IMG/VR virus record: IMGVR_UViG_3300037093_000109
Location: 1-34,408 of that record
Reading direction: 5' to 3' (one strand)
Source of the DNA: a virus
DNA: 34,408 nucleotides
The notes under the pieces were generated by a model. The model made no database searches. It had not been told where the DNA came from and saw only the letters and a list, made by a program, of their open reading frames with translations. Shown here one piece after another: positions 1-34,408 of the stretch (the stretch's first letter is position 1; each line of letters starts with the position of its first letter). The position numbers were made by a program, and so were the translations under genes.

Positions 1-7
1 TAATTCA

Positions 8-454
8 ATGAAATTAAATGGTATTCCATGGGGAATAGTTAATTATTACTGGGGAAATAATGATGAAAGTGACGGTTACCATATCTTATGGCAGAAAGGT
101 AGTGAATTGAGAAGAGCCTTTATTAATCGCACTACACATCCATGGAAAGTTCATCTTGATGAATCAATCAAATATGGCGAGATGGATCGTCAACTTGCAT
201 TAAGAAAAATACAAGAAATATTGGGGGATATTATTAGATATGAAGAAAGAATTAAAATAGAACTAAAAAATATCGAATTTTTAAAAAATAAATTATCAGC
301 ATTAGCGATAGATTTAAAACATTATCAAGAAAAAGAAGATTACTTAAAAAAACAAATTAAAGATGATGAAAAACAACGCTTGGAAAATATTCCAAAATTA
401 CAAAAAATTATTGATTCGATCAAAGATCTTCCTCATCTATTTATTGCAGTGTAA
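8..454 (+). CDS. Phage protein with GxPWGxVNY motif and coiled-coil tail (probable C-terminal half of a split gene)
   Basis: The first 40 residues (LNGIPWGIVNYYWG, then HILWQKGSELRRAF) match, from memory, the second half of a common phage protein family that begins with a 'KxxTxxxKQVTLAVFRQL' segment. That first segment is encoded alone at the other end of the window (34285-34398). Residues 60-130 are Lys/Glu-rich and predicted coiled coil. No ribosome binding site precedes the ATG if the ends are joined, and the reading frame stays open upstream to position 34395 across the junction. The ATG at 8 may therefore be an internal Met of a longer protein. The function of the family is not known to me. 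The next gene starts 6 bases downstream. Confidence 0.75.
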   Translation: MKLNGIPWGIVNYYWGNNDESDGYHILWQKGSELRRAFINRTTHPWKVHLDESIKYGEMDRQLALRKIQEILGDIIRYEERIKIELKNIEFLKNKLSALAIDLKHYQEKEDYLKKQIKDDEKQRLENIPKLQKIIDSIKDLPHLFIAV

Positions 455-460
455 AAAGCC

Positions 461-649
461 GTGGCAGATAAAGTGATTTACGACAAGAAATATCTTGAAG
501 AATTAGCCTCTAAATTAACAAATATTGAACCAATTAATGATAAAGAATATGTGAAAATTAGATATGAAATTCAAACTACCCGAGATAATAAGAAGAAATT
601 AAAATACATACCGAGCAACGTATTCAAATTGGATAATAAATTGTTATGA
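461..649 (+). CDS. Small hypothetical protein, GTG start
   Basis: A 62-residue, Lys/Asp/Asn-rich soluble protein that I do not recognise. It starts at GTG 7 bases after the previous stop, with only a weak upstream purine stretch (AAAAAG), and its TGA stop overlaps the next ATG (ATGA). This fits translational coupling in one operon with the flanking genes. No membrane segment or cysteine pair is visible. Its reality rests on position, codon use and the coupling. The GTG start is the first usable codon. Confidence 0.55.
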   Translation: MADKVIYDKKYLEELASKLTNIEPINDKEYVKIRYEIQTTRDNKKKLKYIPSNVFKLDNKLL

Positions 650-1344
650 AATCGCAACTATCGGGTAAATTACATCATGGCGATGGATTACTTACCTCCC
701 ATAGAAGAAGTAGTGAGATAAAGTTAATAAAAAGAAGAAAGGCATTACCTGGATTTCCAAAGGAATTAAAATTTTCATCAGAAGAAGAATTCCATTATTT
801 TAATAATGAAAGACTATTATGTTTCTTGTGCGGAAAAACTTATCGTTTTTTATCACTACATATTAGAATACATGGTCATAATGTACAAAGTTATAAAGAA
901 AAATATAATATTCAATCTGAGCAGGGTTTAATCGGCATTGAAACCTTGAAGAAATGCCAACAAATAACTCATGAACGCTCTACTACTGGTGATTTGGTTG
1001 ATCTTATTAATGTAGAAAGAGAAAAGTCACCATATTGCAAAAAAGGTCATCTTTTAAATGAACGTAGAGCATGCAATGTTTGTTCTAAAAATAGACTTAG
1101 GGAAAAAAGAGGATATTTACCTAGAGAAATTGCTAGAAAAACATTTGTTAATGCAAATTGTACTATTTGTGGATCATTAACGATTAGATGTAAATTATCA
1201 GCTACGCGACCTATTCTTTATTGTGATACTTGTAAAAAAGAAAAATATTATGAAGCGCAAAAAAAATACAACATTGATAGAGAGAAAAGAAATAGATTAG
1301 CAAAGATTTGCAGAGATAAGAAAAAAGCATTGAAAAAATATTAA
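646..1344 (+). CDS. Ros/MucR-type zinc-finger protein with extra zinc ribbons
   Basis: Residues 59-89 hold the Ros/MucR signature: CFLCG with C59 and C62, nine residues to H72, three to H76, then the YKEKYNI tail of that family (usual form: CxxCGKxFKxLxxHLRxxHGxxxxxYRxKWxL). Ros/MucR proteins bind AT-rich DNA and regulate transcription. The protein is longer than usual (232 residues). It adds a CxxxH...CxxC cluster near residues 130-150 and a CxxC...CxxC ribbon near 172-197, each with basic surroundings (LREKRG, KKEKYY). It ends in a very basic tail. Inference: an early DNA-binding regulator. It overlaps the upstream gene by 4 bases and faces the XRE repressor gene tail to tail. Confidence 0.8.
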   Translation: MKSQLSGKLHHGDGLLTSHRRSSEIKLIKRRKALPGFPKELKFSSEEEFHYFNNERLLCFLCGKTYRFLSLHIRIHGHNVQSYKEKYNIQSEQGLIGIETLKKCQQITHERSTTGDLVDLINVEREKSPYCKKGHLLNERRACNVCSKNRLREKRGYLPREIARKTFVNANCTICGSLTIRCKLSATRPILYCDTCKKEKYYEAQKKYNIDREKRNRLAKICRDKKKALKKY

Positions 1345-1350
1345 CAAAAG

Positions 1351-1385
1351 TTATCCCCAATTTCTGTGGATAACCCTGTTGATAA
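1351..1385. promoter_or_regulatory. Cluster of three DnaA-box-like sequences (possible origin element)
   Basis: TGTGGATAA at 1365-1373 is the exact complement of the strong DnaA box TTATCCACA. TTATCCCCA at 1351-1359 and TGTTGATAA at 1377-1385 (complement TTATCAACA) each differ from it at one base. The first two form an inverted repeat (GTTATCC/GGATAAC) that could also make a hairpin at the end of the converging genes. DnaA boxes are bound by host DnaA at origins. An origin role here is inference. Confidence 0.45.
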
Positions 1386-1464
1386 CTAGATAAAGTTGCC
1401 CATCATCAAAGTAGAGGCCTGCATCTTTGGAGAAAGTTTAGATAATGAGCAATCCACTCTATCA

Positions 1465-1671
1465 TTAGTCATAGAAATCTTCAAAGCCAAGTACGATGCC
1501 TTTAATAGCACAAGCATGAATAATTTTGCGTACAGTATCTTGGCGAGGTATGAAAATCCCTCTTTCCAAAAAAGAAATAGCAGTATAAGAAATCCCAGTA
1601 AATACCCCGAATTTACGTTGACTCATGCCAAGTTGATTTCTAATTTTATGTATCAGTTCTGCGGATTTCAT
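1465..1671 (-). CDS. XRE/Cro-CI-type helix-turn-helix repressor
   Basis: A 68-residue single-domain HTH_3 protein. Residues 7-60 follow the Cro/C1 pattern, including IRNQLGMSQRKFG (helices 1-2), GISYTAISFLERG (recognition helix and following turn) and PRQDTVRKI. This family binds operator DNA as dimers. An upstream AGGAAAT lies a suitable distance from the ATG. The gene is the only minus-strand gene in the left 6 kb. It is divergent from the early operon, with a consensus promoter and inverted repeat in the 89-base gap. Inference: it controls the early operon and possibly its own expression. No cleavable or oligomerisation domain is present, so it is Cro-like in size. Confidence 0.85.
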   Translation of the reverse strand: MKSAELIHKIRNQLGMSQRKFGVFTGISYTAISFLERGIFIPRQDTVRKIIHACAIKGIVLGFEDFYD

Positions 1672-1692
1672 ATTTTAATTATTTCCTGTTAA

Positions 1693-1727
1693 ATATAGTT
1701 GACAATCAATTTCGCCCACTATATCAT
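1693..1727 (+). promoter_or_regulatory. Early promoter TTGACA-17-TATCAT inside an inverted-repeat operator
   Basis: The -35 box TTGACA (1699-1704) is perfect, the spacer is 17 bases and the -10 box TATCAT (1722-1727) matches 5 of 6. The arms ATATAGT (1693-1699) and ACTATAT (1718-1724) form a perfect 7-base inverted repeat that touches both boxes. A repressor bound there would cover the promoter. It lies between the XRE gene and the gene at 1761, reading rightward. Binding by the XRE protein is inference. Confidence 0.75.
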
Positions 1728-1760
1728 GATCACGAATTAAAACAAACGGGAATTACAAAC

Positions 1761-1967
1761 ATGTTAGCAGAAGCACAATCCGATCCACCTACCTATATAA
1801 TTATCGCTTCCATCTCAAATAGAATGGGATTTAATTTCCAAATTTGCGAAGCGACAACAGATAAAGAATTAGAATTTTATTGCGATCAAATCATCGAAAA
1901 AGCCTTAAAAACAGGCCAAAATGAAGTGATTGAGGAATTGGAATATTTTGCAGGGAGTTTAGTATAA
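1761..1967 (+). CDS. Small hypothetical early protein
   Basis: The first gene after the consensus promoter at 1699-1727, with an ACGGGAA ribosome binding site 8-9 bases before the ATG. The product is 68 residues and acidic. Its N-terminal half looks like two beta-strands (YIIIASISNRMGFNFQI) and its C-terminal half like an acidic helix. I recognise no family. Its TAA overlaps the next ATG by one base (TAATG), so the next gene is translationally coupled. As the first gene of the operon its product should be made earliest. Confidence 0.7.
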   Translation: MLAEAQSDPPTYIIIASISNRMGFNFQICEATTDKELEFYCDQIIEKALKTGQNEVIEELEYFAGSLV

Positions 1968-2365
1968 TGAGCGCATATCAAGAATTGGTTAAAGAGATTG
2001 ATTCAATAATTCGTAATTTTAGTAAAAAGAGCAATGATGGTTACGAATTGGATTGGGAAAATATTGATGGGGATGAGAGACGAGTATTAATAGGATTGTC
2101 GATCGAAGATGATGGGAAAGAATTAGTATGTATATCTGAAAATGAAAATTTTAGAGAAATTTCAGAATATTTTATAAGATATTTCAAAAGAAGTGCACCT
2201 ATAGATTTAATGTCGGCTGCAAAAGTGATGGGAGAATATTACCATCCAAGATTAAAAAAATTATTAGAACAAAGATTAAATGAAGTCTTTGTTGAAGACA
2301 TGATTGAGGCCGGATTAACTTCCGAAGTTGACGATACAGGCACCACCAGTTGGAGAAAGAGATAA
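1967..2365 (+). CDS. Hypothetical early protein, mainly helical
   Basis: A 132-residue acidic protein of no family known to me. The middle (residues 70-110, with DLMSAAKVMGEYYHPRLKK) is predicted helical, and the C-terminus is polar. Both ends show one-base stop/start overlap (TAATG) with the neighbouring genes, which places it firmly in the early operon ahead of the recombination genes. Confidence 0.65.
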   Translation: MSAYQELVKEIDSIIRNFSKKSNDGYELDWENIDGDERRVLIGLSIEDDGKELVCISENENFREISEYFIRYFKRSAPIDLMSAAKVMGEYYHPRLKKLLEQRLNEVFVEDMIEAGLTSEVDDTGTTSWRKR

Positions 2366-2511
2366 TGCGAACTTACCTACCCCAGGCAGAACGCATCAGG
2401 GCGGCAATACATAGAGAAATATTAGAAGCTGCCCTGTACTATCTCGGCGTATTTGCAATCTGTATAGCGACTATATGTATATTTGTGGAGAGCATCCAAT
2501 GGCTGGCTTAA
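2365..2511 (+). CDS. Small single-span membrane protein
   Basis: A 48-residue reading frame starting at the ATG that overlaps the previous stop (TAATG). Residues 1-20 are polar and helical (PQAERIRAAIHREILEAA). Residues 24-42 form one hydrophobic span (YYLGVFAICIATICIF). The stop lies 13 bases inside the following ATPase gene, whose ribosome binding site GGAG (2487-2490) sits in this frame. A short early membrane protein could affect the host envelope or exclusion, but nothing in the sequence shows this. Confidence 0.55.
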   Translation: MRTYLPQAERIRAAIHREILEAALYYLGVFAICIATICIFVESIQWLA

Positions 2512-3386
2512 GAGGCGTCAAACCAAGTGTGATTGAACAGCGTTTAAAACTATTTATGTATGGCGAAGCAGGGGCTGGTAAAACCACCGCTGCTATAAGC
2601 TTCCCAAGACCTTACGTGATTGATTGCGAGGGTGGGACAGCACAGAAACAGTATGTCGCCAAGATTGAAGAACAAGATGGACTACTATTTAAAACTACCG
2701 ATTTTGATGAGTTGATTGCTGAGGTTCGGACACTCCTTACAGTAGAGCATCCGTACAAGACGTTGGTTATAGATCCGTTAACCATCTTGTATAACGATTT
2801 ATTGGTCAAGTCTGCGGCTCAACTCAAGGCCGCTAGCAAAGAGAAAGACGCCACAGGAGAAGAGTTTGGTAGGCACTATTCTTTGGCTAACAGAAGAATG
2901 GCGCACTTGCTGGCATTGCTCTCTAGGCTTGATATGAATGTGGTTATAATCGCACAAGCCAAGAAAGAATATTCTGACAATATGAAAGTAGTTGGGGTGA
3001 CTTTCGATTGCTACAAGAAGTTGGATTATCTTTTTGATTTGGTCTTAGAGTTACAGCGTCGTGGAAGAAATGAACGAGTAGCTATAGTAAAGAAGACACG
3101 TATAGAAGAATTCCCAGATGGTGAAATTATTGCATTTAACTATGATGAAATAGCTAGGCGTTATGGTCGTGATATTTTGGAAAAAGACGCAGTGCCTGAA
3201 GTTTTGGCCAGCCCAGAGCAAGTATCTGAAACTAAACGCATGGTGACATTACTCTCCATACCTGAAGAGACAGTAAACAAATGGTTAACCAAAGCAAATG
3301 CAGAAACATTTGAAGAAATGAATGCTAAAAGTATCGATAAAGTAATTGAGTGGTTACACAAACAATTTAATGGAGATTCAAAATAA
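2499..3386 (+). CDS. Sak4-like RecA-fold ATPase (AAA_24), phage recombination
   Basis: A 295-residue ATPase. Walker A is GEAGAGKTT at residues 22-30, and Walker B is the hydrophobic strand ending in IDPL (Asp92). A later strand, VVIIAQAKKEY, fits the sensor/Q-loop position of RecA-fold proteins. This family (AAA_24, Sak4-like) comprises phage single-strand annealing or RecA-like recombinases. The next gene encodes an SSB-like protein, the usual partner. The start was chosen at 2499 because GGAG (2487-2490) lies 8 bases before it. A longer frame from 2475 has no such site. The C-terminal 60 residues are a charged helical region of unknown role. Confidence 0.85.
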   Translation: MAGLRGVKPSVIEQRLKLFMYGEAGAGKTTAAISFPRPYVIDCEGGTAQKQYVAKIEEQDGLLFKTTDFDELIAEVRTLLTVEHPYKTLVIDPLTILYNDLLVKSAAQLKAASKEKDATGEEFGRHYSLANRRMAHLLALLSRLDMNVVIIAQAKKEYSDNMKVVGVTFDCYKKLDYLFDLVLELQRRGRNERVAIVKKTRIEEFPDGEIIAFNYDEIARRYGRDILEKDAVPEVLASPEQVSETKRMVTLLSIPEETVNKWLTKANAETFEEMNAKSIDKVIEWLHKQFNGDSK

Positions 3387-3835
3387 TGTTTAGCTTCCCC
3401 GTAAAAACAGAAGACGAAGTAATGCGAGAAGGTCTACTACCAAAGGGCGATTATCAGTTTTGCGTGAAGTCCTGCAAGACCAAAAATTCAAAAGCTGGCA
3501 ATCCAATGTTGGAAGTTATATTGATTGTCTATGATGCGGAAGGTCATGAGCATTTTGTATATGATTATTTGTCCCCTGACTTTATGGAATTCAAGTTAAG
3601 ACATTTCTTTATTAATGTTGGTATGGAAGATTCCTATAATACAGGAAAGATAGATCCTGAAAGTTGTGTTGGTAAGTCGGGCATTGTTAAATTGTTTATT
3701 AAAGAAGATAAAAGCGGTCAGTATGCACCAAAAAATTCGGTTCAAGATTATTTGAAACCGGAAACGGCTCAGTCAGTGTTTAATGTAACATCGAAAGGTA
3801 TTGATCAAGAAATGAACGACGATATCCCATTTTAG
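3386..3835 (+). CDS. DUF669-like single-strand DNA-binding protein with SSB-type acidic tip
   Basis: A 149-residue protein of the DUF669 type, predicted OB-fold. The N-terminal part reads GLLPKGDYQFCVKSCKTKNSKAGN, followed by alternating strands, including MLEVILIVYDAEGHEHFVYDYL with its linking residues. The C-terminus ends NDDIPF, nearly the DDDIPF tip by which bacterial SSB recruits partner proteins. The ATG overlaps the stop of the Sak4-like ATPase gene by one base. In other phages DUF669 and Sak4-like genes are paired in the same way. Inference: it coats phage single strands and loads or stimulates the ATPase and host repair proteins. Confidence 0.75.
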   Translation: MFSFPVKTEDEVMREGLLPKGDYQFCVKSCKTKNSKAGNPMLEVILIVYDAEGHEHFVYDYLSPDFMEFKLRHFFINVGMEDSYNTGKIDPESCVGKSGIVKLFIKEDKSGQYAPKNSVQDYLKPETAQSVFNVTSKGIDQEMNDDIPF

Positions 3836-3857
3836 CAAGTTTATGGCCGAAGATACT
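3836..3857 (+). repeat. Direct repeat, copy 1 (pair with 5038-5059)
   Basis: The 22 bases starting CAAGTTTATGGCCGAAG match 5038-5059 at 21 of 22 positions (G/A at position 11). The two copies bracket the tRNA, DUF6948 and hexamer-repeat cassette. A partial third copy (AAGTTTATGGC) lies at 4920-4930, directly after the hexamer array. Confidence 0.8.
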
Positions 3858-3898
3858 AACCCATACCCGTTGACTCCTCGGTTTGCGTAATAACGGGT

Positions 3899-3907
3899 TG
3901 GTATAAT
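3899..3907 (+). promoter_or_regulatory. Extended -10 promoter for the tRNA genes
   Basis: TGGTATAAT is a perfect extended -10 element (TGnTATAAT). It lies 72 bases upstream of tRNA-Asn, with no good -35 box at 17 bases. Just upstream, ACCCGTT and AACGGGT form an inverted repeat that could end early-operon transcripts. The rest of 3858-3979 shows no gene. Confidence 0.5.
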
Positions 3908-3979
3908 AGGCCGCCCTATCCAGAGGCTAATACCCTCCTTGAAGCTCCTCTGCCAGTAGGAGGGATAAAACTGGCGATT

Positions 3980-4051
3980 TGGCATATAGCTCAGCGGTAG
4001 AGCGGCGTTCTGTTAAAGCGTTGGTCGCAAGTTCGATCCTTGCTATGCCAG
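3980..4051 (+). tRNA. tRNA-Asn (anticodon GTT)
   Basis: Folds as a standard cloverleaf: acceptor TGGCATA/TATGCCA, D-stem GCTC/GAGC, anticodon stem GCGTT/AGCGT with two wobble pairs, loop CTGTTAA with anticodon GTT, and T-arm GCAAG-TTCGATC-CTTGC. The discriminator base is G, as is usual for tRNA-Asn. The 3' CCA is not encoded. Length is 72 bases. It reads AAC and AAT, codons common in this AT-rich, Asn-rich phage. Confidence 0.93.
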
Positions 4052-4126
4052 AAAAAATTTTTATGACACCCTCCTTATTTTTTTGACCATGGGGGTTATT
4101 ATCTAGGGAAGGTGTCGCCAATTTAA

Positions 4127-4208
4127 GGATAGGTGGGTGAGCGGTTGAAACCGGCAGACTGTAAATTTGTTCCCTAAAGGCGCGGTGGTTCGAATCCACC
4201 CCTATCCA
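4127..4208 (+). tRNA. tRNA-Tyr (anticodon GTA)
   Basis: Acceptor GGATAGG/CCTATCC, a class II long variable arm (TCCCTAAAGGCGC), anticodon stem GCAGA/TTTGT around loop CTGTAAA (anticodon GTA), and T-arm GGTGG-TTCGAAT-CCACC. The discriminator base is A and CCA is not encoded. It reads TAT and TAC. It sits 75 bases after tRNA-Asn. The spacer carries GACACC (4065-4070) and GGTGTC (4111-4116), which may pair in the precursor. The Tyr-rich hexamer-array protein is encoded 0.4 kb downstream. Confidence 0.95.
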
Positions 4209-4227
4209 ATAATCAAGGGTATTCTAA

Positions 4228-4256
4228 TTGGTAGGAAAGTAGACTTTGACTATAAT
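4228..4256 (+). promoter_or_regulatory. Promoter TTGGTA-17-TATAAT before the DUF6948 gene
   Basis: The -35 box TTGGTA (4228-4233), a 17-base spacer and a perfect -10 box TATAAT (4251-4256) lie between tRNA-Tyr and the ATG at 4270. The gene would start only about 6-8 bases after the transcription start. The AAGGA ribosome binding site follows at once. Confidence 0.55.
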
Positions 4257-4269
4257 ATAAGGAATTAAA

Positions 4270-4638
4270 ATGTTAGAAGAAATGAAATTAAAAGATTTAT
4301 TGCAATTAGTTAATTTATTGAAAAATAAAAATGAAATTCATAACGAAATTGAAGATATGCGTTATGTAATCGTTCGCACATATTCAGCTGGGGTATTTGC
4401 AGGAAATTTTTATTCGAGAAATGGTCGTGCAGTAATATTGCAAAATGCAAGAAGACTATGGCAATGGTCTGGGGCTGCATCACTATCTCAATTGGCTATG
4501 GAAGGGGTTAGTGATCCTACTAATTGTAAATTCCCTTGCGAAGTAAAAACTATTGAATTAATAGAACCGATTGAAATTATCAATACCACTGAAAAAGCAG
4601 AAAAATCTATTAAGTCGGTGAAAGTATGGGAACTATAA
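4270..4638 (+). CDS. DUF6948-domain protein
   Basis: A 122-residue protein. Residues 30-120 match the conserved DUF6948 pattern as I remember it: YVIVRTYSAGVFAG, SRNGRAVILQNARRLW, WSGAASLSQLAMEGV, CKFP and, at the end, TEKAEKSIKSVKVW. The family is frequent in phages and has no known function. The start has AAGGA 8 bases upstream and its own promoter at 4228-4256. The stop lies 12 bases inside the next gene, the Gly-rich repeat protein, which is in the -1 frame relative to it. That arrangement suggests coupled translation of the two products. Confidence 0.85.
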   Translation: MLEEMKLKDLLQLVNLLKNKNEIHNEIEDMRYVIVRTYSAGVFAGNFYSRNGRAVILQNARRLWQWSGAASLSQLAMEGVSDPTNCKFPCEVKTIELIEPIEIINTTEKAEKSIKSVKVWEL

Positions 4639-4919
4639 ATATCGGCTCTGGCTCTGGCTATTGCTATGGCTCTGGCTATTGCTATGGCGATGGCTATGGC
4701 TATGGCGATGGCTCTGGCTCTGGCGATGGCTATGGCTCTGGCGATGGCTCTGGCGATGGCTATGGCTATGGCTCTGGCTATGGCTATGGCTCTGGCGATG
4801 GCTCTGGCGATGGCTATGGCTCTGGCTCTGGCGATGGCTATGGCTCTGGCGACGGCTCTGGCTATGGCTATGGCTCTGGCGATGGCTATGGCTATGGCGA
4901 TGGCTCTGGCTCTGGCTAA
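4626..4919 (+). CDS. Low-complexity (Gly-Ser/Tyr/Asp)n repeat protein
   Basis: A 97-residue frame: the lead MGTINI, then 45 dipeptides (counted: 17 GS, 17 GY or CY, 11 GD), a last Gly and a TAA directly at the array end. It overlaps the DUF6948 gene by 13 bases. Four other long frames, on both strands, also stay open because the hexamer contains no stop in them. This frame is preferred for three reasons: it has an ATG coupled to the upstream stop, a stop exactly at the end of the array, and the single GAT-to-GAC change is silent only here. Such a chain would be disordered or would form flexible beta structure. No function is known to me. Expression is not proven. Confidence 0.55.
   Translation: MGTINIGSGSGYCYGSGYCYGDGYGYGDGSGSGDGYGSGDGSGDGYGYGSGYGYGSGDGSGDGYGSGSGDGYGSGDGSGYGYGSGDGYGYGDGSGSG
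4644..4916 (+). repeat. 45-unit hexanucleotide tandem repeat GGC(TCT/TAT/GAT)
   Basis: Forty-five hexamers plus a final GGC, built from only three units (GGCTCT, GGCTAT, GGCGAT) in irregular order. The exceptions are two GGC-to-TGC changes near the start and one GAC. Third codon positions are otherwise uniform. GC content is far above the flanks. This looks like recent growth by slippage or unequal recombination. Confidence 0.95.
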
Positions 4920-4927
4920 AAGTTTAT

Positions 4928-4987
4928 GGCACACAACACACCTTCACTTTCCCCCGTTTGTGATCGTCCTTGAGAATGTTGTGTGCC
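4928..4987 (+). other. Long-loop hairpin directly after the repeat array
   Basis: GGCACACAACA (4928-4938) and TGTTGTGTGCC (4977-4987) are perfect 11-base inverted repeats around a 38-base loop. No T-run follows, so it is not a classical terminator. The 4920-5081 interval holds no gene. It carries this hairpin, a second TATTAAGTCGG copy (5008-5018; first copy 4608-4618) and the 22-base direct repeat. Confidence 0.7.
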
Positions 4988-5037
4988 GCCAAATTGATAG
5001 ATATAGATATTAAGTCGGGGTTGGTATCTATATAAAA

Positions 5038-5059
5038 CAAGTTTATGACCGAAGATACT
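5038..5059 (+). repeat. Direct repeat, copy 2 (pair with 3836-3857)
   Basis: CAAGTTTATGACCGAAG and five more bases match the first copy at 21 of 22 positions. It lies just before the gene at 5082. Together the copies delimit a 1.2-kb cassette. Confidence 0.8.
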
Positions 5060-5081
5060 TTGAAAAGGTAAAGAGGTAATT

Positions 5082-5237
5082 ATGAGTGAATGCAAAGATT
5101 GCCTAGAAAAATACATTGATAACGCATCTTGGGCTATGGCACTACAAGAATTTTCAGAGAAATTCCCCAAAGAGTGGGAAGAATTGTTATTTAAATATTA
5201 TGGTAAAAAAGCCGACAATTTAGAGGTAAAGAGTTAA
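5082..5237 (+). CDS. Small acidic hypothetical protein with CxxC
   Basis: A 51-residue frame with a good ribosome binding site (GAGG at 5073-5076) before the ATG. It begins MSECKDC and is acidic and helical throughout (LQEFSEKFPKEWEELLFKYY). The single CxxC near the start could bind metal only as a dimer. I know no family. It is the first gene after the repeat cassette and is followed 2 bases later by the next gene. Confidence 0.65.
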   Translation: MSECKDCLEKYIDNASWAMALQEFSEKFPKEWEELLFKYYGKKADNLEVKS

Positions 5238-5239
5238 AA

Positions 5240-5410
5240 ATGATCATAAATGAATACATATTAGAATTAGAATTTCCTAACGAAAGCAAATTAGTTTTGA
5301 TTTATCGTGGAAATGACAATGTGATTATTAGTCGACTTGATGATACTGAGATTGCAGATATTTTAGTTCCTCGGAAAATATTAGAAGGCTTCATTGAATT
5401 GATAAGGTAA
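5240..5410 (+). CDS. Small hypothetical protein
   Basis: A 56-residue frame starting 2 bases after the previous stop; a purine stretch (AAAGAG) serves as its site. Pattern: three or four short beta-strands (YILELEF, KLVLIYR, DNVIISRL) and a C-terminal helix (RKILEGFIELIR). Not recognised. It is followed 2 bases later by the next ATG. Confidence 0.6.
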   Translation: MIINEYILELEFPNESKLVLIYRGNDNVIISRLDDTEIADILVPRKILEGFIELIR

Positions 5411-5412
5411 TT

Positions 5413-5634
5413 ATGAAAATAGAAATCCAAGAAAATGAATCGAAAGAAAAAGTTAAATATCCATGTTTGATGATTTCAGATGTAAAACAAATAGTTTTAA
5501 TGACGAGGAACTGTGAGGGAACTGTTATTTATCCTGGGGAAGGTGATTTATATAAAATAGGTGAATATTTAACTGGATGGTACATGCAAACATTCAAACC
5601 CTTCATGGGCCGAATCACATTGGAAAATGATTAA
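5413..5634 (+). CDS. Small hypothetical protein
   Basis: A 73-residue protein, strand-rich in the first half (KYPCLMISDVKQIVLM) with a helix near DLYKIGEYLTGWYMQTF. The AAGG site lies 7 bases upstream. Its stop overlaps the next ATG (TAATG). No family recognised. It belongs to the same tightly packed early gene run. Confidence 0.65.
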   Translation: MKIEIQENESKEKVKYPCLMISDVKQIVLMTRNCEGTVIYPGEGDLYKIGEYLTGWYMQTFKPFMGRITLEND

Positions 5635-5999
5635 TGAAACCAAAAATAGTAAGATCCCTAAAAGACCTAGACCCAAACGACTCCGAACAACTAGCCATTC
5701 GACAACGCATAATGGAGCTAGGCATCCTAGAAACATCAAACCTAACCTGTATTTTCAGGCTATCCAGCATATTAGAATCTGAAGATTTTTTCGCAATACA
5801 TCAACGAATTACTGCTATAAACCATTATTTATATGCACTACACGTAATGGCATTAGATAATGAAGAAGAACAATTCAAACAGGTTAAAGATACTTTGAGC
5901 ATAATAATAAAAGATACATTATCTAATCTAGATGGATTGCTTAAGGAGTGCTTGGAAACAGATAAGCATGATCACGAAAGAAATTCGAAGGTTCACTAA
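5634..5999 (+). CDS. Hypothetical helical protein, last gene of the early operon
   Basis: A 121-residue protein, mostly helical and acidic, with heptad-like hydrophobic spacing in the second half (QVKDTLSIIIKDTLSNLDGLLKEC). Family unknown. The codon choice of its first 30 codons (CTA, CCC, GAC) differs slightly from its AT-rich neighbours. It ends at a hairpin (6004-6060) where the rightward early and leftward late operons meet. Confidence 0.65.
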   Translation: MKPKIVRSLKDLDPNDSEQLAIRQRIMELGILETSNLTCIFRLSSILESEDFFAIHQRITAINHYLYALHVMALDNEEEQFKQVKDTLSIIIKDTLSNLDGLLKECLETDKHDHERNSKVH

Positions 6000-6003
6000 T
6001 CAT

Positions 6004-6060
6004 GCTTCATTCCCTATTTATAATAATTTGTGTTTATTTATTAATAAAAAAGAATGAAGC
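6004..6060. terminator. Hairpin between converging operons
   Basis: GCTTCATTC (6004-6012) and GAATGAAGC (6052-6060) are perfect 9-base inverted repeats with an AT-rich 39-base loop containing a run of six A. It sits between the stops of the early and late operons, the usual place for a two-way terminator. The long loop and the lack of a T-run after the stem on the plus strand keep this uncertain. Confidence 0.5.
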
Positions 6061-6067
6061 GGATTGA

Positions 6068-6229
6068 TTAATATTTCTTTTTAGATGGTTTCTTCTTTTT
6101 ACCTTTTCTAGCTTCAGAATATGCTATGGCTACACTTTGGGCTTTCGGTTTTCCAGCTTCCATTTCTTTTTTAACATTACTAGAAAAACCTTTTTTTGAC
6201 TTAGCTTTTTCGCCTTTTACTAATGGCAT
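6068..6229 (-). CDS. Small very basic phage protein (DUF6496-like)
   Basis: A 53-residue protein: MPLVKGEKAKSKKGFSSN, then VKKEMEAGKPKAQSVAIAYS, then a Lys-rich tail. It matches from memory a widespread small phage protein of the pattern KxxFSxNVxxEMxxGKPxxQAxAIAYS. The function is not established; the charge suggests nucleic-acid binding. GGAGAG lies 6 bases before the ATG. It is the last gene of the late operon. Confidence 0.8.
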   Translation of the reverse strand: MPLVKGEKAKSKKGFSSNVKKEMEAGKPKAQSVAIAYSEARKGKKKKPSKKKY

Positions 6230-6239
6230 TTAATCTCTC

Positions 6240-6413
6240 CTATTCTGGTTGCTTAGCTGGTCGGCCACGCTTCTTGGGCGAATGTGTTTCTTTTAATTCA
6301 ACTATTTTTTCCATCTTGCCTGCCATTTTTTTATGATGCGCTGCCATTTTCTCATGGTGCACTGCTTGCAATTGATGTGCTTTAGCTAAATTATTACCTT
6401 TTGGATAAGCCAT
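6240..6413 (-). CDS. Small basic protein with His-rich helix and AT-hook
   Basis: A 57-residue protein with a helical His/Lys/Met-rich middle (HHEKMAAHHKKMAGKMEKI) and a C-terminal KKRGRPAK, the GRP core of an AT-hook that binds the minor groove of AT-rich DNA. The start was chosen at the ATG 6413, which has GGAG six bases upstream; a GTG four codons earlier has no site. Both the GGAG and the start codon are inside the 3' arm of a perfect 12-base hairpin (6412-6456), so translation may be controlled by RNA folding. Inference: a late DNA-binding or virion-packaged protein. Confidence 0.75.
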   Translation of the reverse strand: MAYPKGNNLAKAHQLQAVHHEKMAAHHKKMAGKMEKIVELKETHSPKKRGRPAKQPE

Positions 6414-6456
6414 TCTATACTCCACTACTTAATTAATTAAAGGCGGAGTATAGAAT
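6412..6456 (-). promoter_or_regulatory. RNA hairpin hiding a ribosome binding site
   Basis: In the leftward transcript, ATTCTATACTCC pairs perfectly with GGAGTATAGAAT around a 21-base AT-rich loop. The 3' arm contains the GGAG site and the first two bases of the start codon of the next gene. No T-run follows, so a terminator is unlikely. Confidence 0.7.
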
Positions 6457-6472
6457 AAATAGAATAAAAATT

Positions 6473-7090
6473 CTATTGTGGTTTTGCTACCATATAATTT
6501 ACGGATGAAGCCCCTGGGTTTGCACTCGCCACAATATTAATTACCCCAGCGCCAGCGACTGCTGTTAAAATACTTGCAGCATTAGCTTGGGTTGCAAAAG
6601 TTGCATTTACGACATCACCCACTACAACATTCGCATCAGTAATTGCAAACGTTGCTGAACCACCTGCGTAAGATGCTACCTGCGCTCTAAAATATGCAGG
6701 ATTTTGACCGACTGTTCCTGTTGCATCTTGGAATGTTGCCACAGAACCAGCGACAGTTGCCCCATTAACTGAAGCCACGGAAGGTAACGCATTATTGGAA
6801 ACTGCTTTTACGGCTGCTTGACCCAAGCCTGCGGAAGCTTCAACCGAAAGTGTCACTTGACCTGCTGAATTGATAGAAGCAAATAAAACTACATTGACTG
6901 GCGCAGATGTACCATAAAGATAAATTGTTTCGAGAACTGCATTCGGCAATAAGAACGCACCAGCTGTTCCTTGAACAAAATATCCTGCCGCTGTAATAGT
7001 TGCTAAGTTGTCAGATGTAGTCATTTTCCACGTGTTAGGTTGAACGCCCACTTGACCTGTTGCAACAGGTGACATGCTTAAAACTGGCAT
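6473..7090 (-). CDS. Ala/Val-rich virion protein with fibre-type module
   Basis: A 205-residue, beta-rich, low-charge protein, typical of phage surface proteins. It begins MPVLSMSPVATGQVGVQP and includes LATITAAGYFVQGTAG, a form seen in small phage structural proteins. Residues 95-130 (NNALPSVASVNGATVAG, then DATGTVGQ) repeat a module present at residues 163-196 of the 614-residue fibre upstream. AGGAG precedes the ATG. Its place at the end of the fibre block suggests a capsid decoration or fibre-associated role. The exact role is not shown. Confidence 0.6.
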   Translation of the reverse strand: MPVLSMSPVATGQVGVQPNTWKMTTSDNLATITAAGYFVQGTAGAFLLPNAVLETIYLYGTSAPVNVVLFASINSAGQVTLSVEASAGLGQAAVKAVSNNALPSVASVNGATVAGSVATFQDATGTVGQNPAYFRAQVASYAGGSATFAITDANVVVGDVVNATFATQANAASILTAVAGAGVINIVASANPGASSVNYMVAKPQ

Positions 7091-7100
7091 ATTAAATCTC

Positions 7101-8945
7101 CTATAAGAGTAATTCGTAAATTGTATTTAATGTTTGTGAACCACTTCCGCCATTCACAATCTCATAATTTTTGCCAACTGGAACAGTAAAGTTAAAGCAT
7201 ATTTGATCACCAGTTACTACATCACTTTTGATTTGTTTCAATATGACGGTTCCAGCAACTAATACACTTACCGATGAATTTTGAGCGGCTGCATTGGTAT
7301 AACTACAGATTACACAAACATTGGCATCATTGGTGGTGCTGGGTGTGTAAAGGGTAGAAAATGCAGGTGTCGCGCGCGAGACATAGGATCGACTTATACC
7401 TATATTAATACCACCATCTACAACAATTGTTCCTGTATTGGTAATCAGACTATTGTTGGGCAAGCTTCCTCTATTAACTGTAATCGTAGAATTAGCCGGT
7501 GTAGAAGATGTGTTAGTGATGGTTGTAGTATTTAGGAAACCAACGCCCTCAATTTCCATAGTGCAGGCATCATTAGCTATCCAAGTGCTGCTATAATTTC
7601 CATCATTAGCACCGCCTTGCACCTCGAAATCTCCTCCTATGCCGCCTCCAATAGTGGAAGAGTGCAGAGAATAAGTGCCACCCGCATTATAACTACTAAC
7701 CACTTGGGTAGACCCACCTTCAGAAGTAACCCCGGAAAAGAAATAACATCCTTGGAATATAAATTGATTCACAGAATTTTGCGCTTTGCATACGGGTGCA
7801 TTAGAATAGCGAACATTAAAGCAATAAATTTTGCCTTGAGCATTAGCAGCTTGCACAGAACAATCAAATGATATTGCTCCTCTCAACTCAATATCAGAAA
7901 ATCCAGATCTATTGTCTGCATTAACATTCCAACTTGCTTCGTTAATATCAATATTACCCAATAATCTAGTTTCTACTGCTGCCGTTCCAACGATAAAGGT
8001 ATTTGCTTTTAAATGGATATTTTCAGGATAAAAACCAGGTTGAACAAAAATCACATAACGCTTAGTCGGTGATTCATCTGTATAGGTAGACATTGCAAAA
8101 GTAATCGTTGCATAAGGATTAATTGCTGTTCCTGTTCCGGTTACGTCTGACCCCTGCAAACTTACATAAATTTCTTGAGTTGATGCAGCGGTAATTAATG
8201 AATTAACATTTGCATATCTTAAACCGGTAGGTTGAGTTGAATCAGCCACTAAAACATCATTATTTGGGCCAACTGGCAATCGTGTATTTGTAGTGGAATA
8301 TGTATAGAGATCACCTTTTGTTGTTAGAGGAGAAGGCGTCAGACTTGAAGCTGCTATACCGGAATCTTCAATCGTTCCTAAAGTGTCAGCAGCCATTACA
8401 ATATTACCTACAACAAATGCCCCGCTCACTGATGCAACATCAGGTAGTGCATTATTGGTCGCATTTTTAGAAGATGCCGTCCCAGAACCTGCAACACTCA
8501 CTTGTTGAAATACAAAAGCATTTCCACTACCCGTTGCAAAGCTGTTTGGAAGAGGCTCAATCAAAACTAACATTTCACCAGCATGGATAGCACCGGCTGA
8601 AATTGGAATATACATACCAGGCTTTAATTGCGCGATAGATTGGAAATCTTCTGATCTCATCAATATCCAAGGAGTAGCTGCGCCAAAAGTTGCATCATTT
8701 CCTGAGGCCACAACAATATAGATACCATTTTGGGAAGCATCAGTCTGCGCTGTAACAGCAACGCGATCACCTGGTTGTAGAGCCACTGAATCAATTACTA
8801 ATGCCGTATAGGTTCCATTGTTAGTTAAAGTCGCACCTACGCCATTTCCCACCAAGACAGAATGATATAAAGCATTCAAATTTGCGGCTGCCATTACCCG
8901 ACAAGAATCTAATTGTTCTGGAACATTAAAACTACTAATTGTCAT
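7101..8945 (-). CDS. Tail fibre/tailspike-like protein with beta-helix centre
   Basis: 614 residues. Residues 15-150 are a domain shared with the separate 143-residue protein at 11009-11440 (CRVM..ANL, GATLTNNG, AQTDASQNGIY). Residues 163-196 carry the module shared with the 205-residue protein. Residues 206-245 carry the LTTKGDL...RLPVG...VL...STQPTG motif shared with the next fibre. Residues 255-530 have short strand repeats with Asn/Gly turns (QPGFYPENIHLKANTFIVG), as in pectin-lyase-type right-handed beta-helices of tailspikes. The C-terminal 90 residues look like a small beta-sandwich. Likely a host-receptor-binding or polysaccharide-degrading spike. No catalytic residues can be assigned. 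AAGGA precedes the ATG. Confidence 0.7.
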   Translation of the reverse strand: MTISSFNVPEQLDSCRVMAAANLNALYHSVLVGNGVGATLTNNGTYTALVIDSVALQPGDRVAVTAQTDASQNGIYIVVASGNDATFGAATPWILMRSEDFQSIAQLKPGMYIPISAGAIHAGEMLVLIEPLPNSFATGSGNAFVFQQVSVAGSGTASSKNATNNALPDVASVSGAFVVGNIVMAADTLGTIEDSGIAASSLTPSPLTTKGDLYTYSTTNTRLPVGPNNDVLVADSTQPTGLRYANVNSLITAASTQEIYVSLQGSDVTGTGTAINPYATITFAMSTYTDESPTKRYVIFVQPGFYPENIHLKANTFIVGTAAVETRLLGNIDINEASWNVNADNRSGFSDIELRGAISFDCSVQAANAQGKIYCFNVRYSNAPVCKAQNSVNQFIFQGCYFFSGVTSEGGSTQVVSSYNAGGTYSLHSSTIGGGIGGDFEVQGGANDGNYSSTWIANDACTMEIEGVGFLNTTTITNTSSTPANSTITVNRGSLPNNSLITNTGTIVVDGGINIGISRSYVSRATPAFSTLYTPSTTNDANVCVICSYTNAAAQNSSVSVLVAGTVILKQIKSDVVTGDQICFNFTVPVGKNYEIVNGGSGSQTLNTIYELLL

Positions 8946-8954
8946 ATAAAATCC

Positions 8955-10481
8955 TTATAAAGTAAGTTCTGTAACTGCTGACATTGCAACTGTGCCTGTA
9001 GATGAGTTATTCAAGCATCGATAGTAATAGCTCGCCTGAATTATTTTATTAAAATAATAAGATGTTGATGGTTGAATTTGCGATGAACTTTGACCGCCAA
9101 CAGTTTGCCAAGTGGAATTATCAGGACTGATTTGCAATGATACTGAAGAAGATTGCCCGACAGTATTTGTCATCGTAACGCTAAATGTGATTTCTGTATC
9201 ATGCGATAAGTTAGGCTGTCTTGATACACCTAATCCCACTGTAACTTGCGGAGAGGTGCGCACATTATTGAGTTGTTGACTCAAAGAACTGAGGGACCAA
9301 AATACGCCGGATGGCAATATAGCTTGATCAACAGCAGTATTTGTTGCGCCATTACCTAATGCGATAGAGTTATTAAAACCATTATCGCGAGCATTGTAAC
9401 CGATAGCTGTTGAATTAGCGCCTGTTACTGAAGAGCTTGTCCCAATTGAAACCGTATCAGCTGGCTGAGTACTACCTGAGGCACTATTACCAATTGCGAT
9501 GGAATTTGCACCTTGGCTTGTAGCTCCTGCACCTGTGCCTATTGCAATAGCATTTGCGCCTTGAGTACCCGCTCCGGCAGAAATACCTATTGCAATTGCA
9601 TCGGACCCTTGAGAGCTAGCTCCTGCAGCAAGACCCAATGCAATGGAGCTACCTGATTGATTTGCATTACCAGCATTAACACCGATTGCAATTGCATTGC
9701 TACCTTGGTCAGTTAAACCAGAGGCAGTACCAATGGCAATGGCACCCGAACTTTGCGATGTATTACCTGCTTCGAAACCAACTGCAATCGCACCTGTCGA
9801 GGATGAAATACCAGCTGCATCACCAATGCGTACTGTTTGAGGTTGCGAGTAATCTAAAACAATAGTGCTACCGTCATCCGCATATAAAAGACGAGTATTC
9901 CAATTCATCGAAAGTGCAGCCGATGAATCATAAAGAGATCTAGCTATCCAACTTAAGGAAACCACAGTTGATGGATCATAGAGAAGGCGCAGACCCCAGG
10001 CGACTGATGGAGCAAAACTCGAAGCAATGCCATCATAGAGAATACGAGCATTCCAATTAATAGAAGGGTTTCCGCCTCCTCCTGGAGCAATGGCAATAGC
10101 TGAACCCCAATTAATAGAAATATTGCCGGATGAATATAATAATGTTCTAGCTTGATATGCGACCGATGGATTTAATGCCGCATCATTTAAAGTGGGAGTC
10201 CAATCGATGCCATCAGCTGCTGTCGAATTAGATTCTAAGACAGTGCCATCAGCACCTACTCCAAGACGAACATTTGCCGTTCCATTATTAACAAGTAAGT
10301 CGCCTTTAGTGGTTAATGGCCCTCCGACTAAATATCGCGTATCAAATACCGCCTCCATTGCGGTACGCATTTGCAGACGTGTTTCTTTTTGGGAGCCAGT
10401 ACCATTTAATGAATTTTCGTAAAGGTCTGTGTCATGCGGTGTTGTTTGTGCATTTAAATCTATAATCCGTTCGTTAGCCAT
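8955..10481 (-). CDS. Tail fibre with YadA-head-like repeats
   Basis: 508 residues. The start is the ATG at 10481, with AAGGAG six bases upstream; a TTG six codons earlier is less likely. The N-terminal 55 residues (ERIIDLNAQTTPHDTDLYE) look like a particle-anchoring segment. The LTTKGDLL...RLGVG motif follows. Residues 105-205 hold about five W..R.LYD repeats. Residues 219-381 hold about ten 16-residue repeats of the type NAIAIGxxAGxxSQGx, the pattern of YadA/Hia trimeric adhesin heads (left-handed parallel beta-roll). The C-terminal 110 residues form a beta-sandwich-like tip. Trimeric receptor-binding fibre is the likely role. Confidence 0.8.
   Translation of the reverse strand: MANERIIDLNAQTTPHDTDLYENSLNGTGSQKETRLQMRTAMEAVFDTRYLVGGPLTTKGDLLVNNGTANVRLGVGADGTVLESNSTAADGIDWTPTLNDAALNPSVAYQARTLLYSSGNISINWGSAIAIAPGGGGNPSINWNARILYDGIASSFAPSVAWGLRLLYDPSTVVSLSWIARSLYDSSAALSMNWNTRLLYADDGSTIVLDYSQPQTVRIGDAAGISSSTGAIAVGFEAGNTSQSSGAIAIGTASGLTDQGSNAIAIGVNAGNANQSGSSIALGLAAGASSQGSDAIAIGISAGAGTQGANAIAIGTGAGATSQGANSIAIGNSASGSTQPADTVSIGTSSSVTGANSTAIGYNARDNGFNNSIALGNGATNTAVDQAILPSGVFWSLSSLSQQLNNVRTSPQVTVGLGVSRQPNLSHDTEITFSVTMTNTVGQSSSVSLQISPDNSTWQTVGGQSSSQIQPSTSYYFNKIIQASYYYRCLNNSSTGTVAMSAVTELTL
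9339..9827 (-). repeat. About ten 48-base repeats encoding AIAIGxxAG units
   Basis: The encoded units of about 16 residues (for example NAIAIGVNAGNANQSG, DAIAIGISAGAGTQGA, NAIAIGTGAGATSQGA) align without gaps in the middle, while the last three drift in length. They are in-frame parts of the fibre gene and form the adhesin-like shaft or head. Confidence 0.85.
9876..10169 (-). repeat. Five W-x-x-R-x-LYD repeats in the fibre gene
   Basis: Units such as SINWNARILYD, SVAWGLRLLYD, SLSWIARSLYD and SMNWNTRLLY recur every 16-25 residues. Similar W/R/LYD repeats occur in other phage fibres. Each probably forms a beta-hairpin turn of a trimeric stalk. Confidence 0.8.
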
Positions 10482-10500
10482 CCATGGCTCCTTAATCAAC

Positions 10501-10653
10501 TTAATCTACTATGCGATTATTTCCATCATCTGTAATGCGAATATTGGGGGCAACATCGTCCGTGATACGATAAAAAGTGGGTGGAGGAGGTGGAGTAGCG
10601 CCTCCAATTAATCCATAAATTAATGTAATTAGACCGCCTATATACGAACTCAT
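10501..10653 (-). CDS. Small protein: membrane-like helix, polyproline, RITDDG tail
   Basis: A 50-residue frame. Residues 3-19 are hydrophobic (SYIGGLITLIYGLIGGA) and are followed by five prolines. The tail RITDDVAPNIRITDDGNNRI contains two copies of (I)RITDD, a motif seen in short phage fibre-region proteins. The ATG overlaps the stop of the spike-base gene by one base (TAATG). The gene ends just ahead of the AAGGAG site of the next fibre. Role unknown; perhaps a linker or anchoring peptide of the fibre complex. Confidence 0.6.
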   Translation of the reverse strand: MSSYIGGLITLIYGLIGGATPPPPPTFYRITDDVAPNIRITDDGNNRIVD

Positions 10654-10946
10654 TAGCTACCCCAGCGCAATGCAGCAGCGGAAATGGTTGTGCCAGCACT
10701 ATTAATAGCAATTGCATGGATTGGGTGCCAAAATCCAGCCGCAATACCAGGCAATGTTTCAGTCGTACCATCCCATTTGATATAAGATAAATTCCCTGTT
10801 GCTCCGATATATAACCAGCGAGCAAATTCACCAAAAGGCGCATCGAGTACAACAACGCCAGTTCGGACAGGTCCCGCTAATTCTCTTACGGGACCAGTGA
10901 AATTATTCGGGTCGAGTGGAAATGAAGGTACTGTTGCTATAGTCAT
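10653..10946 (-). CDS. Spike base protein-like (RCAP_Rcc01079 family resemblance)
   Basis: A 97-residue protein. The core EFARWLYIGATGNLSYIKWDG, then GIAAGFWHPI, then AINSAGTTISAAALRWGS, matches the pattern of the gene-transfer-agent/phage spike base family (ARxLYVGxxGDxxVxxxDG...VPAGxxxPVRxxRVxxTGTTAxxIxAL). Those proteins form the base of head spikes or fibres. AAGGA precedes the ATG. It lies inside the fibre block, coupled to the small gene downstream. Family assignment is from memory of the pattern. Confidence 0.65.
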   Translation of the reverse strand: MTIATVPSFPLDPNNFTGPVRELAGPVRTGVVVLDAPFGEFARWLYIGATGNLSYIKWDGTTETLPGIAAGFWHPIHAIAINSAGTTISAAALRWGS

Positions 10947-10967
10947 ACGAAATCCTTTTCGTTTAAT

Positions 10968-10992
10968 TCGCGTCTAATTCATTTAGACGCGA
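10968..10992. other. Perfect 10-base hairpin between fibre genes
   Basis: TCGCGTCTAA and TTAGACGCGA around a 5-base loop, in the 62-base gap between the genes at 11009-11440 and 10653-10946. No T-run follows on the minus strand. It may be a partial terminator, an RNA-processing site or a 3' end stabiliser. Confidence 0.6.
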
Positions 10993-11008
10993 TTGCTCAG
11001 TTGCTCAA

Positions 11009-11440
11009 TTATACACGATTGAAAGTTACAGGATCTGTTCCAACTACACCTGGCAGTGGCTCAACTAATACTGCGAAGTGACCGCCATTTGCTGATCCAG
11101 CACCAATCGCGCAATGCATGCCACCACGCAATTGTTCAAATTGTTGGAAGTCACCACGGCGAATCAACTGCCATGCTGCGGTTGTGGATCCTGGATTAAC
11201 CACCTCATACAAACCATTTTGACTTGCTGCCGTTTGTGCGATTAAACAAACTGAATCATTGAAATTCAATGTCACGCCATCGATAACTAACGCAGCCAAA
11301 GAACCATTGTTAGTTAAAGTTGCGCCAATACCACTATTTGGTGTAACTGGTTGGTACAGACCCGCTAAGTTAGCAGTGTCCATAACTCGGCATGGTGTGA
11401 ATAGACCTGGGTAAACATAATCGCCTCTTGATGCTGTCAT
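11009..11440 (-). CDS. Fibre-domain protein, paralogue of the N-terminus of the 614-residue fibre
   Basis: 143 residues that align along nearly all their length with residues 10-150 of the fibre at 7101-8945. Shared stretches include CRVM.TANL.GLY, G.GATLTNNGS.AALVID, AQTAASQNGLYEVV and VLVEPLPG. Such a domain appears in phage fibres as a particle-proximal or adaptor module. Here it stands alone, so it may be an adaptor onto which fibres assemble, or the remnant of a duplicated fibre gene. GGAG precedes the ATG. Confidence 0.7.
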   Translation of the reverse strand: MTASRGDYVYPGLFTPCRVMDTANLAGLYQPVTPNSGIGATLTNNGSLAALVIDGVTLNFNDSVCLIAQTAASQNGLYEVVNPGSTTAAWQLIRRGDFQQFEQLRGGMHCAIGAGSANGGHFAVLVEPLPGVVGTDPVTFNRV

Positions 11441-11452
11441 GTGGAGCTCCTA

Positions 11453-13066
11453 TTAAAGTTTCATGAAAAAGTTGAAGAAATTGGTTGGTTGCATTGTATT
11501 GTGTGGCACATTGCTACCATCAGAAGCAATAGAAATTGCCGCAGCTCCAGGTGGTGTGGTCGCCAAATTCGTTCCCGAAATAAATTGATTTGGCGGAAAA
11601 GGTGTTGGGGCATGATTTGTTGTTGGAGCAAATGATCCGGGATGACTATGAGTAGCTAACTCAGCTTCAGTCAATATATGATTTTCTTCACCAAACGCCG
11701 CACCTAATACTCTATTTGTTAATCCAGCGCCTTGGCCACTTGCTGCTAATGATCTGCCTGACATTGCAGGTAGTGCTAATGTTTTACTAGCGGTGAAGTC
11801 AGTAAATGCAGCGGCTGGAGTAGTTCCTGTCCTTCCTCCACTAACTAATAATGTTGGAATATTGACATAAAGTAATTGATATAATGGGAATGTATCAATA
11901 TTGGCTCTTGTTGTTGCGGCTGATCCTGCCGTACCAATACTTGCAGTGCCATTCAAGTCAGTTAAGGGAACCCAACCATATGGTGCGAAGGTTCCTGCTG
12001 CACTTCTGATATCACCTGTACGTGGAGTATTCGAAACAGAATCTGCTTCATCAAACGTATCATAATCAGTAAACGGATTAACCGCTCCAAGATAAAAGCT
12101 TGGCTTAGCAATATTAAAGTTACTTGCTGTATTGCTTGGAAGTGCCAATACAATTGCAACGAAGTCATCACCAGCCGGACCTATTGTTCCACCTGATGTG
12201 GATGGTACTGTGAAAGTAATCACAGATTTAGACCAACCGGCACTCATTGTAATAGCGCCAACGTTAGTCGGTATTGTCCCCGTTCCACCTGTTCCAAAGA
12301 ACTGTAAAAAATTAACATTCAATGAATTATTACCAGTTATAGATTGCGTCCATAAGGTAAATGTAACTGTCTTTTGCTCAAATGTATTTACACTGCGTTG
12401 AATAGGGAAAATGATATTTTTTGCTGTTTCACCCGCTGCACTCGTACAGGTGTAATTCAAATAAGATATTGGTGTGACATCATCAGGATTAAAAGGAACT
12501 GCACCCACAGCAAATGGCAATATTGTTATGCTATCTAGAGTAGCGCCCGCATTATCATTTCTAGAATAATAAATATCTGATTGATAATTCTGACCATTAC
12601 CTATTGGGGATAAAGCAAATCCTGCGTGATTACTTGGCGCAATAGTAAATGTTGGAGGAATGCTCGCTCCAGAAGAATTTTGCCCGTGCCAGAATCCATT
12701 ATTTTTAATGAAGTTTTTGAAATTATTATAGACGGGAGTTCCACCACTTCCCCCTCCGCCTGATGGATAATAGCCGTCCATCGTCCAGACGATATTCCCC
12801 ATGTCATCTCTGACTTCAATATAATAATTGTCGCCAGGAATCGTTGAATCATTCGTGAAATAGATAGGTTGGTTAAGCTGACCATTCAATGGGATCAATA
12901 TAGGATTGGTCCAAGGAATTGTCATTGCAGCATCTTGGTAAACAGGCTTTTGGAAGTCAGGATTGACACTGCTGAAAAATTCAATCGTACCATTGCCGTT
13001 TGGTTTGCCGGTTAGGTCGGCAATGTACCACATTGGGTTAAATCCTAGTGAAACTGTGATTGCCAT
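11453..13066 (-). CDS. Tail fibre with C-terminal tail-collar domain
   Basis: 537 residues. The N-terminal 100 residues (FNPMWYIADLTGKPNGNGTI, PVYQDAAMT, DNYYIEVRD) are a virion-binding region found in other phage fibres. A Gly-rich linker (GGGGSGG) follows near 105, then a beta-rich carbohydrate-binding-like middle. Residues 350-537 fit the phage tail collar domain: GDIRSAAGTFAPYGWVPL, LPAMSGRS, FGEENHILTEAELATHSHPG and the end HNTMQPTNFFNFFMKL. That domain forms trimeric tips in short tail fibres. AAGGAAG precedes the ATG. First gene of the fibre block after the ejection genes. Confidence 0.8.
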   Translation of the reverse strand: MAITVSLGFNPMWYIADLTGKPNGNGTIEFFSSVNPDFQKPVYQDAAMTIPWTNPILIPLNGQLNQPIYFTNDSTIPGDNYYIEVRDDMGNIVWTMDGYYPSGGGGSGGTPVYNNFKNFIKNNGFWHGQNSSGASIPPTFTIAPSNHAGFALSPIGNGQNYQSDIYYSRNDNAGATLDSITILPFAVGAVPFNPDDVTPISYLNYTCTSAAGETAKNIIFPIQRSVNTFEQKTVTFTLWTQSITGNNSLNVNFLQFFGTGGTGTIPTNVGAITMSAGWSKSVITFTVPSTSGGTIGPAGDDFVAIVLALPSNTASNFNIAKPSFYLGAVNPFTDYDTFDEADSVSNTPRTGDIRSAAGTFAPYGWVPLTDLNGTASIGTAGSAATTRANIDTFPLYQLLYVNIPTLLVSGGRTGTTPAAAFTDFTASKTLALPAMSGRSLAASGQGAGLTNRVLGAAFGEENHILTEAELATHSHPGSFAPTTNHAPTPFPPNQFISGTNLATTPPGAAAISIASDGSNVPHNTMQPTNFFNFFMKL

Positions 13067-13091
13067 TCTTAACTTCCTTGTTAAAAATTAC

Positions 13092-14582
13092 TTATAAACC
13101 ACTTAATTTATTTACAGAATGAGCAGCTCCGCCTAATCCAGTTAATGCAGCAGCACCTAAAGTGGCATATTTGGCGATTTTTCCATATTTTAATTTATTA
13201 CTTAGACTATTGATATCTTGTTTCACTTCGGGAGTGTAATAATCTCCCAATCTCTTCTGTTTGCTTTGTAATTTTTGCAACAAGGCATTTGGTTCTGTTT
13301 CACCTTCCACCGCACTATACAATAATTTATTTTTAGATTCGGCTGGAAGTTCTGATCCAATTTGATGAATTTTATTGTTAGCAGTATCAAAAATATTATG
13401 AATATTTTTAAGATTTGCAGTATCTGGGTTTTCAACAATTTTTTGCAATCGTTTATTGGCTCTGAAATTTAGAACATTATTTTTATAATAATCACTAGCT
13501 TCCTTTAACGCATTAGCTCCATCAGGATCTCTTTGACGTAAGACGCGATCCATTTCATCTTTTAATAAGTTTCGTGCTGATCCCAATTGAGTTAGTCTTG
13601 CACCTCTATCTTTGCTGGGGGCTTCACTTTTAACGTCACCCCACTCTTTTCCTATAGCACTTTGAAGGTCATCAGCATTTTTAATAGTTGGACTATCTAG
13701 AAATGTGGAATGAGATTTTTCCAATTCTGGGCTAAGATATTTTCCATCGCTACCTTTTAAATTTAATTCAGGTATATTTCGCTTAGCTTCATATCCAGAT
13801 GGATTTTCCAAAGGATACATTTCCACTTCGCCATGCTGATTTATGACCGGATTTTTAATATCCTGATAATTAGAAATATGTTTTTGATATAAATTTTGAA
13901 GATCTTTGGCGAGAGAAACAGCATTTTCACGAAGATTTTGCGCTCCCTGACCTAATTTATTCACTACTTGATTAGCAAATTGTCCGCCATTTAAGTATTG
14001 AAATCCTTTTCTAATGGCATTTGCTCCTTCTCCCAATCCTCTTGCTGCTCCTCCTAGCAAAGCACCACTTTCAAATCCACTTAATCTATCATTTGGATTT
14101 TGAGCAGCTCCCATAGCGCCACCTTCAATTCCAGTTTCACCTATCTTAGAAACTGCATTAAGTGCAGGACTTCCAGAAATGCTATTTCCAATATTTTTAA
14201 TTGCATTCCCAATCATAGGCAAATCACTTAAGGAATTTAATCCTTGCCTCAAAAATTGCCCCCCAGGAATAGTCATGCTACCAGCTGAATTAATCATTCC
14301 TTTCATAAATTGTTTTTGTTCTTCGGGTGAATTGAAGAACTGACCATTTGAGGGAAGCTGACCAAACATTGTATCGCCCATCTGAGGTTGAGATGGAGAT
14401 TGTTGTTGTGTCTGAGGCATTGGTCTAGAAGCCGTTTGTGTATCTTGTAGTCCTGGTATTTGTTCCGGCGTAGCTTGTCCAGCGGATGGAAAATTTTTCT
14501 GAATAGCTTGATGAATTTCATCCTGTGACATTTGATCAGGGAAATTTAATAATTTTCCATTTGAAAGTTTAACTTTTGTCAT
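13092..14582 (-). CDS. Putative ejection protein (position of P22 gp16)
   Basis: 496 residues. The N-terminus has the pattern VKLSNGKLLNFPDQMSQDEIHQAI, a 'FPDxMSxxEIxxAIxxxFP' motif frequent at the start of phage internal virion proteins. A Gln/Pro-rich linker follows. Residues 90-195 are rich in small residues (GGAMGAAQ, GALLGGAARGLGEG), as in membrane-active ejection proteins. The second half is helical and charged. A hydrophobic segment lies near the end (YATLGAAALTGLGGAA). The ATG overlaps the stop of the previous gene by four bases. The ejection role is inferred from position and composition. Confidence 0.6.
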   Translation of the reverse strand: MTKVKLSNGKLLNFPDQMSQDEIHQAIQKNFPSAGQATPEQIPGLQDTQTASRPMPQTQQQSPSQPQMGDTMFGQLPSNGQFFNSPEEQKQFMKGMINSAGSMTIPGGQFLRQGLNSLSDLPMIGNAIKNIGNSISGSPALNAVSKIGETGIEGGAMGAAQNPNDRLSGFESGALLGGAARGLGEGANAIRKGFQYLNGGQFANQVVNKLGQGAQNLRENAVSLAKDLQNLYQKHISNYQDIKNPVINQHGEVEMYPLENPSGYEAKRNIPELNLKGSDGKYLSPELEKSHSTFLDSPTIKNADDLQSAIGKEWGDVKSEAPSKDRGARLTQLGSARNLLKDEMDRVLRQRDPDGANALKEASDYYKNNVLNFRANKRLQKIVENPDTANLKNIHNIFDTANNKIHQIGSELPAESKNKLLYSAVEGETEPNALLQKLQSKQKRLGDYYTPEVKQDINSLSNKLKYGKIAKYATLGAAALTGLGGAAHSVNKLSGL

Positions 14583-15730
14583 TCAAATTTACCTGTTTGC
14601 ATATTGTAGTTAAGTATGCCTTCTTCTCTTCCAGCAGTAGCCCCACTAGTATCTGGTTGATTATTACCTGATTGATTATTTCCTAATTGAACATCAGCTA
14701 ATCCAGTACCAGCCTTTGTTCTAGCTTTTAATCCAGCAGATAAGTATTGATCTAATCTTTTTGTAGCTCGTTCTCTGGCTTTTGCAGAAAGGCGAGGGAA
14801 CAATGTTTTAATTACTTGACCAGATTTACCCATTAATTCATTTGTTGCTGAAATACCAGGCTCGCCACCGGCTATACGATTTCTAATTTGGGCTGCTTCA
14901 TATTGCGCTGCCTGAGATGCAATGAAATCACCTAATTTAAGTTGCGAAGCATCATCTGTTTTAAAAGTATCAATGATCTGTTCAGGTGAATAACCAGCAT
15001 AAGTTGTAGCATAAGGTGCAAAATCTTTCTGCGACATATCTTCTATTACTTTTAATTCTGCTTCTGCCTGATGAGCTTTAATAAGAGGAACGGCTGCTCC
15101 TGCATAAGTATTACCTTTCTGTAATGTGTTATAAGCATCAATTGAAGATGGAGAAAGTGGATTTAATTTAGTTCCATCACTTAATTGAGTTCCTCCCGAT
15201 CTTAAAACATTACCTGCTTCATATATTTGGTCAGGTCTTAATTGTGGGTTATCTAATGCTACACCGTGCTGAAATGCTTGTTCATTCTTAGTTCCAACAC
15301 TTGCTCTTGGGCCGCCCATATTATAATAATTGGTCATTGCACCGCTTTGTGCTAAACGAGCTTGTTCGGATTGTGGTAAGTATTGATTCAATATACCTTG
15401 CTGTTGCGCTTCTAAAGGAGTCATTGTATTTAACTTATTAGTTTGCGCATTTTGAAACCCGATCTGAGATTGCATTTGTGGACCATACCATTGATTTGTT
15501 AGACCAGCCAATTGATTGGATAATTGTAACTTTTGTGGCATATATTGATTTTCAATGGTTTGACCTTGAGTTAAAGCATTCCTCTGATTAATTTCAGATT
15601 GAATATTAGGGCCGTAATATTGATTTTCGAGTGCTGATTTAGTTAGCGCATTAACGCCTTGCGCATTTGTCACAAATGGTCCACCAGGACCCACATCAGA
15701 AACTACTTTTGGTAATACACCTGAAAACAT
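14579..15730 (-). CDS. Putative ejection protein (position of P22 gp20), Gln/Asn-rich
   Basis: 383 residues, Gln/Asn/Ala-rich and helical. The first 130 residues contain repeated ENQYYGPNIQSEINQRNALTQ-like segments (again at NQYMPQKLQLSNQLA and NQWYGPQMQSQIGFQNAQT), about 29 residues apart, suggesting a coiled rod. The C-terminal part is basic (SAKARERATKRLDQY) and then low complexity. Internal virion proteins of podoviruses that pass through the neck into the host look like this. AGGTG precedes the ATG. Confidence 0.6.
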   Translation of the reverse strand: MFSGVLPKVVSDVGPGGPFVTNAQGVNALTKSALENQYYGPNIQSEINQRNALTQGQTIENQYMPQKLQLSNQLAGLTNQWYGPQMQSQIGFQNAQTNKLNTMTPLEAQQQGILNQYLPQSEQARLAQSGAMTNYYNMGGPRASVGTKNEQAFQHGVALDNPQLRPDQIYEAGNVLRSGGTQLSDGTKLNPLSPSSIDAYNTLQKGNTYAGAAVPLIKAHQAEAELKVIEDMSQKDFAPYATTYAGYSPEQIIDTFKTDDASQLKLGDFIASQAAQYEAAQIRNRIAGGEPGISATNELMGKSGQVIKTLFPRLSAKARERATKRLDQYLSAGLKARTKAGTGLADVQLGNNQSGNNQPDTSGATAGREEGILNYNMQTGKFE

Positions 15731-15737
15731 AATTCAC

Positions 15738-16391
15738 CTACCCGAATAGTCCGTTACCAAACATATTAAGAAGTCCACCAATCATATTATGTTGATTTTG
15801 TTGTTGGCCTGCTTGTTGACCATATGCTCCCTGACCCATTCCTTGGCCTAATTGAGCTAATAATTCTGAAATAGTATTTGCTGAACCTTGACCCATATTC
15901 ATCATATTTCCATAACCATTCATAGCGCCTTGGTTAACGCCCATAATATTATTAAAATAATTTTGCATGTCACCAGAAGAAATATTCTGTGCATTTTGTT
16001 GGGCTTGTTGCATTAATGGAGTGCTTCCCATTAACCCACTAGCTGAACCAAAATTATTGGCCGAACGCATACCCTGTTGTTGTTGATATTGAGCAGCTGG
16101 AGATTGCTGATAACCACTCATAATATTTTTATAGAAGTCTTGGGGATTAGACATTTTCCCAAGCATATTTTGATAAGGTGCTATCGCGCCCTGACCTGCT
16201 TGTAAAAATGGATTTTGAACTTGTTGGGCTTGCTGATAATATTTCTGTAGTTGATCCATTCCAGCCCCAAAAGGAGCGCCGCTATTTCCAAATATTCCGC
16301 CTAGGAATTGGTTTAGTCCACCCATTCCTATTCCTTGGCCGCCACTTTGGCCGCCACTTTGGCCTTGTCCCATCATCATTCTTGGATCCAT
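15738..16391 (-). CDS. DNA transfer protein, P22 gp7-like
   Basis: 217 residues, rich in Gln, Gly, Met and Asn. The middle follows the known pattern of small phage DNA-transfer proteins: NPFLQAGQGAIAPYQNMLGK, GYQQSPAAQYQQQQGMRS, SGLMGSTPLMQQAQQNAQN, YFNNIMGVNQGAMNG. The start is the ATG at 16391: AGGAG lies 8 bases upstream and the start falls 11 bases after the previous stop. A TTG at 16442 would overlap the upstream gene and lacks a site. In P22-like phages gp7 is ejected into the host with the DNA. Confidence 0.7.
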   Translation of the reverse strand: MDPRMMMGQGQSGGQSGGQGIGMGGLNQFLGGIFGNSGAPFGAGMDQLQKYYQQAQQVQNPFLQAGQGAIAPYQNMLGKMSNPQDFYKNIMSGYQQSPAAQYQQQQGMRSANNFGSASGLMGSTPLMQQAQQNAQNISSGDMQNYFNNIMGVNQGAMNGYGNMMNMGQGSANTISELLAQLGQGMGQGAYGQQAGQQQNQHNMIGGLLNMFGNGLFG

Positions 16392-16402
16392 CCTTGGATC
16401 TC

Positions 16403-16690
16403 CTATGTAGTCGTGAACGTCTTCCATGCTCCGGATTGCCAAATCTGCGGGGCTAATAATGTAATATTATATATCATCTGGCCTTCAGACGGAGTTGTAA
16501 TTGCATTTCTTTGTGCTGTTGTAAGTCTTGGAATATATACTCCATGACTTGTTAAATATCCTTCCAATGTCTGCACAAATGATTCTATCCAAGCAATCCA
16601 TATCGGACTCATCCAAACAGGAGGAGTCTTATTAATCAAATCCTTGGTCAACTCATCATAAAATGGCGGTGTATCAAAATCAGTAGCCAT
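16403..16690 (-). CDS. Small virion-region protein in the position of the tail needle gene
   Basis: 95 residues. The pattern WMSPIWIAWIESFVQTLEGYL, then LTTAQRNAITTPSEGQMIYNIT, is common in a conserved phage protein beside gp10-like genes. The second half (TTAQRDAI.xP..GQ.IYNTT) also occurs near the ends of fibre proteins. The start is the ATG at 16690, with GGAG at the end of the gp10-like gene 5 bases upstream. In P22 this place holds the needle gp26, but this protein is far shorter and has no long coiled coil, so it is not simply gp26. Confidence 0.6.
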   Translation of the reverse strand: MATDFDTPPFYDELTKDLINKTPPVWMSPIWIAWIESFVQTLEGYLTSHGVYIPRLTTAQRNAITTPSEGQMIYNITLLAPQIWQSGAWKTFTTT

Positions 16691-16692
16691 AT

Positions 16693-18846
16693 CTACTCCG
16701 GCAATTGATCCACGCACCATGCAGCACCTAGCACTACAAATGGTACGGGATTATAAAATTCAATCTTACATACGAATGCCTGACCTCTTGGAATAGTTCC
16801 AAGCTTTCGCCAAACTGTTCTAAATGATCTTTGGCCTAACTGACCCATATTGGCTTTTATTCTATTACCGAAACTTTGGCCACCATCTTTAGATATGGAT
16901 AGATAAACAATAGGATTAATATTAGTCGCATCATCTGCCACTACACCTTGAACCAAATCAATGTGCATTCGATCAATGCGCAGACGTTGATAGCCTGGTG
17001 GAACAATAGGCCTAGGAATTCTTATACGCTCAATAGCTTCACCATCATTGGTTAATAGTGTGCTATTCACTATATAAAGTATTGGCAATGAATAATGGCC
17101 ATAATAATTCACACCATTAAAGTATCCATGCGTTTGAGCGACATGACGATTTCCACCTAGTGTTTGTTCTTCATGCCACATTTTACCTTCATCTTCGGGG
17201 GCTAATGGATTGCTCAATGTCACGTTATAGACATATGTATGATTAGCCAATGTGAAGTTTAGGCGATAGAAGATTAATCCATTTTCTTTAATCAATATTC
17301 CCCACGCATCGGATGCCTGTTGATTAGCAGCATAACCTGCCAATGCGAAATCTAGCGCTCTTGTGCTAATTGGAATAGCTTGCGCGCCATCTACCATCAT
17401 TACTGCGCCTAGACCGTCTTTATCCTGAGACATGAAGAACATCTTATCGAAGCCAACTCGAATGCTTGCGATAGCTGGGCAACCATATTCCATCAATAAT
17501 GAGTTTTCACGTCTGAATGGAAGATTTGCGCCAATACCTTGATTTAGCCAAACTTCGGTAAAGTTTTGCGAGAATAGAAATAATCTTCTATGCAATGTGC
17601 GACAAGCAACGATCGTGCCAGGATGTGAAGTAATAGCACCTTGTTGGAGTTGGCCATTATTGGTAACTGTAGGTGTTCCAGTGGATGAGCTACTAAATAC
17701 AATTGCAGTTCCTCCGGGTGTCGCAGATACAGTAAATGTAGTTCCAGGAATTACACTGCTAACTACATAATAAGTTGTTCCTGCTACTAAACCACCAGGA
17801 AGAGTACTTCCAGCAGCAGCGCTAAATACAACCGGAGTTCCTACCTGATAATTAGCCGAGGTTCCCGTTGTTAAAACAATATTAGATGATGTAATAGCGC
17901 CGGTGAAAGCATTACCAGTTCCAGTTGTAAAATCAGGCCCCCAAATTAATCCTTCATTAATACTAGAAAGTAAAAATGTATTATTAATCCCATTCCCAGT
18001 AACAAAGAATCCATCTAGAAATGTGGCGTCTACAGGATAACCAGGATTGTTCGTATTTCCCGGGAAATCAGGATCTGTAATTAATACAAAAGCACCCGTA
18101 GTAGTATTATAAATATATCCTGCACCATTTGGAGTTGGACTAACTGCACTATTATTTTCAGTAAAGAATATTTCTGGTGTAGATGCTTGATTCGCATCAA
18201 TAGCAACATATCCTGCGGTGAATAGAAGTGGCAGCGCATGGTTTAAATGAACAACTGTTAATGCTGGACTAATCGAATAAACATTCCGACCAATCACCAC
18301 ATATTGCATATAATTATTGCCATTCCCAAAAATGAAATGCCCGCGAAATCCATTTGCAGCACCTGGGAAAAGTAATGGAATATCTACACTTTGCATTACC
18401 GTTATTGGTGCTGTTCCAGTAGTAAAAAAGGTGATTGGTGTTCCGCCATTTATCACTGAAACAGTAAATGTAGTTGTATTAACAACTGAACTCACATAAT
18501 AAACTTGACCAGGAATTAATGGCAGAAAAGGAGGATTTGGAGCAGGTAAAGCACCACCTTCCATTGTATTTACACTAAATATAACAGGCGTTCCAAGTTG
18601 CCAATTAGCAGTTGTTCCCGTTCCTAATACTAAATTGGGTGAACCACCACTTGTCGCTAGAAATGGAAACGGCGCACTAGGAGGAAATATTCCACTCGTA
18701 ATTCCGCTGGTTGGAAGAAGTGTTTTTCCTTTCTTCCCACGCATATCTTTATATTCAAATAAATTAATACTGCGCTCACCATCAATACTGGTTACACGTT
18801 GATTATTATAACTTCCAACAATGTCATAATCAGTTTGTGTCGTCAT
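16693..18846 (-). CDS. P22 gp10-like tail hub (packaged-DNA stabilisation protein) with two inserted domains
   Basis: 717 residues. Family signatures: RSINLFEYKD near the N-terminus, GTIVACRTLHRRLFLFSQNFTEVW, VGFDKMFFMSQDKDGLGAVM, ENGLIFYRLNF and YQRLRIDRMHIDLVQGV. gp10 closes the neck under gp4 and holds packaged DNA. Two similar beta-domains are inserted at about residues 64-150 and 312-394 (each with QxGTPVxFS, L..G..YYVxSV, TTFTVS and GGT.I.F). They account for the extra length over P22 gp10. No ribosome binding site is seen. The ATG lies at the stop of the gp4-like gene, so reinitiation is likely. Confidence 0.85.
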   Translation of the reverse strand: MTTQTDYDIVGSYNNQRVTSIDGERSINLFEYKDMRGKKGKTLLPTSGITSGIFPPSAPFPFLATSGGSPNLVLGTGTTANWQLGTPVIFSVNTMEGGALPAPNPPFLPLIPGQVYYVSSVVNTTTFTVSVINGGTPITFFTTGTAPITVMQSVDIPLLFPGAANGFRGHFIFGNGNNYMQYVVIGRNVYSISPALTVVHLNHALPLLFTAGYVAIDANQASTPEIFFTENNSAVSPTPNGAGYIYNTTTGAFVLITDPDFPGNTNNPGYPVDATFLDGFFVTGNGINNTFLLSSINEGLIWGPDFTTGTGNAFTGAITSSNIVLTTGTSANYQVGTPVVFSAAAGSTLPGGLVAGTTYYVVSSVIPGTTFTVSATPGGTAIVFSSSSTGTPTVTNNGQLQQGAITSHPGTIVACRTLHRRLFLFSQNFTEVWLNQGIGANLPFRRENSLLMEYGCPAIASIRVGFDKMFFMSQDKDGLGAVMMVDGAQAIPISTRALDFALAGYAANQQASDAWGILIKENGLIFYRLNFTLANHTYVYNVTLSNPLAPEDEGKMWHEEQTLGGNRHVAQTHGYFNGVNYYGHYSLPILYIVNSTLLTNDGEAIERIRIPRPIVPPGYQRLRIDRMHIDLVQGVVADDATNINPIVYLSISKDGGQSFGNRIKANMGQLGQRSFRTVWRKLGTIPRGQAFVCKIEFYNPVPFVVLGAAWCVDQLPE

Positions 18847-19887
18847 TTAAAAGTAAGCCAATATATTTTGCCAGTAATAAGGTTCTGGAGTCGTCAATAA
18901 TGTAGACGGTCTAACTGTTAAATCAGTTTCATTCGCATTTTTCAGATTATTGTAATAATCCAAATATTCATCTTCATTTTGCTGCGGCCAATTACCGGAT
19001 GGGTAATATGCTAAGAATTTTCTCGCTAATGCATATTTCAAAAATCCATAATAATAAGGCGGCAATTCTGAAATATCTTGGTCAGGCAATAACGAATCAA
19101 TCATGCTCTTTACTTGCAATTCGCAATGATATGAACGATCAGGCGCTGGATAAACCGTAATAAAACTTTCAGTTGCTTGTTTATTTAAGAAAATAAAATT
19201 AGGTCTGGTCTGTAACTGGAATAATCGCACAACATTATAATATTGTGCTTTATTGATAATTAATAATGGATAACTAATATTAACTGGACCTGGAGAAACA
19301 GAACTTCCATTTGCAGTAATTGTGTTAACTGGCGTTCCATCTGTTAGCAAAACAATAGGAATATCTGCAAATGCATCATCATAGGATAATGCTAATTTAA
19401 TCGTAGTAGGACTCACATTAATTGCGAAATAAGTTTCACCTGCAAATAATGGCTGTGGCACAACCCCTGTTGTAGAGATTGTTACAGCTTGTCCTGTTGG
19501 AAATGATTGAGTCGATGCAAATGTTAATGTATTGCTTACCGTATCAGCCGTAAATGTAAATGAAATAGGCGGACTAGGTGGCAATCCAGTACCAGGAACA
19601 AAATAATTTGCAAAGGATAAATCAACTACCCGATCAGCAACAATGTCATGATAACCTGGCGAATTACCAATAGAGTAAGTTGATTTACCTGCAATGAAAT
19701 CAAATGCGATAGTAGTTAAAAATGGAATATAAATACTATCTGAAGAAAACTTATCGAGTAATTCATTAATTAATTCTATGCCGGTGGAGAGCATGAAATT
19801 ATCGGCTGCTTCACCCACACCTAATTCGCCAATCAACAAGAGCGAGTTAACAATAATGTCATTAGTCGTTCTTGTTATCTGGGACAT
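18847..19887 (-). CDS. P22 gp4-like head-tail adaptor with an inserted beta-domain
   Basis: 346 residues. The N-terminal helical part (TTNDIIVNSLLLIGELGVGE, FMLSTGIELINELLD) and the C-terminal part (ELPPYYYGFLKYALARKFLAYY, YLDYYNNLKNAN) fit gp4, which forms the ring under the portal. Residues 108-193 hold a beta-domain (QAVTISTTGVVPQPLFAGETYFAINVSPTT and onward, read in parts) similar to the two inserted in the gp10-like protein. GAGG precedes the ATG. Confidence 0.85.
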   Translation of the reverse strand: MSQITRTTNDIIVNSLLLIGELGVGEAADNFMLSTGIELINELLDKFSSDSIYIPFLTTIAFDFIAGKSTYSIGNSPGYHDIVADRVVDLSFANYFVPGTGLPPSPPISFTFTADTVSNTLTFASTQSFPTGQAVTISTTGVVPQPLFAGETYFAINVSPTTIKLALSYDDAFADIPIVLLTDGTPVNTITANGSSVSPGPVNISYPLLIINKAQYYNVVRLFQLQTRPNFIFLNKQATESFITVYPAPDRSYHCELQVKSMIDSLLPDQDISELPPYYYGFLKYALARKFLAYYPSGNWPQQNEDEYLDYYNNLKNANETDLTVRPSTLLTTPEPYYWQNILAYF

Positions 19888-19903
19888 AGATTAACCTCAA
19901 TAA

Positions 19904-20209
19904 TTAATCTTGCAATTCATCCGGATCGTTACGAACTGGGAATGCTTCTTTATCCATGCCCTTCGTTATACGGACTGCTAATTCTTGAGCGTGCATGCCA
20001 TTGTTAACCATGCAAGCATCGAATTTCATATAACGGTCTTCCATTTCTGGTGCGCGACCATCTATACCACGTTCTTTGTTCTGTTCGGATTTTACGAAAG
20101 CATTAGCAGCGTTATGCTGAGCTTCCCCCATCCGTTGACGCTTGTTTGCTATTTCCGCGTCCTTTCCGTTTCGGAGCGTGTAATCTCTGGTCTTGTAATC
20201 GTTTTTCAT
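19904..20209 (-). CDS. Conserved charged hypothetical protein of the head operon
   Basis: 101 residues, highly charged and helical (YTLRNGKDAEIANKRQRMG, NAANAFVKSEQNKERG). GAGG lies 8 bases before the ATG. The first 98 bases overlap the end of the preceding gene in another frame; both starts have good sites, so both are kept. It lies just before the gp4-like gene. Function unknown. Confidence 0.6.
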   Translation of the reverse strand: MKNDYKTRDYTLRNGKDAEIANKRQRMGEAQHNAANAFVKSEQNKERGIDGRAPEMEDRYMKFDACMVNNGMHAQELAVRITKGMDKEAFPVRNDPDELQD

Positions 20210-20336
20210 AGTCTTCCCTCATGTTTTTAGCTTCAGTCGGATGTTTAAACCATACGCCTGTTGCGAGCAGTCTTTCAAACTCATCGTTATCAACGACTTT
20301 CATTCCGTTGACAGGGTGATAAGCACAATTCAGCAT
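20112..20336 (-). CDS. Small conserved phage protein (MKVV / WFxHPTEAKxMR pattern)
   Basis: 74 residues. The pattern CAYHPVNGMKVVDNDEFERLL, then GVWFKHPTEAKNMREDYEKRL, recalls a conserved small phage protein found between coat and adaptor genes. The C-terminal third is basic and polar (APKRKGRGNSKQ) and lies in the overlap with the following gene. AAGGA precedes the ATG. Function unknown. Confidence 0.6.
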   Translation of the reverse strand: MLNCAYHPVNGMKVVDNDEFERLLATGVWFKHPTEAKNMREDYEKRLQDQRLHAPKRKGRGNSKQASTDGGSSA

Positions 20337-20352
20337 CAGGCGTTTCCTTCTA

Positions 20353-21573
20353 TTACGAAATTAATTTCACTGCGTATTCTGGGTGCCATTTGAAACCACA
20401 TAACACGTCAAGACGCATAAAGTTTTGATATCCCAAAATATCACCGGTTTGCGTAACAGCTAAGGACAAGCCAGTTTCTGGATCAACCGCTACGGAAGAA
20501 TAAGGAACTTGCAACTTGTAGAGTGGTGGGCAAACGATATCGAGAGCACGAGCTGGGTAAGCTACGTTTACGTTGTAACCAGGCGTGATAACTGGAGTAA
20601 CAACCGCACCAGCTGGAATCACATTGCTTACGTTACGACGTGGGTTCAGCGGATCTGAGATGATGAACGGAGCAACTTGAACTGGCATAGCTGTTGCTAC
20701 TGACACACCAGCAGTTGGAGCGGTAACAACGAACTGCATGTTTTGGCCAGTTGCTTTACGACCGATTGGGTTAACCGATTGAACACCTGCAATGCTAATC
20801 AAATCGCCTGGCAAGAAGTAGTTAGCGACACCAGCAGTTGCACCGTTAACCAAAATCACGTTACCCGAAGCAACAGCTGCAGTAACAGTTAATACGTCAG
20901 CAGAGTTAAGGGATGGACCATTACCATTTGCATGGCGAACGATATTTTGGGATTGGAACATGTCGAAATAAGACAAGTGACCAATCGCTGATTGACGAAC
21001 GATATCCTCGTTAAATACTGGTGTGAATTGGTTTAGCAAAGCACCTTTTAGCGATGAACCATCACGTACGCCCATTGCAACGTAAGCATCTGAGGAGATG
21101 TTAACGCCTTGTTCCAACAATTTAGCGCCTGCCAAATCAACCGTGGTGTAAGAATTGATTGGGGTGCCAGCATTACCAGTGAAGAAGTTAAGTGAAACTT
21201 CAGCATCGGAACAAATGTCTTTCTCCATCTGAGTGATGATTTCTTGAATCGCTGGTTGAATGAACAAGCGGCTGAAATCTTCAATCTTCAATGACAAATC
21301 TTTGATGGTATAAGCGATCAAGGTATTGTATTGGTGATTAACCGTGATAGTTTCGGTCTGTTCTAAAATATCTTGCGGGGTTGCAACTGAACCGTCACCA
21401 ACGATGAAATGGTTCTGTCTGCGAACTTGCAGTACGTCACCGATTTTATAGCCGGAATTGGTAAAGTCGTCTTGATAAATACGCGAACCAGTCATAATGA
21501 AAGGTGCGTTGTTGGCAAACATAGCTAAAGCAGTGTTTGAAACTAATTGCGTGGTAATAAAGTTATTAGGCAT
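20353..21573 (-). CDS. Major coat protein, P22 gp5 family
   Basis: 406 residues. The N-terminal region (NNFITTQLVSNTALAMFANN, GSRIYQDDF, GYKIGDVLQVRR, TITVNHQYNTLIAYTIKDLSLKIEDFS in parts) and the following helix ending in QMEKDICSDAE are typical of P22-like coat proteins with the HK97 fold. A central domain with Gly/Asn loops lies at about 230-300. The start is the ATG at 21573, with GGAG ten bases upstream; a TTG three codons earlier is too close to that site. It follows the scaffold gene, separated by a hairpin. Confidence 0.88.
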   Translation of the reverse strand: MPNNFITTQLVSNTALAMFANNAPFIMTGSRIYQDDFTNSGYKIGDVLQVRRQNHFIVGDGSVATPQDILEQTETITVNHQYNTLIAYTIKDLSLKIEDFSRLFIQPAIQEIITQMEKDICSDAEVSLNFFTGNAGTPINSYTTVDLAGAKLLEQGVNISSDAYVAMGVRDGSSLKGALLNQFTPVFNEDIVRQSAIGHLSYFDMFQSQNIVRHANGNGPSLNSADVLTVTAAVASGNVILVNGATAGVANYFLPGDLISIAGVQSVNPIGRKATGQNMQFVVTAPTAGVSVATAMPVQVAPFIISDPLNPRRNVSNVIPAGAVVTPVITPGYNVNVAYPARALDIVCPPLYKLQVPYSSVAVDPETGLSLAVTQTGDILGYQNFMRLDVLCGFKWHPEYAVKLIS

Positions 21574-21619
21574 CGTTGACAATCTCCATTAATAGTTAAT
21601 GGCGAGCCGTCAACAGTGC

Positions 21620-21654
21620 AAGTTAGCCTCACGAATCCTTCGTTCAGCTAACTT
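21620..21654 (-). other. Two-part hairpin between scaffold and coat genes
   Basis: In the leftward transcript, AAGTTAGC and GCTAACTT pair perfectly, with an inner ACGAA/TTCGT stem around a 3-base loop. It begins at the scaffold stop codon and lies 47 bases before the coat ATG. No T-run follows. It may act as an attenuator or an RNA-processing site that sets the scaffold-to-coat ratio. Confidence 0.65.
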
Positions 21655-22448
21655 TATTTCCAGCCCGCCTTGAGTTTCCTTCTCAATTCGCCAACGGAAG
21701 TGTTTTCGTTAGCGGAATCTGGCGCCGATACTGGGTTGCTCTTGATGTTACCTAATGATCTTGGGGCTGAACCGCCTTTCTGATCGCCACCCTGCATCTG
21801 AACCGACAATCTAATCATTTCTTTTGCTTGTTCAAGGGGGTGAAGTTGAGAAATACGTTTCAATTCGTCTGGTGCTTTACCAAGTTTGTAGAGTACGTCT
21901 GCGGCATTTGGGAGTAGGAGCGCTGTATCACGCATTGAGTCTGTGAAAGGTGCATCTGGCGACCTAACTACATCTTCAAAGTCGTCGTACTTGCTAGAAG
22001 CGTTATCAAGATGGTCTTGCAACTTTTGATATTGCTTATGTACGTGCGCTTGTTTTTCCGCATGTTGTGCTGCCTGTTCACGCTGATCTTTCGCTTGAAG
22101 GGCTGCATTAACTGCTCTACTGATATGATCTTCAATACCACCAGTTGGTTGTGGGGTATATCCATTCATAGGTTGTTGATCTTGTGATGGGTTCTGGACG
22201 GGTTGTGAGCCCAAGCGCGCGTGCAAGTCCTGTAACTGTGATTGCATCATTCGCATTTCCTTTTGGTGCCGCTTCTCTTGTCTACCGAGTCTTTCCTTGG
22301 CAGCAAGCGGCAATTCATCCCTGAAATCCATACCTGGGTGCGGCTCTTGCAAGCCTTCCGCTTCATCAGCAGGTATGCCCAAACTTTCCATCGCCTGACC
22401 AGCAACATTTTGTTGCTCTTGGTGAGACATCATTTTCGACTGTTCCAT
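21654..22448 (-). CDS. Scaffolding protein
   Basis: 264 residues, strongly helical, Gln/Glu/Lys-rich and without hydrophobic core segments. Coiled-coil regions lie around residues 52-80 and 105-165. The C-terminus VGELRRKLKAGWK is a short basic helix, like the basic C-terminal coat-binding domain of P22 scaffold. The order portal, scaffold, coat is that of P22. GGAG lies 8 bases before the ATG. It is expected to guide coat assembly and leave the procapsid. Confidence 0.82.
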   Translation of the reverse strand: MEQSKMMSHQEQQNVAGQAMESLGIPADEAEGLQEPHPGMDFRDELPLAAKERLGRQEKRHQKEMRMMQSQLQDLHARLGSQPVQNPSQDQQPMNGYTPQPTGGIEDHISRAVNAALQAKDQREQAAQHAEKQAHVHKQYQKLQDHLDNASSKYDDFEDVVRSPDAPFTDSMRDTALLLPNAADVLYKLGKAPDELKRISQLHPLEQAKEMIRLSVQMQGGDQKGGSAPRSLGNIKSNPVSAPDSANENTSVGELRRKLKAGWK

Positions 22449-22569
22449 ATCTTCTACTCCACACGGCGTTCCTTCGCCCCGCGATTTAGCCGTCGCGTTC
22501 GACCCGTGGATGCCTCCACGTCAATGAAACCATTTTACGCTCGCAATTGCACAAAAACAGCGCCACAGA

Positions 22570-24843
22570 TTAGGCTTTTGCTTCCGGTTGTGGTTTATTC
22601 GCCTGTTCTTTTGCTACTTCTCGATCTTCTGTTTTGTGATGATGATCAATTTGATGACCCGTCATCTTGGCATGATGATCGAGCGCTACTTTCTTGTGTT
22701 CCAATTCTCGATCTAAATGCCCGCCATGAACTTCTGCCTGAATCTTCTTAAGTTCTACCAATAATTTGGCTTTCCCAAGATCAGTTTCAGCTGAAGTTGA
22801 TTCAAGTTCGTGCTGCATCTTCTGCAATTCCATCATCAATTTAGCTTTGTCCAATTCATGAGATTGCTGATCAAGTTGTAGTTTTCCACCGCGTTCTTGC
22901 AACTGTTGTTGCTTGATTTGCAATTCAGCCTGTTTCATTTGCATTTCTTGTTGCATCATTTGTTGCTGCGGATCAGGTTTTGGAGGTGGTGGTGGCTGAC
23001 CTTCTTCTTTCGCCAATATTTCAGGCGGAACAAGAGTTTTAAACCGATCAGCAATCTGTGACATAAACGATATATCGAGATTCTTCGCCAATAGATCAGC
23101 AACCAATGGAAATACTGCAGGGTTGATGTTAACCAATTGCATGAGCAGTTCCATTGATGCTTCTTTCTGTACTGCAAAGGATGGACCTGTATCAATCTCA
23201 ATATCATACTCACCCGCTTCCATTGAATTTGAAATCGTTCCGTCAGGTTGTTTCTGATTAAGTATTTTTGACTGAGTCTTACCGTCTGGCTTAGAGATAA
23301 CAACGTGTCGCTCATCACCACCATACACAACTGGCAATAGATCCAATACCACACGACCAGCTTGCTCAATGGCTTGGTTCAAGTTATCGAAATAGACATA
23401 AGCTGACATTGATCCAGCTCTCATACGATTTTTGATTGCCACACCAGACTGCGCATTGGTTTCAGCGCCCTGCAACTCTTCGTGAAAGCCCATGATTTCT
23501 TTCATGTCCATGGTGCCGCGTTCAAACTGTTGCAATAGACCTTGAGATATCTCCCAAGCTGGCATCTTTTGTGGCATTGCACCGGTCTTTTGATCAGCTT
23601 TTGCTATCAATATACCGTTCTGCAATTCAGGATTACGCCACATTTGCTCATTGCCAATAATGTTATCTGGCGTGCCAATCCACTGTTCACGACGACGATT
23701 CTTAATTTCAGCTGCTATTTCAGAACCTACAAAGTTAATGAATCGTTGTGCGTCTTTGGCTTCATGAATAAATGATCGGGTATATTGTCTGCCTTCAATG
23801 AAGCATGAATCGCCATCTACGAATATGATAGGTAATTGCTTGGATGGCCATTCGCTGAAATCGATAATGCAATCCTTGGTTAAGCGATAGTGCATAATCT
23901 TGTAATCTTGGGTCTGACGTTCCATCACGATATGCGGAATCTCGCGCTCTAACATTTCACGCACAACAGGCGAGTCTTTCATCATTTCACGTTGTTTTGC
24001 GAAGGATATCTGCATTTCTTCCCATTGTTCCATTGACACGAACTGACCGTTGGAAAGCTTGTAGGCCATGGTAGAGAACCATTCCTTTTGGTAATAGTCA
24101 CAAACTACTATCGTGTCTCTTGTCTCCCATTGGAAATCTAATAGCGTGCGAGGATCGTTGTAAGAGACAGGATTGGTTATATATGGATAAGTAGCCGCAA
24201 ATTCTTCTTTGCTAAACACATAGTTTCTCGAACAATAGTTCCCATCACCTTTGTGTGGCTTTAAAGCTGTCGCATCAAAGGTACATCTTGTTGGATCAGG
24301 GATCATATTAAACATGATCTTCTGATTGAAACTCATCGGTGTTTCATATTCTAAGTTAATCTGAAATGCGCCATAACCGCTATAGAGGGCATTACGAAAT
24401 GCACTTTGATATACCAAATCGTTCTGAGATTGATATGAGATTGTACGGACTAAATCAGCTCGGAGATCAATTTGCTCTTGCGTTGCTTTGCCTGTTAACG
24501 AACGGACAATTAAATCTGGCTTATTTTTTCTCTGCTCGCCGGCTATCTTTTTTGTGGCATCATATAGCTTATTGAATGTCATGCAAGGTTTGAATAGACG
24601 GTTGAACTCAGCTCTATCAACTGATGTCCATTGATCGCGCAGCAAGAAGTTCATATCCTCCTTGCCTCGTACCATGTTCTCGTTAAAGTAGGTGTTCCAG
24701 ACGTTTAGATTGTCGCGTGCTTTGCCAATGACTTCTCGTTCATCAATGCCGGCATCATAGAGTTTCTCCATTCGCCTTTTATCTAGATCAACGATTTCTT
24801 CTGGGGATAGATCAGTGCCAACGTGAAATATTTCGCGGTTCAT
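22570..24843 (-). CDS. Portal protein, P22 gp1 family
   Basis: 757 residues, close to the 725 of P22 portal. Family features: NVWNTYFNENMVRGKEDMNFLL near the N-terminus (read in parts), FNKLYDATKKIAGEQRKNKPD, RNALYSGYGAFQINLEYE and FINFVGSEIAAEIKNRRREQW. The C-terminal 160 residues are a long Gln/Glu-rich helix, matching the helical barrel of P22 portal. They end in a His-rich segment (DHHAKMTGHQIDHHHKTED). AAGGAAGG precedes the ATG. The 22449-22569 gap upstream of scaffold holds only a small GTGGA-TGCC-TCCAC hairpin (22506-22519). Confidence 0.9.
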   Translation of the reverse strand: MNREIFHVGTDLSPEEIVDLDKRRMEKLYDAGIDEREVIGKARDNLNVWNTYFNENMVRGKEDMNFLLRDQWTSVDRAEFNRLFKPCMTFNKLYDATKKIAGEQRKNKPDLIVRSLTGKATQEQIDLRADLVRTISYQSQNDLVYQSAFRNALYSGYGAFQINLEYETPMSFNQKIMFNMIPDPTRCTFDATALKPHKGDGNYCSRNYVFSKEEFAATYPYITNPVSYNDPRTLLDFQWETRDTIVVCDYYQKEWFSTMAYKLSNGQFVSMEQWEEMQISFAKQREMMKDSPVVREMLEREIPHIVMERQTQDYKIMHYRLTKDCIIDFSEWPSKQLPIIFVDGDSCFIEGRQYTRSFIHEAKDAQRFINFVGSEIAAEIKNRRREQWIGTPDNIIGNEQMWRNPELQNGILIAKADQKTGAMPQKMPAWEISQGLLQQFERGTMDMKEIMGFHEELQGAETNAQSGVAIKNRMRAGSMSAYVYFDNLNQAIEQAGRVVLDLLPVVYGGDERHVVISKPDGKTQSKILNQKQPDGTISNSMEAGEYDIEIDTGPSFAVQKEASMELLMQLVNINPAVFPLVADLLAKNLDISFMSQIADRFKTLVPPEILAKEEGQPPPPPKPDPQQQMMQQEMQMKQAELQIKQQQLQERGGKLQLDQQSHELDKAKLMMELQKMQHELESTSAETDLGKAKLLVELKKIQAEVHGGHLDRELEHKKVALDHHAKMTGHQIDHHHKTEDREVAKEQANKPQPEAKA

Positions 24844-24886
24844 GGTTACCCTTCCTTGGGTTATTTGATGATCTAGTATAACTTAT

Positions 24887-25072
24887 TTATCTTTTAGCTA
24901 AATTTTTTAATGAATCTTTATATTTCTCTAAAGCCAGTCTAATAGCCTCTTTATTCTCTATATCAATTGACCCAAATAATAGGGCACTCAAACCAGCTTG
25001 ATGGATTTCTTCTTTATGCTCTTTGAATAGATCTTGTAATTTTTTTAAAGTTTCTTCTTTTGTCATCCACAT
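24887..25072 (-). CDS. Small helical hypothetical protein
   Basis: 61 residues, entirely helical and charged (EETLKKLQDLFKEHKEEIHQ, KEAIRLALEKYKDSLKNLAKR). The ATG at 25072 has GGA five bases upstream. A second ATG at 25066 overlaps the stop of the preceding gene as ATGA and is an alternative start. Family unknown. It is the last of a chain of overlapping small genes between terminase and portal. Confidence 0.6.
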   Translation of the reverse strand: MWMTKEETLKKLQDLFKEHKEEIHQAGLSALLFGSIDIENKEAIRLALEKYKDSLKNLAKR

Positions 25073-25494
25073 ACTATTCCATTCCCATCACATACTTTGC
25101 AGTCCATGCCGTCATCACTGAATGTGGTGCCATTGCAGATAGGACATTTGTGTGGAGTCTGTTTTCTAATTGTTCCTTTAAGTAATCCAATTTGATTAAG
25201 ACTTGCCACCCTAAATGATTCCAACTCTTCCAATTTAACATGTATTTTATGAAATCTAATTGCGTCATCTTCTATCTCTTCAGAAAGTAATTTGTCAGCA
25301 TTTACTTGATCTTTTTCTAACTCTTCTAATTTATCTCTATTTATATTGTTTAATTGTATTTGTTGATGTTGAAAACAATTAAAATTTGATTCTAACTTTT
25401 CTAATCGTTCATTAATTTCATCAATTAATTCTTTTAGGTTTGTGAATCGAACTTCATTCAATCTTTCATCGCTGATTTCATTTTCTTTATTCAA
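25063..25494 (-). CDS. Coiled-coil protein with C-terminal zinc ribbon
   Basis: 143 residues from a TTG start at 25494 that overlaps the previous stop (TTGA) and has GAGG eight bases upstream. An ATG at 25551 would overlap the preceding gene by 61 bases and has no clear site. Residues 1-100 are acidic coiled coil. The C-terminus has CPICNG and CKVCDGNG, the CxxCxG pairs of DnaJ-type zinc ribbons. Function unknown; a protein- or nucleic-acid-binding role is inferred from the ribbon. Confidence 0.65.
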   Translation of the reverse strand: MNKENEISDERLNEVRFTNLKELIDEINERLEKLESNFNCFQHQQIQLNNINRDKLEELEKDQVNADKLLSEEIEDDAIRFHKIHVKLEELESFRVASLNQIGLLKGTIRKQTPHKCPICNGTTFSDDGMDCKVCDGNGIVCG

Positions 25495-25745
25495 TTTCTT
25501 TTCCTCGATTGGGTCGCACCTACATTTGGTAATTCCGGCAAATACATCCAATGAGTCACCGCTTCATCATCTTCGGCCATGTCAATTTCTTCTTCTATCT
25601 CATTTTGTACTTCGCGAATAAATACCTCTTTTCCATCTGTGCTTATTCCTAAATAGCCTGTGTATGGTGTTCCATTTCTTAGCAAAAAAACTACGCATGT
25701 GCAATGATCAGGTAGTGCATTATCTACGCTTATCCATGTTTTCAT
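25491..25745 (-). CDS. DUF551-like protein, copy 1
   Basis: 84 residues. It starts MKTWISVDNALPDH and contains EAVTHWMYLPELPN, the two ends of the DUF551 pattern (WISVxxxLPxxxxxVL...VTHWMPLPxPP) with the usual spacing. A similar protein is encoded 150 bases upstream (25897-26103). The ATG overlaps the previous stop (ATGA). DUF551 proteins are common in phages of enteric and other proteobacteria, with no known function. Confidence 0.8.
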   Translation of the reverse strand: MKTWISVDNALPDHCTCVVFLLRNGTPYTGYLGISTDGKEVFIREVQNEIEEEIDMAEDDEAVTHWMYLPELPNVGATQSRKRN

Positions 25746-25900
25746 TTCTCTAATCCAATTAATTCAAATTCTTCAATATCTAAACTACGCTCCGATTTAC
25801 AAATTTTATCAGCAATATCTTTACTTAATGTCGCATATCGAACAATACCGCCTGTGCTTCCTTCTAAAGTATAGCCTTCTATTATTATATAGACTTTCAT
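25742..25900 (-). CDS. Small hypothetical protein
   Basis: 52 residues (MKVYIIIEGYTLEGSTGG, RYATLSKDIADKICKSER, then an acidic helix), linked to both neighbours by ATGA overlaps. The N-terminus looks like a beta-strand pair and the rest helical. Not recognised. It separates the two DUF551-like genes. Confidence 0.65.
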   Translation of the reverse strand: MKVYIIIEGYTLEGSTGGIVRYATLSKDIADKICKSERSLDIEEFELIGLEK

Positions 25901-26103
25901 TTCAGTAATTCCGGTGGATTAGGAAGTGGCATATAATGCGTTACCCAAAAATCACATTCTTCGCAAGTATCTTGACTATTGAAACACCATTCATGCATAG
26001 ATGATAAAAATCCGGTAAAAACCTGAAATCCATCTGTAATGATTAATGTAACATTTATTGCGTCTGGCAATTTATCTTCAACTGATATCCATTCACTCAT
26101 CAT
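25897..26103 (-). CDS. DUF551-like protein, copy 2
   Basis: 68 residues (or 67 from the second of two adjacent ATGs). SEWISVEDKLPDA and FWVTHYMPLPNPPELL give both ends of the DUF551 pattern. A CxxC pair (TCEECDF) lies just before the last strand. Two DUF551 genes so close together suggest duplication or paired function. GGGAAA lies before the ATG. Confidence 0.85.
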   Translation of the reverse strand: MMSEWISVEDKLPDAINVTLIITDGFQVFTGFLSSMHEWCFNSQDTCEECDFWVTHYMPLPNPPELLK

Positions 26104-26200
26104 TTATTTCCCTTAATCGATTAATTAATAATTCTAGATATTCAATTTCTTTTTTATGATTGAATGGATATTCATTGATTAGGGATGCAGAATATTTCAT
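26093..26200 (-). CDS. Very small helical protein
   Basis: 35 residues (MKYSASLINEYPFNHKK, then EIEYLELLINRLREINDE), predicted as one amphipathic helix. AGGTG lies before the ATG and the stop overlaps the next gene by 11 bases. Kept because the site, the heptad pattern and the overlap fit this packed region. It is too short for family assignment. Confidence 0.45.
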   Translation of the reverse strand: MKYSASLINEYPFNHKKEIEYLELLINRLREINDE

Positions 26201-26265
26201 TTCACCTGCAATAAATTTAATTCGCGCTCATTTTTCTTCTTTTTTAATTTGCCCTGTTGTTAGCA

Positions 26266-26340
26266 TTAAGGACGCCCCGAAATAAAACCATAAATAATAT
26301 AACTCGCACAAAAAATAAATGCATACCAATACCAAGGCAT
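26266..26340 (-). CDS. Possible 24-residue membrane peptide
   Basis: MPWYWYAFIFCASYIIYGFI and a short polar end: a single hydrophobic, aromatic span. The ATG overlaps the previous stop (TAATG) and GGAG lies 8 bases upstream. Positional evidence is good, but so short a frame may be chance. Between it and 26200 only frames of 12 codons or fewer are seen. Confidence 0.4.
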   Translation of the reverse strand: MPWYWYAFIFCASYIIYGFISGRP

Positions 26341-26675
26341 TATTTCTTCTCCAACAATTTCTTTCCATCAATTTCAACAACTGTAAATTCAGCATCAATT
26401 GCACTATTACTTTCTGATTTATATTTAGGAGGAACTACAAGATCAATTTTATCGCCTATTTTTGCGCTATTCATTTGATCTTGATATCGCTTGGATTGCT
26501 CATGGAACTGCTTTTGCTGAGATATTCCTGCCATATATTCTGGCTGATTGTTAAGTTGCATTTGAGCTCCATAACAAATATGACAATTACAGCCATTCAT
26601 TTTAGGATAACCACATTGTGTTGAGACTGGATCAAATATATTAAATGGATTAAATATATCGCTCAATAATCCCAT
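26340..26675 (-). CDS. Hypothetical protein with Cys cluster
   Basis: 111 residues. The N-terminus (GLLSDIFNPFNIFDP) is hydrophobic and may associate with membrane or virion. Then CGYPKMNGCNCHICYG carries four Cys and one His, a likely small metal site. The rest is a polar helix and a C-terminal strand region (IDLVVPPKY, EFTVVEIDGKKLLEK). GGAG precedes the ATG. Lies just downstream of the terminase gene; role unknown. Confidence 0.65.
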   Translation of the reverse strand: MGLLSDIFNPFNIFDPVSTQCGYPKMNGCNCHICYGAQMQLNNQPEYMAGISQQKQFHEQSKRYQDQMNSAKIGDKIDLVVPPKYKSESNSAIDAEFTVVEIDGKKLLEKK

Positions 26676-26676
26676 A

Positions 26677-26895
26677 TTATTTCTCCAACTTGCTTATTCT
26701 AGACATTAAATTATCTAAACAATCATGGATAACTGATATAGCTAAATTCATAGATGCGCATGCTCTTTCAACCATTTCAGTCTGTGATTCAATTGTTGCT
26801 TGAAGTGAATTTCTTATCATACACATTTCGCAATATTCATATGGTTTAAAGTTATGTTTATCACATCTTATTTTGTAATCATCTGGGTGCATCAT
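26677..26895 (-). CDS. Small protein with CxxH...CxxC metal site and coiled coil
   Basis: 72 residues. RCDKHNFKPYEYCEMCMI gives CxxH and CxxC twelve residues apart, a probable zinc knuckle, followed by a helix with heptad spacing to the C-terminus (ACASMNLAISVIHDCLDNLM). It starts 4 bases after the terminase stop without a strong site. The next gene also has a Cys cluster. Function unknown. Confidence 0.65.
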   Translation of the reverse strand: MMHPDDYKIRCDKHNFKPYEYCEMCMIRNSLQATIESQTEMVERACASMNLAISVIHDCLDNLMSRISKLEK

Positions 26896-26899
26896 AATT

Positions 26900-28453
26900 T
26901 TAATTCGTCCACCTAAATCCAGGATTCATCATATCAATCTTTTCAACTGGCGCTTTCTCCGCAGCAATTCTATCCGCTGCAAATTCCATAGCATTATATT
27001 GCAAAGCATCCATTGGGTGTGAGGAAATATTCTTTTCCGGCTTATCTTTATATCGCTCTTCACCCGTCACAGCTAATCGCTTAAAAACATATCCTTTTAC
27101 AAATCCTTTAATTAATTGCGGGCAATTCTTGCGAGAGATAATAAAACTGGGCTTACCGTCAGTCATGCGATTAAGAAAAAATCTAACTGCACCAATGCGA
27201 GGCTCTAAATCATTTGTGCGCGCTGCTTCCGTTTTGATTCCAAGCGAGGTTAATTCATTAATGCAGGATGTTTCCTCTAATATGCTATCTCTTGCCGCCC
27301 CAGCTGGATCAAATACCGATATGCCAATCTTACAATAAGGGAAATCCCTAGCTAATCCAGGTAATACTACTGATTCAGCAAATGTTCTAATCCCCATATC
27401 TTCGCCGATATATTCTTTCAGCACCCTGAACTGGCCACGAGCCGACATTTGCGTTACAACACACGCTGGAGTTAATCCACCATCCCACCCTAAATGTATT
27501 GGCTCACCGTACATTATCTCAATGGTATCGACAGCATGTACGTCAAGATTGAATTCAGGAAAGACCCGCTTGCCAGTGCCAACAGAACCATACTGGCCAA
27601 GACAAAATACATTAATGAAGTCGGTAGATTGTCCACTAGCCAATTTAACATAATAATCAGTAGCCAAATGATTGGCATTGTCACAATTAGGGTTAGGAAC
27701 CCAATTATTATCTTCATCTTTAATTAATCCCGGCGGCTGGTGAAAGATCTTATATCCTTCAATCTGTTTTTCTTCAAAATCTTTATAAATCCAGTGATCC
27801 GTTTCTGGCGGATTTGTGTCCGCAATAATTCCAGACCAATAAGGCTCAGGACAAAAAGAACGAGAAGGATAGCGCCCATTAACGCGACCTTTAAAATGTG
27901 AAAGAACATTATGTGGCAACTCCGATAATTCGTTGAGATATACACCTGTCAATTCAAGCGATTTAATCTTACGTACATCATCTGGCCTATCCAATGCTAG
28001 GAATATAATTTCTAATTCAACAACACCATGACCATCATTAAAGATATGCTCATATGTGAGAATAGGTTTCTGTCTCTTGCGAATATCACCTAAATCACCA
28101 AACCATGTTAACCAAGTTTGTAACGTGGTTGACTGGAGTTCCCCGCTCGTGTTTCTAACGATGGCCCAACGTGCTCTTCGTCTGCCGTTGTACCAGGCTG
28201 GCATTTGACAGGTGCGACGGACAATCTCTTGTATACATGCGGTTGATTTACCCGAGCCATAAGGTCCCATGATAAGCCGCACAAAACTATCATCGTTATG
28301 CCACAAACTACCTGTAGCAGTCGGTATATATGTGTGATTATTGGGTGTCGCATAAATAATACTCTTCTCGTCGTCAGTAATGATGTGTTGTGTGATTTGT
28401 TGATTATGTGAGTTTTCCAATGCATCAAGACGTTTTAATAGTTCGGGTTTCAT
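26900..28453 (-). CDS. terL: Terminase large subunit
   Basis: 517 residues from the ATG at 28453, which has AAGG upstream. A frame extending to 28588 is rejected because that stretch encodes a zinc ribbon in another frame. Walker A is GPYGSGKST (63-71). The Walker B region is LELTGVYLNE. RNuclease-domain acids are seen in HLGWDGG, VFDPAGAARD and HPMDALQY. The enzyme packages DNA into the procapsid and cuts concatemers. The type of end it makes cannot be told from the sequence. The small subunit lies upstream, in the usual order. Confidence 0.92.
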   Translation of the reverse strand: MKPELLKRLDALENSHNQQITQHIITDDEKSIIYATPNNHTYIPTATGSLWHNDDSFVRLIMGPYGSGKSTACIQEIVRRTCQMPAWYNGRRRARWAIVRNTSGELQSTTLQTWLTWFGDLGDIRKRQKPILTYEHIFNDGHGVVELEIIFLALDRPDDVRKIKSLELTGVYLNELSELPHNVLSHFKGRVNGRYPSRSFCPEPYWSGIIADTNPPETDHWIYKDFEEKQIEGYKIFHQPPGLIKDEDNNWVPNPNCDNANHLATDYYVKLASGQSTDFINVFCLGQYGSVGTGKRVFPEFNLDVHAVDTIEIMYGEPIHLGWDGGLTPACVVTQMSARGQFRVLKEYIGEDMGIRTFAESVVLPGLARDFPYCKIGISVFDPAGAARDSILEETSCINELTSLGIKTEAARTNDLEPRIGAVRFFLNRMTDGKPSFIISRKNCPQLIKGFVKGYVFKRLAVTGEERYKDKPEKNISSHPMDALQYNAMEFAADRIAAEKAPVEKIDMMNPGFRWTN

Positions 28454-28595
28454 TCTTGACCTTGAGTTGTTCTTGAGTGGAAAATCTGACACCGCAACGC
28501 AAGCATTCACGCCTGCGTCGGATTGTATTGTGTTTATCGTTCGGGACTGTGTCGACAACCCGTGTCTCAGGGTAATTGCAATTTCCACATATCAT
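28425..28595 (-). CDS. Stand-alone NrdR-like zinc ribbon protein
   Basis: 56 residues. MICGNCNYPETRVVDT, then IRRRRECLRCGVRFSTQEQL, matches the N-terminal zinc ribbon of the repressor NrdR (CPxCxxxxTKVxDSR...IRRRRxCLxCxxRFTTxE), including both CxxC pairs and the four arginines. In NrdR this part binds NrdR boxes before ribonucleotide reductase genes. The ATP-cone domain of NrdR is absent. The last 29 bases overlap the start of the terminase gene. AGGG lies 10 bases before the ATG. Related small ribbons exist near terminase genes in other phages; the role here is not known. Confidence 0.75.
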   Translation of the reverse strand: MICGNCNYPETRVVDTVPNDKHNTIRRRRECLRCGVRFSTQEQLKVKNETRTIKTS

Positions 28596-28609
28596 TGAGA
28601 GCCCTAGGA

Positions 28610-28876
28610 CTATTCAAATTTATCGCGTTGTCTCTTTACTTCGCCGCGCGGCATGTTACCTGGGTCATTGCTTGGCCATGCAGTATATGATTCTTTGCCC
28701 TGCCATGAGCTGTGAGCACCATCACCTGTGGTTTTTGAGGTTGGCATGTCAGCTGTTTTGTAAGCTTTGATTGCGCCCACTGGCTCGTTTTTTACTGGAT
28801 AGAGTGGACCGTGATAGTTAACTGATTTGTAATCTTGGATGTTATTTAGGCCGAGTACTTCGAGTGCTTTATCCAT
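28610..28876 (-). CDS. Conserved-looking hypothetical protein beside terminase
   Basis: 88 residues from the ATG at 28876, which has GGAG eight bases upstream; an ATG two codons earlier is too close to that site. Sequence is polar with few hydrophobics (KALEVLGLNNIQDYKSVNY, PVGAIKAYKTADMPTSKTT, WPSNDPGNMPRGEVKRQRDKF, in parts). Not recognised. It sits between the two terminase subunit genes and may help packaging. Confidence 0.6.
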   Translation of the reverse strand: MDKALEVLGLNNIQDYKSVNYHGPLYPVKNEPVGAIKAYKTADMPTSKTTGDGAHSSWQGKESYTAWPSNDPGNMPRGEVKRQRDKFE

Positions 28877-28906
28877 TTGCATAGCTCCTATTTGCCTATC
28901 AATGTT

Positions 28907-29293
28907 CTATGTGGAACAATTTTTGGCTTCTAATTGATCAAGACGTTCCCTTATTTCGATCTCAGCTGCTTTATCGCCAAAATCTTCGCGGAATGTACGC
29001 TCTAATATCCATGCTATTGCTTGCCAGTTTTTCTCTCTCCCCATGACATCCTGCATGAGAAATATGGCATTTTTAGCGCGTATCTGTTTTATATTGTGGA
29101 AAAACTCAGCATATTCCGAATCAATATTCTTCGCAATATCTTCCTTGCCAGTTTCCATCCAATTATAAATTGATTTGCGATCAATGCGAGCACATTCCGC
29201 AGCCAAGGTAATAGGTAAAAATTCCTTTAACGCTGCTAAGATTTTTTCTCTTACCTGCGGGGTAAATTTTGTGGGCCGGCCTTCCTCTGCCAT
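28907..29293 (-). CDS. Terminase small subunit
   Basis: 128 residues from the ATG at 29293, the first start followed by family-like sequence. EGRPTKFTPQVREKILAAL, then PITLAAECARIDRKSIYNWM, is the N-terminal helix-turn-helix of phage small terminases (pattern GRPxKxTPExxxxIL...GxTxxxAAxxAGIxxxTxxxW). The next helices include AKNAIFLMQDVMG and ILERTF.EDFG, the usual ending. It recognises packaging sites and controls the large subunit. First gene of the late operon. The 147-base gap upstream has no clear leftward promoter. Confidence 0.85.
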   Translation of the reverse strand: MAEEGRPTKFTPQVREKILAALKEFLPITLAAECARIDRKSIYNWMETGKEDIAKNIDSEYAEFFHNIKQIRAKNAIFLMQDVMGREKNWQAIAWILERTFREDFGDKAAEIEIRERLDQLEAKNCST

Positions 29294-29377
29294 CTCTATG
29301 CAAATCCTATGCAATTGATTACCAATTGTACTCTGTGGATTGTGGGAAGGGAAGAGGTAATGTATTGTTAAATATAC

Positions 29378-29406
29378 TTGACACTCGGGATCAGCTCTTG
29401 TATCAT
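29378..29406 (+). promoter_or_regulatory. Second early promoter TTGACA-17-TATCAT
   Basis: TTGACA (29378-29383), 17 bases, TATCAT (29401-29406): the same boxes and spacing as at 1699-1727. Both also have AAATATA just before the -35 with one base between. It drives the rightward small-gene operon from 29440. The inverted repeat of the first promoter is not conserved here. Confidence 0.75.
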
Positions 29407-29439
29407 GCACTCACTAACAACAAATATGGAGCAAACGAA

Positions 29440-29724
29440 ATGAGCAAATTAATTAATTTTTTAGAAGAAGGTTCAGAAATTGATGGTCATTCTTTATTTG
29501 ATCCATTTAGATTGAATGAAACCGAAGATTTTTCAGAACAAAATGCAGAAGATATGATTTTGGTAGCATTAGATTCAAGAATTGAAAATTCTAGAGGAAA
29601 TAAATTAACAACAGCTTGGAATTACCTGCATAACTTTAATAAAAAAGGAAAAACTTATAGAGAATCAATTAAAGAATTTATTAAACAAGCTAAAAAAGCT
29701 CATAAATTTGGAAATGAAGAATAA
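29440..29724 (+). CDS. Hypothetical early protein
   Basis: 94 residues from the ATG at 29440 with GGAG eight bases upstream; the frame is open further upstream through the promoter, but no start there has a site. First gene after the promoter at 29378-29406. Acidic N-terminal half (KLINFLEEGSEIDGHSLF, DFSEQNAEDMILVALDSR), Lys-rich C-terminal half (YRESIKEFIKQAKKAHKF), helical. Family not recognised. Confidence 0.7.
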   Translation: MSKLINFLEEGSEIDGHSLFDPFRLNETEDFSEQNAEDMILVALDSRIENSRGNKLTTAWNYLHNFNKKGKTYRESIKEFIKQAKKAHKFGNEE

Positions 29725-29756
29725 ATAAATTAACAACGACATCGGGAGAAAACAAA

Positions 29757-29897
29757 ATGAAAAATTACTTAATAGTATTACCAAATATCCAGGCAATGAT
29801 ATATGGGATAAATCCTTGCATCAATGTTATGGCTAAGTCAAAAAAAGAGGCTGAAAAATTAATAAATGAATATTTATCTAAATTAAAAGTAAGTTAA
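29757..29897 (+). CDS. Very small hypothetical protein
   Basis: 46 residues (NYLIVLPNIQAMIYGINPC, then KSKKEAEKLINEYLSKLK). GGGAG lies 8-9 bases before the ATG. One or two strands then a basic helix, like small RNA- or DNA-binding folds, but no family can be named. Third-position A/T bias matches its neighbours. Confidence 0.6.
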   Translation: MKNYLIVLPNIQAMIYGINPCINVMAKSKKEAEKLINEYLSKLKVS

Positions 29898-29899
29898 TT

Positions 29900-30064
29900 A
29901 TGAAATTCACACCAATACAACGATATGCAATATTTAAAATAATAAGTAATAATCTTGTTCAAGTATATTTTGAAAAAGATAAAATAATTCTACCCATTAA
30001 AACTTATAATGAAATAATAGATTTAATAGAAAATGAATTAAATCAACCAGAAAAAATAAATTAA
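29900..30064 (+). CDS. Very small hypothetical protein
   Basis: 54 residues starting 2 bases after the previous stop. Strand-strand-helix pattern (RYAIFKIISNNLVQVYFEKD, then TYNEIIDLIENELNQ). It resembles in layout the 56-residue protein at 5240-5410 (strands, then a short acidic helix). No family recognised. Confidence 0.55.
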   Translation: MKFTPIQRYAIFKIISNNLVQVYFEKDKIILPIKTYNEIIDLIENELNQPEKIN

Positions 30065-30076
30065 GAAGGAACTATA

Positions 30077-30241
30077 ATGCAAACTACATTTAAAATCATA
30101 GTCGAATACATACATCCACCAATTCCCTATCGTCATATGGACTGGATAGCATTTTATGACGGAGACGAAGAAGCAGGGCCGAGGGGAGAAGGTTCAACAA
30201 TGAAACTAGCAGTAGAAGATTTATTAGACCAAACAGGATAA
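30077..30241 (+). CDS. Small conserved phage protein (PPIPxRxxDWxAFxDGxEEAG pattern)
   Basis: 54 residues. YIHPPIPYRHMDWIAFYDG, then EEAGPRGEGST, recalls a conserved small phage protein with PPIPxRxxDWxAYxDG...GxGxTxxEAxxDL. The C-terminal helix MKLAVEDLLDQ fits. AAGGA lies before the ATG. Function unknown; the strong conservation of the DWxAxxDG core elsewhere suggests a real role. Confidence 0.75.
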   Translation: MQTTFKIIVEYIHPPIPYRHMDWIAFYDGDEEAGPRGEGSTMKLAVEDLLDQTG

Positions 30242-30246
30242 ACAAA

Positions 30247-30438
30247 ATGAAAGCTTCAATATTACAAATAGAATTTGGCGCCAAAAAAAGAGCATGTAAA
30301 GATTTAATAGTTAATATTATAAGTGGACTTCATCCGAATTTTATTCCAGTAAGTGAAGATGAAGAAAAAGCTAGAATAAGAACTCTCTTAGAAGAAGTAA
30401 AAGTAGTTATAAAACATTATGAAGAGAATTATTTGTAG
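30247..30438 (+). CDS. Small hypothetical helical protein
   Basis: 63 residues, basic N-terminal half (QIEFGAKKRACKDLIVNII) and a long C-terminal helix with hydrophobic heptads (KARIRTLLEEVKVVIKHYEE). It starts 5 bases after the previous stop with only a weak site (AGGA overlapping the previous codons). Not recognised. Confidence 0.6.
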   Translation: MKASILQIEFGAKKRACKDLIVNIISGLHPNFIPVSEDEEKARIRTLLEEVKVVIKHYEENYL

Positions 30439-30448
30439 GAGTAACAAA

Positions 30449-30502
30449 ATGCCAAGAAACCTAGAATTCAGAGCACATCAACACCCGGAGCTATTAAAAT
30501 GA
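30449..30502 (+). CDS. Possible 17-codon leader peptide
   Basis: MPRNLEFRAHQHPELLK, with GGAG 8 bases before the ATG and a TGA that overlaps the next start (ATGA). It carries the next gene's GGAG site inside its reading frame. The layout is that of a short translated leader that opens the site for the following gene. Its product may have no role itself. Confidence 0.4.
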   Translation: MPRNLEFRAHQHPELLK

Positions 30503-30888
30503 AACTTAAAGAATTTAACCTCGAGCGTGCGCTTGCAGGTGATCCAGTTGTAACGAAAGACGGTCGAAAGATTTTAGATATTCATTTATTTACAGATGCC
30601 CTTGAAAAGGTCGCATATCCAATATACGCTTTGGTTGACGAGAATGAACGCTATTCTAAAAGAATTGAATCATTCACTAAATATGGGGCATATTCATTTG
30701 AGCAAAATGATTTTGACTTGTTCATGGCTCCCAAATCCCAAAAATATTATGTTTCAATTTTCTTTGATGAAAGCGCGGAGAGAATTAGGTGTGGTGAAGC
30801 TGAATTATCTATGCGACTCGCAGAAAGTAATAAAAAATCACATTATAAATTGCTACAGACAATCGAATTTGAAATCGAGGAAGAATAA
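30499..30888 (+). CDS. Conserved phage protein (GxPVVTKDGRK N-terminus)
   Basis: 129 residues. The start FNLERALAGDPVVTKDGRKIL follows a very common phage pattern (FDLExALAGxPVxTRDGRxV...), usually followed by strands, as here (YPIYALVDENERYSK). The middle (DFDLFMAPKSQKYYVSIFF) and the acidic C-terminus complete a small alpha/beta protein. GGAG lies 8 bases before the ATG. Function not known. Confidence 0.75.
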   Translation: MKLKEFNLERALAGDPVVTKDGRKILDIHLFTDALEKVAYPIYALVDENERYSKRIESFTKYGAYSFEQNDFDLFMAPKSQKYYVSIFFDESAERIRCGEAELSMRLAESNKKSHYKLLQTIEFEIEEE

Positions 30889-30891
30889 ACC

Positions 30892-30975
30892 ATGAAAGAT
30901 TTTACATACGGAGTTGCAGCTGTAAGTTTGATTATTATTTCATGCTGCATGATGAAAATAGCTTTTGGGGGATGA
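30892..30975 (+). CDS. 27-residue single-span membrane peptide
   Basis: MKDFTYGVAAVSLIIISCCM and seven more residues: one hydrophobic span with two adjacent cysteines. It starts 3 bases after the previous stop. A GAGG lies 12 bases before the ATG. Next to it lies a still shorter hydrophobic peptide gene. Small membrane peptides of this kind can be antiholins, host-envelope effectors or toxins; nothing here decides. Confidence 0.45.
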   Translation: MKDFTYGVAAVSLIIISCCMMKIAFGG

Positions 30976-30978
30976 GCA

Positions 30979-31026
30979 ATGTTTTGGACACTTGTAATTT
31001 TTACTGCATTATATATTTTATTTTAA
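30979..31026 (+). CDS. 15-residue hydrophobic peptide (doubtful)
   Basis: MFWTLVIFTALYILF, with a GGGGGA purine run ending 7 bases before the ATG and only 3 bases after the previous stop. The hydrophobic composition and site argue for it; the length argues against. Confidence 0.3.
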   Translation: MFWTLVIFTALYILF

Positions 31027-31043
31027 AACTACAGGAATAAACA

Positions 31044-31313
31044 ATGCCAAGTTATGCTATAGGTGCAGCAACCGGAATAGCTACAGCAACTTTGATGGAA
31101 TCAGCCAATGCCAGTGAAAATACGAATTGGGCTATCCGAATAGAAATATGCAAATCAAATCCTACAACTTTGACCAGCTGCTTGCTACAAGTCCAAGAAG
31201 ATAAAGTTAAGAGAGACCACCAAGATAATGTTGATTCTCTGCAAGTTTTCTTGTTTTTAATAGCTTTCATAGTTGGATTTTGTATCTGTGTTGCAGTATT
31301 TGATCGGTTATAA
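31044..31313 (+). CDS. Small membrane protein with C-terminal span
   Basis: 89 residues. The N-terminal 22 residues are small and weakly hydrophobic (SYAIGAATGIATATLMESAN). A polar middle has two Cys (EICKSNPTTLTSCLLQ). Residues 68-87 are a strong membrane span (VFLFLIAFIVGFCICVAVF) ending in DRL. Last gene of the rightward small-gene operon, ending at the terminator 31312-31342. It could be a tail-anchored inner-membrane protein. Lysis function is possible because lysis genes lie just beyond, but on the other strand. Confidence 0.6.
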   Translation: MPSYAIGAATGIATATLMESANASENTNWAIRIEICKSNPTTLTSCLLQVQEDKVKRDHQDNVDSLQVFLFLIAFIVGFCICVAVFDRL

Positions 31314-31342
31314 AAAAACCCTCGGTGGAATTAGGCCGAGGG
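31312..31342 (-). terminator. Rho-independent terminator for the leftward lysis operon
   Basis: On the minus strand: CCCTCGG, a 10-base loop, CCGAGGG, then seven T. It is a textbook intrinsic terminator, 125 bases after the last leftward gene. On the plus strand the same stem directly follows the stop of the gene at 31044-31313, so it may also stop rightward transcripts. The 31343-31466 interval shows no convincing gene. Confidence 0.9.
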
Positions 31343-31466
31343 CTGACATTATGGTAATGCAAAGGAGTAATACTTACTTCAATTCAAAGACAAATCAAAA
31401 CAAAACGAGGTAGTAAGTGGTCAGAATATCAGTTTGAATCAATTAATACAAACGGTTTAGCACTGC

Positions 31467-31631
31467 TTAGTCTGGTTCGATTGGGTCTATGTGCATATCT
31501 CTTTGCATAGCCAACATTTGATCTTGCATCTCCATGATTTCAGACTGGACATAAAATTGCAGGAATATGAAAAAGAAGATAGATGTCATGAAGATAAATT
31601 TTAATATTCTGCTAACAATTCCCCAGAGCAT
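31467..31631 (-). CDS. Small membrane protein of the lysis operon (spanin- or antiholin-like)
   Basis: 54 residues: an N-terminal membrane span (GIVSRILKFIFMTSIFFFIF) followed by a polar, Met/Gln/Glu-rich helix (SEIMEMQDQMLAMQRDMH) and an acidic end. The ATG lies directly after the holin stop, with GGTGGG as site. This topology, short cytoplasmic tail, one span, periplasmic helix, suits an inner-membrane spanin fragment or an antiholin, but it is shorter than usual Rz proteins. No lipoprotein partner was found. Confidence 0.6.
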   Translation of the reverse strand: MLWGIVSRILKFIFMTSIFFFIFLQFYVQSEIMEMQDQMLAMQRDMHIDPIEPD

Positions 31632-31632
31632 C

Positions 31633-32067
31633 TTACCCACCGAAATAGAGTTTAAATACGTTTTTGAGTTCCATTATCAAGCCGCCCATCAATGCAATCA
31701 GGATATGGGACAGATTGGAATCTTTCACCAGAGCGATGCCGATTATATCTGCAACTAGCATAATGCCCAAGATTATCATGAGGACAATTCGGATTTTATT
31801 TGCTCCGGCTAATTTGCGCGCGTCTTCTGTGTCTTGATTGGAAAGCTTCGTCAGGGCTTCTAGGTGGCGATCCTGGAGGTCTTTGAGTTTAACCGCAGCA
31901 TCGGGGTCATCCACAACCTTTTGGAGCGTCTCAGGGACGGATTTACCGCCAAACACGGCTTGTATAAGATCCACGGCTACAGCGCCATAGTTACCCACCA
32001 ATGCTTGGCCAAGGAGAGGAGCTGCCTTCCCAACAATACTTGCTAACTCTGAGAACCATTGCGTCAT
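31633..32067 (-). CDS. Holin, GTA_holin_3TM family
   Basis: 144 residues from the ATG at 32067, which overlaps the lysozyme stop (ATGA) and has GGGGGA upstream. The pattern APLLGQALVGNYGAVAVDLI, then SVPETLQKVVDDPDAAVKL, KDLQDRHLEALTKL and a long polar helix, then two spans (IVLMIILGIMLVADIIGIAL; HILIALMGGLIMEL), matches the three-span holins of gene-transfer agents and related phages. It should let the signal-less lysozyme cross the inner membrane. Confidence 0.85.
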   Translation of the reverse strand: MTQWFSELASIVGKAAPLLGQALVGNYGAVAVDLIQAVFGGKSVPETLQKVVDDPDAAVKLKDLQDRHLEALTKLSNQDTEDARKLAGANKIRIVLMIILGIMLVADIIGIALVKDSNLSHILIALMGGLIMELKNVFKLYFGG

Positions 32068-32486
32068 AATTCCCCCTTTGCCATTAATGCTGCCCATTTC
32101 GCACACCTTGCCGGTTCTTCTTTCGCTGATTCTGAGTCTAGTATCTGTTTGCTTGCTTCGTTCCAATCTTGTTGTTCAATGGCTTGAATCATGTCATGAA
32201 ATGCGAGCGTGCCTTCCATACCCATATTGTATGCCATGTCTTGAATAATTGCTTGTCGGACAGTAGTTAATCCAGCATACCAAGGCAACTTGGGAACGAG
32301 AGATCTCACCTTTTTCAAATCGTTATCCAACATGAGCTGTGCTTCATCTATCGATATGCCTTCCACAGACAGATTACGCCCATATCCAATTGTAGCGTTG
32401 CCACGCGTGTCTAGGTATTGATGCAGCCTTAGCCCTTCCTCAACTTTAATCCACGTCTCTGCCAAATCGTCCGCCATCGAAGTCAT
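32064..32486 (-). CDS. Endolysin, GH24 (T4-type) lysozyme
   Basis: 140 residues. Catalytic region EGLRLHQYLDTRGNATIGYG gives E17, D26 and T32 with the same spacing as E11, D20 and T26 of T4 lysozyme. Later VRQAIIQDMAYNMG and EPARCAKWAALMAKGEL fit the family (usual end: RAxRRxxEAxLF-like). It cuts the glycan strands of peptidoglycan. No signal or SAR segment, so export depends on the holin next door. The ATG at 32486 has GGGGGA as its site. Confidence 0.92.
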   Translation of the reverse strand: MTSMADDLAETWIKVEEGLRLHQYLDTRGNATIGYGRNLSVEGISIDEAQLMLDNDLKKVRSLVPKLPWYAGLTTVRQAIIQDMAYNMGMEGTLAFHDMIQAIEQQDWNEASKQILDSESAKEEPARCAKWAALMAKGEL

Positions 32487-32610
32487 CTAATCCCCCTAGG
32501 TCAATTGAGAACTTACCGTCTGTGGCTCTATCGCATTGGTTGCAGACGTAGTAATGGGTAGTGTGACCTTCCACTCTTACGTCAGCGCTACAACATTTAC
32601 TTACTAGCAT
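32446..32610 (-). CDS. Small zinc ribbon protein between nuclease and lysozyme
   Basis: 54 residues. SKCCSADVRVEGHTTHYYVC, then NQCDRATD, fits the small phage ribbon pattern KCCNAPxxVEGxTTHYYVCxxCxxxC. The C-terminal half is Gly/Asp-rich. GGAG lies six bases before the ATG. It overlaps the end of the VRR-NUC gene by 14 bases and the start of the lysozyme gene by 41 bases, each in another frame. It probably binds zinc and perhaps DNA; role unknown. Confidence 0.75.
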   Translation of the reverse strand: MLVSKCCSADVRVEGHTTHYYVCNQCDRATDGKFSIDLGGLDDFDGGRFGRDVD

Positions 32611-33013
32611 CCATCTCTCCAAAATACCATTTTACGATATCAATTGCTTCATCCGCCCCTCGACAGACAATGGCAAAGTAACCTAACTTGTTCAACAAAT
32701 CGATCCAAGCATGTTGTTCAGAGGATATGATCCCACCAGACTTGCGTTTCATCTCAACGAAAAGCCCCGCATATCTCGCTGTTGGCCTCGGAATGAAAAT
32801 ATCGGGCACGCCTGGCACTACACCCGATCGCTTCAACAGTGCCGCTTCAATTACGCCACGCTTTCCACCATTCGGAATAGCAAAGAATTCAATCTTTCTT
32901 AACTTCAGCCATTCCACAAATACTATCTGCTCCTGTAGCTCCGTTGGAGGGTTGCTGCACTTTCTCTTCTTCTCTTTGTAGACCATCATGTTTGTTAGGT
33001 TGTCTATTTCCAT
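32597..33013 (-). CDS. VRR-NUC domain nuclease
   Basis: 138 residues. ELQEQIVFVEWLK (N-terminal helix), IPNGGKRGVIEAALLKRSGV, GVPDIFIP and FVEMKRKSG give the PD-(D/E)xK core of VRR-NUC (Asp in GVPD, ExK in VEMK). SSEQHAWIDLLNKLGYFAIVC and DEAIDIV complete the fold. These stand-alone phage nucleases are thought to cut branched DNA such as Holliday junctions during replication or packaging. AGGA lies 5-6 bases before the ATG. Confidence 0.9.
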   Translation of the reverse strand: MEIDNLTNMMVYKEKKRKCSNPPTELQEQIVFVEWLKLRKIEFFAIPNGGKRGVIEAALLKRSGVVPGVPDIFIPRPTARYAGLFVEMKRKSGGIISSEQHAWIDLLNKLGYFAIVCRGADEAIDIVKWYFGEMDASK

Positions 33014-33068
33014 ATAGTTCCTTTAAAGCTGAAAAGTGTTTGGCTGTAAATATTTTAGTCTTTTTCAT
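32889..33068 (-). CDS. Possible small protein overlapping the VRR-NUC start
   Basis: 59 residues (MKKTKIFTAKHFSALKELYG, then a polar Gln/Glu/Lys-rich part). It starts 3 bases after the previous stop, with a weak GGAAA upstream, and overlaps the nuclease gene by 125 bases in another frame. The first 20 residues look like a real basic helix; the overlapping part is low in character. It may be genuine, or only leader-like. Confidence 0.35.
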   Translation of the reverse strand: MKKTKIFTAKHFSALKELYGNRQPNKHDGLQREEEKVQQPSNGATGADSICGMAEVKKD

Positions 33069-33071
33069 GAA

Positions 33072-33311
33072 TTATTTCCGTGAATATTTTTTGGAGAAGC
33101 TTTTAGGTTCCGAGCTAGGGACGTAATTTTTTCTATGGCGCTCGACCATCTCCCATCCTTCGATTTCCCTCAACCATCGACAGCGGTCATATTGTTCCTC
33201 ATAGGGTAAGTTCAATGCTTCCGTTTCGCTCATCTTAATTAACTTCTCTCTTCGTGCTCTGTGCTTCTCAATATAAGCACGGGCATAGGGTCTACACTCT
33301 TCAATTGTCAT
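33072..33311 (-). CDS. Small charged hypothetical protein
   Basis: 79 residues, very rich in Arg, Lys and Glu (RPYARAYIEKHRARREKLIK, EQYDRCRWLREIEGWEMVER). Predicted helical. The ATG overlaps the stop of the replication gene (ATGA). No family recognised. The position directly after the initiator gene suggests a role in replication, such as a helicase-loading or DNA-binding helper, but this is inference only. Confidence 0.6.
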   Translation of the reverse strand: MTIEECRPYARAYIEKHRARREKLIKMSETEALNLPYEEQYDRCRWLREIEGWEMVERHRKNYVPSSEPKSFSKKYSRK

Positions 33312-33994
33312 TGCAGTTTTCCTTCTGCTTTAAGTTTGGCTTCTAGTTCCTTTAGCTTCTGTTTTTGCAGCGTTTCATGGCTGGGAGGAGATTGTCCATT
33401 TGGACCTGATCTCATTCTGCCCATTATCATTTTCATCATGTCTCTATTGTGTTGAGTTTGTTCAGCAGAATGGTAGTCGGGTTCTGGCTTTTGATCTGGC
33501 TTTTGATTTTGAGAAGATGTGTGAACATCGCGCGAAGCGCCTCTCTTTTCTTTTTGTATATCTGGATGTATATCTTGGTATGCACGTGGTGCACCCTTTT
33601 GAAACGCTTGGTGCACCCTTTTCTCGGTTAAGGGCGCATCTGATGCACCCTTTTCTTTACTAATAGGTGCATTCTGTGCACCCTTCTGTTGGTCTAAAAT
33701 CTCATAATAGTTCAAAGAATATTCATTAGCGTAACCTCTTCCGTTACAGGAAGGACGCTTGACTTGTATAAGATTTAGCTTCTCTAATGATTTAAATTTA
33801 TACTGAAGGAAACGGGAGGAGCAACCTAATAATTTAGATAACTGATCAATACTGTACCAAGTTGATTCGCGATTTCCGATGATTGAAAGAAGCGCCCAAA
33901 GTAAGCCTCTCTCTTCAAAAGTGATTAAATCTGATGATATATCTCGAATTGCCCATAAAACCTGAAGGTCATTGATTCCTTTTGGTCGGCTCAT
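33308..33994 (-). CDS. Winged-helix replication protein (initiator-like) with internal iterons
   Basis: 228 residues. Residues 5-95 fit the phage replication-protein helix-turn-helix: NDLQVLWAIRDISSDLITFEERGLLW (in parts), WYSIDQLSKLLGCSSRFLQYKFKSLEKLNLIQVKR (in parts), then the wing NGRGYANEYSLNY. Residues 100-140 are low complexity with repeated KGA units, encoded by TGCACCCTT repeats on the plus strand. The C-terminus is a polar linker and a basic helix (LQKQKLKELEAKLKAEGK). This layout resembles lambda O, whose gene holds the origin. AAGGAAG precedes the ATG. Initiator role is inferred. Confidence 0.7.
   Translation of the reverse strand: MSRPKGINDLQVLWAIRDISSDLITFEERGLLWALLSIIGNRESTWYSIDQLSKLLGCSSRFLQYKFKSLEKLNLIQVKRPSCNGRGYANEYSLNYYEILDQQKGAQNAPISKEKGASDAPLTEKRVHQAFQKGAPRAYQDIHPDIQKEKRGASRDVHTSSQNQKPDQKPEPDYHSAEQTQHNRDMMKMIMGRMRSGPNGQSPPSHETLQKQKLKELEAKLKAEGKLQ
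33590..33685 (+). repeat. Four TGCACCCTT iterons inside the replication gene (candidate origin)
   Basis: TGCACCCTT begins at 33590, 33612, 33644 and 33677 (spacings 22, 32 and 33 bases). Copies have palindromic surroundings: GGTGCACC (33611-33618), GGTGCA-5-TGCACC near 33667-33682 and GGGCGCAT-3-ATGCACCC near 33632-33650. A pyrimidine-rich, AT-rich tract with two GTATAT lies beside them (33545-33580). This fits an iteron origin with a melting region. Confidence 0.6.
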
Positions 33995-34032
33995 ACACTT
34001 CCTTGTGCTAATTTTTGGTTATAATCTGTTAA

Positions 34033-34215
34033 TTATTTTCTCACATGGGTTCTTTCTAGGGTTGGATCAAAGGTGGGTAAAACACGTCTCTTTCTAATGG
34101 GAGCATCACCAACAGTTCCATATCTCATGAATCTAGCATAGTGAGCTAAGCATAATTTGTGTCTCTTGGCATATATAGGTCGATCACATTTTTTAATACA
34201 ACAATTGTCTTTCAT
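34033..34215 (-). CDS. Small basic zinc-binding protein
   Basis: 60 residues. CCIKKCDRPIYAKRHKLCLAHY gives a Cys cluster, then CxxHY, followed by ARFMRYGTVGDAP. This follows a known small phage or HNH-associated pattern (CxVxGCxxPxxARGLCxxHYxRxxRxGxP) that binds metal and probably DNA. It is the first gene after the leftward promoter at 34247-34275. Role unknown; early DNA-binding regulator is a guess. Confidence 0.7.
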   Translation of the reverse strand: MKDNCCIKKCDRPIYAKRHKLCLAHYARFMRYGTVGDAPIRKRRVLPTFDPTLERTHVRK

Positions 34216-34226
34216 TTTGATATCTC

Positions 34227-34254
34227 TTGTTTTAATTGAAGTATTTGTTATACT
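34227..34254 (+). promoter_or_regulatory. Rightward promoter with extended -10
   Basis: TTGTTT (34227-34232), 16 bases, TATACT (34249-34254), preceded by TG at 34246-34247 (TGTTATACT, an extended -10). It would read into the gene at 34285. Its -10 overlaps the -10 of the leftward promoter. Confidence 0.5.
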
Positions 34255-34275
34255 CTCTGCTCAAATCAATGTCAA
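34247..34275 (-). promoter_or_regulatory. Leftward promoter TTGACA-17-TATAAC
   Basis: On the minus strand: TTGACA (34275-34270), 17 bases, TATAAC (34252-34247). It reads into the gene at 34215 and the replication and lysis genes beyond. It shares the perfect -35 and spacer length of the two rightward early promoters. Confidence 0.7.
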
Positions 34276-34284
34276 TGGTGTAAA

Positions 34285-34398
34285 ATGCCTAAAATAAATA
34301 TCGAAAATGCACAGATTAAAACAGCAGCTGTAGAAATAAAAACACTTACAGTAAGTGGAAAACAAGTAAATATTTATGTATTTATACAAATTAAATAA
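34285..34398 (+). CDS. N-terminal half of a split phage protein (VSGKQV...VFIQI)
   Basis: 37 residues: MPKINIENAQIKTAAVEIKT, then LTVSGKQVNIYVFIQIK. It matches from memory the opening of a phage family (VKTLTIxGKQMTLAVFRQL...) whose second half, GxPWGxVNYxW...HVVWQxGxELRR, is encoded at 8-454. If the window is circular the two frames are 17 bases apart and differ by one reading-frame step. A shift of -1 at the last AAA codon would join them through seven codons to about 192 residues. Start has only GGTG as a weak site. Confidence 0.65.
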   Translation: MPKINIENAQIKTAAVEIKTLTVSGKQVNIYVFIQIK

Positions 34399-34408
34399 TA
34401 AAAATTAT

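Follow-up and report, generated by a model that had tools for sequence, protein, structure and literature searches.

Several Sm/LSm proteins carry low-complexity Gly-rich or acidic disordered regions, such as the GR tails of SmD1 and SmD3 and the C-terminus of Hfq. The phage protein DUF6948 is predicted to possess the N-terminal helix and the five-stranded barrel of these proteins (Sm, LSm1-8, archaeal SmAP, and Hfq). What sets it apart from them is a long, helix-containing insert that separates strands 3 and 4. The low-complexity part is also a separate gene, here called GX, that encodes Gly-X repeats with Ser, Tyr, or Asp and not Arg. In an alignment of 61 DUF6948 sequences, inspection by eye did not bring out the residues typical of the LSm RNA pocket (Asp/Asn of loop 3, Arg-Gly of loop 5), and we therefore make no claim of RNA binding at the canonical site. 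A second structure of relevance is 3by7, an Sm-like protein from an uncultured marine source that we take to be of putative cyanophage origin. It matched DUF6948 with Z 6.9 over 69 residues at 19% identity, showed no sequence relationship by profile, and has to our knowledge no GX partner. Rof, an Sm-like, Hfq-related inhibitor of Rho (PMC11018626), is a small protein that acts on a host machine, and we regard it as a functional analogue only. The Pfam entry PF22253 (DUF6948), of which the gene studied here is a member, gives no function, and its name tells neither the GX partner nor the Sm-like fold. In the open-access literature (subscription papers lay outside the search) no description was found of the gene pair, of an Sm-like fold in DUF6948, or of the GX repeats. 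Each half of the pair resembles a known kind, Sm-like proteins and low-complexity tails respectively, and their combination would be new.

The DNA examined was an IMG/VR virus record of 34.4 kb, and "the window" denotes this whole stretch. Its minus strand carries P22-type coat, portal, and terminase genes, whereas an early cluster on the plus strand runs from a Sak4-like ATPase gene through an SSB-like gene and two tRNAs to the DUF6948 gene and the repeat ORF (Table 1). In our definition, the module consists of a DUF6948 gene with a GX-repeat ORF immediately behind it in the same orientation, which is the arrangement in the window. The domain match of DUF6948 covered the complete profile (E 2.5e-30, 104.9 bits against a cut-off of 27; residues 30-114, profile positions 1-85 of 85). 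The DUF669/SSB-like protein, whose gene adjoins that of the ATPase, ends in MNDDIPF, an acidic tip typical of single-strand binding proteins. Rfam searches of the window returned the two tRNAs and nothing else, DNA comparison with phage records revealed no near relative, and promoter-like sites around the GX and DUF6948 genes did not exceed chance. The GX stop codon is directly followed by a perfect inverted repeat of 11 bp, GGCACACAACA...TGTTGTGTGCC, with a 38-nt loop (positions 4928-4987), and then by a 13-bp hairpin at about 5001-5033. Folding of this stretch was barely above that of shuffled sequences (z -1.7), and it is no standard terminator. A 22-nt stretch, CAAGTTTATGACCGAAGATACT, occurs in two copies that are 95% alike, one after the SSB-like gene (3836-3857) and one after the GX gene (5038-5059); it is a possible shared regulatory site.

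Table 1. Features of the early cluster in the window.
Feature	Positions	Strand	Basis or remark
Sak4-like AAA ATPase	2475-3386	+	Early cluster
DUF669/SSB-like protein, acidic tip NDDIPF at C-terminus	3386-3835	+	Early cluster
tRNA-Asn	3979-4052	+	Early cluster
tRNA-Tyr	4127-4208	+	Early cluster
DUF6948 gene, 122 aa	4270-4638	+	Pfam PF22253, AlphaFold, PDB matches
GX gene, 97 aa, low-complexity, without recognisable folded domain	4626-4919	+	ORF; position and composition shared in about 190 loci
Hexamer array GGC-NNT, 45 units	4644-4918	+	Sequence, Tandem Repeats Finder
Overlap of DUF6948 and GX genes, conserved start site	4626-4638	+	GX ATG on Trp codon (GTA-TGG) of DUF6948 C-terminus

The repeat array had originally been predicted to encode a Gly-X protein, and the sequence and the ORF list bear this out. 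From an ATG at 4626-4628 to a TAA at 4917-4919, the 97 codons specify MGTINI, 45 Gly-X units in which X is Ser, Tyr, or Asp, and a final Gly; Tandem Repeats Finder reported 45.8 copies of a 6-mer. A run of 45 in-register units cannot arise by chance. The accompanying statement that only three hexamers are used needs amendment: besides GGCTCT, GGCTAT, and GGCGAT, the array contains TGCTAT twice (Cys-Tyr; GSGYCYGSGYCYG) and GGCGAC once. The third-base change in GGCGAC is, as had been stated, silent in the GX frame only. Because all three forward frames and one of the reverse frames are open, openness of the frame proves nothing about coding in the window, and we read the ORF as coding because in part of its relatives the other forward frames hold stops. 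A Pfam match of GX to TrAA12 (1.8e-5, below the cut-off) was set aside as a low-complexity match.

Linkage of the two genes was assessed at loci found by DUF6948 sequence alone in viral contigs, in one genome per species for 84,980 species, and in phage records. A narrower alignment was used for this search, as the whole alignment did not hold enough conserved stretches, and duplicates and contig-end cases were removed before counting. A GX ORF lay directly downstream of DUF6948 in 134 of the 139 non-redundant loci (96%; viral 74/75, genome 53/56, phage-record 7/8), compared with 5 of 1,828 unrelated ORFs of the same loci that served as controls (0.3%). Five loci are exceptions, but in L182, L188, and L212 a shorter GX reading frame begins at the corresponding position, so that GX is truly missing only in the divergent loci L140 and L206. 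A scan for the DNA pattern of the array alone (GGCKMT) matched at least 120 viral contigs, and about 60 of the matched stretches hold a DUF6948 gene. The coupling of array and DUF6948, proposed from the window, is now seen in about 190 loci. According to the record titles, the genome matches come from many bacterial phyla and from two archaeal bins, presumably as prophages or as phages binned together with the host. Neighbouring genes across the loci encode Sak4/AAA_24, DUF669/SSB-like, Erf, RecT-like, YqaJ-like, SSB, and helicase proteins, several of these names being read from the sequence. DUF6948 and GX form a conserved two-gene module in many unrelated phages.

The 13-nt overlap noted in the window between the GX start and the end of DUF6948 recurs in most loci. 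GX starts 13 nt before the DUF6948 end in 144 of 189 non-redundant loci, and in 175 of 208 loci its start codon falls on a TGG (Trp) codon of DUF6948. No locus has a start at -13 without the conserved Trp, so the start codon that its TGG contains accounts for this residue at least in part; where the Trp is missing, GX starts elsewhere and sometimes in another frame. The bases at -8 and -7 before the GX start are G and T in more than 90%. Offsets of -13, -16, and -19 belong to one frame, and -8, -14, -17, and -11 to another. Since the frame of GX relative to DUF6948 differs among loci, a frameshift fusion of the two genes was ruled out.

An AlphaFold model of DUF6948, built with 61 homologues, reached pLDDT 92.7 as a single-chain prediction. 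Its elements (H7-22, E32-37, E42-51, E54-62, E92-98, and E100-105) describe an N-terminal helix and a five-stranded Sm/LSm-like barrel (residues ~30-105), to which a C-terminal helix is added. The best 50 PDB matches were all Sm/LSm proteins, both with Foldseek (probability 1.00, best E 2.6e-3) and with VIA-align (Z 6.7-7.7). With Z below 8 and Foldseek E above 0.001, the fold assignment rests on the unanimity of these matches. At the sequence level, SM-ATX of Pfam was matched by two of the 61 members (best 9e-4), and LSM was absent among the families listed. A profile search of the PDB with DUF6948 found no Sm chain and gave only weak matches to eL33/L35Ae, and an LSM profile search of host genomes yielded no loci for a profile-profile comparison. 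On the basis of the model we provisionally assign DUF6948 an Sm/LSm-like fold.

Variants of the second gene were also encountered. In gut-type phages (about 30 loci) the GX chain runs into a conserved domain of ~150 aa with the motif FFxWHHxLTGSCxxGRxxF; loci whose GX carries this HHxLTGSCxxGR C-terminal domain include L174, L180, L183, L189, L194, and L061. The domain was modelled with AlphaFold at pLDDT 93.5. It gave no clear fold match in the PDB (best Z 5.0, EF-hand-like helices) and no convincing Pfam, NCBIfam, or PHROG family. Assigning a function from this domain was dropped, as the model is confident but without clear fold or family. In Riemerella phages this same C-terminal domain follows BspA-like repeats with no DUF6948-looking neighbour; one such gene, in phage CRP6 (L298, 2294-2902), is annotated 'ribonuclease inhibitor'. 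At locus L090, the GX ORF that follows a DUF6948-like ORF (7226-7534) has a different C-terminal region (CHKDTLHATLIPPKWKGERWWVVALHGEV), for which no Pfam or PHROG match was found. Tandem GX genes, two to eight copies, were present in 18 loci, and at L278 eight GX-repeat ORFs lie in tandem within 2.5 kb downstream of DUF6948.

Array length had been expected to vary between isolates, and it does. The Pectobacterium phage genus around Ymer has been described (PMC11445585); a term search of that paper gave nothing pointing to the GX gene. In eight isolate genomes of this group the GX gene measures 162, 204, 222, 222, 222, 252, 258, and 270 nt. All length differences are multiples of 6, the first residues are shared, and the stop is in frame. 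Phages Ymer and Amona do not differ at any base of the 399-nt DUF6948 gene or of the 150 nt flanking it on either side, but their GX genes (222 vs. 204 nt) carry arrays of different length and order. In the metagenomic pair L218 and L220, 600 nt of upstream and 300 nt of downstream sequence match exactly, whereas the GX proteins are 31 and 67 aa long. GX is hypervariable among isolates, and the recent turnover postulated for the array agrees with these differences in order and length beside identical flanks. Frame-shifted or broken arrays, which would have spoken against the original prediction, were not seen in relatives; the related isolates remain in frame and change in 6-nt steps.

These observations bear on two explanations in which the repeat would not matter as a protein or would not be real. 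Such arrays are where many metagenomic contigs come to an end (e.g. L016, L027, and L202), so copy numbers from short reads, including the 45 of the window, are uncertain. That the array length of the window is as a whole a short-read assembly artefact is nevertheless highly improbable, as arrays of this kind stand in isolate genomes (phiPLPE, the Ymer group, and CV-1-33). The possibility that the DNA itself is the functional element had been raised at the outset, and a DNA or RNA element or a selfish repeat with an incidental ORF would fit the uniformity of units within each array and the open forward frames of the window. Relatives, however, write the same Gly-X chain with unrelated DNA units: GGC-TAT/TCT/GAT in the window, GGT-TAC/TCC/GAC in L125, and GGA-NNT in L245. 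L189 and L191, whose DUF6948 proteins are 97% and C-terminal domains 90% identical, use TCC-GGC-GAC and AGC-GGA-TAC-GGC, respectively. Across the arrays, Gly is encoded by GGC (4083), GGT (948), GGG (227), and GGA (152), and deviations from an array's own Gly codon number 107, 63, and 343 at positions 1, 2, and 3, a 3- to 5-fold excess of silent changes. In a set of 157 distinct short GX ORFs, the two alternative forward frames contain stops in 38 and 79 cases, and the start codon is conserved. With the unrelated units, the silent excess, and the stops in other frames, we give an element at the DNA level hardly any credence. The X residues are Ser (1958), Tyr (1524), Asp (1299), Asn (143), Phe (127), Arg (31), and Lys (6). 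The codon patterns argue strongly that GX is selected as a protein, with a constraint acting on composition and the two-residue register and not on order or length.

As a tentative reading, in which we place somewhat less than even confidence, we hypothesize that the module is an Sm-like DUF6948 protein that acts with a separately encoded disordered Gly-X tail in nucleic-acid handling. The first gene would yield a small Sm/LSm-like barrel protein, and the second, translated from the start codon inside the end of the first, an intrinsically disordered Gly-X chain. Both products may act together early in infection, beside the recombination and replication genes. The Sm-like protein, possibly ring-forming, would bind nucleic acid (RNA or ssDNA handling, condensates), and GX would be a separately supplied low-complexity tail comparable to eukaryotic Sm/LSm tails or the disordered acidic C-terminus of Hfq. 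Tyr could provide weak multivalent contacts, Gly and Ser flexibility, and Asp solubility and charge mimicry of nucleic acid; condensate behaviour is suggested by this composition. Length and order of the array would shift by unequal exchange or slippage of 6-nt units, a process that would also keep codons uniform. The simple tail model leaves the folded C-terminal domain of the gut-phage GX chains unexplained.

We prefer a nucleic-acid-handling assembly to the three other roles considered here because it accounts for the coupling of the genes, their early position, a constraint on composition alone, and the leeway for changes in order and length. The predicted fold, the example of Rof, which inhibits Rho (PMC11018626), and the position in the early region would also suit a DUF6948 that regulates or inhibits a host machine such as Rho, with GX as an accessory that tethers or concentrates it. 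Such a role leaves the near-constant coupling to GX and its hypervariability unexplained, and Rof is absent among the best 50 fold matches listed, which is not an exclusion; we consider it unlikely. Rather improbable, in our judgement, is a counter-defence function in which GX engages a host defence protein as a decoy or nucleic-acid mimic, DUF6948 is its partner, and turnover reflects an arms race. Arrays that differ among isolates with otherwise identical genes, the tandem copies, and the net negative charge of the chains (median -9) are in its favour, but repeat slippage yields hypervariability without an arms race, GX composition is constant across very different hosts, and the neighbours are DNA-metabolism genes. 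The same neighbourhood, early and not structural, led us to reject GX as a tail-fibre or structural gene. Gly-Ser/Tyr repeats are like silk-like sequences, and conserved pairing would fit DUF6948 as chaperone of a virion or internal structural or adhesive component, but GX N-termini bear by eye no resemblance to a signal peptide, and we think this very unlikely.

Beyond the nucleic-acid reading preferred above, it is possible, although doubtful, that the module constitutes a phylum-spanning phage system of a dedicated Sm-like protein and a hypervariable, composition-coded disordered protein, serving as a condensate, RNA-protein assembly, or decoy, with a tail tuned by rapid 6-nt turnover. An anonymous DUF and a seemingly junk-like repeat have become a tightly linked gene pair, the first gene of which has a testable Sm-like identity. 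Isolates in which little else varies than how long a disordered chain is and how its units are ordered, while alphabet and register are fixed, represent a natural experiment suited to asking for what a low-complexity protein is selected. The module bears on whether phages make their own RNA-protein assemblies or condensates.
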